This document shows, in pieces, positions 1 through 64,000 of a stretch of DNA of 64,000 nt. How positions within the stretch are numbered: position 1 is the stretch's first letter; every line of letters begins with the position of its first letter. The stretch spans positions 62,001 through 126,000 of the forward strand of contig NZ_PEAY01000004.1 of assembly GCF_002807665.1 (NCBI RefSeq), in the 5' to 3' direction. Origin of the DNA: Neoalteromonas facilis. Its GTDB lineage: Bacteria; Pseudomonadota; Gammaproteobacteria; Enterobacterales; Alteromonadaceae. The translations under genes were made by a program, and so were the position numbers. The notes under the pieces are model-generated. The model saw only the letters and a program-made list of their open reading frames with translations, searched no databases and was not told the DNA's origin.

Positions 1-1098
1 TATGAAGGGTTGTTGCATTACGCCTATCATCTAGACGCGGGGAAATTTGCGCAGTTATTGCAAAGCGTTGCCACTCAAGATCTGGGGGTAGAACATATTC
101 TTGCCAACGTGACAGAGATCCACTTAAACGGCAACGGAGACATCCAATCACTCGATACTGATCGTGCTGGCAGCATACAAGGTGACTTGTTTTTCGACTG
201 TACAGGCTTCGCTTGCAAACTACTTGGCGACACCCTAAATGTCCCGTTTAAATCTTATAGCGACATATTGTTAACCGATAGTGCTGTTGCAATTCAAATG
301 CCTTATGCGGATGACGAACAAGAAGTAAAACCTTTCACGCAATCGACTGCACAAGAGCATGGCTGGATATGGGATATAGGTTTGCCGCATCGAAGAGGAA
401 CGGGTTATGTTTATTCGTCTCGGTACACAAGCAAAGAAGAGGCAGAGCAGCTACTGCGAAACTATTTGGGCAGCGGCGCAGAATCGTTACCGGCTAAGCA
501 CTTATCAATAAAGAGCGGGCGCCGAGAGAAAATTTGGCAAAATAATTGTGTTGCCATTGGTTTGTCAGCGGCGTTTATGGAGCCGCTTGAGGCCAGCGCG
601 ATTTTTTTGATAGAGGCATCCTGTTACATGCTGGCTGATATGTTTCCAGCTGATCGGAGTGAAGTGGATTATATTGCAACACAATTCAATCAATCCTTTG
701 CCTACCGTTGGGACAAGGTGGTTGAGTTTATCAAATTACATTATGTATTGAGCGGGCGCACTGACTCAGCATTTTGGCGCGACAACAAAGATCCCAGTAC
801 TTGGCCGCAAGGGCTAGCTGAAAAGCTAACGCAGTGGAAAAGCGCGGTGCCAAGCAAATATGAGTTCAGTCATGCCTTTGAACCGTTCACGCGAGAAAGT
901 TATGAATTTATTTTGTTTGGCATGCAGCAACCGAGTGCTTTAACGGAGCTATCAAAGCTTAATGCGCAACAAGATGATATGGCTGATGAAGCTTTTGATG
1001 TTATTGAACAACGCAAGCAACGTTTAACGGGGGCGTTAACGTCCCATCGTGCCTTACTCAATCGCATCAACCAAGAACGTTTTCCAGTGCAAAGTTAA
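1..1098 (+). CDS. Flavin-dependent (tryptophan halogenase family) protein, 5' truncated by window edge
   Basis: The frame is open from base 1 and the N-terminal FAD-binding GxGxxG part lies outside the window. What remains matches the C-terminal two thirds of the tryptophan halogenase family and is clearly related to the next gene: both have a YAYH-D-A-KF/LG segment, a DCTGF motif, a GYVYSS motif and a GL(S)-EPLEA motif. The family uses reduced flavin bound to the protein; classical members chlorinate or brominate tryptophan. The usual W-x-W-x-I-P motif appears here as WIWDIG near base 364, so the proline is replaced by glycine. It converges on the second halogenase with a 22-base gap. Its substrate is unknown. 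Members next to TonB-dependent receptors are common in carbohydrate-uptake loci and have no proven halogenase activity. Family assignment is secure; enzymatic function is not. Confidence 0.85.
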   Translation, partial: YEGLLHYAYHLDAGKFAQLLQSVATQDLGVEHILANVTEIHLNGNGDIQSLDTDRAGSIQGDLFFDCTGFACKLLGDTLNVPFKSYSDILLTDSAVAIQMPYADDEQEVKPFTQSTAQEHGWIWDIGLPHRRGTGYVYSSRYTSKEEAEQLLRNYLGSGAESLPAKHLSIKSGRREKIWQNNCVAIGLSAAFMEPLEASAIFLIEASCYMLADMFPADRSEVDYIATQFNQSFAYRWDKVVEFIKLHYVLSGRTDSAFWRDNKDPSTWPQGLAEKLTQWKSAVPSKYEFSHAFEPFTRESYEFILFGMQQPSALTELSKLNAQQDDMADEAFDVIEQRKQRLTGALTSHRALLNRINQERFPVQS

Positions 1099-1120
1099 CA
1101 CACCCATAGGCAACGAAGGG

Positions 1121-2593
1121 CTACGCAAATTGCTGGCGTAGCGATTGGTAGTAATGGCGTGCTTCATTAACCGGTTGGGGTGTTTCCACTTGGTTTTTCA
1201 CGTCTGGGAAGTAGCCGGTACCGGCCAACAGGCAGTACCAACTGGGTCTTAAATAAGCTAACTTCTCCTGATATTGCTCCAAAACGGGTTGGAGGCTTTG
1301 TCCAGAGCGCCACTGGCACATTATAGCGTCTAGTGTGTCTGATATTGGGGTGTCTTCACGGTTCACGCACCAGTATTCCGTATCGTTGCGCGTGTTGGTC
1401 TTATAGTGCGCGACAATGTAATCTCGGATCCCGTCTATCGTATTGTTGATTGCATCATTGATAACGGCTAAGGCGTAGGCATTTTGACTCAATTGGGGCC
1501 CAAGTTCGCGCAGTTGGCGTACTACTTGAGTCACCGAGAACTGGGTTAGCATGAGAGCTGTTGCTTCTAAAGGCTCGATAAAACCTTGCGACAAGCCAAT
1601 CGCCATGCAATTACCAATAGCATGCTGGCTGCGCCTTCCTACCCGCATTTTCAAATGTTTCGCCGCTATGCTGTCATCAATGCCTAACTTTTTGCGAAGG
1701 GTGTCTTCAGCTTCATCTGCCGAGCAGTAGGCACTGCTATACACATAGCCATTCCCTTGACGGGTATTGAGTGGGATCTGCCACATCCAGCCATTCGCTA
1801 GGGCTTCAGAACGTGTTTCTGTGGGTCTAAATTCCCCTGTTGTTAACGGTGTTTGCAGCGCCACTGCTGCATCATTCAATAAATTGTCTGAAAAGCTAAT
1901 AAACGGATCTTTGAGCGTTTTCTCTATAAGTAACCCCTGAAATCCAGTGCAATCAATATAATAATCACCCTTTACGTTTTGTCCGCTATTCAACGTTAAG
2001 GTGTCGATATGATCGTTCGGGTAACGGGTGATATCTGCGACGGTGCCGACAATATGCTGTATCCCTCGCTTTTTACCTAACTCACGCATAAAGTTGCCTA
2101 ACTTAGCGGCATCGAAATGATAGGCATAATCGAGGGTTGCATGAGACAGGCTAGAGGGCAAATGCGGGGCCATTCCGGCTTCTGATAAATAGGGTGCGAG
2201 AAAAAAGTGATCAGGTAACGCTGTTACATCCTCTCCTTTGCGCCTGCGGTCTGCCATCTCAAAAAAACGATCGCCATGCTTAAGATCCAAAGACGAGAAG
2301 AATGGATGGTAGTAACTGGAGTAGCCCGCTTTAGTTGACCAATTGGGAAAGCGAATACCACATTTGTAGGTCGCATCACAGCGTTGCATCCAGTCTTGCT
2401 CATCAACCCCGATAGTATAAAAGAACTCTCGAATATAAGGTGTCGTTCCCTCTCCCACACCAATAGTTGGGATTTGATCCGATTCAATAAGGTGCAGGGT
2501 GACGTGATCAGACAAATGCTGGCGCAGTAACAAAGCTGTCATCCAGCCGGCTGTGCCGCCACCCACAATGACCACTGAATAGGGAGTTGTCAT
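1121..2593 (-). CDS. Flavin-dependent tryptophan halogenase family protein
   Basis: 490 residues, full length for the family. A dinucleotide-binding GGGTAG motif lies at residues 11-16, a second flavin-contact segment (GVGEGT) at 45-50, a candidate conserved lysine in YKCGIRF at about 77, and the family signature GWMWQIP at 268-274, intact unlike in the upstream paralogue. The start was placed at the ATG at 2593, because the five codons before it read ATGAGGAGAGCGATC, which supplies a good AGGAGA ribosome binding site. The gene is divergent from the TonB-dependent receptor at 2782 and probably shares the operator region between them. Known family members halogenate tryptophan or related indoles with FADH2, O2 and halide. 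In this context an uncharacterised oxidation linked to nutrient uptake is equally possible. No flavin reductase partner is visible nearby. Confidence 0.9.
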   Translation of the reverse strand: MTTPYSVVIVGGGTAGWMTALLLRQHLSDHVTLHLIESDQIPTIGVGEGTTPYIREFFYTIGVDEQDWMQRCDATYKCGIRFPNWSTKAGYSSYYHPFFSSLDLKHGDRFFEMADRRRKGEDVTALPDHFFLAPYLSEAGMAPHLPSSLSHATLDYAYHFDAAKLGNFMRELGKKRGIQHIVGTVADITRYPNDHIDTLTLNSGQNVKGDYYIDCTGFQGLLIEKTLKDPFISFSDNLLNDAAVALQTPLTTGEFRPTETRSEALANGWMWQIPLNTRQGNGYVYSSAYCSADEAEDTLRKKLGIDDSIAAKHLKMRVGRRSQHAIGNCMAIGLSQGFIEPLEATALMLTQFSVTQVVRQLRELGPQLSQNAYALAVINDAINNTIDGIRDYIVAHYKTNTRNDTEYWCVNREDTPISDTLDAIMCQWRSGQSLQPVLEQYQEKLAYLRPSWYCLLAGTGYFPDVKNQVETPQPVNEARHYYQSLRQQFA

Positions 2594-2698
2594 GATCGCT
2601 CTCCTCATTATTACCGAATTCTTACACTATAAAACTACGCTGAAGCCCGCAATTGTAATGATTTGCACGTAAAGCTGTAAATTTTTTGTAAAAAACAC

Positions 2699-2727
2699 TT
2701 GATGACAACGGTGTCACGAATTAGTAT
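2699..2727 (+). promoter_or_regulatory. Candidate sigma-70 promoter of the TonB-dependent receptor
   Basis: A -35-like TTGATG (2699-2704) and a -10-like TAGTAT (2722-2727) are separated by 17 bases. Each matches its consensus at four of six positions. The placement puts one palindromic operator between the -35 and -10 boxes and the other just past the expected start of transcription, as expected for a repressed promoter. The call is inferred from sequence only. Confidence 0.4.
2703..2716. promoter_or_regulatory. CG-centred palindromic operator 1 (TGACA-aCGg-TGTCA)
   Basis: The 14-mer TGACAACGGTGTCA has perfect five-base arms around a central CG, the form typical of LacI-family operators. It lies in the 188-base region between the divergent halogenase and TonB-dependent receptor genes. 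A second copy follows 34 bases downstream, centre to centre. Confidence 0.6.
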
Positions 2728-2736
2728 TGATCAAAA

Positions 2737-2750
2737 TGACAGCGATGTCA
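2737..2750. promoter_or_regulatory. CG-centred palindromic operator 2 (TGACA-gCGa-TGTCA)
   Basis: TGACAGCGATGTCA has the same arms as operator 1 and differs only beside the central CG. Its end is 31 bases before the receptor start codon, so it probably overlaps the start of transcription. Two copies with identical arms in one short intergenic region make chance unlikely. The regulator gene is not identified; the only LacI-type gene in the window is 22 kb away and belongs to the sucrose operon. Confidence 0.6.
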
Positions 2751-2781
2751 TTTGTTTTGACTACGACTTCGGGATAAAAAT

Positions 2782-5418
2782 ATGAACAGCAAAAACCAGC
2801 AACGATTGAAGTACTCTTCACTTGCATTAGCCGTTATTTCAGGGCTTTCTGCATCTGTTGTAAGTGCGCAGGAACAAGCGCCAGACGACGCTCAAGTAGA
2901 AAAAATTGAAGTGAGAGGCTTTGCCGCATCACAACGCGAAAATCTAAATAAAAAGCGATTTTCTGATAACGTTGTCGATGTTATTACCGCAGAGGATCTA
3001 GGCAAGTTCCCAGATAAGAACATTGGTGAAGCTTTAAGACGTTTGCCTGGTGTAGCACTTAACAGCCGTTTTGGTGAAGGTGAAAGTGTCAGTATCCGTG
3101 GTCTTGCACCAGACTTAAGCTTAACCACCTTAAATGGTCAAACGCTGGCTGCAGCACAATGGTTTGAGGGTAACGCGCCAACAAGGGGGTTCCCGGTTGA
3201 TTTACTTGCGGCTGAACTTGTATCGTCGCTTGCTGTTTATAAATCTCCACAAGCTAACATCGATGAAGGTTCTATCGGTGGTAGCATTGATATTCAAACG
3301 CGTAAACCGCTTGATTTAGAATCAAACGCATTTTTCGCGACTGCAGAAGTGCAATACAGCGATTTGGCAGAAGAGTACGATCCTCAGCTTTCTGGTCTTT
3401 ATAACTGGAAAAATGAAGATGAGACCTTCGGCATCTTGTTCAACGTAAGTAGCCAAAAGCGCACAACAAACCGTGAGAACATGGAAAACTACCTCAGTGC
3501 AGGGACTACTGTACTTGACGGTAGCTCCAACGCAACAGCTGCAACATGGGGTGCTGGCTCTGCATTGTTCCAACAAGAACGCGAGCGTCAGGCTTACAAT
3601 GTAACAATGCAGTATGCGCCGACGGATGAATTAGAGTTGACCTTCTCATACTTACGTTTTGAGATGGAAGCAAACAACCTAAACTCAAACTATCTAACCA
3701 TCCCTGGTCGTGTTGATGGTATCCGTAATGTAACTGCTGAAACCAGCCAAGGCTTAGCGCTTACTCACGATATTAATGTTTCAGAAGCAGAATACTGGTT
3801 TGGTCCAGACACCTTCTTCCGTCAATCAAAGCCTACCAACGACATTTTTGACCTGGGTTTGAACTATCAGGGTGATGATTACACCGTTAAGGCTCGTTTG
3901 GGCAAAACAACAGCTGACAACGACCTATATGTGTGGGGACTTTCCGGTAAGGTTGGTGCAGAGCATATTGAAGCTGGATTGGTATCACCTGATGCGACAC
4001 AGACATTGGATTTGACCGGCGAACGTTTGCAGCAATCATTCACCAACTTTGACCCGTCTGATCCTGCTTCTTATCCAGCAGTTGCCAATGGCGCGCGTTT
4101 ACGTGTTGAAGCGACTGATGAAACCTTTGCGCAAGTTGACGTAACGTTTGATACCAATTATTCACTTGGTGCGACTGATATCACCGCAGTCCATGTCGGT
4201 GGTAAGTACAAATCGCACGAGAAATCACTTGATCAGTACCAATTTGCTGATGAGTGGGCGCAATTATTCCAGACTTTGAATGTTGTGACTTATGCAGATC
4301 TACCGACAACCGTTCAATCTGGCTTGTTCTCTGAAAAAGCCGGTCCTAACTCAGTAACGTCATTGCCTGTATTTGATATGGGTAAGATCTTAGGTTTAGG
4401 TGCTAGCAGTATTCCAACCGATGTTAAAGCGGCGTCTCGCCAAGATCGCGGCGCATACTATCTGATTGAAGAAGATATTCTGGCAGCATATGTAATGGCA
4501 GATTTCTCAGGTAATAATTTCCGCGGTAATGTTGGTTTGCGTTATGTTGATACACAACTGGATTCAAGCGGTTGGTTAGCTGAAGACGGTGACTATACTC
4601 GTTTAGTAACGCGCAACGGTGACTACAAAGAAATCTTACCGAGCTTGAACGTAGCGTATAACGTTAACCCTGATGTTATCGTACGTGGTGCTCTATCACG
4701 CGCTATCTCTCGTCCGGATTACGGTAATCTATCAGGTGGTCTTTCTATCATTGAAGAGACACGCACAGGATCAGGTGGTAACCCAGGTCTAGACCCTTGG
4801 AAAGCAAACCAATTTGATCTAGGTGTCGAATGGTACTTCGATTCTGCTTCTGTATTGTCAGCAACTTATTTCTACAAAGACATTGATTCATACATCTTTG
4901 TCTCGTCTAGCCCAGAAACGGTACCAGGTTATAGCCAACCGTTTGAAATCACGCGTCCACAAAACGGTGGTTCTGCGGACTTAAGCGGTATTGAGTTTAA
5001 CTTCCAAACGGAATTTGGCTACGGTTTTGGTGTTGTTGCAAACTACACTTACACCGATGCCAAGGTAGAACAGTTGAACGGCGAAGAAGGTTTCTTACCG
5101 GGTAACTCTGAAACCATGTGGAACGTTACGCCGTATTGGGAAAATGATTCGTTTGAAGCACGTGTGATGGTGAATCATCGCGGTAAGTACTTTGAAGGGT
5201 TTAACCGCGGCGCGGCGAACTTCATTGATGACTTTACGTCTGTTGATGTGGCATTCACTTATCACGTGAACGAAAACATTGATATCAATCTACAAGGTTT
5301 GAATGTAACCAATGAGCTGTGGACAGCTCGTCACTCTCAAGACGCATGGGATGGAACATGGCGTCAATTGGCTGAGAATGGCACACGTTGGTTTGCGGGC
5401 ATTAATGTTCGCTATTGA
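2782..5418 (+). CDS. TonB-dependent outer membrane receptor
   Basis: 878 residues. An N-terminal signal peptide ends near the VVSAQE sequence at about residue 29, followed by a TonB-box-like KIEVRG stretch at about 42-47. A plug domain (about 55-175) has the characteristic LGKFPDKNIGEALRRLPGV and SIRGL segments, and a long beta-barrel ends in the aromatic tail NVRY. The layout fits the Xanthomonas/Caulobacter-type receptors that carry carbohydrates or other bulky nutrients across the outer membrane using TonB energy. It is divergent from a halogenase-like gene and followed by a clear intrinsic terminator, so it is probably transcribed alone. Two palindromic operators sit at its promoter, suggesting substrate-inducible repression. 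The substrate cannot be read from the sequence. Confidence 0.93.
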   Translation: MNSKNQQRLKYSSLALAVISGLSASVVSAQEQAPDDAQVEKIEVRGFAASQRENLNKKRFSDNVVDVITAEDLGKFPDKNIGEALRRLPGVALNSRFGEGESVSIRGLAPDLSLTTLNGQTLAAAQWFEGNAPTRGFPVDLLAAELVSSLAVYKSPQANIDEGSIGGSIDIQTRKPLDLESNAFFATAEVQYSDLAEEYDPQLSGLYNWKNEDETFGILFNVSSQKRTTNRENMENYLSAGTTVLDGSSNATAATWGAGSALFQQERERQAYNVTMQYAPTDELELTFSYLRFEMEANNLNSNYLTIPGRVDGIRNVTAETSQGLALTHDINVSEAEYWFGPDTFFRQSKPTNDIFDLGLNYQGDDYTVKARLGKTTADNDLYVWGLSGKVGAEHIEAGLVSPDATQTLDLTGERLQQSFTNFDPSDPASYPAVANGARLRVEATDETFAQVDVTFDTNYSLGATDITAVHVGGKYKSHEKSLDQYQFADEWAQLFQTLNVVTYADLPTTVQSGLFSEKAGPNSVTSLPVFDMGKILGLGASSIPTDVKAASRQDRGAYYLIEEDILAAYVMADFSGNNFRGNVGLRYVDTQLDSSGWLAEDGDYTRLVTRNGDYKEILPSLNVAYNVNPDVIVRGALSRAISRPDYGNLSGGLSIIEETRTGSGGNPGLDPWKANQFDLGVEWYFDSASVLSATYFYKDIDSYIFVSSSPETVPGYSQPFEITRPQNGGSADLSGIEFNFQTEFGYGFGVVANYTYTDAKVEQLNGEEGFLPGNSETMWNVTPYWENDSFEARVMVNHRGKYFEGFNRGAANFIDDFTSVDVAFTYHVNENIDINLQGLNVTNELWTARHSQDAWDGTWRQLAENGTRWFAGINVRY

Positions 5419-5490
5419 TGAGGTGTGTTCCTGTTGACCATTTGTAAGCTCACGATGCGAGCGTGAGATAACAGTTTGGTTCGGGTTTGA

Positions 5491-5516
5491 GGCAGCGGTA
5501 ATCGCTGCCTTTTTTT
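5491..5516 (+). terminator. Intrinsic terminator of the TonB-dependent receptor
   Basis: The stem GGCAGCG/CGCTGCC (5491-5497 with 5503-5509) has a five-base loop GTAAT and is followed by seven T. It lies 73 bases after the receptor stop codon and abuts the 3' end of the convergent binding-protein gene. Confidence 0.9.
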
Positions 5517-6219
5517 ATTTGTAGAGAACGTTTTTCAAAGCACTTTCCAGCACATCAACGTAGGAAAACCATGGTGACTGTTTTGATACGCCGATATACA
5601 CATCTTGTGCATAGTCATAACTGAAATCAGCCAATACCAGCTGATGTTGGGGATCATATTGACGAATGATGTCATCCGTTAAAGTTGGCGCTGCCACAAT
5701 TGCGTCGATACGCCCTAGCAACAGCAAATTAATGCTTTGACTAATATGCACACTTTCATGCTTTCTGAGTTTTTCATCACTATCAAGTTGCGGAAAATAA
5801 ACATACCCTCGCACAGTACCTAAGCCTAAATGATAAAGATCTTGCCAGGAATCAATACGAATGTCCGATGTCTTGTTAACGTAAAAGCGAAAGCTGTTGT
5901 CGTGATGAGAATAGGGGGGCTGAAGGTAATGAATATAGGCCAATCTATCATCAGTCAGGTAGAGATCATCAACGATATCAGCCGCGCCTGTTTCGATAGC
6001 CTTCAAGCAACGAGCCCAAGGGCACTCATAAATTTGAATATCGATATCTTTATTGACGCTTCTTAATGTACTCAGGAGTGCTTCACTGCTGGGTGCTGGT
6101 CCGTCGGTGTTCTGTGGATTAGGCTGCACAGCAACAATCACCTTATCGGGAAGTGCGTCTGCTCGAGGAATGGCTAGAAACCCAAGTAAAAAAACACTGC
6201 CGACAAACGACAACCGCAT
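5515..6219 (-). CDS. Orphan periplasmic solute-binding (SBP family 3-like) protein
   Basis: 234 residues with a short signal peptide (about 1-22, ending ADA-LP). The rest resembles the periplasmic amino-acid-binding fold (SBP_bac_3): an early VAVQPNP strand, a PWARCLKAIETGAADIVDD segment and a later GRIDAIVAAPTLTDDII segment. No permease or ATPase gene is nearby, so it is probably an orphan binding or sensory protein rather than part of a complete ABC importer. The PW-x-RCL motif is shared with the protein at 50823-51623. It converges on the receptor gene, with its stop codon inside the T-run of the terminator. The ligand is unknown. Fold assignment is by eye and moderately certain. Confidence 0.7.
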   Translation of the reverse strand: MRLSFVGSVFLLGFLAIPRADALPDKVIVAVQPNPQNTDGPAPSSEALLSTLRSVNKDIDIQIYECPWARCLKAIETGAADIVDDLYLTDDRLAYIHYLQPPYSHHDNSFRFYVNKTSDIRIDSWQDLYHLGLGTVRGYVYFPQLDSDEKLRKHESVHISQSINLLLLGRIDAIVAAPTLTDDIIRQYDPQHQLVLADFSYDYAQDVYIGVSKQSPWFSYVDVLESALKNVLYK

Positions 6220-6340
6220 ATGTGTCTACTCCGATGGTGCCTATATCAAGTACTGAGTATATGTTTTCGCGTGCATTTGGCAAATATGCCGTGAAGGGTC
6301 TATACGTTTAGGGTGTGCTTTTGCAGAGGTTGGCGTTGTT

Positions 6341-7225
6341 TTGATTACTCGTCCTTGCCTATTTATGATGTTCTTTATGCTTTTTTCTGGCGCCATTTGT
6401 GCGCAGGATAAGGTTACTGTGATAAAAACCATTGGCCCGCAAAAAAGCATCGATGTGAGTCATGATTTCTTTATGACTGTGCTGCATGCCGCACTAGATA
6501 AAGCCTACCCAAACGGCGCGCATGAGGTTCAGGCAACGACCTTTTCAGGGCAAGGTCGTGCTATGAACTTGATGCAGCAGGGCGGATACTATGATGTCAT
6601 TTGGAGTGGTAATAGTCAGCTTCGCAATGAAGAACTATTGGCTGTGCAATTCCCGCTATTTCGGGGAGGTTTAGGCGTGAGAGGGTTTGTCATTCGGCGT
6701 GATGATCTGGCCCGCTTCAGTCAAATCAAAACGCTGGAAGATCTGAAGTCAGTTATTTTTTGTCAGGGGCGGCATTGGCCGGATGCAGACATCCTCAGGG
6801 AAGCCGGTCTTTCGGTGGTGGAAATCAGCAGTTTTGACGCTATGTTTAGCATGGTTGATTTGGGCCGATGCGATACGCTATCTCTCAGTATTTTTGAAGG
6901 TGCGGCTGAATTAAGTGCGGTTCAGCACCAATACCCTAATTTAGTTTTCTACTCAGATACCGTGATCCAATATGATTTGGTGATGAACTTTTATGTACAA
7001 CGTAGCAATCAGCAGCTCGCAACCAAGCTCATGCTTGCGCTCAGCGGCATGCTAGAAAACGGTGAATATGACGAAATCTTAGAAACGCATCGATTGACAT
7101 CGGGTATCACTGACCAATGGAAAAAAAGTGGTTTCAGCGTTATTGCGTTGCAACATCAAGGCGGCGAGGATGTACTCGCACAGCGCCAGTATTATTTACC
7201 TTTGGTACTCAACGCCATCCACTGA
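6341..7225 (+). CDS. Orphan periplasmic substrate-binding-like protein
   Basis: 294 residues if translation starts at the TTG at 6341; ATG codons at 6365 and 6368 are alternatives that leave a shorter signal peptide. The N-terminus is hydrophobic and ends at GAICAQD, an evident signal peptidase site. The remainder looks like a periplasmic binding-protein fold (MQQGGYYDVIWSGN, then a hinge-like KTLEDLKSVIFCQG and a second lobe with VDLGRCDTLSLSIFEG). No transport genes adjoin it; the hem operon converges 9 bases downstream. It is divergent from the other binding protein at 6219, so the two may share a promoter region. It is not closely similar to that protein. The ligand is unknown, and a sensory or scavenging role is only inference. 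Confidence 0.6.
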   Translation: MITRPCLFMMFFMLFSGAICAQDKVTVIKTIGPQKSIDVSHDFFMTVLHAALDKAYPNGAHEVQATTFSGQGRAMNLMQQGGYYDVIWSGNSQLRNEELLAVQFPLFRGGLGVRGFVIRRDDLARFSQIKTLEDLKSVIFCQGRHWPDADILREAGLSVVEISSFDAMFSMVDLGRCDTLSLSIFEGAAELSAVQHQYPNLVFYSDTVIQYDLVMNFYVQRSNQQLATKLMLALSGMLENGEYDEILETHRLTSGITDQWKKSGFSVIALQHQGGEDVLAQRQYYLPLVLNAIH

Positions 7226-7234
7226 TTTACTAAC

Positions 7235-8398
7235 CTATTCGATACTTTGTTTATAAAGCGCTAGGGCTTTTACATTATCTTGCTTACGCTCACTGAGCTG
7301 TGCTAACAAACGCAGTCGCTCTTGATTAGGCGCTAACTTGATCGCTTTTTGCAGCGCTTTTTCAGCCAAAATATCGTTACCGCAATTAAACGCTATGGCA
7401 CCTAAAACCGTCAGGTATTCCACGTTATTTTCATCTTTCTTCAACCAGTGCTCTAGTAGTTTAATACTCGGTGAGGGGTTGGGGAGTTGTAACTGCTTCA
7501 TCAGCGGTAATAAGATATCGACAGGTTTTTCTGATTGCCACTCGACCAAATGTTTTTGTGCATCGTGATGCATACCCTGATCAAGTAGCTGCTGTACATA
7601 GGCAGCTTGCTTCGCATGATCTTTACGGATACCTCGAGGTAACTGGTGCCAGTGCTGAATGAGCTGATTTGCGCCTGATTTACTTGCTATCTCGGCAAAC
7701 TCACCCTTGGCTGCTCGTTGTGCCCAATTGTTGTATTCATCACCTAACGTTTTCTTCCAATTTGGCAAGTGCTGTTGAATGTCTTGCCAACGTCCCATTT
7801 GAGCAAGAATGGCTATCCACAATCTGACGCTGGATACCCGTTGCTGCTCTTTTTCATTCATGTTTTCTATAACCGCTAGTGCTTCTGACAAGCGATTATG
7901 TTGCAAATGATTTTTGGCTACACAAATCTTGGCAGCGTAGTCAGCACTGCTCTGCTCGGCTGCCTTTTGCCATAATTTTTCGGCCCGCTCATGTTCACCC
8001 AGTTCAGCCGCGACTTGCCCTGCTGCGAGTAAATTCACGCCATCAAAATCGCCTTCTTCTGTCCGTGATAACCAACGATTGGCGCGCACGAGGTCGCCTT
8101 CAAAGTAGGCCGTAATACCTTTAAAGTAAGCTTTGTTTAGGCGTCTTTGGCTCCAACCACCAACCCAAACAGAAGAGCCTGAGATTAGCCTGAATAAACG
8201 TTTAATGCCCCATTCCATGACTAGAAACGCGACTACGGCGGCCAGCATGATAAACATCAGTGCGACCACACTTAACTCGATGGTGTAGTTTCCCATTGCG
8301 ATGAGAACATAGCCTTTTTCACCCGCCAGCGATGGGCCGGCAATCATGGCCACCATCAGCAACAAAAACAGTGCTACCAGCATGATCAGGCGGGTCAT
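7235..8398 (-). CDS. hemY: HemY-like TPR membrane protein of the hem operon
   Basis: 387 residues. Two membrane segments (about 3-20 and 41-62) are followed by a cytosolic region of helical repeats with TPR character, for example the KAIKLAPNQERLRLLAQLSE segment near the C-terminus. Length and layout agree with Escherichia coli HemY (about 400 residues), which lies last in the hemCDXY operon. HemY and HemX are thought to help organise the tetrapyrrole enzymes at the inner membrane; no catalytic activity is established. It overlaps hemX by four bases (start ATG and stop TGA share ATGA), so translation is probably coupled. This protein is unrelated to the Gram-positive HemY protoporphyrinogen oxidase that has the same name. 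Confidence 0.9.
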   Translation of the reverse strand: MTRLIMLVALFLLLMVAMIAGPSLAGEKGYVLIAMGNYTIELSVVALMFIMLAAVVAFLVMEWGIKRLFRLISGSSVWVGGWSQRRLNKAYFKGITAYFEGDLVRANRWLSRTEEGDFDGVNLLAAGQVAAELGEHERAEKLWQKAAEQSSADYAAKICVAKNHLQHNRLSEALAVIENMNEKEQQRVSSVRLWIAILAQMGRWQDIQQHLPNWKKTLGDEYNNWAQRAAKGEFAEIASKSGANQLIQHWHQLPRGIRKDHAKQAAYVQQLLDQGMHHDAQKHLVEWQSEKPVDILLPLMKQLQLPNPSPSIKLLEHWLKKDENNVEYLTVLGAIAFNCGNDILAEKALQKAIKLAPNQERLRLLAQLSERKQDNVKALALYKQSIE

Positions 8399-9582
8399 AA
8401 TGCTTGCTCTCCACCACGAAATACCGCATGAATGCGGTCATCGAGTCGATCGGCCAAAGGTTTTTGCACTTTAAATTGGTCTGGGAAGGGTTTACTGATA
8501 TCTGTCTCAAGTAGGTTTTGCAAAGCCTGAGTGAACTGTTGGACTTCAGTGCTTTGGATATCAAATTCTTCAATTAGTAATGACATCGCCCGTTGTAGCG
8601 ACTGTTGATACAAAGTAGGCTCTGCCTTGATAGCTGCGGTTTTCGCCTGAAGTAATGCAAAGCTCAGTTGCTCTTTTAGCAACCACTGCATCTGTACTGA
8701 CATTAAAGGCTCGACGGGCTGGTCTCGATGTTTCACACTAACAAAGTTATCCATCAAAGCACGTACGCTACGTTTAATATTATCCCACCAATCTGATACA
8801 TCTTCGGTTAACGGTTCTAATGCTTGCCCTTCGGTGGGTTCAGGCAGTTTCAGTGCGTCTACAGGCAGCTTATCAATCAGTGGTAGCATGCCAGAAATTG
8901 ATAACGCCACGGAAGTGGGTGAGACGGGATTAATCTGTTGCAAGCTTTGAATATCCTCGGCCAATAGCTGACGAATTGGAATTAGTGATGGGTCCGATAG
9001 ATCGGCTAAACGAGAATCTGCGGCGCTCAGCATCATCAACGCGCTACGCTCATCACCTTCCAACCATAACTTGCGCCCAGCCATTCTAACTAGGTAGTCA
9101 GCTTCCGCCAGCAGCCAGTCAGAGGGTCTTCTACCCCCTATTTCCGTCAATTGAGACTGCAATTGCCCTATCTGTTCCTGCAATTGAGTGTTGCGTTGGA
9201 GTAATTCTTGGATGGCTTTTTGTTGGTTGTCCTGTAATGCCATTTGATTTTCTTGCAGTGAGGACAATTCGCTTGCTTGCGAGCGCTGCTGAGTACCTAT
9301 ACCCGATAGAATAGTATTTTGTTCATTCAGTTGGTTTAGCGTCGTTTGTATACGCTGGTCGTCAACGCGTAACACTGTCCAATAATACCAGCCTGCAGCA
9401 CCGAGCGCGGCTAATATGAGCAATAAGTTAATCAGTGTAAAAAACCACAGGCCACCTGTTTTAGGGACTGTTGTAGGACTTTCGTTAGGTGTGGAAACAT
9501 CGATACTTTCGGTATCTTCACCCACCGTTGAAGGGGCGGTTGTTAAGGCCTTAGAAGATGATTTAGGATCCGAGCCAGCCAT
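8395..9582 (-). CDS. hemX: HemX-like membrane protein of the hem operon
   Basis: 395 residues. A polar, serine/threonine-rich cytoplasmic N-terminus is followed by one membrane helix (about 45-69) and a long glutamine-rich coiled coil (about 72-145), then a helical periplasmic domain containing the GGRRPSDWLLAEADYLVRMAGRKL signature region of the family (roughly 148-172). HemX is often annotated as a uroporphyrinogen-III C-methyltransferase because of a historical label, but no SAM-methylase motifs are seen here. A structural or regulatory partner role for the haem enzymes is more likely. Only three bases separate its start from the hemD stop, and it overlaps hemY, so hemCDXY is one operon. 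Confidence 0.9.
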   Translation of the reverse strand: MAGSDPKSSSKALTTAPSTVGEDTESIDVSTPNESPTTVPKTGGLWFFTLINLLLILAALGAAGWYYWTVLRVDDQRIQTTLNQLNEQNTILSGIGTQQRSQASELSSLQENQMALQDNQQKAIQELLQRNTQLQEQIGQLQSQLTEIGGRRPSDWLLAEADYLVRMAGRKLWLEGDERSALMMLSAADSRLADLSDPSLIPIRQLLAEDIQSLQQINPVSPTSVALSISGMLPLIDKLPVDALKLPEPTEGQALEPLTEDVSDWWDNIKRSVRALMDNFVSVKHRDQPVEPLMSVQMQWLLKEQLSFALLQAKTAAIKAEPTLYQQSLQRAMSLLIEEFDIQSTEVQQFTQALQNLLETDISKPFPDQFKVQKPLADRLDDRIHAVFRGGEQAL

Positions 9583-9585
9583 GCG

Positions 9586-10320
9586 TTACTCCGTAATTTG
9601 ATGAACACACTTTAGCAATGCTGAGTCGCTTGCGCCAGCGCTTATGTGGACTGAATTCAAGCCATGCTGGATCAGTATATTGGCAATGCGTTGACTCGGC
9701 ACAATCCATTGAATAGCGCTTAGTAGGGTTGGCTGAATCAATTCTAGAATGTGCTCGACCACTTCGCCACTGGTAACAACTAGCATGTTAGCGGCTTGTA
9801 TGGCCTGAGTGACAGGCTCGCTAATGGGTAACATATTGCGCTGATACACGTTAAATTGCTCTACCCAAGCGCCTCTTTGAGTAAGCTCATCATGCATTGT
9901 CGTGCGCCCACCTTGACCTTTCACAATCACCACGCGTTGCTGTTCTGGCGCGTTCAGCTCAGACATAGATAACACGCCTTCAGAAGTGTGTTCATCAGGG
10001 ACTACACAAAATGGTGCATATTCGGCCATCGCCGCACGTGTTTTGTCTCCGATAGCAATAATTGTTTTGGGCAATAGTTTCGGCGGCAGGTGACGAAAAA
10101 TCGGGACTAATACATCAGCGGCATGCTGACTGGTGACAATCATCACATCAACGGGTTTGATGCTTTCACTTAATGAGTTGGTAAGTGTTAACTTACCTTC
10201 TTCGCTAACACAAATATCTTGCAGCGCAATCCCTTGACAAGCGAGCGGTAAACCTGCCCGCTCAAATTGCGCCAAACTGTCTGATAAGGTTTGTAGCGGT
10301 CGAATAAGTACAAGCATCAT
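9586..10320 (-). CDS. hemD: Uroporphyrinogen-III synthase
   Basis: 244 residues, normal for the family. HemD cyclises and rearranges hydroxymethylbilane to uroporphyrinogen III, the branch point to haem, sirohaem and cobalamin. The sequence is typically poorly conserved, but the VLIRP start, the IVTSQHAADVL segment, the AIGDKTRAAM segment (about 90), VVIVKGQGGR and the later VVTSGEVVEHI are all recognisable. It follows hemC with a six-base gap and precedes hemX with a three-base gap. Two successive ATG codons open the gene; the second is equally possible. Genomic position supports the call as much as sequence. Confidence 0.9.
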   Translation of the reverse strand: MMLVLIRPLQTLSDSLAQFERAGLPLACQGIALQDICVSEEGKLTLTNSLSESIKPVDVMIVTSQHAADVLVPIFRHLPPKLLPKTIIAIGDKTRAAMAEYAPFCVVPDEHTSEGVLSMSELNAPEQQRVVIVKGQGGRTTMHDELTQRGAWVEQFNVYQRNMLPISEPVTQAIQAANMLVVTSGEVVEHILELIQPTLLSAIQWIVPSQRIANILIQHGLNSVHISAGASDSALLKCVHQITE

Positions 10321-10326
10321 GAATAT

Positions 10327-11256
10327 TTAGCCACCCAACTCCGACAATATTTTTCCAGCGCCTTGAGCCAACAGAGCTTCGGCCACTTCCCGACCAATTG
10401 CTGCTGCATTAGTTACATCACCACAGGCTTCTGCCATTAGGCGCGTTTTGCCATCAGGGCTGCCGACTAGACCCCGTAAGGTGAGTGTTGCGTCACAAAT
10501 CTCGGCAAAGCTACCAATGGGCACCTGACAGCCACCTTCCAGACGTGCATTCATTGCACGCTCAGCTATGACTCGGTGGTATGTCTCATCGTGCTGCAGT
10601 GGCTTTAATATCGTGTGTAATTCGGGGTCATCATCACGGCACTCAATTCCGACTGCACCTTGCCCGACCGCAGGTAATGAAATAGACGACGGTAATGTAT
10701 TGCGTATACGCGCGTGCATATTCAATCGGATAAGCCCTGCAGCGGCAAGGATGATAGCGTCATACTGGCCATCATCAAGTTTGCTTAAGCGCGTGTTAAC
10801 ATTGCCTCGCAGATCTCTAATTACTAAATCAGGTCGATGGTGGCGAATTTGGCACTGACGGCGCAAGCTAGAAGTACCTACGACTGCTCCTTGAGGGAGA
10901 GACTCAAGGGTTTCATAGTGATTTGAAACGAATGCATCAAATGGATTTTCGCGTTCACAAATAGCATATAGACCAAAGCCTTCGGGAAACTCGACGGGCA
11001 CATCTTTCATCGAATGCACGGCTATGTCAGCTCTATTTTCTTGCATCGCGACTTCCAGTTCTTTAATGAAAAGCCCTTTCCCGCCTATTTTTGCAAGCGG
11101 TGTATCAAGGATCCTGTCGCCTTGTGTTGACATGGGGACCAATTCTACCTGCAAGCCCGGATGATGATGCTCTAGCTGGGCTTTGACAAATTCTGCCTGC
11201 CATAATGCAAGGGCGCTTTTGCGCGTGGCGATACGAATGGTTCTGTTAAAACTCAC
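10327..11256 (-). CDS. hemC: Hydroxymethylbilane synthase (porphobilinogen deaminase)
   Basis: 309 residues. HemC condenses four porphobilinogen molecules into hydroxymethylbilane. Family marks are all present: [15 protein letters not shown] at the start, [11 protein letters not shown] (58-68), HSMKDVP with the catalytic aspartate at about 85, [10 protein letters not shown] (127-136), the [13 protein letters not shown] loop with the dipyrromethane-binding cysteine at 243, and LPAVGQGA. The start codon is GTG at 11256, chosen because it begins the conserved N-terminus and has a GGA a few bases upstream. It is the first gene of hemCDXY. In Escherichia coli hemC diverges from cyaA; here the divergent neighbour is a hybrid histidine kinase, an apparent local rearrangement. 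Confidence 0.97.
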
Positions 11257-11414
11257 AATAATCCAAATTACTGATACGACATTGATACAGTGTAACCGAA
11301 ATGTGAGGGTTCGACAGCTATTGCGCGCGATTTCGCGTTGTGTTCATGCCTTGGATATGTGTGCCATTTGAAGATGCTTTTTTTGAGGCAAGATTGGCTG
11401 ATGTTGCGTGAATG

Positions 11415-11436
11415 ACACATTTTTTTACCAATGTGT
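11415..11436. repeat. Small inverted repeat between hemC and the hybrid kinase
   Basis: ACACAT (11415-11420) and ATGTGT (11431-11436) flank a ten-base T-rich spacer. It lies about 80 bases before the kinase start codon in the 261-base divergent region. It could be a regulator site, but six-base arms are weak evidence. No confident promoter boxes were identified for either flanking gene. Confidence 0.2.
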
Positions 11437-11517
11437 TGTCTAGTATTTTATGCACAAAACCTGATCCTCAACTACACTTGATCGTGTCGAAACCTAAAAG
11501 GAATGTAGGTTCATGTA

Positions 11518-13053
11518 ATGTCTTCACCTCACTATCCAGTATCTGATCCACACCGTCTAGAAGCAATAGTGCGCTCAATTAATGAGTGCATTAAAGGGGT
11601 GGATATTAATTGTCGCTTAACCGATATGAATCCAGCCGGCCTGCAGCTCATAGGCGCAGAATCGTTTGAACAGGTGAAAGGTCAATCTGTGTTGGAGTTA
11701 ATTGATCCCGCCTACCATGAACAATTCAAAGACGGCGTGAGGCGTGTATTTGATGGTGAAACCGTCGATCAGGAGTTTGAAATTATCGGCCTCAATGGTA
11801 AGCGCCGTTGGATGCATCAAGTGGCCGTTCCTTTGTTCCATCAGGATGGACAAACCGTCACTGAAATGATTGCCGTTACACGCGACATCACCAATAAAAA
11901 AGAACAAGCCGATACCATAGCGCGTATGCGTCGCAATGAATTAATTGGTAATTTGTCTGCTGGGATCGCGCATGATTTTAATAATATTCTGACCATTATT
12001 TCGGGTAACCAAGAAGTGTTGGCTCAACTGAATTCGCAACCAGAACTGCGGCCTGCTATTGAAAAGATTGCAGCGTCAGTTCAGCGCGCATCGAGCTTAA
12101 CCAGCAAATTGCTGAAACGACCTGGCGATTCGTCACCAAAAACGGAAATGGTGACAACTAGAGAGTTGTTTTCAGAAATGCAATTGCTGTTACAAGAAGT
12201 CATACCCAGCAACATTGCACTGCGCTGGCAAGTGGATGAAACGTTAGAAGAGCTACTTGATAAGTATGAACTTGAAGACGCGGTTTTAAACCTAGTACTG
12301 AACGCTAGAAATGCAATTGAGCATCACGGCAACATCGATATTCGCATTCAATTGCGCGATGCCTCCGCGATGCATGAGCGTTTCTTTGTGAATACCCCTT
12401 TGCTGTCAGAACGATATTTAGCGATTGAAGTTGAAGATACAGGGTGCGGTATTGCACAAGACCGCTTCGAAGATATATTTTTACCCTTCAAATCATATGT
12501 GGGCAAAGGAAGTGGTCTTGGATTGGCGATGGTTTACGGCTTCGCAGTCCGCAATGAGTATGGTTTGTCACTATGCTCCCGTCCTGGAAAAGGCTCCTGT
12601 TTTAGTATTTGGATCCCCGACCGTCATTTTATTAAACGCCCTACGAAACTGAATAACCATTTAACGTTTGAAGCTATCGAAGAGCCATTGACGGTCGTAT
12701 TAATCGATGACGAAAGAGACTTATTGGATATCACACAGAAGTTGCTCGTTAGCCTTGGGCATACAGTTCTTTCATTTGGCCAGCCAGCTAAAGCACAGTC
12801 GTTTATTGAACAAAACCTTACCAATATTGACATTGTCGTGACGGATGAAGTGATGCCCGGCAATATCCAAGGGCATGACATAGCCAAGCAATTTTCTCAT
12901 GATTTACCGGTTGTGATTACATCAGGCTATGCTGAGCCTATTCACGTTTCCGGAATGGGCAATATCTCGTTACAGAAGCCATTTAAATCCGAACAGCTGA
13001 TAGATAAGATGGCTGAAGTGATGGCCCAATTTACTACCCTAAACGGTTCTTAA
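11518..13053 (+). CDS. Hybrid sensor histidine kinase (PAS-HisKA/HATPase-REC)
   Basis: 511 residues, soluble, with no membrane helices. An N-terminal PAS domain (about 11-128) leads to a histidine-phosphotransfer region with the phosphoacceptor in AHDFNN (His152). A HATPase domain has the N-box NLVLNARNAIE, a VEDTGCGI box and a GKGSGLGLAMVYGF box. The C-terminal receiver (about 392-505) has IDDE, the phosphoacceptor aspartate in VVTDEVMPG and the conserved lysine in LQKPF. The start at 11518 follows an AGG eight bases upstream, while an ATG three codons earlier is immediately followed by a stop. With no attached output domain it probably passes phosphate to a partner encoded elsewhere. The signal is unknown; the PAS fold suggests a cytoplasmic ligand, redox or light cue. 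Confidence 0.9.
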   Translation: MSSPHYPVSDPHRLEAIVRSINECIKGVDINCRLTDMNPAGLQLIGAESFEQVKGQSVLELIDPAYHEQFKDGVRRVFDGETVDQEFEIIGLNGKRRWMHQVAVPLFHQDGQTVTEMIAVTRDITNKKEQADTIARMRRNELIGNLSAGIAHDFNNILTIISGNQEVLAQLNSQPELRPAIEKIAASVQRASSLTSKLLKRPGDSSPKTEMVTTRELFSEMQLLLQEVIPSNIALRWQVDETLEELLDKYELEDAVLNLVLNARNAIEHHGNIDIRIQLRDASAMHERFFVNTPLLSERYLAIEVEDTGCGIAQDRFEDIFLPFKSYVGKGSGLGLAMVYGFAVRNEYGLSLCSRPGKGSCFSIWIPDRHFIKRPTKLNNHLTFEAIEEPLTVVLIDDERDLLDITQKLLVSLGHTVLSFGQPAKAQSFIEQNLTNIDIVVTDEVMPGNIQGHDIAKQFSHDLPVVITSGYAEPIHVSGMGNISLQKPFKSEQLIDKMAEVMAQFTTLNGS

Positions 13054-13069
13054 TTGGGCCATTCGGGTC

Positions 13070-13528
13070 TTATTCGTCAATCACGGTAGGATAATGTGAA
13101 TCAGCTTGCTGTATATATTCAGCTGCATTTGCGTTCCATTCCTTCATAACGCTCTTGCTGTAATTCAAATACAGTTTACCGTCGACGATGGTAAAGGCGT
13201 CTTCATCTATACCCACTAAACGTCCATCAGACATGGCGTAGGCACAATAGCCACCATATTGTGGTGCATATTTTTTAGGATCGGCGACAAATAAATCCAG
13301 ATGCTGTTGAGTGGAGAAGTACCAATCAGCACCACGCCATTGTGTAGTGAATGCATCTTTCCCTTTTACTGCTTCACCTACCGTAAAGTACGCAACAGTA
13401 TCATAGCCGTATATGGCTTTATTATTGAAAAGGCCCGTTTCAATGGCGGGCGCCGCTATTGCGCTGTGGCACAGCATGGTTAAGCCAATAATGACCCAAA
13501 GGCGACGAAGTAGTTGTGAGATTTGCAT
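13070..13528 (-). CDS. Secreted YHS-domain protein
   Basis: 152 residues with a signal peptide (about 1-25, ending AIAAPA). The mature part has the YHS family layout: an AIYGYDTVAYF motif, a WYFSTQQHLDLFVADPKKYAPQYGGYCAYA segment and a tail with an unremarkable repeat of aromatic residues. YHS domains are often linked to metal (copper, nickel) binding or to oxygenases, but the function of these stand-alone periplasmic members is not established. The start at 13528 is preceded by AGGG, six T, then ATG. That AGGG lies inside the 3' arm of a hairpin (13534-13585), suggesting controlled translation or termination. The gene is preceded on the same strand by an esterase gene and converges with the kinase gene 16 bases away. 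Confidence 0.85.
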   Translation of the reverse strand: MQISQLLRRLWVIIGLTMLCHSAIAAPAIETGLFNNKAIYGYDTVAYFTVGEAVKGKDAFTTQWRGADWYFSTQQHLDLFVADPKKYAPQYGGYCAYAMSDGRLVGIDEDAFTIVDGKLYLNYSKSVMKEWNANAAEYIQQADSHYPTVIDE

Positions 13529-13585
13529 AAAAAACCCTGCTTAATATCATTTCGGTTACTTACATAACCGGCAAAATAGCAGGGT
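13529..13585 (-). promoter_or_regulatory. Nested hairpin between esterase and YHS gene (terminator or RBS-hiding leader)
   Basis: Outer arms ACCCTGCT/AGCAGGGT (13534-13541 with 13578-13585) enclose an inner stem CGGTTA/TAACCG (13553-13558 with 13565-13570). Read on the minus strand, the outer stem is followed by a run of T and at once by the YHS start codon, so the 3' arm carries that gene's ribosome binding site. It may end esterase transcription, mask YHS translation, or both. Confidence 0.6.
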
Positions 13586-13624
13586 ACTTTCAAATTATTT
13601 GCGCAGAGTGCAATTTACTACAGA

Positions 13625-14293
13625 TTAAGCCAGTACTTTCTGTATCCAATGAGATATATCATTGACTTCCTGCATGCATACATTGTGCTGCATCACATAC
13701 TCTTTCCAATCTGCTTGATAGCCATTCGCTTTTACTGACTGATACGCTGAATGGCCTAAGAACATAGGCACTACTTCATCTTGTTGACCATGACAAAATA
13801 ACATCGGCGTATTGATATTCGCGTCGGTTTTCTTGCTTTCGAGTTGATCGGGCTCACACAGATAAGTACTCAGCGCCATGACACCTGCAAATGTGGTATT
13901 CGAGCGAGTTGCAATATGTAAGGCGATGACGCCGCCTTGTGAAAAGCCTGCAACAACAATACGTGAACTGGGTATCCCTGCGGCAATTTCAGCATCGATC
14001 AATTGCTGAACCTGTTCTGCAGACTCATTAACACCTTCAATATCTGCACGAGAATTAAAATCTAAACTCTTAATGTCATACCATGCTCGCATAGGCATGC
14101 CGTTATTAATGGTGACTTTTCTCACCGGAGCATGAGGGAAGATAAAACGAATGCCGTTGGACTGAGGTAATCGTAGTTCTGGCACGATCGGCGCAAATCC
14201 ATTTCCAGAATCACCTAAACCGTGTAACCAAATCACCGTTGCAGTCTGCTCACCAGACGCAGGTACGTCGACATACGGGAGTGCGTCAGTCAT
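13625..14293 (-). CDS. Alpha/beta-hydrolase, carboxylesterase/phospholipase family
   Basis: 222 residues, matching the small bacterial carboxylesterase group (about 215-225 residues) that hydrolyses short acyl esters in the cytoplasm. It has an oxyanion-hole region WLHGLGDSGNGF near residue 26, the nucleophile elbow GFSQGG (serine at about 114), a late aspartate in HGQQDEVVP and a histidine near the C-terminus in NDISHWIQ. The start was placed at the ATG at 14293, which has AGGA eight bases upstream; the ATG nine bases earlier overlaps that AGGA. It has no signal peptide. The gene is divergent from gmk and lies upstream of the YHS gene, separated from it by a nested hairpin. The physiological substrate is unknown. 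Confidence 0.9.
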   Translation of the reverse strand: MTDALPYVDVPASGEQTATVIWLHGLGDSGNGFAPIVPELRLPQSNGIRFIFPHAPVRKVTINNGMPMRAWYDIKSLDFNSRADIEGVNESAEQVQQLIDAEIAAGIPSSRIVVAGFSQGGVIALHIATRSNTTFAGVMALSTYLCEPDQLESKKTDANINTPMLFCHGQQDEVVPMFLGHSAYQSVKANGYQADWKEYVMQHNVCMQEVNDISHWIQKVLA

Positions 14294-14447
14294 GACAAAC
14301 ATCCTTTTTCGTTATTGTATTGATGTAAACAGTAAGCCATTTATTTAGCGCATGGCTAACTCACGCTTTTGGTTCGCTTATGCTACCATTGCATCAGCAT
14401 TTTTCACCAGAGCTGATTGCTCATTATTCAACGTCTTAATTTCGATT

Positions 14448-15092
14448 ATGGTTCAGTTACTCGGAAACTTATTTATTCTGTCAGCACCATCCGGCGCTGG
14501 TAAATCAAGTCTGATCAAAGCATTGCTAAATAAGCATGCAGCATCGGCACAGGCCAATAACGGGCAGTTACAGGTGTCTGTATCACATACTACTCGTCAA
14601 CCCCGGCCGGGCGAAGTCGATGGCGAACACTATCATTTTGTTACGCGAGAGGCATTTGAAGCATTGATTGAACAAGGCGCCTTTTTTGAGTGGGCCGAGG
14701 TTTTTGGCAATTATTATGGAACCTCACGGATTGTGATTGAAGAAACCTTAGCAAGCGGCACCGATGTTTTTTTAGATATTGATTGGCAAGGTGCTAGACA
14801 AGTGAAAAAGCAACTTCCCGATACGGTCGGTATTTTCATATTACCCCCTTCGATTGACATTTTGCACCAACGCTTGAACGCACGAGGTCAAGATAGTGAA
14901 GAAGTTATTGCCGGCCGAATGCAAAAAGCTAAAGATGAAATGAGTCATTACGACGAGTTTGATTACGTGTTGGTGAATGATGATTTTGAGACCACATTGC
15001 AAGCGTTAGAGAATGTGGTTTTTGCTCAGCGAGAGAGGCTTGCCAATCAGGAGTTGCGAAATAAGGCATTAATTGCGGCTTTATTAGCATAA
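14448..15092 (+). CDS. gmk: Guanylate kinase
   Basis: 214 residues, near the usual 207. It phosphorylates GMP (and dGMP) to GDP with ATP. The P-loop APSGAGKSS occurs at residues 13-21, followed by [20 protein letters not shown] for GMP binding, the YYGTS segment, the DIDWQGA segment and a C-terminal lid and helix region. The start was set at the ATG at 14448, because it aligns with the Escherichia coli N-terminus; the longer open frame upstream adds residues with no family support. No good Shine-Dalgarno sequence is visible before it. It heads the gmk-rpoZ-spoT neighbourhood known from enterobacteria. Confidence 0.97.
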
Positions 15093-15120
15093 ATAGCTAC
15101 CGTCTGTACAAAGCTTAGGC

Positions 15121-15126
15121 TATACT
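15121..15126 (+). promoter_or_regulatory. Candidate -10 box of an rpoZ promoter
   Basis: TATACT matches five of six bases of the sigma-70 -10 consensus and lies 42 bases before the rpoZ start codon. No convincing -35 box is present at 16-18 bases spacing, so this is a tentative promoter that would let rpoZ be transcribed apart from gmk. Confidence 0.35.
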
Positions 15127-15167
15127 ACGCGACCTTTTTTAAAGTAATCGCATAATCGGAGAACGAC

Positions 15168-15437
15168 ATGGCTCGCGTTACAGTCGAAGACGCCGTAGAA
15201 CAAATCGGCAATCGTTTTGATTTAGTGTTAGTTGCTGCGCGTCGTGCACGTCAATTAGCTACTGAAGGTAAAACGCCTCAGGTTGATATGGGCAATGACA
15301 AACCTACCGTTACTGCATTGCGTGAAATCGAACAAGGTTTGGTTACGGCAGCAAGCATTGAAGCGGAAGAAATGCGTGATCAGCAACATCAAGACGAAGT
15401 TGAATTTGCTTCTGTAGCAAATATTCTGTCTGAATAA
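15168..15437 (+). CDS. rpoZ: RNA polymerase omega subunit
   Basis: 89 residues, the standard length. Omega helps assemble and stabilise RNA polymerase by clamping the beta-prime C-terminus and contributes to one ppGpp binding site. The conserved [19 protein letters not shown] start, the VAARRARQL helix and the [14 protein letters not shown] segment are diagnostic. A GGAG sits at a proper distance before the ATG. It lies between gmk and spoT as in Escherichia coli, but here an intrinsic terminator follows, so rpoZ and spoT are probably not a simple cotranscribed pair. Confidence 0.98.
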
Positions 15438-15461
15438 TAAAAAAGCACTTAAAGATCGCCT

Positions 15462-15487
15462 AACGCCAGCATTTTGCTGGCGTTTTC
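15462..15487 (+). terminator. Intrinsic terminator between rpoZ and spoT
   Basis: AACGCCAGC/GCTGGCGTT arms (15462-15470 and 15476-15484) with an ATTTT loop run into a short T stretch. The GC-rich stem makes it credible. It separates rpoZ from spoT, which then needs its own promoter in the 60 bases that remain or depends on read-through. Confidence 0.85.
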
Positions 15488-15550
15488 ATTTGGTTATTTA
15501 AGTCAAAGGCCTTATTCTAGCTCTATTAACAGCATTAAATGACGTAACTC

Positions 15551-17668
15551 GTGTATCTATTCGAAGGACTACAAAGCAAACTAGCGCAGTACCTGCCTGA
15601 AGAGCAGATCGAAACTGTGCGCGAGTCCTTTGTTGTTGCGCGCGATGCCCATGAAGGGCAAATGCGTTCTAGTGGTGATCCTTACATCACCCACCCTGTA
15701 GCCGTTGCGGGGATCCTAGCCGATATGCACATGGACCATGAGACCATCATGGCAGCATTGATGCACGATGTGATTGAAGACACGCCAGTTGATAAGCAGC
15801 AACTTGAAGACAAATTCGGTGAAGTAGTTGCGGATTTAGTCGAAGGGGTAAGTAAGCTGGATAAAATTCAGTTTAGCAACAAGCAAGAAGCGCAAGCGGA
15901 AAACTTCAGAAAAATGATGATGGCGATGGTGCAAGATATCCGCGTCATTTTGATAAAATTAGCCGACCGTACCCATAATATGCGCACCTTGGGTTCGTTG
16001 CGACCTGATAAGCGCCGTCGTATTGCGCTAGAAACCCTCGAAATTTACGCACCAATTGCCCACCGGTTGGGTATCCATGATATGAAAAACGAGCTTGAAG
16101 ACCTCGGTTTTCAAGCGATGTATCCGATGCGACACCGAGCATTGAAGTCTGCGGTTGTGCAAGCACGGGGAAATCGTAAAACGATCATTGAGAATACTCG
16201 CCAAGAATTGGTCACGCGTTTAGATGAGCATAAAATCGAAGCGTTGGTGATCGGGCGAGAGAAGCACTTATATTCCATTTACCGCAAAATGAAGAACAAA
16301 GAATTGATGTTCAACGAGGTTATGGACATCTATGCTTTTCGCATCGTGGTTGACTCAGTAGATAATTGTTACCGTTCGCTGGGGGCGATGCATTCTCTCT
16401 ACAAGCCGATTGAAAACCGCTTCAAAGATTATATCGCAATACCCCGTACCAATGGATACCAGTCACTTCACACCTCATTAATTGGCCCGCATGGGATACC
16501 GGTAGAGATACAAATTCGGACCCATGAAATGGATCAAATGGCAGACAAAGGTGTCGCTGCGCATTGGTTATATAAAGGTGAAGATACCGATACCACTGCG
16601 CAATTACGTGCGCGTAAGTGGATGCAATCCTTGTTGGAATTACAGCAAAGCGCAAGTTCTTCGTTTGAATTTATTGAATCAGTCAAAACAGATTTATTCC
16701 CAGACGAGATTTATGTGTTTACGCCAGATGGACGCATTATTGAATTGCCAACGGGCTCAACAGCAGTCGATTTCGCCTACGCCGTTCACTCAGATATCGG
16801 CAACACCTGCGTTGGTGTGCGTGTTGAAAGACGAAATTACTCATTGAGTAAGCCGTTAGAGAATGGTCAAACGGTAGAGATTATCACCTCCCCACGCGCT
16901 AAACCGAATGCGAACTGGTTGAATTTTGTTGTCAGTGCCCGTGCGCGTACGCGTATTCGTCAGTATCTACGTAAACAGCAATCTCAAGAAGCAATCACCA
17001 TGGGTAACCGCTTGTTGCGTCACGCGTTGGGTGCGATAAAACTGGACGATATAGCCCAAGCGGATAAAGACCGAGTGGCTGCTGAAACTAAGCATGAGAC
17101 CTTCGATGATTTGCTGGTGGATATTGGTTTAGGTAATGAACTGTCGGCCATTGTTGCCCGACGATTGCTCGGCGAGAGTGCAGAATTACCAGAGAAAAAA
17201 GGCGAAGTGGCGATTAAGGGATCTGAAGGTCTGTTGGTGCATTACTCGCAATGTTGTTATCCAATACCTGATGATGAAGTCGTAGCGATTTTAAGCCCTG
17301 GTCGCGGCATGGTGATCCATCAAATTGGCTGTACCAATATACGTAAGCTCACCCGAGAAGAGCCTCAACGAGTATTACCGATGCAATGGGAAAAAGGCGC
17401 GAAGGGAGAGTTTAAAGCTTCCTTACGTATTGAACTGTTTAATCATCAAGGTACTCTCGCTACGCTAACCAATACGATTGCAAGCTGTGATTCCACTATC
17501 ATAGGCCTGCAAACAGAAGAAAAAGAAAGCAACATCTATTACATTGACTTGCAACTGACGACCGTGAACCGGGTTCATTTAGCCCGTGTGATGCGAAAAA
17601 TTCGTTCCATGCCCGAAGTTCAGCGTGTATCCCGTCACAGCAAGACGAAAACCCGACAAACGTCATAA
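15551..17668 (+). CDS. spoT: Bifunctional (p)ppGpp synthetase/hydrolase SpoT
   Basis: 705 residues, as in Escherichia coli SpoT (702). It makes and degrades the stringent-response alarmone. An HD hydrolase domain has the intact HDVIED motif (about 72-77) and an ADRTHNMRTL motif, so hydrolysis should be active. The synthetase domain has GREKHLYSIYRKM (about 236-248) and YRSLGAMHSLYKP. A TGS domain (about 390-450), a zinc-finger-like helical segment with SQCCYPIPDDE and a C-terminal ACT domain follow. The start codon is GTG at 15551, aligned to the family N-terminus MYLFE. Downstream ridA and trmH follow closely, so they are probably cotranscribed. Confidence 0.97.
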   Translation: MYLFEGLQSKLAQYLPEEQIETVRESFVVARDAHEGQMRSSGDPYITHPVAVAGILADMHMDHETIMAALMHDVIEDTPVDKQQLEDKFGEVVADLVEGVSKLDKIQFSNKQEAQAENFRKMMMAMVQDIRVILIKLADRTHNMRTLGSLRPDKRRRIALETLEIYAPIAHRLGIHDMKNELEDLGFQAMYPMRHRALKSAVVQARGNRKTIIENTRQELVTRLDEHKIEALVIGREKHLYSIYRKMKNKELMFNEVMDIYAFRIVVDSVDNCYRSLGAMHSLYKPIENRFKDYIAIPRTNGYQSLHTSLIGPHGIPVEIQIRTHEMDQMADKGVAAHWLYKGEDTDTTAQLRARKWMQSLLELQQSASSSFEFIESVKTDLFPDEIYVFTPDGRIIELPTGSTAVDFAYAVHSDIGNTCVGVRVERRNYSLSKPLENGQTVEIITSPRAKPNANWLNFVVSARARTRIRQYLRKQQSQEAITMGNRLLRHALGAIKLDDIAQADKDRVAAETKHETFDDLLVDIGLGNELSAIVARRLLGESAELPEKKGEVAIKGSEGLLVHYSQCCYPIPDDEVVAILSPGRGMVIHQIGCTNIRKLTREEPQRVLPMQWEKGAKGEFKASLRIELFNHQGTLATLTNTIASCDSTIIGLQTEEKESNIYYIDLQLTTVNRVHLARVMRKIRSMPEVQRVSRHSKTKTRQTS

Positions 17669-17686
17669 CCCTAATTAGGAACTATT

Positions 17687-18073
17687 ATGTCTAAAGCGAT
17701 TATCTCTACGGATCGTGCTCCGCAAGCTATTGGCACATATAGCCAAGCCGTAAAGGCAGGTACAACCGTTTATTTATCTGGTCAAATCCCGCTCATACCT
17801 GAAACCATGGCGATGGTGTCTGAAGATTTCGCAGAGCAAGCACATCAAGTATTTAAAAACCTCACTGCAGTGTGTGAGGCCGCTGGTGGCTCATTGCAGG
17901 ATCTCGCCAAGGTTAATATATATCTCACGGATTTGAGCAATTTCGCTACTGTGAATGAAATCATGAGTCAATATTTCAGCCAGCCATATCCAGCACGTGC
18001 GGCCATTGGCGTAGCGCAACTGCCTAAAGACGCTCAGATCGAGATCGATGGCGTAATGGAGATGCCGGAATAA
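17687..18073 (+). CDS. ridA: RidA family reactive enamine/imine deaminase
   Basis: 128 residues, the usual length of the RidA/YjgF family, which form trimers and hydrolyse reactive 2-aminoacrylate and other enamine/imine intermediates made by PLP enzymes. Family segments include [12 protein letters not shown] near the start, VYLSGQIPL, the [19 protein letters not shown] helix and the [20 protein letters not shown] signature with the arginine (about 104) that binds the substrate carboxylate. The gene lies 18 bases after spoT and three before trmH, so it is within the same operon. Escherichia coli lacks ridA at this place, but the insertion is common in other gammaproteobacteria. Confidence 0.95.
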
Positions 18074-18076
18074 TTT

Positions 18077-18793
18077 ATGAAGATGTCAGCGGAGCGAAAT
18101 GCGCGTATTCAAGCGCTATTGGATAAGCGCCAACCTGATCTCACGGTATTAATGGAGCAAGTGCACAAACCCCACAATGTGTCGGCGATAGTGCGTAGCT
18201 GTGATGCCGTTGGCGTGCATGAAATCCATGCCGTTTGGCAGCAAAAAACCGCTTTGCGTGCAGGTACTGCTGTAGGCAGTAATGTGTGGGTGAAGAATTG
18301 TCGCCATGATTCGATTGAAGACGCCGTAGGTCATCTAAAAGGGCGCGGCATGCAAGTGTTGGTCACTAACTTGAGCCCTTCCGCAGTTGACTTCAGAGAG
18401 GTCGATTACACCAAACCGACAGCGATAATTTTGGGTCAGGAAAAAACCGGCGCTACTGCTGAAGCGATTGCATTGGCCGACACTGACATTGTTATTCCCA
18501 TGGTAGGCATGGTGCAATCGCTCAACGTATCCGTTGCGGCGGCTGTGGTAATGTATGAGGCGCAGCGACAACGAGAACAAGCGGGTTTATACGAGACATC
18601 GCGATTATCGGAAATTGAACGTCAACGAATGTTATTTGAAGGTGGCTTTCCACGACTCTCAAAGTTCTGTCAGCAAAAAAACATCAATTATCCTTATGTG
18701 AATAATGAGGGGGAAATCGAAGCAGACTCGGCTTGGTGGGACCAATTGCGCCTAACCAATGACGCTTTGCAAGACCTCTCTGACAACGAATAA
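18077..18793 (+). CDS. trmH: tRNA (guanosine(18)-2'-O)-methyltransferase
   Basis: 238 residues, SPOUT-class enzyme that methylates the ribose of G18 in the D-loop of tRNAs using SAM. Diagnostic segments are RQPDLTVLMEQVHKPHN near the start (motif 1, with an arginine of the NVSAIVRSCDAVGVHEIH region), the LGQEKTG segment and the trefoil-knot segment IPMVGMVQSLNVSVAAA. The ATG at 18077 has GGA eight bases upstream; the ATG two codons later cannot be excluded. Gene order spoT-(ridA)-trmH follows Escherichia coli. Confidence 0.96.
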   Translation: MKMSAERNARIQALLDKRQPDLTVLMEQVHKPHNVSAIVRSCDAVGVHEIHAVWQQKTALRAGTAVGSNVWVKNCRHDSIEDAVGHLKGRGMQVLVTNLSPSAVDFREVDYTKPTAIILGQEKTGATAEAIALADTDIVIPMVGMVQSLNVSVAAAVVMYEAQRQREQAGLYETSRLSEIERQRMLFEGGFPRLSKFCQQKNINYPYVNNEGEIEADSAWWDQLRLTNDALQDLSDNE

Positions 18794-18815
18794 TTAACTG
18801 ACTGAAATTTCTTAC

Positions 18816-18863
18816 GTGTCTCTCTGGTCTGTTGAACTGATTAATAACAAACCAGAGAAACAC
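18816..18863 (+). promoter_or_regulatory. Inverted repeat just before the secreted peroxiredoxin start
   Basis: GTGTCTCTCTGGT (18816-18828) pairs with ACCAGAGAAACAC (18851-18863) with one mismatch in 13, leaving a 22-base loop. The 3' arm ends two bases before the ATG, so folding would hide the ribosome binding site. It could equally be a DNA operator or end the trmH transcript, although no T-run follows. Confidence 0.45.
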
Positions 18864-18864
18864 C

Positions 18865-19494
18865 ATGCGTTTAATTTTACTATGCCTGATGATATGGGGC
18901 GCTTCGATCCCCCTCGCTCAAGCCTTTGAGCGGGCCGCTATCGCTGACCGGGCTGAAGATGTTACTCCACTGTTGAATGGTCAATCAATACCGCAAACAA
19001 CGCTAAAGTTGGCTGATGGCTCACCCGTAAGCCTAACGGCACTTACCATGCAAAAGCCAAGCATTGTGTTGTTTTATCGCGGCGGTTGGTGTCCTTACTG
19101 CAATCGCCAGTTGGCAGAACTAAAAGACATCGAACAAGAATTGGTGTCACTTGGTTATCAGGTGTTGGCTATTTCACCCGAATCGCCTTCCCGTTTACAA
19201 GAGCAAAAGTTAGAAACGGAGTTTGCGGTCACGCTATTGTCTGATGTTTCGCTAGATACTATTCGTAACTTCGGTATCGGTTTTTATGTTGAGCAGGCAA
19301 CATCTGACAGATATTTGAATGAATATGGCATTGATTTAACCGAAGATAAATCGATGCGCTCTGTGCTACCCGCACCGGCAATATTCTTTGTCGACACACA
19401 AGGCGTTGTTCAGTTTAACTACGTTAACCCGAATTTCCGGGTACGTCCTTCTGCTGAATTGATTTTGAATGTCGCAAAGGTGCTGAAACCGTAA
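18865..19494 (+). CDS. Secreted peroxiredoxin-like (AhpC/TSA) thiol protein
   Basis: 209 residues with a signal peptide (about 1-20, ending LAQAF), so it is probably periplasmic. The thioredoxin-fold AhpC/TSA domain has FYRGGWCPYCNRQL with cysteines at about 76 and 79, then VLAISPESPSRL and an APAIFFVDTQGVVQF strand. The CPYC pair gives it both peroxiredoxin-like and thioredoxin-like character, so peroxide reduction or disulfide exchange in the periplasm are both possible. It interrupts the trmH-recG order of Escherichia coli. A 13-base inverted repeat sits directly before its start, and a 16-bp hairpin follows its stop. Confidence 0.85.
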   Translation: MRLILLCLMIWGASIPLAQAFERAAIADRAEDVTPLLNGQSIPQTTLKLADGSPVSLTALTMQKPSIVLFYRGGWCPYCNRQLAELKDIEQELVSLGYQVLAISPESPSRLQEQKLETEFAVTLLSDVSLDTIRNFGIGFYVEQATSDRYLNEYGIDLTEDKSMRSVLPAPAIFFVDTQGVVQFNYVNPNFRVRPSAELILNVAKVLKP

Positions 19495-19498
19495 ATAT

Positions 19499-19533
19499 CC
19501 CGTTTATGGCTGTGCTACACGGCCATAAACGGG
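19499..19533. terminator. Long perfect hairpin after the peroxiredoxin gene
   Basis: CCCGTTTATGGC (19499-19510) pairs perfectly with GCCATAAACGGG (19522-19533). A G-T pair and GTG/CAC inside extend the stem to 16 pairs with a three-base loop. No T-run follows on either strand, so it is an imperfect intrinsic terminator or an mRNA-end stabiliser. It also covers the stop codon of the small minus-strand open frame at 19515. Confidence 0.55.
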
Positions 19534-19616
19534 TTGAAAACAGATATAGTGCTCTCGGTATATCTGTACTCGCTGGCTGTATCTTTGCGCGGCGAGGCTT
19601 GGTAAAGTTTGGTCAT
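19515..19616 (-). CDS. Candidate 33-residue small protein
   Basis: The ATG at 19616 is preceded by a very good GGAGG (bases 19624-19628 on the complement) seven bases upstream. It opens a 33-residue frame starting MTKLYQASPRKD and ending NPFMAV. The peptide is tyrosine-, serine- and threonine-rich, with no clear membrane segment. The frame ends inside a long hairpin. It is divergent from recG, and an inverted repeat with eight-base arms (19641-19666) lies between them. I do not recognise a family. The strong ribosome site, hairpin and upstream dyad are the reasons to list it; chance cannot be excluded. Confidence 0.45.
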   Translation of the reverse strand: MTKLYQASPRKDTASEYRYTESTISVFNPFMAV

Positions 19617-19640
19617 ATTTTTAACCTCCAAGCGTTTCTG

Positions 19641-19666
19641 CATGTGACCATTTAATGCGTCACATG
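19641..19666. promoter_or_regulatory. Inverted repeat (CATGTGAC-N10-GTCACATG) upstream of recG
   Basis: Perfect eight-base arms at 19641-19648 and 19659-19666 with a ten-base spacer. The outer TGTGA/TCACA resembles CRP half-sites, but the spacing between them is 12 instead of 6, so it is not a CRP site. It lies between recG and the small divergent frame and could be an operator for either. Confidence 0.45.
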
Positions 19667-19719
19667 ATACTGAGAGTGTAAGTTGATTAACGTGATAGCA
19701 GCAATTAAATCGGTGGTAC

Positions 19720-21798
19720 ATGAGTATCAGCGCAGCTAACCCCATTACTGAGTTAAAAGGCGTGGGGGCCAAGGTTGCCGAGCGCCTTATAAAGCTCGGC
19801 ATTCACACCATTCAGGATGTTCTATTTCATTTACCCTCGCGTTATGAAGATCGCACGAGAATATATCCAATCGCCGATTTGCAACCTTTTTTGCATGTTA
19901 GCGTAGTCGGTGAAGTAACCTCTACTTCTGTGCAATTTGGTCGCAAACGTATGTTAGTTACTCGCATTAACGATGGATCGGGATCTCTCACACTGCGCTT
20001 TTTTCATTTTACGGCTGCTCAAAAGAATATGTTAGATAAAGGACAGCGTGTACGTTGCTTTGGCGAGGTTCGCACTGGTAAGCATGGACTGGAAATGATG
20101 CATCCTGAGTTTAAGTTGGTCAGTGAAAGCGAAAATGAAATGGCTGTAGAAGATAGCCTCACGCCAGTGTATCCAACAACTGAAGGGGTAAAGCAAATCA
20201 CCTTGCGTAACATCACGGAACAAGCATTGGCCAAGCTCGGTGGTGGCTTTTTACCTGATTTGTTGCCACAAGGGTTGTACAACCAGCAGATACCGCTCGA
20301 TGAAGCATTAAGGTTGGTACACCGTCCGCCGCCAGATATTGCCGTTGAAGAACTGGAGCAAGGTAAGCATCCGGCTCAACAGCGCTTAGCGCTTGAAGAG
20401 CTGCTGGCCCATCATTTAAGTATGTTAAAAATGCGCCGTCAGTCCAAACAAGTGGCGGGCTTTGCAATACCAGCGACATCTCACCTGGAAAAACGATTGT
20501 TAGCCTCTCTGCCTTTTACACCGACGGCAGCACAGTCCAGAGTGCTTCAAGAAATAACCGATGATCTGCAACAGGGTGTTCCCATGATGCGCTTGGTGCA
20601 GGGAGATGTTGGTTCGGGTAAGACATTGGTGGCTGCTTTAGCGGCATTAAACGTCATAGAAGCGGGTTACCAAGTTGTCTTGATGGCGCCCACAGAGTTG
20701 CTGGCGGAGCAACATGCCAATAATTTAAGTGATTGGCTGTCGCCCTTAGGCGTTAAATTAGGTTGGTTGGCCGGAAAGTTAAAAGGTAAAGCGCGTGAAG
20801 AAGTGCTTTCTCAGTTGGCAAACGGACAAATTGACCTGTTAGTCGGCACACATGCGGTTTTTCAAGAGGGTGTTGAATACACGAATTTGGCGTTAGTGAT
20901 TGTAGACGAGCAGCACCGCTTTGGTGTCCATCAACGGTTGGCGCTTAGAGAAAAAGGAGAGGCTCAAGGCCGTTATCCACACCAGTTGATCATGACAGCA
21001 ACGCCGATACCCAGAACACTGGCAATGACAGCCTACGCAGACCTTGATACATCCATAATTGATGAATTACCTCCCGGGCGTACACCTGTTACGACGGTGG
21101 TAATTCCTGATTCAAGGCGTATGGAAGTGATAGATCGTGTGCGTCAGTCCTGTACCGAGCAGAATCGTCAGGCCTATTGGGTTTGTACACTGATTGATGA
21201 GTCAGAAGTGTTGCAATGTCAGGCGGCTGAGGACACTGCCATTGCGTTGAGAACGGCTTTGCCTGATTTGCGCGTAGGGCTCGTTCACGGGCGCTTAAAA
21301 GGGCCGGAAAAGCAGGCTATTATGGCGCAGTTTAAAGCGGGAGAATTGGATCTTTTGGTTGCGACAACGGTGATTGAAGTGGGGGTTGATGTACCGAATG
21401 CGAGCCTAATGATCATCGAGAACCCGGAACGATTAGGGCTAGCGCAATTACACCAATTGCGTGGCCGAGTGGGCCGAGGTGCAGTCGAAAGTCATTGTGT
21501 ATTAATGTATCAAAGCCCACTATCAAAGACCGCAACAAAACGCCTAGGTGTTATGCGAGAATCAAACGATGGGTTTTACATTGCGCAACAAGATTTGGAA
21601 ATAAGAGGGCCGGGCGAACTCTTGGGCACCAAGCAGACCGGAATTGCCGATCTTAAAATAGCGGATCTCATCCGCGATGCGCATCTGATTCCGCAAGTAC
21701 ACTCGTTGGCTGACGATTTGTGGCAACGCTATCCTAGCCATGCGCAAGCAATCATCAATCGTTGGCTACAGTATAGAGAGCACTATGGCAATGCATGA
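19720..21798 (+). CDS. recG: ATP-dependent DNA helicase RecG
   Basis: 692 residues, against 693 in Escherichia coli. RecG reverses stalled replication forks and branch-migrates Holliday junctions. An N-terminal wedge/OB domain (about 1-230, with LPSRYEDRT and HPEFKLV) is followed by the SF2 motor: Walker A GDVGSGKT, motif Ia MAPTELLAEQH, motif II DEQH, motif III MTATPIPRT and motif VI QLRGRVGRG. The C-terminal TRG region (QDLEIRGPGELLGTKQTG) needed to couple ATP use to movement is present. Its last 14 bases overlap rsmJ, so the two are probably translationally coupled. Confidence 0.98.
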   Translation: MSISAANPITELKGVGAKVAERLIKLGIHTIQDVLFHLPSRYEDRTRIYPIADLQPFLHVSVVGEVTSTSVQFGRKRMLVTRINDGSGSLTLRFFHFTAAQKNMLDKGQRVRCFGEVRTGKHGLEMMHPEFKLVSESENEMAVEDSLTPVYPTTEGVKQITLRNITEQALAKLGGGFLPDLLPQGLYNQQIPLDEALRLVHRPPPDIAVEELEQGKHPAQQRLALEELLAHHLSMLKMRRQSKQVAGFAIPATSHLEKRLLASLPFTPTAAQSRVLQEITDDLQQGVPMMRLVQGDVGSGKTLVAALAALNVIEAGYQVVLMAPTELLAEQHANNLSDWLSPLGVKLGWLAGKLKGKAREEVLSQLANGQIDLLVGTHAVFQEGVEYTNLALVIVDEQHRFGVHQRLALREKGEAQGRYPHQLIMTATPIPRTLAMTAYADLDTSIIDELPPGRTPVTTVVIPDSRRMEVIDRVRQSCTEQNRQAYWVCTLIDESEVLQCQAAEDTAIALRTALPDLRVGLVHGRLKGPEKQAIMAQFKAGELDLLVATTVIEVGVDVPNASLMIIENPERLGLAQLHQLRGRVGRGAVESHCVLMYQSPLSKTATKRLGVMRESNDGFYIAQQDLEIRGPGELLGTKQTGIADLKIADLIRDAHLIPQVHSLADDLWQRYPSHAQAIINRWLQYREHYGNA

Positions 21799-22597
21799 TC
21801 CTAAAGGCGTAGAAGTGATTCAGGTCATCAACGAACTGTCACCTGACCATCCGTTATTCGATCAAGAACTTTCATTCTCAAATTTCGTAGATTGCGCTCT
21901 TAATCATGCTGCGTGGACAACAGCACAGACAAATGCAGATGGATTAGCATTAGTTGTGACCGACAAAGGTCTTGCACTGCGTAACCTTGCTCAACCTGGC
22001 TACAGTGATATTTCCGTTGATTTCTTATCACCCGCACTGGCATATCGACAAGCTAAGGGGGGTGGCAAGAGTGAATTACTAGCGAAAGCCATTGGCGTAA
22101 AATCTGCCACTGATTATCAGGTCATAGATGCAACTGCGGGGTTGGGAACCGATGCCTTTGTTATGGCCAGTGTCGGCTGTCACGTTACGATGTTAGAACG
22201 TTCACCTATCGTTTCTGCGTTGTTGTATGACGCCCTTGAACGTTTACATGATTCGGATGTGGCTGACAGCTGGAAAAGCAGATTAAAGTTGCAACGTGGG
22301 GATAGTGTGGCATTGTTATCACAATGGTCTAGTAAGTCAGCTCAGCCTGATGCCATTTATCTGGACCCTATGTTTCCCCACCGCAAAAAATCAGCGATGG
22401 TGAAAAAAGAAATGCAGGCGCTGCAGAGTTTGCTTGGTGTCGACCCCGATGCTGATGCGCTACTAGCGCCAGCTTTGGTGTTGGCGAAGAAGCGTGTTGT
22501 GGTGAAGCGTCCGGCCAGTGCCCCTTATTTAGCGGAGCGAAAACCGAATATGTCAATGAGCAGTAAAAAACATCGCTTCGATATATACCTTAAATAA
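21785..22597 (+). CDS. rsmJ: 16S rRNA (guanine(1516)-N2)-methyltransferase
   Basis: 270 residues from the ATG at 21785, about 20 more than Escherichia coli RsmJ (250). It methylates G1516 of 16S rRNA with SAM. Recognisable are the GGGKSELLAKAIGVK segment, the SAM-binding motif DATAGLGTDAFVMASVG, the VTMLERSP strand and the catalytic-loop motif YLDPMFPHRKKSAMVKKEM. The C-terminus ends KKHRFDIY as in the family. A second ATG two codons later is possible. It overlaps the end of recG by 14 bases. Confidence 0.95.
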   Translation: MAMHDPKGVEVIQVINELSPDHPLFDQELSFSNFVDCALNHAAWTTAQTNADGLALVVTDKGLALRNLAQPGYSDISVDFLSPALAYRQAKGGGKSELLAKAIGVKSATDYQVIDATAGLGTDAFVMASVGCHVTMLERSPIVSALLYDALERLHDSDVADSWKSRLKLQRGDSVALLSQWSSKSAQPDAIYLDPMFPHRKKSAMVKKEMQALQSLLGVDPDADALLAPALVLAKKRVVVKRPASAPYLAERKPNMSMSSKKHRFDIYLK

Positions 22598-22612
22598 CGA
22601 CAGGAAAACGCT

Positions 22613-23086
22613 ATGTTAGAAGTTGGTTCACGTCTACCCGAAGTGGTATTCAGTTATCTAGACAATGGTGAGATGAAAAATCCACACACCAATGATTTAT
22701 TCGCAGAAAAGAAAGTTGCTTTTTTCGCAGTTCCCGGTGCATTCACGCCAACTTGTTCTGCCGCACACTTACCGGGCTTTGTGGCGCTGGCAGATCAGTT
22801 TAAAGCAAAAGGTGTGGATACGATTATTTGCTTGTCAGTAAACGATGCATTTGTGATGGATGCATGGGGTAAATCGCAAAATGCCGAGCATATTTTAATG
22901 TTGGCTGATGGCAATGGCAGCTTCACTAAGTCAGTGGGTATGGACATGGATACTGACACTTTCGGCGGCGTCCGCTCTATGCGTTACAGCATGCTGGTGG
23001 ATGACGGTGTTGTTGTTGCCCTGAACGTAGAAGACCCAGGCCGCTTTGAAGTTAGCGACGCTGAAACTTTGTTAAAGGCGCTGTAA
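22613..23086 (+). CDS. Peroxiredoxin, Prx5 type
   Basis: 157 residues. The peroxidatic motif PGAFTPTCSAAHLPG puts the reactive cysteine at 48; the PGAFTPTCS-xx-LPG form is specific to the Prx5 subfamily, which reduces hydrogen peroxide and alkyl peroxides, often with glutathione/glutaredoxin. An arginine in the SMRYSMLVDDG strand completes the usual active site. There is no signal peptide, so it is cytoplasmic. AGGA lies upstream of the ATG, 15 bases after rsmJ. It is the second peroxide-type thiol enzyme in this 4-kb stretch; the other is secreted. Confidence 0.93.
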   Translation: MLEVGSRLPEVVFSYLDNGEMKNPHTNDLFAEKKVAFFAVPGAFTPTCSAAHLPGFVALADQFKAKGVDTIICLSVNDAFVMDAWGKSQNAEHILMLADGNGSFTKSVGMDMDTDTFGGVRSMRYSMLVDDGVVVALNVEDPGRFEVSDAETLLKAL

Positions 23087-23186
23087 CTTTGTTGATGTTG
23101 GCACTGCTCTGTTGCGGTGCCGCTAACTCTCTGGTTAACTTTTTTGCTATCATTTGGCCTTTCTGTTCTAGTGAGACCACTCCCTT

Positions 23187-24368
23187 TTGAAACACTTTGA
23201 TGTCGTGATCATTGGCGCTGGCGCCGCAGGTTTGTTTTGCGCTGCACAAGCGGGTATGCGCGGACGCAGCGTAGCGGTAATTGATCATGTAAAGCGCTTA
23301 GGTGGCAAAATTTTGATGTCTGGTGGTGGGCGGTGCAATTTCACCAATATGTATGCGAGCCACGAGAACTATCTGTCCAACAACCCTCATTTTTGCAAAT
23401 CAGCGTTAAGCCGTTATACCCAGTGGGATTTCATCGCACTGGTGGAGCAGTACGGTATCCAATACCATGAAAAGACACTTGGCCAATTGTTTTGTGATGA
23501 TTCAGCCAAGCAAATCGTTGATATGTTGCTCAGCGAATGTGACAAAGCACAGGTTAATATTTTAAATCGCACTTCAGTAACAGAAGCACAACAGGGCGAA
23601 GCCGGATTTTTGCTTTCAACCTCTCAAGGAGACTTAAGTTGTGAATCGCTGGTGATAGCGACGGGCGGTTTGAGTATGCCAAAACTGGGGGCTACGCCAT
23701 TTGGCTACAAAGTAGCAGAGCAGTTTGGTATTCCCGTTACACCTGTGCGGGCCGCATTGGTACCTTTCACGTTGCATGATGAAGACAAAACAGTGTTAGC
23801 TGAATTGAGCGGCGTTTCAGTGAAAGCTGTAGCGTCATGTCATGATACGGCGTTTGACGAAAGTATGCTGATTACGCATCGAGGTTTAAGTGGCCCCTCG
23901 GTGTTGCAGATCTCCAGCTTCTGGGAGCCCGGTGACGTTGTAAATTTTGATATAACGCCTATCGCAGAATTCGACAAAGTGTTAACTGAAAAACAAAACA
24001 AGAACGCTGATTCTTTATTGTCTACTGTGTTAACTGATTGGTTCCCCAAACGTTTTGTACAAACGATGCTGGAATGGTGGGGAATAGAAAATAAGCCCAT
24101 GAAGCAATATAACGCCAAGCAATTAGAGGCCATTTGTGCTCATTTTAGTCATTGGCAGATCAAACCGAATGGCACAGAGGGTTATCGCACTGCCGAGGTT
24201 ACATTGGGTGGTGTTGATACGGATTATCTGTCGTCTAAAACAATGCAGGCAAAGGCTGTAGAGGGTCTTTATTTTATCGGTGAAGTGGTTGATGTAACGG
24301 GCTGGCTGGGCGGCTACAACTTCCAATGGGCCTGGTCCAGCGGTTGGGTCGCTGGGCAATATGTTTAA
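23187..24368 (+). CDS. YhiN/HI0933-type FAD/NAD(P)-binding flavoprotein
   Basis: 393 residues. The FAD-binding GAGAAG lies at 10-15, and the family signature GKILMSGGGRCNFTN follows at about 45. The C-terminal NFQWAWSSGWVAGQ motif is also typical. The start is a TTG at 23187, aligned with the Escherichia coli YhiN N-terminus; no nearby ATG fits, and the ribosome binding site is poor. The family (Pfam HI0933) has no proven physiological reaction. In Escherichia coli yhiN and rsmJ also lie near each other, suggesting an old association. The gene is the last of the plus-strand run. Confidence 0.88.
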   Translation: MKHFDVVIIGAGAAGLFCAAQAGMRGRSVAVIDHVKRLGGKILMSGGGRCNFTNMYASHENYLSNNPHFCKSALSRYTQWDFIALVEQYGIQYHEKTLGQLFCDDSAKQIVDMLLSECDKAQVNILNRTSVTEAQQGEAGFLLSTSQGDLSCESLVIATGGLSMPKLGATPFGYKVAEQFGIPVTPVRAALVPFTLHDEDKTVLAELSGVSVKAVASCHDTAFDESMLITHRGLSGPSVLQISSFWEPGDVVNFDITPIAEFDKVLTEKQNKNADSLLSTVLTDWFPKRFVQTMLEWWGIENKPMKQYNAKQLEAICAHFSHWQIKPNGTEGYRTAEVTLGGVDTDYLSSKTMQAKAVEGLYFIGEVVDVTGWLGGYNFQWAWSSGWVAGQYV

Positions 24369-24784
24369 TTTTTGTTTTCGCATATTCATTATCAGTCCTT
24401 TGATAGCAGAACCTGTATGTCTGCAATAAGTTTGCAGCCTAGTTAGAATAGCTTAGCCGCCTAGTTGCAATCTGCGTATTGCTAGCACTCAAAAATACAT
24501 ATTATTATGTGCGTGATTTGTTATTACATACGCAAGGTAGTGTCGGCTTCTGTCTAATTTGCCGGGCGTTGATCGATAGCTAATGGCGGATTTGTCGGTT
24601 TCTGAGACAGTTGCTAGTATTAAAATCCAACCAAATTTTGAATAAAACGAACGTTTCTCCTATTAATGATTAAGTCCATTCCCAACCAATCTTTGCAAAT
24701 AACCTAAAAATACACAAAGCGTGGTATCTTCCATAAAGCAAATCTCACTTTTTTCTATTTCCTCAGACATCGCTAGTGCAATAA
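24369..24784. other. 416-base intergenic gap, no gene seen
   Basis: Between the flavoprotein and the convergent scrR gene. A six-base hairpin CTGCAA/TTGCAG (24421-24437) and two GCCTAGTT direct repeats (24437 and 24459) are the only structures noticed. Neither has a T-run, and no intrinsic terminator for the sucrose operon was found. I see no credible small gene here. Confidence 0.5.
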
Positions 24785-25822
24785 CTATGAACGCAGTGTG
24801 CTGCCGCCCGGTACCAATTCAAAGTCGAGCATTTGGCTTTCCGTATCCCCGTCGAGAAACATACGCGTTGCAATCTCACCTTTATTGGCACTGAATTGTT
24901 GTACTGTGGTTAGGGTTGGGTGATAGCGTTTGGCAATATCAATACCGTCAAAACCAACCACCCGAATATCTTCAGGGATCCGAATGCCTAATCGCAATGC
25001 CTCTTGCATAGCGGTAAGCGCAATAATGTCACTCATACAGAGTAACACATCGGGTCGTTGAGGAGCATTTAGAGCCTCCTGAACTGCAATGATCGCGCAT
25101 TCATGCGTACTTTCGGGTATGTGCCAAATAGCTTCATTACTGATGCTTAGGCCAACCTGCTCAATGGCTTGTAGATAACCGTCCAAACGCCGGTGAGAGA
25201 TTGAGTATTCACTGTCGAGCAGCGGATTATCGCCAACCACACAAGTGTGCTCGACATCGACCAAGCGCAACCCTAGAATCGCTGGATTTTTAACGGCTCT
25301 ATCAAGCGCTAAAAGCGCTGACTGGTAGGCGGCTTGGGTATTATCAATATTAACTGAGGGGGCGTTCTCAATATCGAAATCTATGGTTACTACACGCTTA
25401 TTGATTTGACTTAATTGCTTTAATAACGCTTGGTTACGCGGTGAACCGTAGCAGATAAAACCATCGACAAAGTCGACGACCTCATTGACCGAATCATTGC
25501 TACCAGAGAACAACAATACATTGGCCTCTGAGTCCTTGGTGACTTTGGCCACCCCCTGCATTAATTGACTGGCTACAGGGTCAGTTACCATATATTCCAA
25601 GCTATCGGGCAAGACCAGAGCAATAATGTTAGTCTTTCCGCGACGCAGTGAGCGAGCGGCTTTATTTGGGCCAGCATACCCCATTTCCTGGCACGCGGCT
25701 AATACCTCAGCACGCTTCTTGGCGGAGAGTTGGTCTGGACGATTAAAGGCGTTGGAGATAGTCGCCGTAGAAACATCTAAGCGACGTGCAACTTCTTTTA
25801 TAGTTAGTTTGGTATTGCTCAT
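24785..25822 (-). CDS. scrR: LacI-family regulator of the sucrose operon
   Basis: 345 residues. An N-terminal LacI helix-turn-helix (LTIKEVARRLDVSTATISNAFNRP, about 6-29, shown in parts) and hinge helix (KAARSLRRG) are followed by a periplasmic-binding-fold effector domain with VVGFDGIDIAKRYHPTLTTV near the end. It is the last gene of the sucrose cluster, 34 bases after sucrose phosphorylase, and by position should repress scrO-T-K-P in the absence of sugar. A small inverted repeat (CCGCCA/TGGCGG) overlaps its ribosome binding site and may limit its own synthesis. The gene symbol follows the Alteromonadales sucrose locus; the effector is not known from sequence. Confidence 0.9.
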   Translation of the reverse strand: MSNTKLTIKEVARRLDVSTATISNAFNRPDQLSAKKRAEVLAACQEMGYAGPNKAARSLRRGKTNIIALVLPDSLEYMVTDPVASQLMQGVAKVTKDSEANVLLFSGSNDSVNEVVDFVDGFICYGSPRNQALLKQLSQINKRVVTIDFDIENAPSVNIDNTQAAYQSALLALDRAVKNPAILGLRLVDVEHTCVVGDNPLLDSEYSISHRRLDGYLQAIEQVGLSISNEAIWHIPESTHECAIIAVQEALNAPQRPDVLLCMSDIIALTAMQEALRLGIRIPEDIRVVGFDGIDIAKRYHPTLTTVQQFSANKGEIATRMFLDGDTESQMLDFELVPGGSTLRS

Positions 25823-25823
25823 A

Positions 25824-25845
25824 CCGCCACACTACCGCATGGCGG
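25824..25845 (-). promoter_or_regulatory. Inverted repeat over the scrR ribosome binding site
   Basis: CCGCCA (25824-25829) and TGGCGG (25840-25845) on the plus strand enclose ten bases. In the minus-strand mRNA the 3' arm TGGCGG ends one base before the scrR start codon, so a hairpin would hide the Shine-Dalgarno sequence. Confidence 0.35.
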
Positions 25846-25856
25846 GAAAAGATCAA

Positions 25857-27329
25857 TCATTCCAATAAACTGTTAATCGCAAAGGATCGGCGTTGTGTAG
25901 CATTGTTAACGGTTATCGTCGCTTGCAGAGAATCCAGATCTATCGCTAACTCTGCGCTTGAATCGCTATTTTGCCATGCCAATACAAGTCGTTGCTGCTG
26001 ATAACTGGCACTAAAATTACCGCTAAAGGCAGGCGTGTTATTGCGCAGCTCGATAAGCTTTAACAGACCTTGAACCACAGGTTTTTTTAGGTGCTCTTTA
26101 ACTGCAGCATTATCTAAGTAGGGACGATTAATATCCCGCCCCACGTTAGTGCGCGCTAACAGCTCCATATCGTTTTCAACGGCGAGTAACCCCGCGTAAT
26201 ACACCTGTGGAATGCCCGGACTGAAAAACTGAATAGCACGCGCCAATAGATAAGCCTCGTCATCACCACCTAAGGCGTTGTAGTATGTACAGTTGATTTG
26301 ATAGAGGTCGACATTACTTGCAGCAGCACCTGTTGCTAGACGCGATTGACCATTTGAATTGTTGTGAATGGTTTCCACCAAACTATCTATTTCAGTGGCG
26401 TTCAACAATCCCGGTTTATCACCCGAAGGACCCACATCGACAATGCCGATGCCATCATGGGTATCAAGCACCGTAAAACAGTTGCGTGGCGATATCTCCA
26501 GCCATGCTGCCAATGCTGTGGCATCGCGACTAAACAACGTGTGTAAAACCAAAGGCGGCAATGCGAAGTCATACACGCTATCGCAGCGCTTAGCGATCTC
26601 GATCTGGGTTTGGTAATGACTGTGAATTTCGACCAGGCACTGCATATTTAAATCGCGTGCCCGTTGGCTTAGTTGCTCGATAAAGGCAAAGGTTTCCTCC
26701 AACATAAAACAATTCGTACCGGCACGCTTGATTGCGTAACCGGCAGCATCGAGCCGGATCAGGTCGACTTTATTTTCAGCAAAGGTGTCCAGTATTGACG
26801 TTAGATATTGCTGGCCAGGCTGCGACTCTACGTCGATATCGATTTGATTGGCAGTAAAGGTCGTCCAAAATGGCACCGTGTCGTTGTTGGCCACGGTGTA
26901 TTCGGTAAAAAATGGTGTTGGACGCGGCCGAAACACTTTGCTAATACCAGTCTGGTCATCGTCATTAAAAATGGACTGTTTGGTCAGAAATAGCGGCCAG
27001 AACTGAGAGTCTTGGCCATGCTCCAAAACATCTTTAAAAGCAACGCTTTGCGCCGACATGTGATTGACAATGAGGTCGGCCATGATATCAAAGTCATCAC
27101 CAAGCATTTTGATGCTATCCCAATTGCCCAAGCGCTGGTCGACGATAGTATGATCGATCGGGTCGAAGCCGGCGTCTTCGCCGTCAAACGGGTAGAAAAA
27201 CGGTAACAGATGAATACCGGTAAATACGCATGCAAGCTCGTGCTCTAACAGTGACTGTAAGTCACTTAATGCACCATTGCCTAAGCGGTCTGCGTAGGTA
27301 ATTAATTGAACGCCATTTTTAATTGGCAT
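25857..27329 (-). CDS. scrP: Sucrose phosphorylase (GH13)
   Basis: 490 residues. It phosphorolyses sucrose to alpha-glucose 1-phosphate and fructose in the cytoplasm. The sequence follows the Bifidobacterium enzyme closely: VQLITYADRLG at the start, PFDGEDAGFDPIDHT, the nucleophile aspartate 194 in IRLDA, the acid/base glutamate 234 in VEIHSHY and the stabilising aspartate 292 in DTHDG. These are two residues later than the 192/232/290 of the known structure. The ATG at 27329 was chosen because GGAG lies six bases before it; the upstream TTG start contains that GGAG. No signal peptide. It follows the fructokinase gene and feeds fructose to it. A closely related glucosylglycerate or sucrose-6-phosphate phosphorylase is less likely given the context. 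Confidence 0.92.
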   Translation of the reverse strand: MPIKNGVQLITYADRLGNGALSDLQSLLEHELACVFTGIHLLPFFYPFDGEDAGFDPIDHTIVDQRLGNWDSIKMLGDDFDIMADLIVNHMSAQSVAFKDVLEHGQDSQFWPLFLTKQSIFNDDDQTGISKVFRPRPTPFFTEYTVANNDTVPFWTTFTANQIDIDVESQPGQQYLTSILDTFAENKVDLIRLDAAGYAIKRAGTNCFMLEETFAFIEQLSQRARDLNMQCLVEIHSHYQTQIEIAKRCDSVYDFALPPLVLHTLFSRDATALAAWLEISPRNCFTVLDTHDGIGIVDVGPSGDKPGLLNATEIDSLVETIHNNSNGQSRLATGAAASNVDLYQINCTYYNALGGDDEAYLLARAIQFFSPGIPQVYYAGLLAVENDMELLARTNVGRDINRPYLDNAAVKEHLKKPVVQGLLKLIELRNNTPAFSGNFSASYQQQRLVLAWQNSDSSAELAIDLDSLQATITVNNATQRRSFAINSLLE

Positions 27330-27367
27330 ATAAATCTCCAATAAAATTCAAGTTACTCATCGAGCTG

Positions 27368-28246
27368 TCATTTGCTCTGCTTTGCGAGTAAAAATGCGCC
27401 GAGTAATCCGCTGTTTTGCCCCAACTTTGGGGCCACTATGATGTCATCAAAGGACTTGTTACTCGGTAGTACTAAGTAATCATTGAGACTGATGCGCGTT
27501 TGAGCGATGACATTGCTTAACAACCCGGGCTTTGCCATCACCCCGCCACCGATAACAATGGTATTAGGTGAAAAACTCAGCATTAAGCTGTGGCAAAGTT
27601 GGGCCAAAACTAACGCTTCAAGCTCCCAGGCAATATGATCATCAGGTAAAGTTTCTGCAGGTTGCCCCCAGATTTTTCCCATCGCGGTACCCGAGGCAAA
27701 CCCTTCAACACAGTTGGCGTGAAATGGGCACTGCCACTTGAGTTGCGGATGGCCGGGCACTAGCATATGGCCAATCTCAGGATGCACCGTGCCATGCAAT
27801 GGTGCTCCATTGATCACGACGCCACCACCCACACCAGTACCGACTGTGATGTAAATAACGACTTGTTGATTTTTGCCAGCTCCCAAAGTAGCTTCTGCAA
27901 GCGCCGCGCCGTTAACATCAGTATCGATAACCACAGGTACATCTAACGCCGATGCTAACCTCGGTAGTAAAGGTGTATCAGACCAATGAGGCTTAGGTGT
28001 ACTGGTGATCCAGCCGTATCGCGCAGAGTCTTTATTGAGATCTAAGGGGCCAAAACTTGCGATACCCATTCCCCTCAGTTCACCGCCCTGACGCTGCTGG
28101 CTAAACCATTGGATAACGCTTTCAAGTGTCTCTTCAGGTGTCGTTGTTGCTATGCGCGTTTGCACGGCAACTTTTCCAGTTGCATCCAAAATGGCACAGT
28201 TAAACTTTGTGCCACCTGCTTCAATAGCACCATAATACTCGGTCAT
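27368..28246 (-). CDS. scrK: Fructokinase, ROK family
   Basis: 292 residues. It phosphorylates the fructose released by sucrose phosphorylase. The ROK fold shows the phosphate loop EAGGTKF (9-15), the catalytic aspartate in DTDVNGAAL (about 110) and ITVGTGVGGG. HPEIGH-x-CPFHANCVEGF is the metal-binding region in the form used by the fructokinase branch (a C-x5-C variant) rather than the usual CxCGxxGC. The gene overlaps the MFS gene by four bases (ATGA) and precedes scrP, so it is inside the operon. Specificity for fructose is inferred from context and subgroup. Confidence 0.88.
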   Translation of the reverse strand: MTEYYGAIEAGGTKFNCAILDATGKVAVQTRIATTTPEETLESVIQWFSQQRQGGELRGMGIASFGPLDLNKDSARYGWITSTPKPHWSDTPLLPRLASALDVPVVIDTDVNGAALAEATLGAGKNQQVVIYITVGTGVGGGVVINGAPLHGTVHPEIGHMLVPGHPQLKWQCPFHANCVEGFASGTAMGKIWGQPAETLPDDHIAWELEALVLAQLCHSLMLSFSPNTIVIGGGVMAKPGLLSNVIAQTRISLNDYLVLPSNKSFDDIIVAPKLGQNSGLLGAFLLAKQSK

Positions 28247-29526
28247 ACGGGCTCTCCGGTGACGTTGTACTCGGACTGTTCAACCTGTGCTAAGCGAGCT
28301 TCTGTTGGTCGTTTTAGGTAGTTGTATACCAGTCCTAAGAACAACAAGGCAGCAAACCCAGTAGCCACAATAAAGCCATACTTGGCATCGCCACCATACA
28401 TATCACTGACGATACCCATGACCAACGGCCCGACGGCAGCACCAGCGGCAGTAAAACATAAAATCACACCAGCTACAGCGCCGTGCTGATACTTGGGAAA
28501 ACAGCTAATGCCCTTGGAGTTGAACGTCGGATAAATCACCGACATAAAGATGCCGCTTAGCGGGAATAAATACAGAGCAACCGATTTACCGCCCCACAAA
28601 CCGCCAACAAAACAGACCAAAATGCAAAAACTGAACAGGACTAATACCGTACTCCACTCAAATCGCTGCATCATCCAGATACCAACAAAACGCCCCAGCG
28701 CACGCAGTGAAAAGAAAATTGACACCGCATACATGGCGAGCACTTTATTGGTGTCATTGCTATAACAAGCGAAAACGTCTTCAACTGTGCCTGCATTGCA
28801 AATCAGATAACTCGGCATCCATACGTAAATCGCACTTTCAGCGGCTACATACAAAAATGCGCCGATTGAAAATCCCATGGCGTAAGGATCTTTGAGAAGT
28901 TTTAAGCTTTCGAGCAGGCTGGCCGACCCGCGCGTTTTAGGCTTTTGATACTCGGGATACTTCACTAGCAGTGCCATGACGATCAAAATTGTACACAGGC
29001 CACCAGCGATTACGTATAACCACATCCAATGCACACCAGAGCGAATTAGATAGGCAACCAGCAGTGGCCCAATAATGGCACCAACACCGAAGAATGCTTC
29101 GGCACCATTCATGGTTCCGGTGTGCTGCTTAGTCGAAGTTGATATATCACCAATGAGCGCCAGTGCTGCCGTTTTAAAGATACCAACCGCCAAACCAGAC
29201 AGTGTGATTAACCCCAAAATAAACTCAAAGGTTTCACCGACCAAAAATAAATAGCAAGAAGCGGCAAATAGGCCAAGCCCTAGAATTAACGAAGGTTTAC
29301 GCCCAAAACGATCGGCTAGAAAGCCTAGGAACAAGCCCGAAAATGCGATGCCCACCATGAATAACGAGTGCATCAGACTGGCTTGGGTATTGTTTACGCC
29401 AAATTCGATTTTGACCTCTTTGATGATCTCGCCAACCGAATCTGATGTCATCGCAAACATCATAAACATTAGATAGGTCAACCAGCGGATCAACGCCAAA
29501 TTTTGCGTATTTGCTGCAGTTGTCAT
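28243..29526 (-). CDS. scrT: MFS sugar transporter, probable sucrose permease
   Basis: 427 residues with about twelve predicted membrane segments. The MFS signature GFLADRFGRKPSL is present between segments 2 and 3, together with a G-rich GTMNGAEAFFGVGAIIGP segment in segment 5. As part of the receptor-permease-fructokinase-phosphorylase cluster it should carry sucrose across the inner membrane by proton symport. The operon contains no ABC or PTS genes. Its stop overlaps the scrK start; 53 bases separate it from the receptor gene upstream. The substrate is inferred from neighbours. Confidence 0.85.
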   Translation of the reverse strand: MTTAANTQNLALIRWLTYLMFMMFAMTSDSVGEIIKEVKIEFGVNNTQASLMHSLFMVGIAFSGLFLGFLADRFGRKPSLILGLGLFAASCYLFLVGETFEFILGLITLSGLAVGIFKTAALALIGDISTSTKQHTGTMNGAEAFFGVGAIIGPLLVAYLIRSGVHWMWLYVIAGGLCTILIVMALLVKYPEYQKPKTRGSASLLESLKLLKDPYAMGFSIGAFLYVAAESAIYVWMPSYLICNAGTVEDVFACYSNDTNKVLAMYAVSIFFSLRALGRFVGIWMMQRFEWSTVLVLFSFCILVCFVGGLWGGKSVALYLFPLSGIFMSVIYPTFNSKGISCFPKYQHGAVAGVILCFTAAGAAVGPLVMGIVSDMYGGDAKYGFIVATGFAALLFLGLVYNYLKRPTEARLAQVEQSEYNVTGEPV

Positions 29527-29579
29527 AAAAACTAAACCTGAATATTAATAGGTAGAGGTTCCCCTCTGCCTAGCTTTGA

Positions 29580-32078
29580 TTAGAACGAGTACTTCACTGA
29601 GATAGAGCTAGTGCGTCCGTTCAAAGGTCTGGCGCGGATAATATCGCCAGCCATCGCATTGCCTTCTTCAGATTCGGTAATAACAAACTCATCAGTCGCA
29701 TTATTGATATTCAGACTGACTGAGAAGTCATCAGAAATGTAATAGGTGGCAAATAGATTAACTAACATGTAGGCATCCTGCTTCAACTCGTTACTATCTT
29801 GCACGTAGTAATCAGTTGAGCCTTGTAACGCTGCACCTACTGTGAAGTTGTCGGTATCGAATTGCGGTACGATGGTGTAGATCAAGTCAGCTTGGCGACG
29901 TGGTGTATTACCTACCAACGCTGGGTTGAAGCGGTCTTCACTGATCTCTGCATCAGTCCAAGTGGCGTTACCTGTAACTGAGAATCCGCTGCCAATGTCA
30001 TAACGCCCTTCAAGCTCAATACCAGTCGCTTCATACTCGCGGATAAAGGTTAATCCGCTGGTTAATTCCGCTTGGGTATCTTGAGTAACAGTATTGAAGA
30101 ATGTCGCATTGAATTGTAACTCCGGCGTGCCGTATTTTAAGCCCAATTCAAATTGGTCAGTTTCATCAAAACCTGACGTTGTGCTGGTTAAGCTACCATC
30201 GCCATTTAAAGTTCCCGCGATTTGTAACAAGCGATCAGCAATTGCACGGCCACCTTCACTGTAACGAGCAAAGAATGTCATATCGTCACTGTACAGGTAC
30301 GAGCCACCCAAAGAGAAAGACGTGTTACTCGCATCGTAATTGATGATCTGGCTGCCGGCACCGGCGCGATTGAGATTGATCACACCGCCGCCGAAGCCGA
30401 AGCCATTTGATGCCGACGCATCTTCAGAGTTGCCGTCAATAACGCCATTACCATTTAAGTCAAAGTCAGTATTACCACCACAACAAGCGCTTATGAGCTC
30501 GCCGTTAGCATCGACGCTATCGCGGCGCGCACTGATATCGAATAACCAATCGTCACCCACTTCAAAACCAAAGTTAATGTATGGCGCTGTAGTGGTGTAG
30601 TTTAGATCCCACTCCCACGACAAGAAACTCGGAGCCCATAGGCCGTTGTTAACTAGCGCATTACCGTCAGCATCAGTGATGTGTAAGTATTGAGAATCGG
30701 TACCATCTACGGTTTGAATAAAGGTATTCCAGCTGTTCCAGCTAGTCGCAATATCTTGCTTTGAGTAATAGTAACCCACCGTTAGTGACATGCCATTGTC
30801 GAACTCTTTGCGCACGTTTAAGTCATTAATCATGTTGCCCAAATCGTTAATTGACGTATCGAATAACAGATTTAGGAAGGCTAGGCCTGTGTACTCGCTG
30901 CCGGCATTGGGACCATTGGCCAAAGTGACTGAGGTGCTGGCGCAGTTAAATGGGTTGCCATCGCCGTCGAGTGCTGAGTCACAGATCGCACCAGCCATTT
31001 GTTGCGCGCCCTGTGGACCGTATGCACCAAAGGTATCGGTAAATGGCGAGATGAAGCCGCCCGATACATCGGAAATTCTAAATTTGTTGAGTAATACAGT
31101 ATTTGGCGCGACTTCAAGGTCCGCCTCAAAACCGAACGAGGTAACCTGGGACTCAATCCCATCCGTAAGATCGCGATTACGCGGATTTCCAAAAGAGTCG
31201 AAGGTAGAGATATTGGTGGTATAGGCAGAGTGTAGCGTCTCGCTGCTGCCATCAAAGTTAGGCACCGGACCATAGTCGCCGTTGCTGTTAACTAAAACGG
31301 GGGCAGGCAAGTACGTTGTTACCCGATCGTCCAAATGTTTGAAATAGAAACGCACATGACCGTTATCGAGCAACTGGGTCATATTGAATTTAACTTGTCC
31401 ACCTTGGTCGCCGTTGAAACCGGTGTCACGTGTACCTTCACCACCGCGAGCGAAACCACCGATGTGGAAATACAAATCATCGTTAATTTCACCGCCATAG
31501 GAGAAGTCTAAGCGGAACTCATCATAATCCAAGCCAAAAGACGTACCGATCGCCCCGCCACCGGATTCGCCGGTGTTACTGATCAAGTTGATAACGCCGC
31601 CAGGTGAGTTACTAGCAAAGGTCGAAGCAGAGCCACCGCGCACAGCTTCAACCGCGCCGACAGACCAGTCATAACGCAAAAAGTTATCCGCATTACCAAA
31701 GTTGATATCACCGTACTCCAATACGGGTAAACCATCTTCGTGAATCTGCATAAACTTCGAACCACCAGTCGCAAGTGGAATACCGCGAATAGTGATATTG
31801 GCGTTACCACCACCACCGGATGATTCTGCGCGAATACCCGGTAACGATCTAAAGACTTCAGCAGTGGAGCGCGGCGCGAGCTTTTCAATCGCAATATTGT
31901 CGAGCGAGCTTACCGATACGCTCGCCTCTTGCGCTGTCGCGCCTGAAGGTGATGCAGTTACAACAATTTGTTCATATACCGGTTTTTCAACATCAGCTTC
32001 CTCTTGTGCAACCGCAGTAGTGCCAAGACCACAGGCAACGGCAATTGCGAGGGTTTTCATCTTATAAGTGTCCAACAT
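29580..32078 (-). CDS. scrO: TonB-dependent receptor, probable sucrose outer-membrane transporter
   Basis: 832 residues. The start was set at the ATG at 32078, which has GGAG six bases upstream; the GTG four codons earlier contains that GGAG. A signal peptide ends near TTAVAQEE (about 24-28), followed by a TonB-box-like EQIVVTAS. The plug domain has AEVFRSLPGIRAES and NITIRGI segments, then a long beta-barrel ends SISVKYSF. It lies first in the sucrose operon. The receptor of 2782-5418 is only distantly similar. The substrate is inferred from context: outer-membrane receptors accompany sucrose clusters in Alteromonadales. Confidence 0.9.
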   Translation of the reverse strand: MLDTYKMKTLAIAVACGLGTTAVAQEEADVEKPVYEQIVVTASPSGATAQEASVSVSSLDNIAIEKLAPRSTAEVFRSLPGIRAESSGGGGNANITIRGIPLATGGSKFMQIHEDGLPVLEYGDINFGNADNFLRYDWSVGAVEAVRGGSASTFASNSPGGVINLISNTGESGGGAIGTSFGLDYDEFRLDFSYGGEINDDLYFHIGGFARGGEGTRDTGFNGDQGGQVKFNMTQLLDNGHVRFYFKHLDDRVTTYLPAPVLVNSNGDYGPVPNFDGSSETLHSAYTTNISTFDSFGNPRNRDLTDGIESQVTSFGFEADLEVAPNTVLLNKFRISDVSGGFISPFTDTFGAYGPQGAQQMAGAICDSALDGDGNPFNCASTSVTLANGPNAGSEYTGLAFLNLLFDTSINDLGNMINDLNVRKEFDNGMSLTVGYYYSKQDIATSWNSWNTFIQTVDGTDSQYLHITDADGNALVNNGLWAPSFLSWEWDLNYTTTAPYINFGFEVGDDWLFDISARRDSVDANGELISACCGGNTDFDLNGNGVIDGNSEDASASNGFGFGGGVINLNRAGAGSQIINYDASNTSFSLGGSYLYSDDMTFFARYSEGGRAIADRLLQIAGTLNGDGSLTSTTSGFDETDQFELGLKYGTPELQFNATFFNTVTQDTQAELTSGLTFIREYEATGIELEGRYDIGSGFSVTGNATWTDAEISEDRFNPALVGNTPRRQADLIYTIVPQFDTDNFTVGAALQGSTDYYVQDSNELKQDAYMLVNLFATYYISDDFSVSLNINNATDEFVITESEEGNAMAGDIIRARPLNGRTSSISVKYSF

Positions 32079-32166
32079 AGTTTTCTCCACGCTTGTGTCT
32101 TATCCATACGTTTCAACCGAATATACGAAACGTTAGGACTATAGTTAGTATTTGTTACAAAGCATT

Positions 32167-32180
32167 CTTAATCGATTAAG
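32167..32180. promoter_or_regulatory. Perfect CG-centred palindrome upstream of the sucrose operon
   Basis: CTTAATCGATTAAG is a perfect 14-base palindrome with a central CG, a form expected of LacI-family operators, 89 bases upstream of the scrO start. A second imperfect dyad GTAAACGTTAAC overlaps its edge (32180-32191), and an ACGTTTC/GAAACGT inverted repeat lies nearer the gene (32108-32133). ScrR is the natural candidate to bind it. Confidence 0.55.
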
Positions 32181-32324
32181 TAAACGTTAACAATAGCCGC
32201 GCAAAATGTAAACAGGATGTTGCTAAGAAAGCTGAAGAGCGAGCTTAAAGTTATGATAGATATATAAATTTAAGCGTTGTAATTTTGTTATCAAACAGTC
32301 ATTAAAAATAAAGGCCGGGCCAAA

Positions 32325-32402
32325 ATGGCAAAATTTCAACGCTTCAAAAACGCAAAAAGAAGCCAATTACTGGGACGTGCTATTGGCTTTTTAGGGCTTT
32401 GA
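32325..32402 (+). CDS. Candidate 25-residue basic peptide
   Basis: ATG at 32325 to TGA at 32402 encodes MAKFQRFKNAKRSQ followed by LLGRAIGFLGL. The first half carries nearly all of six positive charges and the second half is hydrophobic and glycine-containing, like small membrane-active or leader peptides. AAGG lies ten bases upstream, a poor spacing. The frame also spans a hairpin that may be a terminator, so it could be accidental. No family is recognised. Confidence 0.2.
   Translation: MAKFQRFKNAKRSQLLGRAIGFLGL
32361..32392 (-). terminator. Possible bidirectional terminator
   Basis: AGCCAAT (32361-32367) pairs with ATTGGCT (32382-32388), and the stem extends with A-T pairs. T-rich tails follow on the plus strand and (TTCTTTTTG) on the minus strand. 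It could end the minus-strand TPR regulator transcript, about 350 bases past its stop. Confidence 0.4.
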
Positions 32403-32447
32403 AAAGTTACTCGATTTGGTACCCGAATTAATCCAGTCTTTCCGACT

Positions 32448-32590
32448 CATTCTGTAACAGAAGTTTGCATTTTATTCTGACTTAACGAGACGTTGTGTTT
32501 TGAATGTAGATGAGCAGCTGCGACTTTTCTTTTGTAGGCCAAATCGGCAAAGCTATCAGCGTCTACTTTGAATGACCAGTTGAACTCTCA
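32448..32590 (-). repeat. Possible dispersed intergenic repeat or gene remnant
   Basis: On the minus strand an open frame without a start codon reads FKVDADSFADLAYKRKV and ends QTSVTE. The composition is protein-like, yet it is cut by a stop upstream and has no ribosome site. It resembles stretches I associate with repeated intergenic DNA in Alteromonadales, but that memory is unverified. Confidence 0.25.
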
Positions 32591-32746
32591 ATGATCAGCC
32601 GACATTTAGAAATTAATTCCTAACCAGTTCATGTTTCTTGAGAAACATTGCTGTGAGGGGAAAGGTTTGGATTAGTGTACAATCTTTTTTTTCTAAATGG
32701 AGCTATGTACAAACTTTATTATTCGCGCACAATTTTGAACACTCAA

Positions 32747-34324
32747 TTACAGTGTCGGAATTTCCAAACTGCTGATGGCTTGGCGTTGGCTATCTTGTTC
32801 CCCTTTCATAGACAACATGATTTCTTTAAAAATACCGTTGTCATGCAAGGCTAAAAACGCGGGTATTTGCTTAATAAATTCAAAATCAATAAAGCCCAAT
32901 CGCAAAGCTCTGGAAAGGCTCGCCAGTGCCGATTCTTTGTCATCTGCAGCCATTGATGACACGGCTTTCGACACAAATACATCGGGCATGCTGTCGTCGC
33001 TAAAATTAGGCGCATTTTTGGCTATAAAACGGCCGCCATTTTCATTAAATTTGTGCCATGCCGTGTAAGCGGTAACATGAAAAGAGCTGGGCTCTAATGC
33101 TGATGCAGTGTTGAGGGCGCTTTGGGCGTCTTCTGGACGATCTAACAGCGTGAACAGTGTGTAGGCGAGAATGTGGCTAGTGACCGAGCCTTCGTGACGC
33201 TGGTGGAATGTTTCGATAATGTGCAAGGCTTGTTGGTAATCGTTATTTGACATTAATAGTCGGCAATAAGCCAAATTTACGCTTGGATCATCAGGCGACA
33301 ATTGCAGTGTGGCATCAAACCACTCTCTCGCTCTAGCATGTTGGCCGGTTAAATAGAGAATTTGTGATATATGCAGAAATTGCGCTCGATGTTGGTCGCT
33401 TTTACTCTCTAAGCTTAGCACTAATGCATCGTGTAGCCGCCCTTTGATGATGTACAAATGCGCAAGGCTTAAAGAGATTTGTGCATTATTGGGATCTTGT
33501 TGGTGAGCGGTTTCATAGTTGGAAATAGCTTTAGTTACGTTGCCGTTCACTTCAAAGTAGTAGCCTCTAAGCCATAAATAGTTTGCATCAGTGGGGGCTT
33601 GTAACAGTAGCCCTTCTATCAGTTTATTCACTGGTGTAAGTAGACTTTTGTCTGCATTAAACTTCAATACGCCGTCTAATATCACTTTGGCAAGGCCAAA
33701 ATTAACCAAGGGATTATTCGGATCATCTTGAAATAGATCTTGGTATAGCGTGATCGCAATGGAGTTAGTGTATTGTGTTGATGCGTTGGCGTATTGTTGC
33801 GCTCTTGCTAACTTAACGCGTGTGTATACACTGGCATCCAATCCGTGCTCTACCGGTTTAGTTGCCGCTACTGAAGGCTGAACGGCTGGGCTTGGGCTAA
33901 AAAGCCACAGTGCAATGAGGGCAAAGCCGATAGATAAAGTCGCTGTGATTAGCCATTGACGGTAGTTGTTTTGCTGTGAAGTGCGGGGTATCGCTTGGTT
34001 AGCCGATTCTACCGGCGGAACCCAGCGGTAACCTTCACTGCGAACGGACTCAATATAGTTACTACAATCAACAGGCAACGCTTTCCTTAAGAGGGATATT
34101 CGTTGTGCAATGGTGTCGTCACTGACGACCTTTTCTTTCCATACGCGTTTGGCCAATGCTTCTACAGATACAACATCATTTCTGGCCTCAACCAGTGCGG
34201 CCAGCATTTCAAACGTGAGTCCACGAATAGGCAACGCCTCACCCTCACTGGTCACAGTGCGTTGGTTAAAATCGAGCGTAAGACTGCCTGTTTTAATGCT
34301 TGATTGATGATGTTCCGCTGTCAT
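32747..34324 (-). CDS. Membrane-bound ToxR/CadC-like regulator with TPR sensor domain
   Basis: 525 residues. An N-terminal winged-helix DNA-binding domain of the OmpR/ToxR type (about 10-105, with LTFEMLAALVEA and VRSEGYRWVPP) is joined by a short linker to one membrane helix (about 123-143). A large periplasmic region of tetratricopeptide repeats follows (for example ANYLWLRGYYFEVNG and PNNAQISLSLAHLYIIKG). Such one-component membrane regulators activate genes directly from the membrane. The next genes upstream are a secreted TonB-C-like protein and a lipoprotein, which are plausible targets, but no site was found. The ligand is unknown. Confidence 0.88.
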   Translation of the reverse strand: MTAEHHQSSIKTGSLTLDFNQRTVTSEGEALPIRGLTFEMLAALVEARNDVVSVEALAKRVWKEKVVSDDTIAQRISLLRKALPVDCSNYIESVRSEGYRWVPPVESANQAIPRTSQQNNYRQWLITATLSIGFALIALWLFSPSPAVQPSVAATKPVEHGLDASVYTRVKLARAQQYANASTQYTNSIAITLYQDLFQDDPNNPLVNFGLAKVILDGVLKFNADKSLLTPVNKLIEGLLLQAPTDANYLWLRGYYFEVNGNVTKAISNYETAHQQDPNNAQISLSLAHLYIIKGRLHDALVLSLESKSDQHRAQFLHISQILYLTGQHARAREWFDATLQLSPDDPSVNLAYCRLLMSNNDYQQALHIIETFHQRHEGSVTSHILAYTLFTLLDRPEDAQSALNTASALEPSSFHVTAYTAWHKFNENGGRFIAKNAPNFSDDSMPDVFVSKAVSSMAADDKESALASLSRALRLGFIDFEFIKQIPAFLALHDNGIFKEIMLSMKGEQDSQRQAISSLEIPTL

Positions 34325-34430
34325 TCTTTATTGTTGCTTCCTACTGCTTGTCATCTACTCGCAATATCGGGTGTTACTTTGAGGAACGTCGTTGTCGACG
34401 AACCTCATACGAATTACTTTTTCAGTACAC

Positions 34431-34907
34431 TTAACTGCGCTTATTGGTACAAGGAAGTGATGCTTGATAAGCACACAACGCACGGACCTCTTCTTTGGTT
34501 GCTCCGCCGATACAAAAATCTAAACGCAACAACACGGTCTCTTCTATGCCACCGTTGGCTTTTGCTTGCCATTTCCAAGAACCTATATATTCCTTGGCTA
34601 ATCGCCTTAGACCAAAGCTTGGCACCACGGTTTCTGTTTGGATGTCATCAACATCCCCATTCTCATCAATGGTTACGCTGAAAATACCACACCCTCTTGA
34701 ACCCGCTCGTTCAATGCTGCGAGGCATTGTTAATTCCTGTGGCTCTATGCGCTCCCAAGATAATGCTTCTCTTGACTCAGGTACTAACAACGTTTCAATC
34801 ACATCGGTTTGCAAAACGACTTTGTCGCTTTGCGCACCAACAGTGAACGAACTCAACGCACCTAAGGTACAGGCTAAAATAATTCCATTAGTAAAGAGTT
34901 TGCTCAT
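34431..34907 (-). CDS. Secreted TonB C-terminal-like protein
   Basis: 158 residues with a signal peptide (about 1-25, ending TVGAQS). The middle (about 58-135) has the pattern of the TonB C-terminal domain: a GIFSVTIDENGDVDDIQ strand-turn-strand, then a SFGLRRLAKEYIGSWKWQA helix with the tryptophan typical of the fold. The N-terminal membrane anchor and proline-rich span of real TonB are missing, so it cannot by itself deliver energy from ExbB/ExbD. Several cysteines occur (in GCGIF and near the C-terminus). GAGGG lies upstream of the ATG. It follows the lipoprotein gene on the same strand by 19 bases. The role is unknown. Confidence 0.65.
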   Translation of the reverse strand: MSKLFTNGIILACTLGALSSFTVGAQSDKVVLQTDVIETLLVPESREALSWERIEPQELTMPRSIERAGSRGCGIFSVTIDENGDVDDIQTETVVPSFGLRRLAKEYIGSWKWQAKANGGIEETVLLRLDFCIGGATKEEVRALCAYQASLPCTNKRS

Positions 34908-34926
34908 GCATACTGCCCTCTATATA

Positions 34927-35217
34927 TCAACCGTCACCACCTGTTTCACTGCCGCTTTGTAGACGTAAAATGCCTTCGCGAGCTGCGTCTTCCATTGCTC
35001 GACGTTCTTCAGCAGTACGACAAACTCGCGTCATCATGTTCGAGCCAATGCGCTTTTCCATCTTACAGACTACACCATCATCGTTGCTTGCACCTGTTGA
35101 TGCGTATTTTTCTGAGTATCGCGTTCCCGTACTCTCACATCCTAACAGAGCTGCAGATGCTGTTAAGGTGATTATAAGCGGGAAATGTAACAATGTTTTT
35201 CTTTTGAGTGTGCTCAT
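34927..35217 (-). CDS. Small lipoprotein
   Basis: 96 residues. The start was set at the ATG at 35217, which has AAGGA seven bases upstream; the longer open frame adds 20 residues without a signal. A basic, hydrophobic N-terminus ends in the lipobox ALLGC with the lipidated cysteine at 27. The mature part of about 70 residues holds VCKMEKRIGSNMMTRVCRT, reminiscent of short bacterial lipoproteins with a pair of cysteines, and ends in acidic and glycine residues. It probably forms a two-gene operon with the TonB-C-like protein downstream. Function is not recognised. Confidence 0.75.
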   Translation of the reverse strand: MSTLKRKTLLHFPLIITLTASAALLGCESTGTRYSEKYASTGASNDDGVVCKMEKRIGSNMMTRVCRTAEERRAMEDAAREGILRLQSGSETGGDG

Positions 35218-35531
35218 GGTTTTATCCTTGTTGGTAAGACACACCTCATATTGGAGAAGAACCTTTTGATTAAGCAATTAACATTTATTGAATTAACTTG
35301 AATTGATGGCCTTCAGAAACATTCAGAAACTTCAACTCATTGTAAAATATAGATTTTTAAAGCGCTTAAGTCGAGGCAATAATTATCTGGCACTGGTCTG
35401 AATTTCACTTGTTATTATTATGTGTCAATAAATTATTAGATCGAGATCAATAAAACATTAACTAATTCCACTAGAAATTATAGAAACCCGTATTATCCAT
35501 CGGTTAATCAATCGTGAATTGAGAAGTTCTC
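35218..35531. promoter_or_regulatory. 314-base divergent promoter region with a tandem 10-base repeat
   Basis: TTCAGAAAC occurs at 35312-35320 and again at 35322-35330, exactly one helical turn apart, as in binding sites of OmpR-type regulators. AAGCGCTT (35360-35367) is a short palindrome. The region serves the lipoprotein gene on one side and the hybrid kinase on the other. The ToxR-like winged-helix regulator nearby is a possible binder. No clear -35/-10 pair was assigned. Confidence 0.3.
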
Positions 35532-37508
35532 TTGAGCAGTAAACCCACCTACGAAGAGCTAGCGTTACAGGTTAGTCACTTGCAAAACGAACTGGCTACG
35601 TTAAAAGCCAGTGACAATAGGTATCGTAGCCTGTTTGAACATCTTCTTTACGAAGTTCACGTTTGGGAATTGGTGAGAGATGACAAGGGTACAATCATTA
35701 CCTGGAAGCTAGTTGACGCAAACCCTGCGGCACTGAAAAGTTGGGGGAAGAAATTATCTGATGTTGTGGGTAATACCACAGACGCCATTTTTCCACACGC
35801 TAATGCGACGCAAACCTTTTTACCCATAATCAATAAAATATTTTCAGACAATAAACCACACACGTGGGAAGCATTCTTCCCGGGTACCAATCAGTGGCTG
35901 TATATGATCAGCATACCGTTGGGTGATCTTTTTATTAGCAGCGGTGTTGATATTACGGGTATTAAAGCAACTGAAAAAGAACTCAAAGAAACCGTCATGC
36001 ACTTATCTGAGTCAATAGATGCCGGGCGCGTGGGTTTATGGGACTGGGACTTAACCACTGACAAAGTGACTTTCTCAAAAGAGTGGAAAAAACAGATAGG
36101 ATATGAAGAAGACGAAATCAGCAATGATTTTGAGGAATGGCGTTCGCGCGTGCATCCTGATGATTTCGAAAACGTCATGCGGGAAGTCCAAAACAGTATT
36201 GAGACCCTAAACCGTTCTCATGAAACCTTCTTCCGTTTTAAACATAAAGATGGGTCTTATCGGTGGATCTTGTCCCACGCAACCGTATTTGCCGATGAGC
36301 AAGACAATGCCATACGAATGGTTGGCTCACATATAGACATGACTGAGCGAAAACAAATGGAAGCGGCACTAAATCAGGTCCAAAGGCTTGAAGCTATTGG
36401 CACTTTAGCTGGCGGTGTGGCGCACGATTTCAACAATCTGTTGGCGCCGATTTTGAGTTATGCTCAGTTAGGTAAAAAGCATTTATCCGCAGACTCAGAT
36501 GCCTACGTTTATATGCAAAATATTGAAAATTCGGCAGTGCGAGCCAAGGGTCTAGTTGAAAAGATACTGATGATAAACCGTTCGACTCCGGCTAAGCGCG
36601 AGCCGCTTTTCGTCAGTCAAATGGTGGATGAAGTGTTGACGGTTATTCGAGCTTCAGCGCCGAAAGGCATTTCGGTTCAACGTGAATTTCATTGTGAACG
36701 TTGTGTCATTGAGGCTGACCAATCAGAAATGTATCAATTGCTTCTTAATCTATGTACTAATGCGATCCAAGCGATTTCAGGCCAAGGTCATTTGTTGGTG
36801 AAAGTGGATTTAACTGACGCACTGCCGAATGGATACAAGCGCGCACTTGAGGCCGGACAGCGGGCCGTTCGTTTAAGTATAAGGGATGATGGATGTGGTA
36901 TTGCAGCGCAACACATTAACCATATTTTCGATCCCTTTTTCACGACAAAACAAAAAGACGACCAAAAGGGTACGGGATTAGGGCTATCCATTGTGTCTAG
37001 TGTGATCAAGAAAAATAATGGTTATGTTTCGGTAGATAGCAAGGTAGGGCAAGGGACTACCTTTACAGTGTATTTCCCGTTATGCGAAGACGACTCTTTG
37101 GTAAATTCAGTCAGTGAGTTTTCGCCTAAGCAAGGCGAAAATGAAGAGATCTTATTGATAGACGATGAAGAGATGTTGTGTGATGTGGGCAAGGTCATAT
37201 TAGAAGATCTCGGTTATCAAGTGACAACCTTTACCGATGGCTTAAAAGCGATTGAGCATTTTGCCCAGCATCCACAGCGCTATGCGTTGGTTCTGACCGA
37301 CTATGCTATGCCAAGAATTACTGGCCCCGAATTGGTTGGGCGGATCAAACAGATACGTGCAGATATGCCGATTATGGTGGTGACTGGCTTTTCAGATTTA
37401 GCCACGCCGAAACAAGCGCAGAGCTGGGGCGTTAGGGATGTGATCAGCAAGCCATACGATCTTAATGAGCTCAATTTGAAATTAGGGCAGGTGATTAAGG
37501 GGCGCTAG
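35532..37508 (+). CDS. Hybrid sensor histidine kinase (coiled coil-PAS-PAS-kinase-REC)
   Basis: 658 residues, soluble. A short N-terminal coiled-coil-like helix (about 4-28) precedes two PAS domains (about 30-145 and 155-275; the second ends in a TERKQ PAC motif). The kinase core has the phosphoacceptor in VAHDFNN (His298), LLNLCTNAIQAI, IRDDGCGI and GTGLGLSIV. A receiver (about 530-655) has LIDDEE, the phosphoacceptor in VLTDYAMP and the lysine in ISKPYD. The start is a TTG at 35532; no usable ATG exists for over 100 codons. Its last 14 bases overlap the end of the convergent NtrY-like kinase gene. The core is of the same type as the 11518 kinase. The output partner is unknown. Confidence 0.88.
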   Translation: MSSKPTYEELALQVSHLQNELATLKASDNRYRSLFEHLLYEVHVWELVRDDKGTIITWKLVDANPAALKSWGKKLSDVVGNTTDAIFPHANATQTFLPIINKIFSDNKPHTWEAFFPGTNQWLYMISIPLGDLFISSGVDITGIKATEKELKETVMHLSESIDAGRVGLWDWDLTTDKVTFSKEWKKQIGYEEDEISNDFEEWRSRVHPDDFENVMREVQNSIETLNRSHETFFRFKHKDGSYRWILSHATVFADEQDNAIRMVGSHIDMTERKQMEAALNQVQRLEAIGTLAGGVAHDFNNLLAPILSYAQLGKKHLSADSDAYVYMQNIENSAVRAKGLVEKILMINRSTPAKREPLFVSQMVDEVLTVIRASAPKGISVQREFHCERCVIEADQSEMYQLLLNLCTNAIQAISGQGHLLVKVDLTDALPNGYKRALEAGQRAVRLSIRDDGCGIAAQHINHIFDPFFTTKQKDDQKGTGLGLSIVSSVIKKNNGYVSVDSKVGQGTTFTVYFPLCEDDSLVNSVSEFSPKQGENEEILLIDDEEMLCDVGKVILEDLGYQVTTFTDGLKAIEHFAQHPQRYALVLTDYAMPRITGPELVGRIKQIRADMPIMVVTGFSDLATPKQAQSWGVRDVISKPYDLNELNLKLGQVIKGR

Positions 37509-38796
37509 GCAGTACAATACGCACCTTTATGCCGCCGTCCGATCTATTTTGCAATGATATCGTGCCTTGGTGAGCATCAGTTATTTCTCGAGATAATGCC
37601 AAGCCTAAGCCGCTACCAGAAGCTTTAGTTGAATAGAACGGGATTAGTGCTTGCCCCAATACCTTTTCAGACATGCCTTTGCCCCGATCATGCACTTCTA
37701 TGATGACGTGACTTGCACGTTGTTGAGCGCTAATACTAACGTCATTGGGATCTGAACCTGACTCATGTGCGTTCTTTAATAGGTTGATCAACATTTGCTC
37801 AAGTTGTATTGGATCGGCCTGTAGGTCGATATTGTCTGCAATGTCTCGCTGAAATGGCCATTGTTCCGCCAGTTGATCAAGCAATGCTGTCCAATCAATG
37901 GCATGAAGTTTAGGAGGCGGAAGTTTGGCAAACTTACCATATCCTTGTACGAAGTCTGACAGGTGAGATATACGGTCTTCTATGGTTGCAAAAACGCGCT
38001 CTAAGCGTTCATCTTCATTACGCTGTGTCAGAATGCGGCCACTGTGTAACATCGATGAGATTGGTCCCAATGAATTGTTCAATTCATGACTAATAATCCG
38101 AATTACCTTTTTCCACACGGCTACTTCTTGTCGGCTTAGCTCACGTGTCATTTGCTTTAATATAAACAGCGTATGGGGCTGATTATTTAAATTGAAACGT
38201 CCGGTAGATAAATACCAGGTTTCACTGTCTTGATTCGGCGTGCTTAACGTAAATAAACCTTCGCGACCATGTTCAAATTGAGTTTTAAGCTCAGGCGAAG
38301 ATGACGACGTAATTTCATCTAACTCGCGCCCTTCCAATGCATGACGTTCGCCGAAAAATTGTCTTGCTGCGATGTTACTGAATACAATCTGCTGTTGGCG
38401 GTTGACTAAAAATAATGCTTCTGGAGAGCTTTGAGTAATTTTGTCGAGTAGCAACTCGCGTTGGTATAGCCAGTGTTTTTCCTGGCGCAATTTGTCTGCT
38501 GTTTCGTTATACAAAGTGGATAGATGCATGAATTCATCGTCACCCTCATAGGCTAGCGTGGTTGAGTATTCTCCATCTTTTAGATTCAACAGGCCTGTTT
38601 CTAGTGCATCTAAGCCGTCGGCTAGTTTGCGCGTAAGGTGATACCCTATTAACGCGGATGTAAGCACTACGGCAAAGGTTAGCAGCAGCGCGTGGCCTAA
38701 TGTTAGCGTAGAAAAGTAAAATAGAGGAACACACGCGAGAGTTGACGCAACAATGACGGCTAGGATCAGTTTAGAACGCAGCGATATGCGCATCAA
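37495..38796 (-). CDS. NtrY-like membrane histidine kinase
   Basis: 433 residues. Two N-terminal membrane helices (about 10-28 and 34-52) are separated by almost no periplasmic loop. A HAMP-like linker (about 53-105), a PAS domain (about 115-215) and a kinase core follow, with phosphoacceptor His237 in IISHELNNSLGP, LLKNAHES, VHDRGKGM and GSGLGLALS. With almost nothing outside the membrane it probably senses a membrane or cytoplasmic signal. It overlaps the NtrC-type regulator by four bases (ATGA), the usual cognate pairing, and ends the efflux operon. Its stop lies inside the convergent hybrid kinase gene. Confidence 0.92.
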   Translation of the reverse strand: MMRISLRSKLILAVIVASTLACVPLFYFSTLTLGHALLLTFAVVLTSALIGYHLTRKLADGLDALETGLLNLKDGEYSTTLAYEGDDEFMHLSTLYNETADKLRQEKHWLYQRELLLDKITQSSPEALFLVNRQQQIVFSNIAARQFFGERHALEGRELDEITSSSSPELKTQFEHGREGLFTLSTPNQDSETWYLSTGRFNLNNQPHTLFILKQMTRELSRQEVAVWKKVIRIISHELNNSLGPISSMLHSGRILTQRNEDERLERVFATIEDRISHLSDFVQGYGKFAKLPPPKLHAIDWTALLDQLAEQWPFQRDIADNIDLQADPIQLEQMLINLLKNAHESGSDPNDVSISAQQRASHVIIEVHDRGKGMSEKVLGQALIPFYSTKASGSGLGLALSREITDAHQGTISLQNRSDGGIKVRIVLPSAP

Positions 38797-40124
38797 TATT
38801 CGATCCCGTATTTACTTAGACGTCGGTAAAGCGCTTGTCGGCTTAAGGCAAACTCTCTCGCTACCCGAGCAATTACGCCTTGGTGCTCGCGCATTGCGGC
38901 TTCTAATTCATGTTTTTCAGGTTCTTTTATGGTCTGAGGTTGAGTCGTATGGGTTGGATTTGCCAATGCAAAATCACTCGCTTCGATAACACCGTTTGGC
39001 TTCAATACAGCAACACGCTTACAGGCGTTTTCAAGCTCTCTTACATTGCCCGGCCAGGAATAACTATTGAGAGCCTTCTCGGCACCTAGGCTAATATCTC
39101 TGCCTGGCAGAAAAAACGTGACTAATGGCAGAATATCATCAATACGTTTGGCCAATGGCAGTAGCGGTATCTCTATGACATTTAAGCGGTAGTACAAGTC
39201 TTCTCTGAACTTTCCGGCTTGGATATCGTTGTGCAGGTCGGCATTGGTTGCACTAATCACTCGGACCTGGGTTTTTTGAGTTTTCACTGAGCCTAAACGC
39301 TCAAATTCACCTGTTTGCAACACACGCAGCAATTTGGTTTGGCCCTCATATGAGAGATTGCCGATCTCATCCAAAAATAAAGTGCCGCCATTCGCCGCTT
39401 CAAATCGCCCAATGCGGGTTTTGTTGGCGCCGGTATAAGCGCCCGCTTCAGCTCCAAACAGTTCGGCTTCAATTAAGTCAGCCGGCAGTGCGCCACAATT
39501 GACCTTTACAAAAGGTTTGTCGCGCAGGGGGGACTGCGCATGAATAAGTTCGGCTATTTTTTCTTTACCCGCACCATTGGGGCCTGTGATCAAAACCGAT
39601 ATGTCGGCATTGGCGACTTGCATTGCCATATCAACGGTACGTTGCATTGCGGGACTTTGATAAATAAGTCCCACAGACAGCGCGGCTGATTGGCTATCCA
39701 TATTGGCTTCTTCAAGTCGCTGCAGCTTTTCTTCTTGAAGCTTGGCTTTGCCGACTTCAATTAAATTGGCGACCGTGTTAAGCAGTTTTGTATCATCCCA
39801 GGGTTTGGCAATGTAGTCGGCCGCACCCGCTTTAACGAGTGCGACTGCTTGCTCGAGGTCTGTCCAAGCGGTGATCAAGATAATCGGTAAATGTGGGTTA
39901 ATACCACGCAGTTGTTTGAACAACTCGCGACCTTCTTCGCCGGAGGTTGTGTCTTTAGTAAAGTTCATGTCCTGGATCACCAAACCAATCCGCAACTGAT
40001 CAACGAGTTGAATAGCGTGCTCAGGCGAGGTGGTAGTGATCACATCATAATCGTGTAGCTCTAACACCAACGACAGTGCTTGAAGCACTGCCGGGGTATC
40101 ATCAACGATTAAAATCTTATCCAT
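38793..40124 (-). CDS. NtrC-type sigma-54-dependent response regulator
   Basis: 443 residues from the ATG at 40124, which begins the receiver; a longer open frame upstream runs into the permease gene and has no family support. The receiver has IVDDT and phosphoacceptor Asp52 in VIQDMNF, with a short insertion after it. The AAA+ domain has Walker A GPNGAGKE (181-188), the sigma-54 contact loop GAYTGA (228-233, the tyrosine form of GAFTGA) and FLDEIGNL. A Fis-type helix-turn-helix lies at the C-terminus (VAREFALSRQALYRRLSKYG). It follows two permease genes, so it probably activates its own operon. The two dyads and sigma-54 promoter upstream of the membrane fusion gene (44753-44864) are its likely target. 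Confidence 0.94.
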   Translation of the reverse strand: MDKILIVDDTPAVLQALSLVLELHDYDVITTTSPEHAIQLVDQLRIGLVIQDMNFTKDTTSGEEGRELFKQLRGINPHLPIILITAWTDLEQAVALVKAGAADYIAKPWDDTKLLNTVANLIEVGKAKLQEEKLQRLEEANMDSQSAALSVGLIYQSPAMQRTVDMAMQVANADISVLITGPNGAGKEKIAELIHAQSPLRDKPFVKVNCGALPADLIEAELFGAEAGAYTGANKTRIGRFEAANGGTLFLDEIGNLSYEGQTKLLRVLQTGEFERLGSVKTQKTQVRVISATNADLHNDIQAGKFREDLYYRLNVIEIPLLPLAKRIDDILPLVTFFLPGRDISLGAEKALNSYSWPGNVRELENACKRVAVLKPNGVIEASDFALANPTHTTQPQTIKEPEKHELEAAMREHQGVIARVAREFALSRQALYRRLSKYGIEY

Positions 40125-40141
40125 GTTTATTCGCTGTCCAT

Positions 40142-41359
40142 TTAAATAGAGCGCGTCGCAATACTGGGCGAAATATTCGCTGCACGATTCGCCGGTACTA
40201 ATACTGACAACAAACTCAATGCAAATACCGATACCGCCGTGATGCCAACGTACCAATAGTTTAGCGCGGGCACAGAGAACTCTTGCATCATCACGTTACT
40301 GATGTAGACCGCGCCAATGCTGCCGAAAATTAAACCCAGCGCACAAACCAATCCATTTTCAACTAAGAAATAGCGAACGATGGCAGACTTTCTTGCACCC
40401 AGTGCACGACGAGTACCGATTTGTTTTGTGCGTTTACTGATATTGAAAACGGTCATGCCAAAAATTCCTAATGCGGTAATGAGTACCAACACTGTGATAA
40501 TAACAACCAGCATACGTAGCATGAGTAAATCGGCTGCGTTATATTCCTCTTTGTTATCATCCATACCGTCAAGGCTCATGATAACGCGCTCTTCATATTG
40601 TTCTAACAACACGTTCTCTATTTGTGCCATCACTTCGGCGCGTTGTTCTGCTGCTGTGCGAACAACAAAACTTTGATACGAGCCTATCTCAATGTGGGGG
40701 AAAATGGAAACGTGATCAGGTGCTGAGTCCTTTAACCAAGGCCCCATCATTTTCTCTACTACACCGACAATGGTTACAGCGTCATTGCCAACATACATTT
40801 GCTTACCAAGGCCATCGCCATCTGGATAGAGTTCATTTAAGAAGGTTCGCGAGACAATTACCACAGAAGGAATGGCAGCTGGATCATCAGTTAACAAAAC
40901 CTCACTGGGTAAAAAGTTGCGACCTTCCGTTATGGTTAACCCTAATGATTCAACAATACTAGCATCTCCTCCAGTATGAGCACTTCGAATAGAACGATAG
41001 CTTTCATTGTCTCGCTCACTGACCGGAATAATACTGAACCCAGAGGCAGAGCCACTGCCTGACAATGGTACTTCACTGATCATTGAAGCGCTTATTACGC
41101 CAGGAATATTACGCACCGTTTCTTGAGTTTGTAACATCAGTTGAACGACATCGTCCGGTTCACCGAACGTATTCACGGCAAAGCTGAAAATTTGATCTTC
41201 TGGATAGCCGGTTTCTTGCTGCAAGTACTGAGTGCGATCGTGGATGATAAATGCGGCATTGCTGACGATTGCGACGGTAATGGCTATTTGCAGCAGCAAT
41301 AATATGGCACCCACTTTTGAGCGTAATAATGCGCTGACAATCGGTTTGATTTCTAACAT
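40142..41359 (-). CDS. MacB-like ABC permease (FtsX family), second copy
   Basis: 405 residues with one N-terminal membrane helix, a large periplasmic MacB-type domain (about 45-275) and three C-terminal helices. The FtsX signature IGTRRALGARKSAIVRYFLVENGL lies at the first of those loops. MacB-type permeases do not move substrate through a channel; they drive a mechanical pump that pushes substrate from the periplasm through an outer-membrane TolC-type channel. It is 10 bases downstream of the first permease, to which it is only distantly similar; the two presumably form a heterodimer. No TolC gene is in the window. Confidence 0.88.
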   Translation of the reverse strand: MLEIKPIVSALLRSKVGAILLLLQIAITVAIVSNAAFIIHDRTQYLQQETGYPEDQIFSFAVNTFGEPDDVVQLMLQTQETVRNIPGVISASMISEVPLSGSGSASGFSIIPVSERDNESYRSIRSAHTGGDASIVESLGLTITEGRNFLPSEVLLTDDPAAIPSVVIVSRTFLNELYPDGDGLGKQMYVGNDAVTIVGVVEKMMGPWLKDSAPDHVSIFPHIEIGSYQSFVVRTAAEQRAEVMAQIENVLLEQYEERVIMSLDGMDDNKEEYNAADLLMLRMLVVIITVLVLITALGIFGMTVFNISKRTKQIGTRRALGARKSAIVRYFLVENGLVCALGLIFGSIGAVYISNVMMQEFSVPALNYWYVGITAVSVFALSLLSVLVPANRAANISPSIATRSI

Positions 41360-41369
41360 GGTTACACTC

Positions 41370-42683
41370 CTATTGGGTTTTAAGGCAAATGGCTGGATTG
41401 GTTCTACAGACTAACCAAGCGGGGTAAAGGCCTGCGATAACACAAGCGCTAATGGCGATTATTGGGGCGGCAAATAGCATACTTAAATCCATGGTAGCCA
41501 GCGCGCTGTAGTAGTCATAAGTAGCGCGGACGCCCCATAAACCAAGCTGTGCCAGACCAATGCCAATAACACCGCCAATTAATCCAAGCAGTGACACTTC
41601 GACCAAATGCTGGAAGAAGATTTGGCGTTTGCTAGCGCCTAGTGCGCGTCTTACACCAACTTCTGGCACTCGCTTAAGGAACTTGCCCAACAGCAAACCC
41701 AGAATATTCGCCAGACAAACGGCTAAGAACATAAAGCTCAAGCCCACGAGCACTCGATTGTCTTCTGTGACGACTTCGTTGTAATCCAACCATTCGCGCA
41801 AGTTCTTGAGACCGAAGTAAACAGTTGTTCGTTCGAAGCGCCCTTTAGTGGCTTCTTCTGCAAGGTAGTTGTGCAGAAATTCACGGTATTGGGCAACATC
41901 TTGTGGTGTATCGAGCTGCACCCAAAATTGCATCCAGAATTGTTCTGAGCGGAGCTTATCTTGAAAAGTTTGAACTTCTTCAAACTTCCAGCCATTGGTA
42001 TTGCCCCAGTTGCCGATTTCAAGAGGCTCGATCAATGTGACCGGGATCATGGCTTTTTCAGGCTCGTTAAATGCGCCATTATTGACATCGTAATATTTGA
42101 TATGAAAATCAAAATTTTGGAATACCCCAACAACTCTAAAAGCGCGTTTGTCAAAATACACCAACTTGCCAACCGAATTTTCACCACCAAACAGTTTATC
42201 GTTTAATTCTTTATTAATAACGGTAACTAATTCTGCTTTGTCTTCTTGCGTTTGCGTCCAAGCGCCGCCGTATAAGAACTCAATGTCGAACATGCTGAAA
42301 AAGTCATTGCTAGTCACCCGGATACCTTCGATAAAGGGCTTAATTTTGTCATCATTTAAATGCACGCTATATCCAGTGCGAACGGAAGGCGCCTTCAATC
42401 CCGGTGTATCGGCTCGGTATAAAGCCATACTGTCTTTATACGTCATTTGCAGAGGCAGGTTATCTTCTGTCCAGGTGCCATTGGATTCATCCATAGTGGC
42501 CAATTGCGGTTGAAACAACTTGTCACTTTTGTGTGGAAGTGGGTCCATGGCCATCATGTGGTAAACCGATAGACTGGTCATGGTAATGCCAATGCCAACT
42601 GCGATGGCGACGACCATTAAAGCGGTTACAAGCGGAGTACGCTTGAAGCTTCGCCAGCTTAAATCTATGTAATGTAAAAACAT
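41370..42683 (-). CDS. MacB-like ABC permease (FtsX family), first copy
   Basis: 437 residues from the ATG at 42683, which has AGGAG six bases upstream; earlier in-frame codons lie inside the ATPase gene. The protein has an N-terminal helix (LVTALMVVAIAVGIGITM region, about 21-40), a periplasmic domain with a large insertion, and three C-terminal helices with the FtsX motif VPEVGVRRALGASKRQIFFQHL. It is one base after the ATPase stop and ten before the second permease. It belongs to the same export complex as the ATPase at 42685 and the fusion protein at 43416. The substrate is unknown; peptides, lipids or antibiotics are typical of the family. Confidence 0.9.
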   Translation of the reverse strand: MFLHYIDLSWRSFKRTPLVTALMVVAIAVGIGITMTSLSVYHMMAMDPLPHKSDKLFQPQLATMDESNGTWTEDNLPLQMTYKDSMALYRADTPGLKAPSVRTGYSVHLNDDKIKPFIEGIRVTSNDFFSMFDIEFLYGGAWTQTQEDKAELVTVINKELNDKLFGGENSVGKLVYFDKRAFRVVGVFQNFDFHIKYYDVNNGAFNEPEKAMIPVTLIEPLEIGNWGNTNGWKFEEVQTFQDKLRSEQFWMQFWVQLDTPQDVAQYREFLHNYLAEEATKGRFERTTVYFGLKNLREWLDYNEVVTEDNRVLVGLSFMFLAVCLANILGLLLGKFLKRVPEVGVRRALGASKRQIFFQHLVEVSLLGLIGGVIGIGLAQLGLWGVRATYDYYSALATMDLSMLFAAPIIAISACVIAGLYPAWLVCRTNPAICLKTQ

Positions 42684-42684
42684 A

Positions 42685-43401
42685 TTAAACTCCTGCCACC
42701 ATTGGCTGGTTCTCGCTTTCTTGCTTCTGATACAAAGTAAAATCTGCGATTTGGCCATCGACAACTTGAATATTGCGCGGCGCACGTCGTGCCAGCTCCG
42801 GATCGTGCGTAACCATTACAATTGTTGCGCCATTGCGATTGATGGTTTCCAGCAGCTCCATAACCTGACGCGCCATCAAGCTATCAAGGTTTCCTGTGGG
42901 CTCGTCGGCGAGTAAAAAACGCGGTTCGCCGGCAAGGGCTCTAGCAATAGCAACGCGTTGTTGTTGACCGCCAGACAATTGCTGAGGCAAGTGTTTTATT
43001 CTGCTAGCAAGACCTACCTGCTCTAAACATTCCATCACGCGACGCTTACGTTCGGCCGCCTTAATCCCGCGATAACGCAGTGGCACTTCAACATTTTCAA
43101 ACAAGTTCAGATCAGGGATCAGGTTGAAACCCTGAAAGATAAAGCCAATTTTTTGGTTACGTAAATCTGCCCGCTGATTATCTGAAAGCTTGCCAATATC
43201 GACGCCATCTAAAGTGTATTGTCCTGCAGTGAATGATTCCAACATACCCGCGATGTTCAAAAATGTCGTTTTACCAGAACCTGAAGGGCCGGTAACGGCG
43301 ATGAATTCACCTTCGTCTACTTGCAAATCGAAGTCACGAAGCGCGTGGGTTTGTACTTTCTCGGTCTGATAAACCTTGCTGATGTTTTTCATGGTTAGCA
43401 T
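42685..43401 (-). CDS. ABC transporter ATPase, MacB/LolD type
   Basis: 238 residues, a stand-alone nucleotide-binding subunit. It has Walker A GPSGSGKT (about 39-46), the Q-loop in FIFQGFNLIPDLN, the ABC signature LSGGQQQR, Walker B FLLADEPTGNLDS and the H-loop in VMVTHD. The IFQGFNLIP and DEPTGNLDS forms are typical of the lipoprotein/macrolide export subfamily. The ATG at 43401 has AAGGA eight bases upstream. It lies between the membrane fusion protein and the two permeases. Confidence 0.95.
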   Translation of the reverse strand: MLTMKNISKVYQTEKVQTHALRDFDLQVDEGEFIAVTGPSGSGKTTFLNIAGMLESFTAGQYTLDGVDIGKLSDNQRADLRNQKIGFIFQGFNLIPDLNLFENVEVPLRYRGIKAAERKRRVMECLEQVGLASRIKHLPQQLSGGQQQRVAIARALAGEPRFLLADEPTGNLDSLMARQVMELLETINRNGATIVMVTHDPELARRAPRNIQVVDGQIADFTLYQKQESENQPMVAGV

Positions 43402-43415
43402 TTGGATAGTCCTTT

Positions 43416-44675
43416 TTATTGGCGAAGCAGGATGGTGTCTGCATCTTCAAATTGTTGATAAGTAGAAATAATGATTTGGTCGCTTTCTTGAAGCCCTTCT
43501 AGCACTTCAACATCGCGCATGCTGTAGGCGCCAAGACGGATGTCGACTTTGTGGGCCAAGTCTCCTTCAACTTTGTAAGCGATATAGCCACCTGCTTGGG
43601 TAAAGCTGCCGCGGCGTACTTTCAATACATTCGCCTTGTTTTCCAGCAGCACACGCGCAGTAACTTGTTGATTCTGGCGCAGCTGAGATATGTCTTCCGT
43701 ACGAAGACGTACACGTGTGGTAATTTCACGCTGTTTGATTTCAGGCGAAACGGAAGCCACTACCCCTTCTATACGCTGGTTGCCGATGCGTATTTCTACT
43801 GGCAACCCAATGTTTAACTCATTGGCATAACTCTCGGCGACTTGGATTTCGGCCTCATAAGCGCTGAGATCGACCAATGTCATAAGCGGTGTATTTTTGT
43901 CGACTAAGGCTTTTGGCTGAACTAGAAGATTCCCGACAACACCGTCTACACTTGCGCGGATGGTTAATTCGTCGAGTTTACGTTTGAGCTCTTCTACAAC
44001 CAACGCTTGTCGTTGCACCGTGCTGCGTGATGACTCTAATTCAAACGCAAGTGTGTCTTTGGCTAACGACACTTCCTCTTGTGCGTGTTTGAAGTTCAAT
44101 TTTGCGCGCGCAAGATCGTCAATGGCTTCCTCATGGTCGATTTGACTGATCAGATTGTTTTTGATGCTCTGATTAGCCCGGCGACTTTCACGTTCTGCCG
44201 CTTGTAGGTCAACTTCAGCAAGATCTAGGCGTTTGGTTAACTCGAGCGTTTGACGGCGGGCATCCAGCTCTTGGCGCGCAAGCTCGCCTTCGAGACGCTG
44301 CATTTCGGAGTTTTCTTGCTTCAGTTGGTTGGCCAATTCAGGGCTTTCAACTTGGGCGACCACTTCGCCAACGGTAACCTGATCACCGGGTTTGACATTG
44401 AGTTCAACAAACCCTTGTTGAGGCGCGTATAGTTGTGGTGCGTTGGCAGCCACGACTCGTCCGTTTGCCACGATATCACGGACTAGGTCCCCACGTTCTA
44501 ACTGTGCGATTTGCAAGGTACCGCGGTCGACAGATTTCTGCGCACCACTGGTATTCAATAGCGCGTTAGCTGCAAAGCCGACAGTCAGTAAAGCGATGCC
44601 AGCGAATATCGCAAATCGCTTCACCCGGCCATTGTCTTTAATGATGACATCTTGGCTGCTGGTATCTCTAATCAC
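43416..44675 (-). CDS. HlyD-family membrane fusion protein of ABC efflux pump
   Basis: 419 residues from the GTG at 44675, which has AGGAG seven bases upstream; a longer reading starting at 44729 lies in the leader and shows no family match. One membrane helix near residue 20-40 anchors it. The periplasmic part has a lipoyl half (QQGFVELNVKPGDQVTVGEVVAQVESPELANQL region), a long coiled coil (about 115-215) and the second lipoyl half with ASVDGVVGNLLVQPKALV. Beta-barrel and membrane-proximal domains follow. It is first in the operon and bridges the permeases to an outer membrane channel. A good sigma-54 promoter and two regulator dyads lie upstream. Confidence 0.92.
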   Translation of the reverse strand: MIRDTSSQDVIIKDNGRVKRFAIFAGIALLTVGFAANALLNTSGAQKSVDRGTLQIAQLERGDLVRDIVANGRVVAANAPQLYAPQQGFVELNVKPGDQVTVGEVVAQVESPELANQLKQENSEMQRLEGELARQELDARRQTLELTKRLDLAEVDLQAAERESRRANQSIKNNLISQIDHEEAIDDLARAKLNFKHAQEEVSLAKDTLAFELESSRSTVQRQALVVEELKRKLDELTIRASVDGVVGNLLVQPKALVDKNTPLMTLVDLSAYEAEIQVAESYANELNIGLPVEIRIGNQRIEGVVASVSPEIKQREITTRVRLRTEDISQLRQNQQVTARVLLENKANVLKVRRGSFTQAGGYIAYKVEGDLAHKVDIRLGAYSMRDVEVLEGLQESDQIIISTYQQFEDADTILLRQ

Positions 44676-44752
44676 GGCAATTCTCCTGTTAACAATCGTT
44701 GTGGTGCGATGTACCTGTACGGCGGACATCTGCGCACATTGTATTAACAGTT

Positions 44753-44768
44753 AGCGATTAGCATGCCA
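44753..44768 (-). promoter_or_regulatory. Sigma-54 (-24/-12) promoter of the efflux operon
   Basis: The minus strand reads TGGCATG-CTAA-TCGCT, against the consensus TGGCAYR-N4-TTGCW. The GG and GC are ten bases apart as required, and only one core base of the -12 half differs. Transcription would start near 44742, giving a leader of about 67 bases to the GTG at 44675. It fits the NtrC-type regulator in the same operon. Confidence 0.85.
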
Positions 44769-44823
44769 ATCTATAAGGCATTGATAAACAAGTGTTATTT
44801 TTGCAACTGGCCGGTTAGAGAAG

Positions 44824-44835
44824 TGTCCGCGGACA
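44824..44835. promoter_or_regulatory. Enhancer dyad A (TGTCCG-CGGACA)
   Basis: TGTCCGCGGACA is a perfect 12-base palindrome centred about 88 bases before the predicted sigma-54 transcription start, the usual distance for an NtrC-type enhancer. Its half-sites reappear in dyad B, 20 bases upstream. Confidence 0.75.
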
Positions 44836-44864
44836 GTAAAAGTGTCCGGGCGGACACTTTTACT
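44835..44864. promoter_or_regulatory. Enhancer dyad B (TGTCCG-GG-CGGACA, 30-base perfect palindrome)
   Basis: 14-base arms AGTAAAAGTGTCCG and CGGACACTTTTACT flank a central GG. The core TGTCCG/CGGACA is the same as in dyad A, and the centres are 20 bases apart, two helical turns, so two regulator dimers would lie on one face. It is centred about 108 bases before the predicted start. It lies ten bases after the stop of the M14 gene and might also form a hairpin there. Confidence 0.75.
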
Positions 44865-44873
44865 GGCGGATTA

Positions 44874-45785
44874 TCAAATAGATTGGAGATATTTCAGACC
44901 ACCAGAAATGGCGGCTATTTGGGCGTCAATACATTGCTGTGGGGTAGCATTCGGACTATCAGGGTATACTTCTGTTGTGGTGACATAAGGGGCATCGGTA
45001 AAGCCACCACACAGGAATAGCGCACGTTTGTCATAGTGAATAACACCTTTTTGCTCAACATCAGCGCCTATGATTTTGCCATCTTCATCTGCTGGAGCGA
45101 TATGCGTGACCTTCTCGACCTCAGCAATTACAGCGGTTTGGAAATCAGGTTGAGAGCGGCTGGTATCGTCAACCGTGTAAAATCCATCCGGTATGTTCCA
45201 AATATCATGAGTTGTCCCATCTCGTGCAGCGAGCGCTGGACGGAACTCCGAATTATCTGTATCAGTTGTTTCATGTAGGTCGAAATGAGCCAGTAGTGTT
45301 ACCCCGCTATTTTTAACATACTGCATAGCCAGCGCTGCCTCAGGGGCAGGACTGTCAGGATAAAATGAACGGTTTGGATCAATCGCTAGCGGGTTCCAAC
45401 GGTTAACGGTTTCATACCCCCACGGACTTAGGCACGGTAAAACAATGAAGTTGAAATCGTTTTCAAAGGTGTGTGCAGCGTTTGCTAGAAAGCCCAATGC
45501 ACCTTGTACGCCACTGGTTTCGTAACCGTGTACACCGCCGGTCACGAGTATTACGGGTTTGTCAGTTGACCAATTGCGGCTTTTTAGTGCGAATAAGGGA
45601 AATCGTTCTGTGTCATATGGCAATGCGCCATATTGTTCCACTTCAAAATCATCGCGCAAGGCTTCGATTTTAGGTAGTACTTCTTCAGCGTAGGCGCGCT
45701 TTACCACTTGTTGTGACAGCCATTGCGCTTTCTCTTGTTCACCCCAGGGAGAACCCGGTGTGCCAATTGGATATTCTTGCTCCAC
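44874..45785 (-). CDS. Zinc carboxypeptidase-like protein (M14/succinylglutamate desuccinylase-like)
   Basis: 303 residues, no signal peptide. The zinc-binding HxxE appears as GVHGYET (His86, Glu89) and the third ligand as the histidine of HFDLHE (about 171). A DPNRSF segment (about 136-141) matches the substrate-carboxylate arginine site of the M14 family. The chain is close to the usual M14 fold length, but the exact substrate (peptide, N-acyl amino acid or other) cannot be chosen. The gene precedes the efflux operon on the same strand. Its stop is ten bases from the enhancer palindrome, so its transcript probably stops near there. Confidence 0.85.
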   Translation of the reverse strand: MEQEYPIGTPGSPWGEQEKAQWLSQQVVKRAYAEEVLPKIEALRDDFEVEQYGALPYDTERFPLFALKSRNWSTDKPVILVTGGVHGYETSGVQGALGFLANAAHTFENDFNFIVLPCLSPWGYETVNRWNPLAIDPNRSFYPDSPAPEAALAMQYVKNSGVTLLAHFDLHETTDTDNSEFRPALAARDGTTHDIWNIPDGFYTVDDTSRSQPDFQTAVIAEVEKVTHIAPADEDGKIIGADVEQKGVIHYDKRALFLCGGFTDAPYVTTTEVYPDSPNATPQQCIDAQIAAISGGLKYLQSI

Positions 45786-45947
45786 GTTAATTCCTCACCC
45801 TTATTCAACGATTACCAATATTTCAGATGGCGTACGTTAAACCGCTTAACGCTAATGATCAATTCAGCATTGTTGTTAGCAAAACTTTTCCGTTATAAGC
45901 GAGGTTTCATGCTATGTTTCAGTTTTTACTTATCCAAGGTGAAGTAG

Positions 45948-46505
45948 ATGAATCTCATTAACAGAGTGCGCCATTCTTTGATTGTTTTGTGCCTAGCGGG
46001 GATGACGCTCAGCAGCAGCGCCTTTGCGCAATTATCTAAGTTCAGTGACGGACCGGTGATAGAGGGCTTTGGTAAGAAAGTAGTCGTTGGAGAATCAAAA
46101 TTCTCAGTCGATCAGAGCTTCAAGGTTGCCTTCGATGTTGCCGCTACAGGTGATGCTGGGGAGGTCAACCGTAAATTTGATAGCTTAGCGCGTTTTATCA
46201 ATATGAATGTTGCTGCGGGTATCAATAAAGAGAATATCCAACTGGCGTTAGTGGTGCATGGTAAGGCGAGTCTGGACCTGCTCAACAATGAAACTTATCA
46301 ACGGGCAAAGGAAAGTGACAACGCCAATATTCCATTGCTAGAAAGCTTGATGAAAAACAATGTTCAAGTATTCATTTGTGGGCAGTCTATGACGGCCTAT
46401 GAAATAGCGCCTGAACAACTCGTTGATGGTGTGCAAGTGGCGTTATCTGCAATGACCGCACATGCGCTGCTGCAACAGCAAGGTTATACCGTTAATCCAT
46501 TTTAA
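45948..46505 (+). CDS. Secreted DsrE-like protein
   Basis: 185 residues with a signal peptide (about 1-28, ending SAFAQL). The mature part has the alpha/beta DsrE/DsrF fold pattern: a KVAFDV strand, a FDSLARFINMNVAAGI helix, a LALVVHG strand and a VFICGQSMTAY segment with the single cysteine. DsrE relatives carry persulfide sulfur, but secreted members with one cysteine are uncharacterised. AAGGTG lies before the ATG. Two more genes follow on the same strand with 20-base and 11-base gaps, likely one operon. It is divergent from the carboxypeptidase-like gene. Confidence 0.72.
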   Translation: MNLINRVRHSLIVLCLAGMTLSSSAFAQLSKFSDGPVIEGFGKKVVVGESKFSVDQSFKVAFDVAATGDAGEVNRKFDSLARFINMNVAAGINKENIQLALVVHGKASLDLLNNETYQRAKESDNANIPLLESLMKNNVQVFICGQSMTAYEIAPEQLVDGVQVALSAMTAHALLQQQGYTVNPF

Positions 46506-46525
46506 TTAAGAGCGTAACGAAAAAC

Positions 46526-47053
46526 ATGATGAAGGTTGGGTTTAAACCAGTGTCGCAGGTGGCGGCAGTAGTCTGTTGTTGGCTGTTTTCCCTGCATGTG
46601 AATGCTTTAGAGTTCACTATCGGGCAAAAAGACATTAACCGATTTGTAAAAATGGCGTTCCCATACAAGCAATCGTATCAAGGCGCTGACGTATTCTTCT
46701 CTGATCCAGACGTCACGCTTGATGGCCTGAACAATGAAATTCGCATCAATACGCTCATCAGTGCTTATAAAGACAACCGCATTTTGAAGGCCAAAGCGAC
46801 AATTTCAGGTGAACTGCTCTATGATGCGATTGACTATAATTTACAAATTAAAGAACCCAGTATTCGCGAGTTTAAAGTGCTGGAAAATGGCATTGACGAT
46901 GCCCAACAATTGATAAGAGGTATTCGTGATGTTGTGGGTCAATCTCTGCCGATTATCGTGTTACTGGATTTGGATAAGTTTGATGTGGGATTCGGTAAAA
47001 TACAGCCTAAGTCGATTGTGGTCGGCAATAAAAAATTAGTGATTACATTGTAA
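46526..47053 (+). CDS. DUF1439 (YceB-like) exported protein
   Basis: 175 residues with a signal peptide (about 1-27, ending NALEF). The body has the DUF1439 pattern: FTIGQKDINRFVKMAFPYKQ at the start, then alternating strands with the FGKIQPKSIVVGNKKLVITL end. Escherichia coli YceB, a lipoprotein of unknown function, belongs here; this copy lacks a lipobox at the cleavage site. Two ATG codons open the gene. It lies between the DsrE-like and ATP-grasp genes. Confidence 0.75.
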   Translation: MMKVGFKPVSQVAAVVCCWLFSLHVNALEFTIGQKDINRFVKMAFPYKQSYQGADVFFSDPDVTLDGLNNEIRINTLISAYKDNRILKAKATISGELLYDAIDYNLQIKEPSIREFKVLENGIDDAQQLIRGIRDVVGQSLPIIVLLDLDKFDVGFGKIQPKSIVVGNKKLVITL

Positions 47054-47064
47054 GAGAGTTGTTG

Positions 47065-47928
47065 ATGAAACATGTCGCTATTTTAACCATGGATAGTTTG
47101 GCAGATTTTTTTGCCTATGACGTTATGCTGGATGAACCGTTTCAAAAAGCCGGTTGGCAAACGCATCATGTCTCCTGGCGAAACACGCAAGTGGATTGGA
47201 ATGACTACGATGTCGTTATTGTGCGCAGCCCTTGGGATTATCAACAAGCGCCAGAAGCCTTTTTAGCGTGCTTGCAGCGTATTGAGGCTTCTAAAGCCAC
47301 ATTGGAGAATCCATATTCTTTAATGGAATGGAACCTTGCCAAGACCTATTTACGCGACTTAGCAGACAATGGCGTTAGTATTGTGCCGACTCTTTGGCTC
47401 GACGAATATCAAGACGATATGCTTGAGATGGGGTTTAGTCAGTTTGCCACTGACACATTGATTGTAAAGCCGGTGGTGAGTGCAAATGCTGACTTTACGT
47501 ATCGCATCCCTATTCAAGATAGTGAGCAATATAAAGCAGAATTAAAGACGGTCTTTAGTGCTCGACCGCTCATGGTACAGCCGTTTTTGCCCTCTATTTT
47601 GTCACCCGGCGAATATTCGTTGTTCTATTTTGATCACCAATATAGTCATGCAATCTTAAAAACACCCAAAGCGCAGGATTTTCGTGTTCAGGAAGAGCAT
47701 GGTGGCAGCTTAGCACTGATAACACCAAGTCAAGATATGCTGGAAGTGGCGCAGAAAACACTGGCAGCGTTACCGGAACGCGCCTTGTATGCACGCATCG
47801 ACCTTATCGAAACTGATCATGGACTTGCTGTGATGGAAGTTGAACTGATCGAGCCGTCACTGTATTTCAATATGGATGATTCGTCGGCACAGCGTTTTGT
47901 CGATATCTTTTGTCAAAAATACCCTTAG
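47065..47928 (+). CDS. ATP-grasp ligase-like protein
   Basis: 287 residues from the ATG at 47065, with GAGAG before it. The N-terminal part has a VAILTMDSL start and DYDVVIVRSPWDY, and the middle LIVKPVVSANADFTYRI reads as the ATP-grasp lysine and loop. ARIDLIETDHGLAVMEVELIEPSLYF near the end carries the metal-binding glutamates and the EVELIEP motif seen in glutathione synthetase-like proteins. ATP-grasp enzymes join a carboxylate to an amine or thiol through an acyl phosphate. The substrate is not known. It converges on the PhzF-like gene 10 bases away. Confidence 0.8.
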   Translation: MKHVAILTMDSLADFFAYDVMLDEPFQKAGWQTHHVSWRNTQVDWNDYDVVIVRSPWDYQQAPEAFLACLQRIEASKATLENPYSLMEWNLAKTYLRDLADNGVSIVPTLWLDEYQDDMLEMGFSQFATDTLIVKPVVSANADFTYRIPIQDSEQYKAELKTVFSARPLMVQPFLPSILSPGEYSLFYFDHQYSHAILKTPKAQDFRVQEEHGGSLALITPSQDMLEVAQKTLAALPERALYARIDLIETDHGLAVMEVELIEPSLYFNMDDSSAQRFVDIFCQKYP

Positions 47929-47938
47929 TTGACGCCAA

Positions 47939-48721
47939 TCAGGGGAGAGTGATTGTCCCTTGTAAGTAGTCAACCGCTTGACCAAGTAGCACAACACGGT
48001 CGTCTTTCAGTGTGCAGGTGATATCGCCACTGCGTTTTGATATTTGGCGTGCATGTAGAGTCGATTTATTCAGTTCCAATGCCCAGTATGGCGCCAGTTC
48101 ACAGTGCGCTGAACCGGTTACGGGATCTTCATTTACGCGCAATTTAGGGAAAAAACAGCGACTAACAAAGTCACATTGTTCGCCAGGTGCCGTCACGACG
48201 ACACCGCGAAGATCTAGTTCGCCAAGTAGTGCTAAGTCTGGCGCTAATTCACGTAGCTCAACCTCACTTTCCACTCGAACTATGTAATCAAAGCCCACTA
48301 AGGTTTCTACAATAGGCACATTCAGTGCGCGTTGAAGTGTTGCGGGTGTAGCCACCGGCTTAATCTCCGTAGCAGGGAAGTCCATCTCGTAACCTGCAAC
48401 ATTGCAATTCACAATCAAAGTTCCACTACGGGTATCAAATTTCAGCGTTTTTTCTGGGTGTTGCAGATGCGTATGGAGCACATGGGCGGCAGCCAATGTG
48501 GCATGACCGCACAAATCCACTTCGGCTTCAGGTGTAAACCAACGAAGAGCGATTTTACCCCCTGAAACGACAAAAAATGCGGTCTCAGATAAGTTATTTT
48601 CGTCGGCAATTTTCTGCAAGGTGCTATCGTCTAACCAATAAGGCAAAGGGCATACAGCCGCAGGGTTGCCGCCAAAGCATGAAGTGGTAAATGCATCGAC
48701 TTGAAAAATGGGGAGTTGCAT
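47939..48721 (-). CDS. PhzF family epimerase/isomerase-like protein
   Basis: 260 residues from the ATG at 48721, which begins the family's VDAFT strand; a longer reading upstream lacks family support. No good ribosome site is seen. It has FGGNPAAVC, the NLSETAFF loop with the catalytic glutamate, DLCGHAT and EDPVTGSAHC. PhzF-type enzymes isomerise dihydro-aromatic or similar substrates, but most genomic homologues lie outside phenazine clusters and have no known reaction. No phenazine genes are near. Confidence 0.9.
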   Translation of the reverse strand: MQLPIFQVDAFTTSCFGGNPAAVCPLPYWLDDSTLQKIADENNLSETAFFVVSGGKIALRWFTPEAEVDLCGHATLAAAHVLHTHLQHPEKTLKFDTRSGTLIVNCNVAGYEMDFPATEIKPVATPATLQRALNVPIVETLVGFDYIVRVESEVELRELAPDLALLGELDLRGVVVTAPGEQCDFVSRCFFPKLRVNEDPVTGSAHCELAPYWALELNKSTLHARQISKRSGDITCTLKDDRVVLLGQAVDYLQGTITLP

Positions 48722-48771
48722 GAAGAATGTTGACCGACAATGAAACCAGACGAACACAATATCTTATTCAT

Positions 48772-48807
48772 AAAAAAAGGTCAGCCTTAACTGGGCTGAC
48801 CTTTATT
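48772..48807 (-). terminator. Intrinsic terminator of the DUF3300 gene
   Basis: Arms AAAGGTCAGCC (48776-48786) and GGCTGACCTTT (48794-48804) with a seven-base loop. The minus-strand tail is seven T. It lies 23 bases past the DUF3300 stop, and a plus-strand T-tail is weaker. Confidence 0.92.
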
Positions 48808-48826
48808 TAAATAGAGTTGTGATGCC

Positions 48827-50128
48827 TTACTTTGTAGAAGTCTCACGTGAATTGCGTTTCACCGTATTTGACGGTCGCGGCTTAGGCTCTGGTCTGTAGG
48901 TCTTCACCGGCTTACTCGTTTTTGCGCTTGGTGGTGGCGTATAAGAACGCTTGGGTTTAACTTCACGCGATGGCGCTGGGATTTTCTCCCGAGTTTGTAC
49001 GGGTACGCTTGGTTTGATCACATCTCTTGATGGACTCGGAACCGATCGGTCTTTGTAACGTTCAGTTGTCGCTCTTTGCACCTTCTGTGGTGAAGGTTTT
49101 ACCACATCGCGATTGCGAGACGGTGTCGTTTTTGTGACAACATGACCAGGTGACTTAACGGTTTTAACATTGCGCGCTCGTTGTTCAAGATTAATGCTGG
49201 TCGGGCGCTGATACTCACCATAACGAGTAACATTCACCTCCCAGTTGCGCACCACTTTTACCGGCTCTTGCTGACGCACCACGCGTTGTTGGATCACCCG
49301 AGTACTGTAGCGCGCATGACGGTGCTGGGTATTGTGTGACCAACGCTTATACTCACGGCTATATACTCGTTTATAGTCCCTGTAGTAAGGGCGGCTGCTA
49401 TGATTCACCACAACATAGCCGTGATGCCAATGAAAACCACCGAAGAAAAAGTGTGATGCAATATGAATACTGGGGCTCCAGTAAAAACCAGCACTTAGAC
49501 GATAATGGCGTGGATGGTGCCAGTAGTATGGCGAGCGCACATGCCACCAGTCGCCGTAAATCATACGAGTGTCATAGTAAGGTACATACACAACACGATC
49601 TCGTACGGTCTCGATAACCACTACGTTATCTTCTCGTTCTACGTTGACATATTCATTGCTGTGCAAGTTGCCTTTACGATACGCAATATCACGGAGTACC
49701 TGAATACGTGACATTACCCACTCTTCATCGGCAATGACAGCATCACCAAGATAATTTAGCCAGTCGATGTCTTCGCTCATTTGTGCCAGCACACGGTCGA
49801 ACGGCGCTAATGCTTTGACACTGGGATCCCAATCAAAAACGTCAACACGGCGGCGGATTTGATCTTCGCTTAGGCTATCATTGTTTTCTCGCCAACGCGC
49901 TGCTCGGATCACGTCCATCGGATAGGTTGATGCGATCAGCACATGCGTTAATAATGTATCTGGGTACAGTGCGATAGGCGCTAGTACGTTATCTAACTGT
50001 TCTTCTGTTAGCGCAGTCGAACTATAATCGTCGTTATACTCTCTCGCACTCGCGAACTGAATGGCTAAGCTGATACTCAGTATCAACGCCAAAGCATAAA
50101 TTATTGCTATTTTCTGAGTCGATTTCAT
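48827..50128 (-). CDS. Secreted DUF3300 protein
   Basis: 433 residues with a signal peptide (about 1-28, ending FASARE). The N-terminal half has the DUF3300 signature: LDNVLAPIALYPDTLLTHVLIASTYP and DWDPSVKALAPFDRVLAQMSED. The middle is rich in Tyr, His and Trp (YYWHHPRHYR, FFGGFHWHHGY) and the C-terminal half is a basic, proline- and serine-rich low-complexity tail. GGGGAGA lies before the ATG. The family is widespread in marine and environmental proteobacteria and has no known function; an extracytoplasmic, possibly polymer- or metal-binding role is only inference. Confidence 0.9.
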   Translation of the reverse strand: MKSTQKIAIIYALALILSISLAIQFASAREYNDDYSSTALTEEQLDNVLAPIALYPDTLLTHVLIASTYPMDVIRAARWRENNDSLSEDQIRRRVDVFDWDPSVKALAPFDRVLAQMSEDIDWLNYLGDAVIADEEWVMSRIQVLRDIAYRKGNLHSNEYVNVEREDNVVVIETVRDRVVYVPYYDTRMIYGDWWHVRSPYYWHHPRHYRLSAGFYWSPSIHIASHFFFGGFHWHHGYVVVNHSSRPYYRDYKRVYSREYKRWSHNTQHRHARYSTRVIQQRVVRQQEPVKVVRNWEVNVTRYGEYQRPTSINLEQRARNVKTVKSPGHVVTKTTPSRNRDVVKPSPQKVQRATTERYKDRSVPSPSRDVIKPSVPVQTREKIPAPSREVKPKRSYTPPPSAKTSKPVKTYRPEPKPRPSNTVKRNSRETSTK

Positions 50129-50322
50129 AGGTGTCTCCCCTTTACGAACGCCACCGATTGAGACAATGGCTTATCCTTACTTAGGGTTATAGAGTGTGGC
50201 GGCTTAACCAAAGCTGAATGGTTGCTGGCAAGTTGTTCAGATAATGGCTACTAGGCATATGGGTTTTCATCGCGCGAAAACTTCGTTAGTCTCGGGGCAA
50301 ACTAGAATTTAACGCCTACACA

Positions 50323-50826
50323 ATGCTAACACTTCGCCCTTTACAATCACTGGATGAACCTGACCTTGTTAACAGTCTGAACAACCCTAATGTCACGCGT
50401 TTTTTGTCTTCAAACATTCCTCAACCATACTCAAGCGAAGATGCGCGCTGGTGGGTAGATACGGGCTGTAATATTGATACGATAGTTCGCGCGATTGAGT
50501 GGGATGGGTCTTTTTGTGGCACGGTGGGTGTTTATCTGCAAAAAAATGAATACGCACACGCCGCTGAACTGGGTTATTGGCTTGATGAGGCGTTTTGGGG
50601 GCGCGGAATAGCGACACAAGCCGTTGAGGCCTTTATAAATTGGTTAGCCATTACAACAGCTATCACGCGTATCTATAACCCAGTGACATCATCGAATTTG
50701 GCTTCCATTCGCGTGATGGAAAAGTTGGGCTTTGTGTGTGAGGGACGATTGAGAAATTCGGTTACGCATAATGGGGCTTTTTTTGATGAGCTACTGTTCG
50801 CAAAAATCGTAGCGCCTGTAGACTAA
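50323..50826 (+). CDS. GNAT N-acetyltransferase, RimJ/RimL-like
   Basis: 167 residues, the usual size for RimJ/RimL-like GNAT enzymes that transfer acetyl from acetyl-CoA to an amine, often a protein N-terminus. It has LTLRPLQSLDEPDLV at the start, the AELGYWLDEAFWGRGIATQAVEAFI acetyl-CoA loop (shown in part as WGRGIAT) and SNLASIRVMEKLGF near the end. There is no clear ribosome site before the ATG. Its stop overlaps the stop of the convergent binding-protein gene by four bases. Confidence 0.9.
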   Translation: MLTLRPLQSLDEPDLVNSLNNPNVTRFLSSNIPQPYSSEDARWWVDTGCNIDTIVRAIEWDGSFCGTVGVYLQKNEYAHAAELGYWLDEAFWGRGIATQAVEAFINWLAITTAITRIYNPVTSSNLASIRVMEKLGFVCEGRLRNSVTHNGAFFDELLFAKIVAPVD

Positions 50827-51623
50827 TTAGCTGACGTTATCGGGATTATTTGGCGACTGGCATGACTTACGTGGTGCCAGAATTCGTCAACTTTGTTTTG
50901 GTTTTGTTGATAGAAGTCGCGGTTAAACGGAATATGCCAGATACTTTCTTTTACCGCACCCTGGCTTGATATCACTTGACCCTGAGCACCTAGCCTCTGT
51001 ATTGCACTCAGGCCAATGAGCCGCTCTACCAAGTATCCGTCTAGTCGCCCTAGCGCGACTTGTTTGATCCCATTGTCGAGTGAGTAAGAAAATTCTGAAT
51101 TGAGCTGTTGCTCGATGAGGAACTGATTTAATACATAGCCCGCAGGAGCTTGCAGGCCGTATTGTTTGAGTTGTTTGTAGGTATCGACATTTAGACCACT
51201 AGCATTGAATAGTTGACCGGCTTGTTCCGCAGCATGCAAACGCCCTGAAGCTTTGTATAAAATTGTATAGCGGGCCTTCGCAAGGTAGTCATCGTTCATT
51301 GGGAAAGCGTATTGCTGTTCTCGCTCAGGTGTCTTTATGACGCCAAACAGAGCATCAAAACTACCATTTTGTGTACCTTGTAGACAGCGTTTCCATGGCC
51401 TTGCGGAAAAACTTACTTGTACATCAGAGTCCGCCGCTGCGCGAGTGATAACATCGATCAGGAGGCCAGTTGGATCCTCGCCTGAAACAGAATAGGTAAT
51501 GTAGGGGTTATAGTCCTGATTTTCGTGACAAATTACCCAAGCTTGGCCGTAAACCCTAGACGTCCACAACAGCATGGACATCAAAAGACATAACGACAAA
51601 GCATGAAATAAAGTGCGAGTCAT
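50823..51623 (-). CDS. Orphan periplasmic solute-binding (SBP family 3-like) protein
   Basis: 266 residues with a signal peptide (about 1-27, ending VYGQA). SBP_bac_3-like segments are PTGLLIDVITRAAADSDV, ARPWKRCLQGTQNGSFDALFGV and QVALGRLDGYLVERLIG. The PW-x-RCL motif is shared with the binding protein at 5515-6219, so both belong to the same subgroup. No permease or ATPase gene is near, so a scavenging or sensory role is as likely as transport. It converges on the acetyltransferase with a four-base overlap. Confidence 0.75.
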   Translation of the reverse strand: MTRTLFHALSLCLLMSMLLWTSRVYGQAWVICHENQDYNPYITYSVSGEDPTGLLIDVITRAAADSDVQVSFSARPWKRCLQGTQNGSFDALFGVIKTPEREQQYAFPMNDDYLAKARYTILYKASGRLHAAEQAGQLFNASGLNVDTYKQLKQYGLQAPAGYVLNQFLIEQQLNSEFSYSLDNGIKQVALGRLDGYLVERLIGLSAIQRLGAQGQVISSQGAVKESIWHIPFNRDFYQQNQNKVDEFWHHVSHASRQIIPITSAN

Positions 51624-51745
51624 GAACCTACAGCTTAAAAGTTTTTCAACGTAGTTATTAAAAGGTAACCCGGCAGAATGTCAATGTTCAATGGTTACTG
51701 AGGAGGACTTTTGCCCTTATTATGACGTCTATCAGCTGCCTTCGA

Positions 51746-52360
51746 CTATTTTAAAAGATGCGGGTCAAACAAATGACCAAGCTTTTCGGTTTTGGTCTTA
51801 AGGTAGTGTTTATTTTGTTCCGTTAAACCGTGATCAATGGGTTTGCGTTCAACAACATTTATACCCAACTGTGCCAACGCATCGGCTTTACGTGGGTTGT
51901 TGGTCATAAGCACCACGTTTTCAACATTAAGGGTTTTTAACATAAAACCGCAAATGGAATACTCTCGTAGATCCGCATCAAAACCTAAGTGTAAATTAGC
52001 TTCGACGGTGTCCATTCCGGTATCTTGTAGTTGATACGCCTTAATTTTGTTTAACAGGCCAATTCCACGCCCTTCTTGTCGTAAATATAACAGCACGCCT
52101 TTGCCGTGCTCTACGATATTCTGCAGTGCTTTTTCTAGCTGAAAACCACAATCACAACGGGTACTGAATAGTGCATCACCGGTCAAACATTCAGAATGAA
52201 TTCTAATAGGCACTGACTCTCCGGGCTCCCAATCGCCATAGGTTAGCGCGACATGATCTTGCCCGCTGGCTTCAACAAACCCATGGATCCTAAATTCACC
52301 AAAGCGTGTCGGTAACTTCGCGGCACTGATGTATTCAAATTGGGGGGATGTATCTGTCAT
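51746..52360 (-). CDS. ribA: GTP cyclohydrolase II
   Basis: 204 residues, near the usual 196. It opens GTP to the first pyrimidine intermediate of riboflavin. Zinc ligands Cys58, Cys69 and Cys71 appear in ECLTGDALFSTRCDCG, and the catalytic YLRQEGRGIGL loop and DTVEANLHLG motif follow. It stands alone, not fused with RibB and not next to other rib genes. No FMN-riboswitch pattern was seen in the short upstream gap. Confidence 0.97.
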   Translation of the reverse strand: MTDTSPQFEYISAAKLPTRFGEFRIHGFVEASGQDHVALTYGDWEPGESVPIRIHSECLTGDALFSTRCDCGFQLEKALQNIVEHGKGVLLYLRQEGRGIGLLNKIKAYQLQDTGMDTVEANLHLGFDADLREYSICGFMLKTLNVENVVLMTNNPRKADALAQLGINVVERKPIDHGLTEQNKHYLKTKTEKLGHLFDPHLLK

Positions 52361-52437
52361 TCTATTCTCTGTTGCCGCGCCCTGCGGGAATTCTGCTTAA
52401 CGTGCAATATGGGGCCATACACCGGTAATACAATAGC

Positions 52438-55326
52438 TCAATCGCCAAATGGTGCGTATTCATCGAGCGGAGCCGGCATCGAAATACCGTAGCCTTGTGC
52501 GTAGTCTACGCCCATTTTGCCCAATTGCATTTTTATCTCACTGTTTTCGACAAACTCTGCAACGGTCTCCATGCCAATGGCTTTTGCCACATCGTTGATG
52601 GATCGCACCATGGCAAGATCTATGGGGTCGGAGAGTAAATCTCGAACAAACGCGCCGTCAATTTTGACGTACTGTACTGGTAGTTGCTTTAAATAACCAT
52701 AAGAGGAAAAGCCACTGCCAAAATCATCTAATGCGAATTTGCAACCGAGTTGGCTAAAGGTTTTGATGAATTCCAAGGTTTCATCCATTTTAATGATGGC
52801 CATGCCTTCTGTAATCTCAAAGCAAACCTTGTCGTATGGGATTGAGAATTTTTCGAACGCATTCAAAACATAAAGCTTAAAGTCGCGATCCGCTAACGAC
52901 TGCCCACACAGGTTGATGTTACTTTTGCGCAGCGCCGTCATGTGTTCTGGGTTTTGATTCAGCCAGGCGAAATAGTTGTGGATCACCCAGCGGTCAATTT
53001 TAGCACCTAACGAGTATCGTTCCGCTGCAGGTAAAAATGCGCCCGGCGGCACCAGTTCACCATCACTGGTTTGCATTCTCAGCAAGATTTCATAGCGGTG
53101 ACCATCGCTCATTTTGTGCAGTGGTTGGTAATGCTGGTAATACAGCTGAAAATTATTTTGCTCCAAAGCTTCATTTATATGGGCAAGCCAATTGAGCTCA
53201 CTCTCATATCGCTTGGTTGTTATGTCATTTAATGAATAGCGATGGATTTGGTTTCGCCCTTGCTCTTTGGCAATGTAACAAGCCGCATCGGCCATACTCA
53301 TCATTTGTTCAGGCGAATCAATTTTCTCTGTGCGTTCAACCAATCCAATACTGATCCCGAGAGAGAAAACGTTGTTCTCCCACATAAAACGGAAATCGGA
53401 CACAATGTTGAGAAGTCTATTGGCTAACACATAGGCTTCATCATTATCGCTGTTGGTTAACAGCACACCGAACTCATCTCCACCTAGCCTTGCAAGTAAT
53501 CCCCGTTCACCCACGCCTTCATCGAGTAATCGGGCTAATTGTTGTAGCAGAGCATCGCCCGCTTTGTGTCCACAGGTATCGTTGACCACTTTGAACTGAT
53601 CCAAATCCATGTAAAGTAAAATCATGGGCTGATCAGCATTAAAAGGCTGACTAAGCTGATATTGAAGTTGCCGTTCAAACTCTCGACGATTATTTACTCC
53701 GGTGAGAGAATCATGGGTAGCTAGATATTCAAGGCTAATATTGGATTGCTTACGTTCGGTAACATCAAACAAAGAGCCATACAAGAATGTTTGGTCTCCA
53801 TCGTTATGTAATTGACAAGACAGGGAAAACCAGAATTCTGAACCATCTTTTCTGAGTCCGCGGAATTCACGGCCTAATACGGTTTTGTTAGTGCGAAGCT
53901 CACCAATGAGTACGTCTCTATCACTCTTATCCGCATAAAACTCATCGGTACTTTGGATGGAAGACAACATTTCATCTTCACTTTCGTAACCAAACAATTG
54001 CCACATCGCGGGATTAACCGATAGTAGGATGCCATCGGTCGTCGATGTATATAAACCTTCGGCGGAATTTCTAAACAGTTGATAGAATTGGCTGAGGCTG
54101 TCGATACGCTTTTCTTGTCTCGTCTGTTCTAGGCGCATCAGTACTTGTTGATTGATTTCAATTGACACCCCGACGGTTAACACACCCATGGTCACGAATA
54201 AAATGATCAACAACGTGCTGAGAGCATCGATATCACCGAGATATTCATACAGATAAAGATTCAGACCTGCCGCGAGCGAAATAAAAAGCCAACCTATGAC
54301 GAATATAAAACCTGGTCGGCTACTTAAACGGAAGTAGTACTGCAGTGCCATTACGCACTGAATAACAACACAGCCCACAACAATGATGCTGTTAACCGCA
54401 ACAATCCAGATTTCGGGTGTTAGAAATGCATTGAGCAATATACCAATGGGGAGAAACAGCGCCAGATACTTAATGATTGCTGACGTGCGTACAAAAAGCG
54501 AGGTGCAGACCTTTCCCATGAGCCCCATTAACAGCGTCAGAAATATCGCACTGAAAAGACCCGAGTGTTCGGTGATGTGCGTAATCTGCCCGATAAATCC
54601 ATGCACATTTAGAATAAAGAGCATCAACACAAAACAGGTAAGTGAGAACCAAAAACGTACTGGGCTTTTTAAAATCAGATAGGTCGTTAGGAAGTACAAC
54701 GTAAATACGGTCAATGCGCCGACAAAAATACCAAACAGAACCTGCATATTTTGTTGTTCTAATACCCACGCTTCAGCATCTTTCAGCGTAATGGGCATCA
54801 GTAGAGGCCCTTCGTCACTGATTTTAATGTACACCGTGACGGATGCATTGCCACTGAGTGATATGGGCGCGATAAAATTTCGATGACTGATGGGGCGTAA
54901 TTCAAAATCCTTGTCAGCCCCCATCAAATGTGAAGCGACAATACGACCGAGTTCATCGATGACAAAAATATCCACAACATCTAATGTTGGATCCGCAATT
55001 GACAAATACAGTGTTTGTAATGCTGTAGATTGATTGTTGACGCGGGTTCGTATCCACAAACTTTGCTCTTCTTGCAATGGCTCACTGTTCCACGCCGCTG
55101 ACCAACCATCCAGTAGCTGAATTTCACTTAAGCGTTTATATGAATCGGTGCGCAATGACTCTGCGTGGGCAACTATATCTGTCGTCGTGTGCAAGCTATC
55201 AATTTGAATGTCGTGAACGATGTCGTTGGAGGCCGAAACACTGATAGGTAACAATACAATGCATACCATCAAACTAAACAGGCAACGCTGAATAGCGGTT
55301 TTCAGAGCGTTGGGCGTGATAGACAA
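52438..55326 (-). CDS. 7TMR-DISM PAS GGDEF-EAL protein
   Basis: 962 residues. A signal-like N-terminus is followed by a periplasmic 7TMR-DISMED2-type domain (about 40-185), seven membrane helices (about 195-390), a short coiled coil, a PAS domain (about 412-525), a GGDEF domain with intact GGDEF (615-619) and an EAL domain. The EAL motif reads EILLR (746-750), which keeps the required ExLxR pattern; DDFGSG and KIDG motifs are present. Both cyclic-di-GMP synthesis and hydrolysis are possible. DISM domains usually bind carbohydrates or related ligands outside. No RxxD product-inhibition site precedes GGDEF. It follows ribA on the same strand, 77 bases upstream. Confidence 0.93.
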   Translation of the reverse strand: MSITPNALKTAIQRCLFSLMVCIVLLPISVSASNDIVHDIQIDSLHTTTDIVAHAESLRTDSYKRLSEIQLLDGWSAAWNSEPLQEEQSLWIRTRVNNQSTALQTLYLSIADPTLDVVDIFVIDELGRIVASHLMGADKDFELRPISHRNFIAPISLSGNASVTVYIKISDEGPLLMPITLKDAEAWVLEQQNMQVLFGIFVGALTVFTLYFLTTYLILKSPVRFWFSLTCFVLMLFILNVHGFIGQITHITEHSGLFSAIFLTLLMGLMGKVCTSLFVRTSAIIKYLALFLPIGILLNAFLTPEIWIVAVNSIIVVGCVVIQCVMALQYYFRLSSRPGFIFVIGWLFISLAAGLNLYLYEYLGDIDALSTLLIILFVTMGVLTVGVSIEINQQVLMRLEQTRQEKRIDSLSQFYQLFRNSAEGLYTSTTDGILLSVNPAMWQLFGYESEDEMLSSIQSTDEFYADKSDRDVLIGELRTNKTVLGREFRGLRKDGSEFWFSLSCQLHNDGDQTFLYGSLFDVTERKQSNISLEYLATHDSLTGVNNRREFERQLQYQLSQPFNADQPMILLYMDLDQFKVVNDTCGHKAGDALLQQLARLLDEGVGERGLLARLGGDEFGVLLTNSDNDEAYVLANRLLNIVSDFRFMWENNVFSLGISIGLVERTEKIDSPEQMMSMADAACYIAKEQGRNQIHRYSLNDITTKRYESELNWLAHINEALEQNNFQLYYQHYQPLHKMSDGHRYEILLRMQTSDGELVPPGAFLPAAERYSLGAKIDRWVIHNYFAWLNQNPEHMTALRKSNINLCGQSLADRDFKLYVLNAFEKFSIPYDKVCFEITEGMAIIKMDETLEFIKTFSQLGCKFALDDFGSGFSSYGYLKQLPVQYVKIDGAFVRDLLSDPIDLAMVRSINDVAKAIGMETVAEFVENSEIKMQLGKMGVDYAQGYGISMPAPLDEYAPFGD

Positions 55327-55403
55327 ACGGTTACCTTATTTTATTGTAATTATCAGGATTGTCGGCACAAAGCGTGCAAACAGTATAGTAGTTACAGTAT
55401 AGG

Positions 55404-56843
55404 CTAACTGCTACAACTTAATGCAAGCCCTTTCTCGTTATCCGCGGGTGGTTGAGCAAATAATTCATACTGTGGGTCGTTACTAAATGGATGAGTGATT
55501 GCTTCAAATAGGGCTTCGCAAAGTGAAAAGTCATCCTCATAGGCCGCTTCAATAGCGCTTTGCAGTATATGGTTTCGCGGCACAACTCTGGGGTTTATTG
55601 CATCTAAATCAGTTGCATCTACATTCTGCTTTTCTAATATTGCGGTGTATTCCTTTAACCATTGGCTAATTGCTTGCCGATCAATAAAGTGGTCAATGAT
55701 ACGCTGTGGATGACTTTGTGCTGAAGACAGTAATCTAAAGCTTATACTGTGATCGCGCTGTTGTTGTTGAAGCATTTGAAACCAGCGTTGTCGCAATTCT
55801 GATGCCTTTTCACTCATTGCGTGTTCTTCGCGAGAGTGGGGAAAACCGAATTTGCGATTCATTAGCTGGTGGTAACTGCGGATAAGCGTTGGCTCGAACA
55901 GGCTTAGCGCTTCCGTGATCATGTTTACATCAATGTATCCGGTAAACGCTTGCGCTAACGCATTTAAATTCCATAGCGCGATACCAGGCTGTTGATCAAA
56001 TGCATAGCGCCCGTTGTGATCCGAATGATTACAAATGTACTGAGGATTAAAATCATCCAAAAATGCATACGGACCATAATCAAAGGTTATACCGTGGATC
56101 GACATATTGTCGGTGTTCATAACCCCGTGGTTAAAGCCGAGGCTCTGCCAATGAGCAATCATCCAAGCTGTTGATGTCACTATCTGTTGTAACAATGCCT
56201 GGTACTTATTGTCGGTATCAGCTAAGTCAGCAAAGTGATGTTTAAAACAGTACTCAAATAAAGCGTCCAGTTCGTCCTTTTGTCCGCTGTAGTGAAAGTA
56301 CTCAAAATGACCAAAACGAATATGACTTGGGCATGTACGAATTAACATGGCACCGGGCTCTAGCGTTTCCCGTTGAACACCCTCGTTACTAGTGAATAAA
56401 CAAAGCGCGCGAGACGTGGGTACACCAAGGGCGTGCATCGCCTCGCTGATCATATACTCTCGAATCGTTGAACGCAGCACAGCGCGACCATCAGCATGAC
56501 GTGAATAGGGTGTAGGACCAGCGCCCTTGAGGTGCAAATCTAGGCGCGCGCCTGCAGACGAAGTGATCTCTGCCAGTAAATGCCCACGGCCATCTCCCAA
56601 ATAAGGATTCCATTGACCAAACTGATGACCACCATATTTCTGAGCAACAGCATGTCGCTGCCAAGGGCTTTGTTTATCATTGAGCAATGCTTGCCATTCA
56701 CCTTGCCAAACCGAATCAGCGATACCTAACTCACCAGACAGTGCATGGTTTGTCATGGCTAACCGTTGACCTTTCAATGGGTGTACCGACACTGAAGATG
56801 TCAACGCTTGCAATTCATTGGCGTAAGTGTAGCTTAGTTGCAT
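55404..56843 (-). CDS. selO: SelO/YdiU protein adenylyltransferase
   Basis: 479 residues, as in Escherichia coli YdiU (478). This pseudokinase-fold family transfers AMP to protein hydroxyl groups. Family marks include GGHQFGQWNPYLGDGRGHLL, the LKGAGPTPYSRHADGRAVLRSTIREY lysine/glutamate region, MNTDNMSIHGITFDYGP with its aspartates, and the C-terminal CSS where eukaryotes carry selenocysteine. It is plus-strand divergent from the cytochrome gene. Confidence 0.97.
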   Translation of the reverse strand: MQLSYTYANELQALTSSVSVHPLKGQRLAMTNHALSGELGIADSVWQGEWQALLNDKQSPWQRHAVAQKYGGHQFGQWNPYLGDGRGHLLAEITSSAGARLDLHLKGAGPTPYSRHADGRAVLRSTIREYMISEAMHALGVPTSRALCLFTSNEGVQRETLEPGAMLIRTCPSHIRFGHFEYFHYSGQKDELDALFEYCFKHHFADLADTDNKYQALLQQIVTSTAWMIAHWQSLGFNHGVMNTDNMSIHGITFDYGPYAFLDDFNPQYICNHSDHNGRYAFDQQPGIALWNLNALAQAFTGYIDVNMITEALSLFEPTLIRSYHQLMNRKFGFPHSREEHAMSEKASELRQRWFQMLQQQQRDHSISFRLLSSAQSHPQRIIDHFIDRQAISQWLKEYTAILEKQNVDATDLDAINPRVVPRNHILQSAIEAAYEDDFSLCEALFEAITHPFSNDPQYELFAQPPADNEKGLALSCSS

Positions 56844-56872
56844 AATTCGAAAAAAAGGGAAACGTTGGACCT

Positions 56873-57217
56873 ATGGTAACAGCACGCAAACAGATAGTAA
56901 TGCGATCAATGGTCGCAATTTTTATTACACTCGGAATAAGCACACCACTTTATGCCGGTGATGCTGAAGCTGGGAAAAAACGTGCAACGGTATGTGCAGG
57001 ATGCCACGGCAATGACGGTATGGCGTTTATTCCAAACTACCCCAATTTGGCAGGGCAGAATGAACTGTATTTAGTTGAATCGTTAAAAGCGTATCGAGAT
57101 GGGTTACGCCGCCATATGCAAATGACCCCTATGGCGAAAGGGTTAAGCGATACCGAAATTGAAAACCTTGCCGCCTATTTCAGTAGCTTACCACCTAAAG
57201 TTAAAGGGACGCAGTAA
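56873..57217 (+). CDS. Periplasmic cytochrome c (class I, c4/c553-like)
   Basis: 114 residues with a signal peptide (about 1-28, ending LYAGD). One haem-binding CAGCH (41-45) is followed by the usual NLAGQ segment and a TPMA methionine ligand (Met87), a compact single-haem carrier. It could shuttle electrons between periplasmic partners such as an oxidase. It is divergent from selO, and the start ATG lacks a strong ribosome site. Confidence 0.92.
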   Translation: MVTARKQIVMRSMVAIFITLGISTPLYAGDAEAGKKRATVCAGCHGNDGMAFIPNYPNLAGQNELYLVESLKAYRDGLRRHMQMTPMAKGLSDTEIENLAAYFSSLPPKVKGTQ

Positions 57218-57273
57218 ACCAAATTCAGCCTACGAGTGTATCTATCGGATAACATCTGCATTAGGACCCTTGT

Positions 57274-57939
57274 ATGTTGGTTTTACATCATCTCAATAAT
57301 TCGCGTTCTCAACGTATTTTATGGTTGCTTGAGGAGCTCGAAATCGATTACACGCTGAAAACTTATCAGCGTGATGCGAAAACAAACCTAGCACCCGCCG
57401 AATTGAAACTTGTTCATCCATTAGGAAAATCGCCGGTTATCACAGATGGCGAAGCAACGATTGCAGAATCGGGAGCCATTATTGAATATCTCGTCACACA
57501 CTACGGAAATGGTGAGGTGCTATCGGCTTTAACACCACAACAAAAACAAGAACAACTGTTCTGGAATCATTTCGCTGAAGGTAGTTTCATGCCACCATTG
57601 GTGACTAAGATGGTGTTGGATAAGGGGCGAGAAAAAGCCTCGCCTTTTTTTGTGCGCTTCATAGTAGATAAGTTCGTTAGTGCGGTGATGGATGCTTATT
57701 TTGGGCCTAATATCACAGCCAACATAGCGTTTGTTGAACGGCATCTGTCAGATAAAACTTGGTTTTTAGGCGATGTACTCAGCGCGGCGGATTTTCAAAT
57801 GAGCTTTCCGTTGGAGGCGATAATTGCAAAACAGGGCAAGCAGGCGCTGCCAAATATCGCCGCATTTGTTGAACGCGTGCAAGCACGTGATGCCTACCAG
57901 CGAGCGTTAGCCAAGGGCGGTCGCTACGATTACGCTTAA
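57274..57939 (+). CDS. Glutathione S-transferase family protein
   Basis: 221 residues. The thioredoxin-like N-terminal domain has LHHLNNSRSQRILWLLEEL, then HPLGKSPVITDGE and the IAESGAIIEYL glutathione gamma-glutamyl site. An all-helical C-terminal domain follows, with the FLGDVLSAADFQMSFPLEA segment. The serine in NNSRSQR suggests the serine-type catalytic group. Its stop overlaps the convergent recQ stop by four bases. The substrate is unknown. Confidence 0.9.
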   Translation: MLVLHHLNNSRSQRILWLLEELEIDYTLKTYQRDAKTNLAPAELKLVHPLGKSPVITDGEATIAESGAIIEYLVTHYGNGEVLSALTPQQKQEQLFWNHFAEGSFMPPLVTKMVLDKGREKASPFFVRFIVDKFVSAVMDAYFGPNITANIAFVERHLSDKTWFLGDVLSAADFQMSFPLEAIIAKQGKQALPNIAAFVERVQARDAYQRALAKGGRYDYA

Positions 57940-59759
57940 GCTGTGTCGCTTAAGTTTTCCAAATAGTTGGTAATGGCTGTCAGGAACGCTTCACCATAGC
58001 GTTCCAGCTTGGTTGCGCCGACGCCTGAAATAGCCAAAAATTCGTTTTTATTGGTTGGCATCTTTGCTGCCATGTCTGCGAGTGAGGCGTCACTGAAGAC
58101 AACAAACGGCGGCACGTTGTCTTCATCGGCAATAGATTTACGCAACTGCTTAAGGCGCGCAAACAAGCGTTTATCGTAATTCTTACTGTGCGGTGATGGT
58201 TTGTCTGTTTTCAATGACAAACGTGGAATGGCAAGATTGCATTCTATCGTGCCGCGCAACACATCTCGAGCTGCGTCCGTCAGTCTAAGTGCTGCGCCTT
58301 GCGTAATGTCTATGCGCAAATAACCTTTGTGCACGAGTTGATTAATGATGCTATGCCAATAGGTATCAGACTCTGATTTACCAATCCCGTAGGTGGATAA
58401 TTCATGGTGTTTGTTTTCAACGATACGTTTTAAGTTTTTACCGCGCAGCACATCAATCACATATTGCGCTGATACCGGATGTTGAATACGTAAGATGCAT
58501 GACAGTACTTTTTGTGCCGTCACAAGCCCGTCAAAATGGCGCGGTGGATCTAAACAAACATCACAGTTGCCGCAAGCTGTGCCAGCAAATTCAGAGAAAT
58601 AATTGAGTAATACTTGGCGACGACAGGTTTGTGCTTCGGCGAAGGATTCCATGGCTGAAAACTTTTGCGTTTCAATAGACTCTCGCTCACTGTTACCCAT
58701 GGCTATCCACTGGCGAATACGAGCGCCATCTTTTTCATCAAATAACAGTAACGCTTCGGAAGGCATTCCGTCGCGGCCAGCGCGCCCGGTTTCTTGATAG
58801 TAGGCTTCGATACTGCGCGGCACGTCATGATGAATGACGTAGCGAACATTACTTTTGTTGATCCCCATGCCAAAGGCGACCGTGGCAACGACTATATCAA
58901 TCGCATCTGTTTGGAAGCGCCGCTGCACCCATTCGCGCTCTTCATTGTCCATGCCAGCATGATAGCCAGCCGCCTTCATGCCAAACTTATGTAACTTTTG
59001 GCTTAACTCATCAACCTTACGGCGGCTATTGCAGTAAATGATACCGCTACCTTCTTGCTGTTTCAGGTAGGCAATGATCTGGTCGAAAGGCTTGTATTTA
59101 GGCAGCACGTGGTAGCGAATATTCGGTCGATCAAAACTGCTTTTAAGGACTAAAGGGTCGGCCAATGCTAATTGATGCTGAATGTCGGCTTGTGTAGTGA
59201 TGTCTGCAGTAGCGGTGAGCGCCATAACTGGAACATCATTAAAGTGCTGCTTTAATTCGCCCAAACGGCGATATTCGGGGCGAAAATCATGCCCCCAATG
59301 TGATACGCAGTGGGCTTCATCTATGGCGAAAGCGGCAATAGGAATTGACTTTAAAAATTGTAGAAAGCGAGGTTGCAGCAGACGTTCAGGCGCGACATAC
59401 AGGATTTTAATCCGGCTTTGTTGTACATCGGCAAATGTTTGCGCGAGAGCTTCTTCGTCTAAGCTGCTATTAATGAACGCAGCGCTGACCCCGTTCTGTT
59501 TCAGTTGCTCAACTTGGTCTTGCATAAGTGCAATTAATGGTGAAACAACCAACGTAGCACCTTTCATCAGCAATGCGGGCACCTGATAACATAATGATTT
59601 ACCGCCGCCGGTGGGCATCAGTATTAAGCTGTCTCGTCCCGCTAGGGTATTTTCTATAGCAGTGAGTTGCCCTTCACGAAACGTCGTGTAGCCGAACACC
59701 TGCGCTAATATTTGCGTCGGAGAATGAATATTTTCAATGTCAGGTGTGGATGAATGCAT
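57936..59759 (-). CDS. recQ: ATP-dependent DNA helicase RecQ
   Basis: 607 residues from the ATG at 59759, close to Escherichia coli RecQ (609); a longer open frame upstream has no family support. It unwinds recombination and repair intermediates. Motifs: FREGQLTAIENTLAG, Walker A PTGGGKSLC, DEAHCVSHWGHDFRPEY, the C-terminal zinc cluster (CRRQVLLNYF-x-CGNCDVC), winged helix and an HRDC domain (about 525-600). No clear ribosome site is present before the ATG. It converges with the glutathione transferase gene and is divergent from mgtE. Confidence 0.97.
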   Translation of the reverse strand: MHSSTPDIENIHSPTQILAQVFGYTTFREGQLTAIENTLAGRDSLILMPTGGGKSLCYQVPALLMKGATLVVSPLIALMQDQVEQLKQNGVSAAFINSSLDEEALAQTFADVQQSRIKILYVAPERLLQPRFLQFLKSIPIAAFAIDEAHCVSHWGHDFRPEYRRLGELKQHFNDVPVMALTATADITTQADIQHQLALADPLVLKSSFDRPNIRYHVLPKYKPFDQIIAYLKQQEGSGIIYCNSRRKVDELSQKLHKFGMKAAGYHAGMDNEEREWVQRRFQTDAIDIVVATVAFGMGINKSNVRYVIHHDVPRSIEAYYQETGRAGRDGMPSEALLLFDEKDGARIRQWIAMGNSERESIETQKFSAMESFAEAQTCRRQVLLNYFSEFAGTACGNCDVCLDPPRHFDGLVTAQKVLSCILRIQHPVSAQYVIDVLRGKNLKRIVENKHHELSTYGIGKSESDTYWHSIINQLVHKGYLRIDITQGAALRLTDAARDVLRGTIECNLAIPRLSLKTDKPSPHSKNYDKRLFARLKQLRKSIADEDNVPPFVVFSDASLADMAAKMPTNKNEFLAISGVGATKLERYGEAFLTAITNYLENLSDTA

Positions 59760-59868
59760 GTTGTTATAAATTGGTGATAAACTACATAGGTGTATCGAAA
59801 GGCCTATGATACGCATTTTCACGTCAACCTTCACTGGCTATATATGACAAGTTTTTAAGGATCGAACA

Positions 59869-61206
59869 ATGACTGAACAGTTACCTGAATTGATCGAAGA
59901 GTTAGTCAGTACTCCTGAGGAAACGTCACAAATTGCGCGTTCGTCGGCAATGTTAGAGTTAGATAACACCGATATCGCACTAGTCCTTGAGTCACTGCCA
60001 GTTGAACAACGGATCTCAACGTTTAGCGCACTACCTAAGCACCGCATGCTTGATGTATTGGTTGAGATGCGTGCGGACCCTCGTGAAATTCTGATTGATG
60101 CAACGCCACAAGATCAATGGGCGAGTATTTTCAGCGATATTGATGCTGAAGATCTTTTGGAGTTGATGGATTCACTGCCGAACCGATTAGTCGACAGAGC
60201 TTATGAAGCGCTAGACTCCCAACAACAGGCCTACTTTGATGATGCAACTCAGTATCCGGTGGACCAAATTGGTCACTGGTTGAATCACGATATGTTGGTG
60301 TTGCCGTTAAATGCGAAAGTCAGAGAAGGGATTCGTTTGATACGCCGAGGTGTACCCGCCTATTGTGATTCTATCTACTTGTTCAATCGTTCTGGACAGT
60401 TTGCAGAAGCCGTTAAGCTTGCTCGTGTTTTCAATGCTGCAGAGCATATCCCATTAGTTGAGCTGGCTGAAGATGGCTTAACGGTGTTGAAAGCCAATGA
60501 AGAAAACGTTTCGGCTTCATTGTTAGTGCAGCGTTCTGGATACACCTCTCTCCCCGCAGTCGATGAGAATAATAAGCTGGTGGGGCGACTGGATATAGGT
60601 GCGGCGTCTGAGTTGATCAACGAGAATTATGAGCGCCAAGTAATGGCAACAGCAGGTATGGATGAGGACGAAGATTTATTCTCGCCGGTGGCGAAAAGCG
60701 CTAAAAACCGTGCCTTATGGTTGGGTATCAATTTATTAACCGCTTTTCTGGCATCCTGGTTTATCGGTTTATTTGAAGCCACGTTACAACAGGTTGTCGC
60801 GCTTGCAGTATTAATGCCCGTTGTTGCGAGTATGGGGGGGATTGCCGGCAGTCAAACATTAACCCTGATTGTGCGTGGTTTAGCATTGAAACAGGTCACG
60901 GCAGCCAACGTTCAGGCACTATTGAAAAAAGAATTTCAGGTGGGTGGAGTGAATGGTGTCGTATGGGCGTTGGTGATTGGCATTGTGGCTTATTTCTGGT
61001 TTGCTAATCCGGTATTAGGGTTTGTTATCGCACTAGCCATATTGGTGAATATCATCAGCGCAGCCTGTGCTGGTGTGTTTATTCCTGTTCTTTTGGATAA
61101 GCTCAAAATTGATCCAGCATTGTCTGGTTCGGTAATACTGACAACGGTCACTGATATAGTAGGCTTTGTCGCTTTTTTAGGTTTGGGAACTCTTTTTCTA
61201 TTGTAA
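59869..61206 (+). CDS. mgtE: MgtE-type magnesium transporter
   Basis: 445 residues. The N-terminal superhelical domain (about 1-130), paired CBS domains (about 135-255) and five C-terminal membrane helices (from about 280) are all present. The VVASMGGIAGSQTLTLIVRG segment and the NIISAACAGVFIP segment form the pore. MgtE conducts Mg2+ and is gated by Mg2+ on the cytosolic domains. AAGGA lies before the ATG. A weak hairpin (CGCGC/GCGCG at 61221-61235) after it may act as a poor terminator. The leader is too short for a full magnesium riboswitch. Confidence 0.95.
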   Translation: MTEQLPELIEELVSTPEETSQIARSSAMLELDNTDIALVLESLPVEQRISTFSALPKHRMLDVLVEMRADPREILIDATPQDQWASIFSDIDAEDLLELMDSLPNRLVDRAYEALDSQQQAYFDDATQYPVDQIGHWLNHDMLVLPLNAKVREGIRLIRRGVPAYCDSIYLFNRSGQFAEAVKLARVFNAAEHIPLVELAEDGLTVLKANEENVSASLLVQRSGYTSLPAVDENNKLVGRLDIGAASELINENYERQVMATAGMDEDEDLFSPVAKSAKNRALWLGINLLTAFLASWFIGLFEATLQQVVALAVLMPVVASMGGIAGSQTLTLIVRGLALKQVTAANVQALLKKEFQVGGVNGVVWALVIGIVAYFWFANPVLGFVIALAILVNIISAACAGVFIPVLLDKLKIDPALSGSVILTTVTDIVGFVAFLGLGTLFLL

Positions 61207-61262
61207 AACTCACGCTGGATCGCGCACAATGCGCGCTTTAGCCGTGCCGGTGAATATCCTTA

Positions 61263-62177
61263 ATGACAACCTCTGAACAACAAACACGTGCAGGTGTACT
61301 TTTTGCCATCGCGGCTTATGGCATGTGGGGCTTTGCACCCATGTACTTCAAGCTGTTGCAATATATGCCAGCGACCGAAATATTGGTCCATCGCGTTGTC
61401 TGGTCGGCGGTTATTTTAATTGTATTGATTACACTGCGAAATAACTGGAGCAAAGTAAAAGCGGCCATCACCTCAAAGAAGGTCATGTTGATATTACTTG
61501 TTGCTGGCGTGCTACTTGCCGGTAATTGGTTATTGTTTATTTGGGCCGTGAATAATGACCATCTGTTGGAAGCCAGTTTAGGGTATTACATCAATCCGTT
61601 ATTTAATATTTTGTTTGGCCGTATATTTCTAGGTGAACGCCTGCGGCGGCTACAAAAAGTGGCGGTGTTGTTGGCAATCAGCGGTGTCGCAGTGGCAATA
61701 GCGGGGCTAGGTTATTTGCCGTGGATAGCCTTGGTGCTTGCAGTCTCTTTCTCGTTGTATGGTTTGTTGCGTAAAACTGTTGCGGTAGATTCTCTACCGG
61801 GTCTGCTTATTGAGACCATGATGATGCTGCCGTTGGCCGTGATTTATTGGTCATTGTATGCAAGTCCATCGAGCAATATGTTAGCCAATACCTTTGATAT
61901 CAATATTTTGCTTATCATGGCGGGTTTGGTCACTACCGCACCGTTGCTTTGTTTTACCGCGGCGGCTAGACGGATACAGTACTCTACACTGGGGTTTTTC
62001 CAGTATATTGGCCCAAGCATTATGTTTATTTTGGCGGTTTTCTTTTACAACGAGCCTATAGACCAAGCGCGTGTCATAACCTTTGGCTTTGTTTGGACCG
62101 CCTTGGTTATCTTTTGTTGGGATTCGTTGCGCAATTATCGCCTGACTCGCAAAGCGGCAAAAGCAAGGCCGGTTTAA
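61263..62177 (+). CDS. rarD: RarD-like EamA/DMT transporter
   Basis: 304 residues with about ten membrane segments. It has the RarD-like N-terminus GVLFAIAAYGMWGFAPMYFK (shown in part as GMWGFAPMYFK), GYYINPLFNI, a first EamA repeat, and PLLCFTAAARRI and GFFQYIGPSIMFILAVFFY in the second. RarD is linked to chloramphenicol sensitivity in Escherichia coli, but its natural substrate is unknown. It lies 56 bases after mgtE, and its stop overlaps the convergent diguanylate cyclase stop by four bases. Confidence 0.93.
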   Translation: MTTSEQQTRAGVLFAIAAYGMWGFAPMYFKLLQYMPATEILVHRVVWSAVILIVLITLRNNWSKVKAAITSKKVMLILLVAGVLLAGNWLLFIWAVNNDHLLEASLGYYINPLFNILFGRIFLGERLRRLQKVAVLLAISGVAVAIAGLGYLPWIALVLAVSFSLYGLLRKTVAVDSLPGLLIETMMMLPLAVIYWSLYASPSSNMLANTFDINILLIMAGLVTTAPLLCFTAAARRIQYSTLGFFQYIGPSIMFILAVFFYNEPIDQARVITFGFVWTALVIFCWDSLRNYRLTRKAAKARPV

Positions 62178-63418
62178 GCGATATCATCAACCACTTGGTT
62201 ACGACCGCTTGATTTGGCTTGATATAGCAGCACGTCGGCCGTGGCTAACATTGCATCCAAGTTTTTGCGCCCTACTGTGGTTACACCGATGCTGGCAGTA
62301 ATCTTGATATCTTCTTGTTGAAAGCGGATGGGTTTTTGTGCCAAAGACTCTCTAAAGGCATCCAGACGCTCGACTACTTGAGCGGGTGCATGATCGGGTA
62401 GGTAAATACAGAATTCCTCGCCACCAAAGCGAGAAACATGCACATCTGAAAATTGGCTCGCAAGGAGCTTCGCCACCTCTTTGAGCACCTTATCACCCGC
62501 GTCATGACCATAGGTATCGTTGATTTGCTTAAAGTGATCTAAGTCAACCAATGCAACGGCTTGATTTTCAGGTTGATTGCGCGACACATGATTCACTGAA
62601 TAGAAAAAATGTCGGCGATTTGGTAGCCCGGTTAAGTAGTCAGAGTTAGCGGCTCGACGGATGGCTTCTACGTTTTCGATGTATTCGACATTTTGGTTAA
62701 TACGCACCAAAAACTCTTCCTGGCAAAAAGGCTTATGCAAGAAGTCGTTAGCGCCGCTTTTCAAAAATCGAGCAGACAGTAGGCCACTGTTTCCAGACGA
62801 CACACCAATTATCGCCAATTGCTCTTTGGGTAATGATTTTCGCAATTCAGCAACTAACTCAGTGCCGGTCATGTCGGGCATAAATTGATCGGTGATCACC
62901 AGCTGAATGTTGTCTCGTTCATGCAACATGGCAATGCCTTTTTCAGCACAATCGGCTTCATACGTTTGGAAATTGTGTCGACGCAGCATAGAACTCATTT
63001 GGGTCCTGCTATTACGTGAGCTATCAATGACCAGTACACCAATCTGTTTATTTTTTTCTAGACGTGCCATCAGGCGACTCAGGTAGTCATAAACCTGTGC
63101 ATTCTCTTTGGGAATATAATCGACAACTTCTTTGCCAAGCACGTGATTACGGGTTTCGTCATCCACCCTGCCGGTTACTACAATCGTGGGCAGAAAACTG
63201 GCAATAGTATAGTCAATGGCCTCACCGAAAGGGGCGTCTGGCAGGTTGTAGTCAACGACGGCACACAAGTATTCTTCTGGGTTGGACTCACCGAATAAGT
63301 GCCTGGCCTCAGTGAGAGTGGACGCGCAAATCGGCAGCAGCTTTGCCTGCTGGACCAGTTTTTTGATGATGTTCATACTGATAGAACTATCTTCAATAAC
63401 CAGTACTTTCTTTTGCAT
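62174..63418 (-). CDS. Response regulator with two receivers and a GGDEF domain
   Basis: 414 residues. Receiver 1 (about 3-122) has the phosphoacceptor Asp56 in VVDYNLP, receiver 2 (about 126-245) has Asp177 in VITDQFMP, and a GGDEF domain has GGEEF (332-336) with the DLDHFKQINDTYGHDAGD segment, so it should make cyclic-di-GMP. No RxxD inhibition site precedes GGEEF. The REC-REC-GGDEF layout recalls WspR/PleD-like output proteins. No cognate kinase is adjacent. It overlaps the rarD stop and lies downstream of uvrD on the same strand. Confidence 0.93.
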   Translation of the reverse strand: MQKKVLVIEDSSISMNIIKKLVQQAKLLPICASTLTEARHLFGESNPEEYLCAVVDYNLPDAPFGEAIDYTIASFLPTIVVTGRVDDETRNHVLGKEVVDYIPKENAQVYDYLSRLMARLEKNKQIGVLVIDSSRNSRTQMSSMLRRHNFQTYEADCAEKGIAMLHERDNIQLVITDQFMPDMTGTELVAELRKSLPKEQLAIIGVSSGNSGLLSARFLKSGANDFLHKPFCQEEFLVRINQNVEYIENVEAIRRAANSDYLTGLPNRRHFFYSVNHVSRNQPENQAVALVDLDHFKQINDTYGHDAGDKVLKEVAKLLASQFSDVHVSRFGGEEFCIYLPDHAPAQVVERLDAFRESLAQKPIRFQQEDIKITASIGVTTVGRKNLDAMLATADVLLYQAKSSGRNQVVDDIA

Positions 63419-63464
63419 GCTGAGATCACCGCGTCATAGATAACTTAAATGTATACCATGCACG

Positions 63465-64000
63465 CTATAATTTCGATAATTTAGCGTAGCTCAATACCAA
63501 CCATTTGGTGCCTACATCGTCAAAATTAACCTGCACTCGCGCTTGTGGGCCTGAGCCTTCACAATTTAATAAAGTGCCATCACCAAATTTCGGGTGCATT
63601 ACTCGGTCACCTAATGCAAAACCACTATCATCGAAAGCTTCTTGTGTCGATTGTTGGCTAAAACGGTTTTGCACTGGGCGTGTGATGGTATTGCGCAAGC
63701 GGACTTCTTCAATACACTCTTGGGGCATCTCTTTTATGAAGCGTGATTGTGTGTGGTATTTATCTTGACCGTAAACGCGTCGCGATTCTGCATACGTGAT
63801 ATACAGCTTCTGCATCGCGCGCGTCATTCCGACATAACACAGCCGGCGCTCTTCTTCTAAGCGGCCTGGTTCATCATAACTTTGCTGACCAGGGAACATT
63901 CCCTCTTCTACACCAGCAAGGAATACCATAGGGAACTCAAGACCCTTTGCCGTATGAATAGTCATCATTTGCACTGCATCTTGATGGCTATCGGCTTGTG
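63465..64000 (-). CDS. uvrD: DNA helicase II UvrD, 3' end (cut by window edge)
   Basis: The frame runs off the right end of the window. The visible last 178 codons match Escherichia coli UvrD: QDAVQMMTIHTAKGLEFPMVF (motif V), GRLEEERRLCYVGMTRAMQKLYITYAESRR (motif VI) and a C-terminal FALGDRVMHPKFGDGTLLNCEGSG segment, a tudor-like tail that binds RNA polymerase in other species. It acts in nucleotide-excision and mismatch repair. The N-terminal Walker A part is outside the window. Confidence 0.96.
   Translation of the reverse strand, partial: QADSHQDAVQMMTIHTAKGLEFPMVFLAGVEEGMFPGQQSYDEPGRLEEERRLCYVGMTRAMQKLYITYAESRRVYGQDKYHTQSRFIKEMPQECIEEVRLRNTITRPVQNRFSQQSTQEAFDDSGFALGDRVMHPKFGDGTLLNCEGSGPQARVQVNFDDVGTKWLVLSYAKLSKL

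Follow-up and report, generated by a model that had tools for sequence, protein, structure and literature searches.

Organization of the operon

The window, the whole 64,000-nucleotide stretch of Neoalteromonas facilis DNA analysed here, carries on its minus strand an operon with the gene order adaptor, ATPase, two permeases, sigma-54 response regulator (GAYTGA) and histidine kinase. An initial annotation made from the sequence had described an operon ending in an NtrC-type regulator with the GAYTGA form of the loop plus a kinase, and this gene order is borne out by domain searches. The first gene (43416..44675) encodes a periplasmic adaptor of the HlyD/MacA type (PF13437, TIGR01730), whose conserved N-terminus, xIxDTSxQD, backs the GTG at 44675 as its start. 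It is followed on the same strand by an ABC ATPase of the MacB/LolD/DarD type (42685..43401; PF00005; NF038007 with E 2.4e-81, below the cut-off of that model) and by two FtsX/MacB-type permeases, the first (41370..42683) with PF12704 and PF02687 and the second (40142..41359) with PF02687 and PF12704. All parts of a MacB-type exporter, namely MacB_PCD and FtsX domains, an ABC ATPase and an HlyD-type adaptor, are present; no outer-membrane duct was found by domain search among the six genes of the operon.

MacB is the nearest solved relative of both permeases. Permease 1 matches positions 7-401 of TIGR03434, the N half of the model, and permease 2 positions 412-801, the C half, both below its cut-off. 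These matches to the two halves, along with the fused permease of 806-826 aa found in 7 of 10 complete sister operons, support the view, already put forward in the initial annotation, that the two permeases probably form a heterodimer.

The fifth gene (38793..40124, minus strand; PF00072, PF00158, PF02954) encodes a response regulator of the NtrC type, with a receiver, a sigma-54 activation AAA+ domain whose GAFTGA-type loop reads GAYTGA, and a Fis-type HTH with the sequence SRQALYRR. Its best solved match is the NtrC-family structure 4l4u. Since it scores below the cut-off of all NCBIfam models among the 25 best listed (the best being TIGR01818, 353.6 versus 558.6), it is none of the regulators named by them (NtrC, NtrX, ZraR, AtoC and the PEP-CTERM regulator). 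Most letters of an unusual receiver motif, QDMNFTKDTTSGEEG, are common to 13 of 15 aligned regulators, that of the window included. The regulators of G013 (L089) and G019 (L078) have GAYSGA for GAYTGA and are without the DTTSGEEG receiver motif; the TGTCCG sites of both are kept. The sixth gene (37495..38796, minus strand; PF02518) encodes a histidine kinase with two adjacent membrane helices, a weak PAS, a HisKA (HELNN) and an HATPase domain, of which the HATPase is clear and the HisKA and PAS fall below cut-off; HAMP is weak in 4 of 5 members of kinase group A3 and absent from the window kinase.

Control region upstream of the adaptor gene

The sigma-54 promoter element TGGCATGCTAATCGCT (-24/-12; 44753..44768, minus strand) reads TGGCATG-N4-TCGCT and fits the TGGCAYR-N4-TTGCW-like form, including an intact GG-N10-GC spacing. 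By a simple weighted consensus score, typed from recall and not a trained matrix, 44768-44753 is the best sigma-54-like site on either strand of the 64 kb window, in which one site scores at least 16.1 of 17.3 and five score at least 15.0; in 100 dinucleotide shuffles of the upstream 350 bp no site scored as high, and, since only the highest-scoring site of each stretch is kept, some weak sites may have arisen by chance. The -12 spacing predicts a transcription start at 44742..44743 (minus strand), which would give a leader of ~67 bases up to the adaptor GTG at 44675, with a ribosome-binding site, AGGAG (44683..44687, minus strand), just before it. The leader itself contains a single TGTCCG half-site (44723..44728, minus strand); stray half-sites are seen in the leader of relative G002 too. 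One rpoN gene was found in the genome in a search with the sigma-54 DNA-binding domain.

Two putative enhancer dyads lie upstream of the promoter. Dyad 1, TGTCCGCGGACA (44824..44835), has no spacer and is centred at 44829.5, about -88, and dyad 2, TGTCCGGGCGGACA (44843..44856), has a 2 bp spacer and is centred at 44849.5, about -108, so that the centres are 20 bp apart. The initial annotation had described a -24/-12 element with GG-N10-GC spacing about 67 bases before the membrane-fusion start and two TGTCCG palindromes near -88 and -108, 20 bases apart; direct reading of the window agrees with it in the sequence, position and spacing of each. The 12-mer of dyad 1 has its sole exact copy in its own genome here, and the same 12-mer stands before many homologous pump operons.

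The pattern TGTCCG-N0-9-CGGACA has two matches in the whole genome (3,914,585 bases), both of them here, and the control pattern read backwards likewise has two. About two dyads per genome are therefore to be expected by chance; that both fall within 33 bp before one operon is not. The 12-mer with up to two mismatches occurs at 62 genome sites, against 102 for the reversed control, which indicates no wider set of sites in the genome, and a regulon beyond the operon was rejected, the sites not exceeding the control genome-wide. As read from the sequence, the regulator is one with this single predicted target in its genome. One further copy of the 12-mer with a single mismatch, TGTCCGTGGACA, is listed for this genome, on another contig (G000:C17:327682-327693; L190).

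Distribution of the sites among relatives

An adaptor match was found in 29 of 59 relative genomes, and the 34 operons with closer adaptors were taken, 15 with regulator and kinase adjacent and 19 without an adjacent regulator. TGTCCG half-sites are present in all 15 regulator-adjacent pump operons, as a perfect dyad in 14 and as five direct CGGACA copies in G048. A clear sigma-54 site, with a best score reached by at most 1 of 100 shuffles, is found in 13 of the 15; the remaining two, G021 and G020a, have shuffle p values of 0.14 and 0.19. Among 17 pump operons without a regulator, none has a TGTCCG half-site and none a sigma-54 site at p <0.05 (lowest 0.09). The last two of the 34 operons come from one fragmented genome, G031, and both fit the pattern: one, interrupted by the end of its contig, has the dyad, and the other carries two half-sites, with a family regulator 13 kb further on.

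Counted by genome, sites are present in all 16 with a regulator of at least 166 bits and absent from the 12 that have such a pump alone; where both kinds of pump operon occur together (G000, G002, G015 and G020), the sites are found only at the regulator-bearing one. The dyads that had been singled out in the window are thus present at orthologous loci having the regulator and absent from the 17 operons without one.

The paralogous regulator-free pump operons G000:C17:188835-190142 (L080), L079, L085, L086 and L088 are without TGTCCG and without a clear sigma-54 site. Some of these share, by eye, a TTTAAACCTTTT- or TCGACTTA-like block before the adaptor, perhaps reflecting other control. In another regulator-free pump operon, L093 (G007), the adaptor gene is in two pieces.

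A wider named set was obtained by a receiver-alignment scan of named genomes, of which the best 80 of at least 574 relatives were taken; it includes Alteromonas, Glaciecola, Pseudoalteromonas, Shewanella, Thalassotalea, Ferrimonas, Microbulbifer, Roseateles and Rubrivivax. An adaptor lies upstream of the regulator in 72 of these best 80, and 71 are readable. Within these 71 (from the best 80 of at least 574), every locus has a TGG-type -24 element as its best site and one or more dyads with no more than a single mismatch, and none has a further TGTCCG-N0-4-CGGACA dyad in the retrieved stretches. The -12 element is more variable in the same 71 of the best 80, with GG-N10-GC kept in 37 and GT, GA or GG in place of GC in 34, mostly Pseudoalteromonas; a shuffle p of 0.05 is reached by 59 and of 0.1 by 67. 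In Pseudoalteromonas (L106-L136 and others) the -12 is mostly TGGTA or TCGTA, not TTGCA, at a fixed place, which may represent a variant element or decay.

In a sample of the class, the regulator was found in at least 8 of 369 genomes; the class and order searches scored at most 11 and at most 16 candidates per genome, so regulator counts are lower bounds. TGTCCG half-sites precede the pump in all seven class-sample loci from distant gammaproteobacteria, besides the window's own; among them, the half-sites of L179 and L180 form just one everted pair and their -12 is degenerate, and L177 is without a perfect dyad. The 12-mer itself is present in 59 of 369 class genomes, most of which do not have the regulator, and its reversed control is found about as often. 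Of the 59 relatives, 29 contain the looser N0-9 dyad, and in most of them the reversed control is at least as numerous. The dyad alone was accordingly rejected as a marker: outside the operons the 12-mer is at chance level across the class, and only position counts.

Burkholderiales provide loci in which pump and regulator are apart. Eight named loci (best 80 of at least 574) are without an adaptor: L146 is a truncated gammaproteobacterial contig, L161, from Burkholderiales, is cut by its contig, and the other six, all Burkholderiales, have regulator and kinase apart from any pump. In each of these six genomes one family regulator and one adaptor match were found, the regulator lying on another contig than the pump in three and 16, 27 and 41 kb from it, in opposite orientation, in the other three. 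Before all six pumps (from the best 80 of at least 574) we find TGTCCGCGGACA and a sigma-54 site scoring 16.5-17.3, with no regulator or kinase motif in the 12-13 kb around them, and no dyad was found in the stretches around the six unlinked regulators. As unlinked pumps keep the sites and unlinked regulators are without dyads, the sites are part of the pump promoter; regulation of the regulator by itself appears to be a frequent but dispensable extra.

Recognition helix, half-site and dyad geometry

Receiver profiles retrieved a second tier of regulators, many of them in pump operons of the same build with other dyads at their promoters. Among 137 non-redundant loci with a readable helix, GTCCG is the commonest half-site in 108 of 110 with a Q helix; S-F/Y helices are accompanied most often by TCCCA (10 of 15; GTTCG in 3 and GTCCG in 2), and with S/N/A-L/I helices GTTCG is commonest in 11 of 12. 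The Q loci L260 and L195 have a single GTCCG only. Left out of these counts were 13 of 153 upstream stretches more than 80% identical to another, 3 of 140 without a readable helix (L123, L182/L164 and L261), 12 of 72 second-tier loci without an adaptor upstream of the regulator, and 4 of 77 places. The half-site classes emerged from 13 loci, and where they finally divide was decided with later loci in view, so that no part of the comparison is a blind test, the later loci included (alone, these give 20 of 21 for Q, 6 of 9 for S-F/Y and 9 of 10 for S/N/A-L/I).

On a tree built without the DNA-binding domain from 45 of 122 trimmable regulators (31 of 108 Q, 14 of 14 others; 13 of 27 non-Q regulators, not trimmable, are left out), the helix class changes four times and the motif five times. 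One switch, to S-L (L259, L262 and L265), falls inside the Q group (support 95) and is accompanied by a change of site from TGTCCG to TGTTCG. With two independent pairs only, too few for significance, the tree is suggestive and not decisive. Overall, these comparisons of sequences suggest that the half-site follows the recognition helix of the regulator across sister operons.

Among the sister pump operons (L194-L201, L204, L205 and L227-L263), which have fused or separate permeases and mostly a sigma-54-like site, dyads such as CCCATTTTTGGG, CGTTCATTAACGAACG and TGTTCGCGAACA match other recognition helices. The window's own genome contains a second, sister regulator, with DSAL in its helix, in a pump operon (G000:C19:118043-118420; L252) that has a sigma-54-like site of 15.8 and is without GTCCG; it is likely to be an insulated second module. 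For the sister regulators of L237, L238, L244, L248, L249, L254 and L206, which carry LTKSSLYRR or LTKSSMYRR, no adaptor was found upstream, and they may control something else. In one Alteromonas (L123 / L224) the regulator frame stops before the HTH and the dyads remain, which may reflect a sequencing error or recent decay.

Of the 110 non-redundant Q-helix loci, 92 have a perfect dyad upstream of the promoter. In these 92 loci, the distances from dyad centre to -24 cluster near 49, 60, 71 and 81 bp (R = 0.80 at 10.75 bp), and of 40 spacings between two perfect dyads, 22 are 20.5 bp and 8 are 43 bp. The window fits both, with ~61 bp from dyad to promoter and 20 bp from dyad to dyad. This suggests that the dyads keep helical steps, although the loci include related rows and some weak promoter calls, so that the values do not amount to a formal test.

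Kinase and sensing

NtrY has a large periplasmic domain between its two membrane helices. Hydropathy places two membrane helices side by side, joined by little or no loop, in the kinases of this family that were inspected (15 in an alignment; 28 of 90 viewed), the loop of the L163 kinase, one of the 28 viewed, being ~12 residues. The window kinase, designated NtrY-like in the initial annotation, is not a full NtrY, having no periplasmic domain. For the same reason, the part of the initial annotation in which the membrane kinase itself senses a stress or cargo is unsupported; of the closed circuit proposed there, the arm from regulator to pump is supported. That the regulator also raises itself follows from the operon order, but this is not general, as the six Burkholderiales regulators lie elsewhere without a near dyad.

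In addition to control by the operon's own regulator, sensing may proceed through the pump, with the kinase reading the state of the permease pair by analogy with Bce modules. We regard this addition as possible but rather doubtful. It is favoured by the two adjacent membrane helices of the kinases, by the presence of permeases and kinase mostly in one operon, and by the relationship of MacB-type permeases to BceB together with the requirement of BceAB for sensing by BceS, as described in the available parts of PMC5985334 and PMC10314905; no separate sensor or cargo gene is evident among the neighbours of 70 loci. On the other hand, kinase and pump are apart in the six Burkholderiales, which makes a fixed complex less likely, the weak PAS might be a cytoplasmic sensor, and no BceS-named NCBIfam model is among the 25 best listed for the kinase.

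Mechanism and alternatives

Our comparisons make it very probable that this stretch serves to control a self-contained pump module, whose own regulator activates the sigma-54 pump promoter. That the sites track the regulator, persist when pump and regulator are unlinked and are phased, and that the half-site matches the helix, all argue for this reading. In such a module, sigma-54 RNA polymerase would be held closed at 44768-44753, while the regulator encoded by the fifth gene would be phosphorylated by the kinase encoded by the sixth. Once phosphorylated, the regulator would occupy both TGTCCG dyads in dimeric form, on the same helical face, and assemble, and its GAYTGA loop would open the promoter, allowing adaptor, ATPase and the heterodimeric MacB/FtsX-type permease to be made. 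The same transcript would yield more regulator and kinase, and the pump would export an envelope-active compound or peptide.

Alternatively, another regulator could bind the dyads while the operon's own regulator acts elsewhere. Binding of the dyads by the regulator is a prediction, TGTCCG is a short sequence and chance copies of the 12-mer exist elsewhere, all of which would be compatible with such an arrangement; we nevertheless consider it quite improbable, given that the sites come and go with the regulator, stay when the regulator moves and change with the recognition helix. The dyads themselves have a negligible likelihood of being chance palindromes: although the reversed control leads one to expect about two per genome, both lie at one promoter, and they recur at homologous promoters in gamma- and betaproteobacteria.

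A different arrangement, in which a sigma-70 promoter drives the operon and the regulator represses or fine-tunes it at the dyads, would account for the half-site in the leader (44723-44728) and for the regulator-free homologous pump operons, which must use another promoter. It also draws on the degenerate -12 of 34 of 71 named loci (best 80 of at least 574), with GT, GA or GG for GC, which speaks against a clean promoter everywhere. The GAYTGA loop and the AAA+ domain are intact, however, as is the -24/-12 element of the window, and the helical phasing at 50-100 bp is enhancer-like, leaving a very slim chance for repression or fine-tuning and favouring activation by the operon's own regulator.

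Relation to known systems

Like NtrC, ZraR and AtoC, the regulator combines a receiver, an AAA+ domain with a GAFTGA-type loop and a Fis-type HTH, and as in those systems dyads lie upstream of a -24/-12 promoter and the partner kinase is encoded in the operon. It differs from them in its MacB-type pump target, in having, by sequence, one target per genome, and in its own half-site, TGTCCG. The pump shares adaptor, ATPase and MacB/FtsX-type permeases with MacAB-TolC, other exporters composed of adaptor and MacB, TIGR03434 and DarBCD; it differs in that the ATPase is separate, two different permeases are present and the regulator pair is in the operon, and the operon proteins are below the cut-offs of MacA, MacB, DarB, DarC, DarD and TIGR03434. 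MacAB is described as controlled by PhoPQ in E. coli and Salmonella in the available part of PMC5985334.

Predicted sigma-54 promoters have been found enriched at COG0577 FtsX-like permeases in gammaproteobacteria, Opitutia and Bacteroidia, termed first evidence by the authors in the available part of that report (PMC12316311, 2025), and the accessible sections of a study of Xylella describe a predicted sigma-54 site before the HlyD-family/RND operon XF2093-94 (PMC3224663, 2010). In contrast to the present operon, no activator, enhancer site, operon structure or specificity is named for those pumps in the available parts of the two reports. In the open-access literature, subscription papers aside, we found no paper on this regulator, the TGTCCG site or the operon. 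The parts are of known types; the wiring, in which an NtrC-type regulator of the operon's own, TGTCCG dyads and a sigma-54 pump promoter are combined, is hardly described. Our analysis provides a named regulator, a DNA site and a single predicted target for a link between sigma-54 promoters and FtsX-type permeases that in the literature covered had been only statistical, and the sister operons form a natural series from which the choice of half-site by a Fis-type helix may be read.

Bce modules (BceAB-BceRS) have an OmpR-type regulator. They resemble the present operon in combining an FtsX/MacB-related permease unit with a kinase without an extracellular sensor domain, and differ from its sigma-54 NtrC-type regulator and Gram-negative adaptor; signalling by the pump would be by analogy. 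It is conceivable, if unlikely, that the family is a Gram-negative sigma-54 counterpart of Bce modules, in which the heterodimeric MacB/FtsX pump is its own sensor, acting with a single-target regulator. Such a family would have diversified by two to three helix residues and the half-site (Q with TGTCCG, S with F/Y with TCCCA, and S/N/A with L/I with GTTCG), giving insulated copies per genome without cross-talk. The operon makes testable the idea that Gram-negative pumps act as sensors for their own kinases.

The surroundings of the pump were compared in 70 loci by single-linkage clustering of the neighbours, considering the 12 largest clusters. A cargo gene beside the operon was rejected, the most widely shared neighbour cluster being present in 14 loci, mainly from Pseudoalteromonas. 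The gene just upstream in the window (44874-45785, minus strand), whose end precedes the dyads, is weakly M14 / AstE-type peptidase-like, and of the 70 loci only two, L094 and L095, have a relative of it beside the pump.
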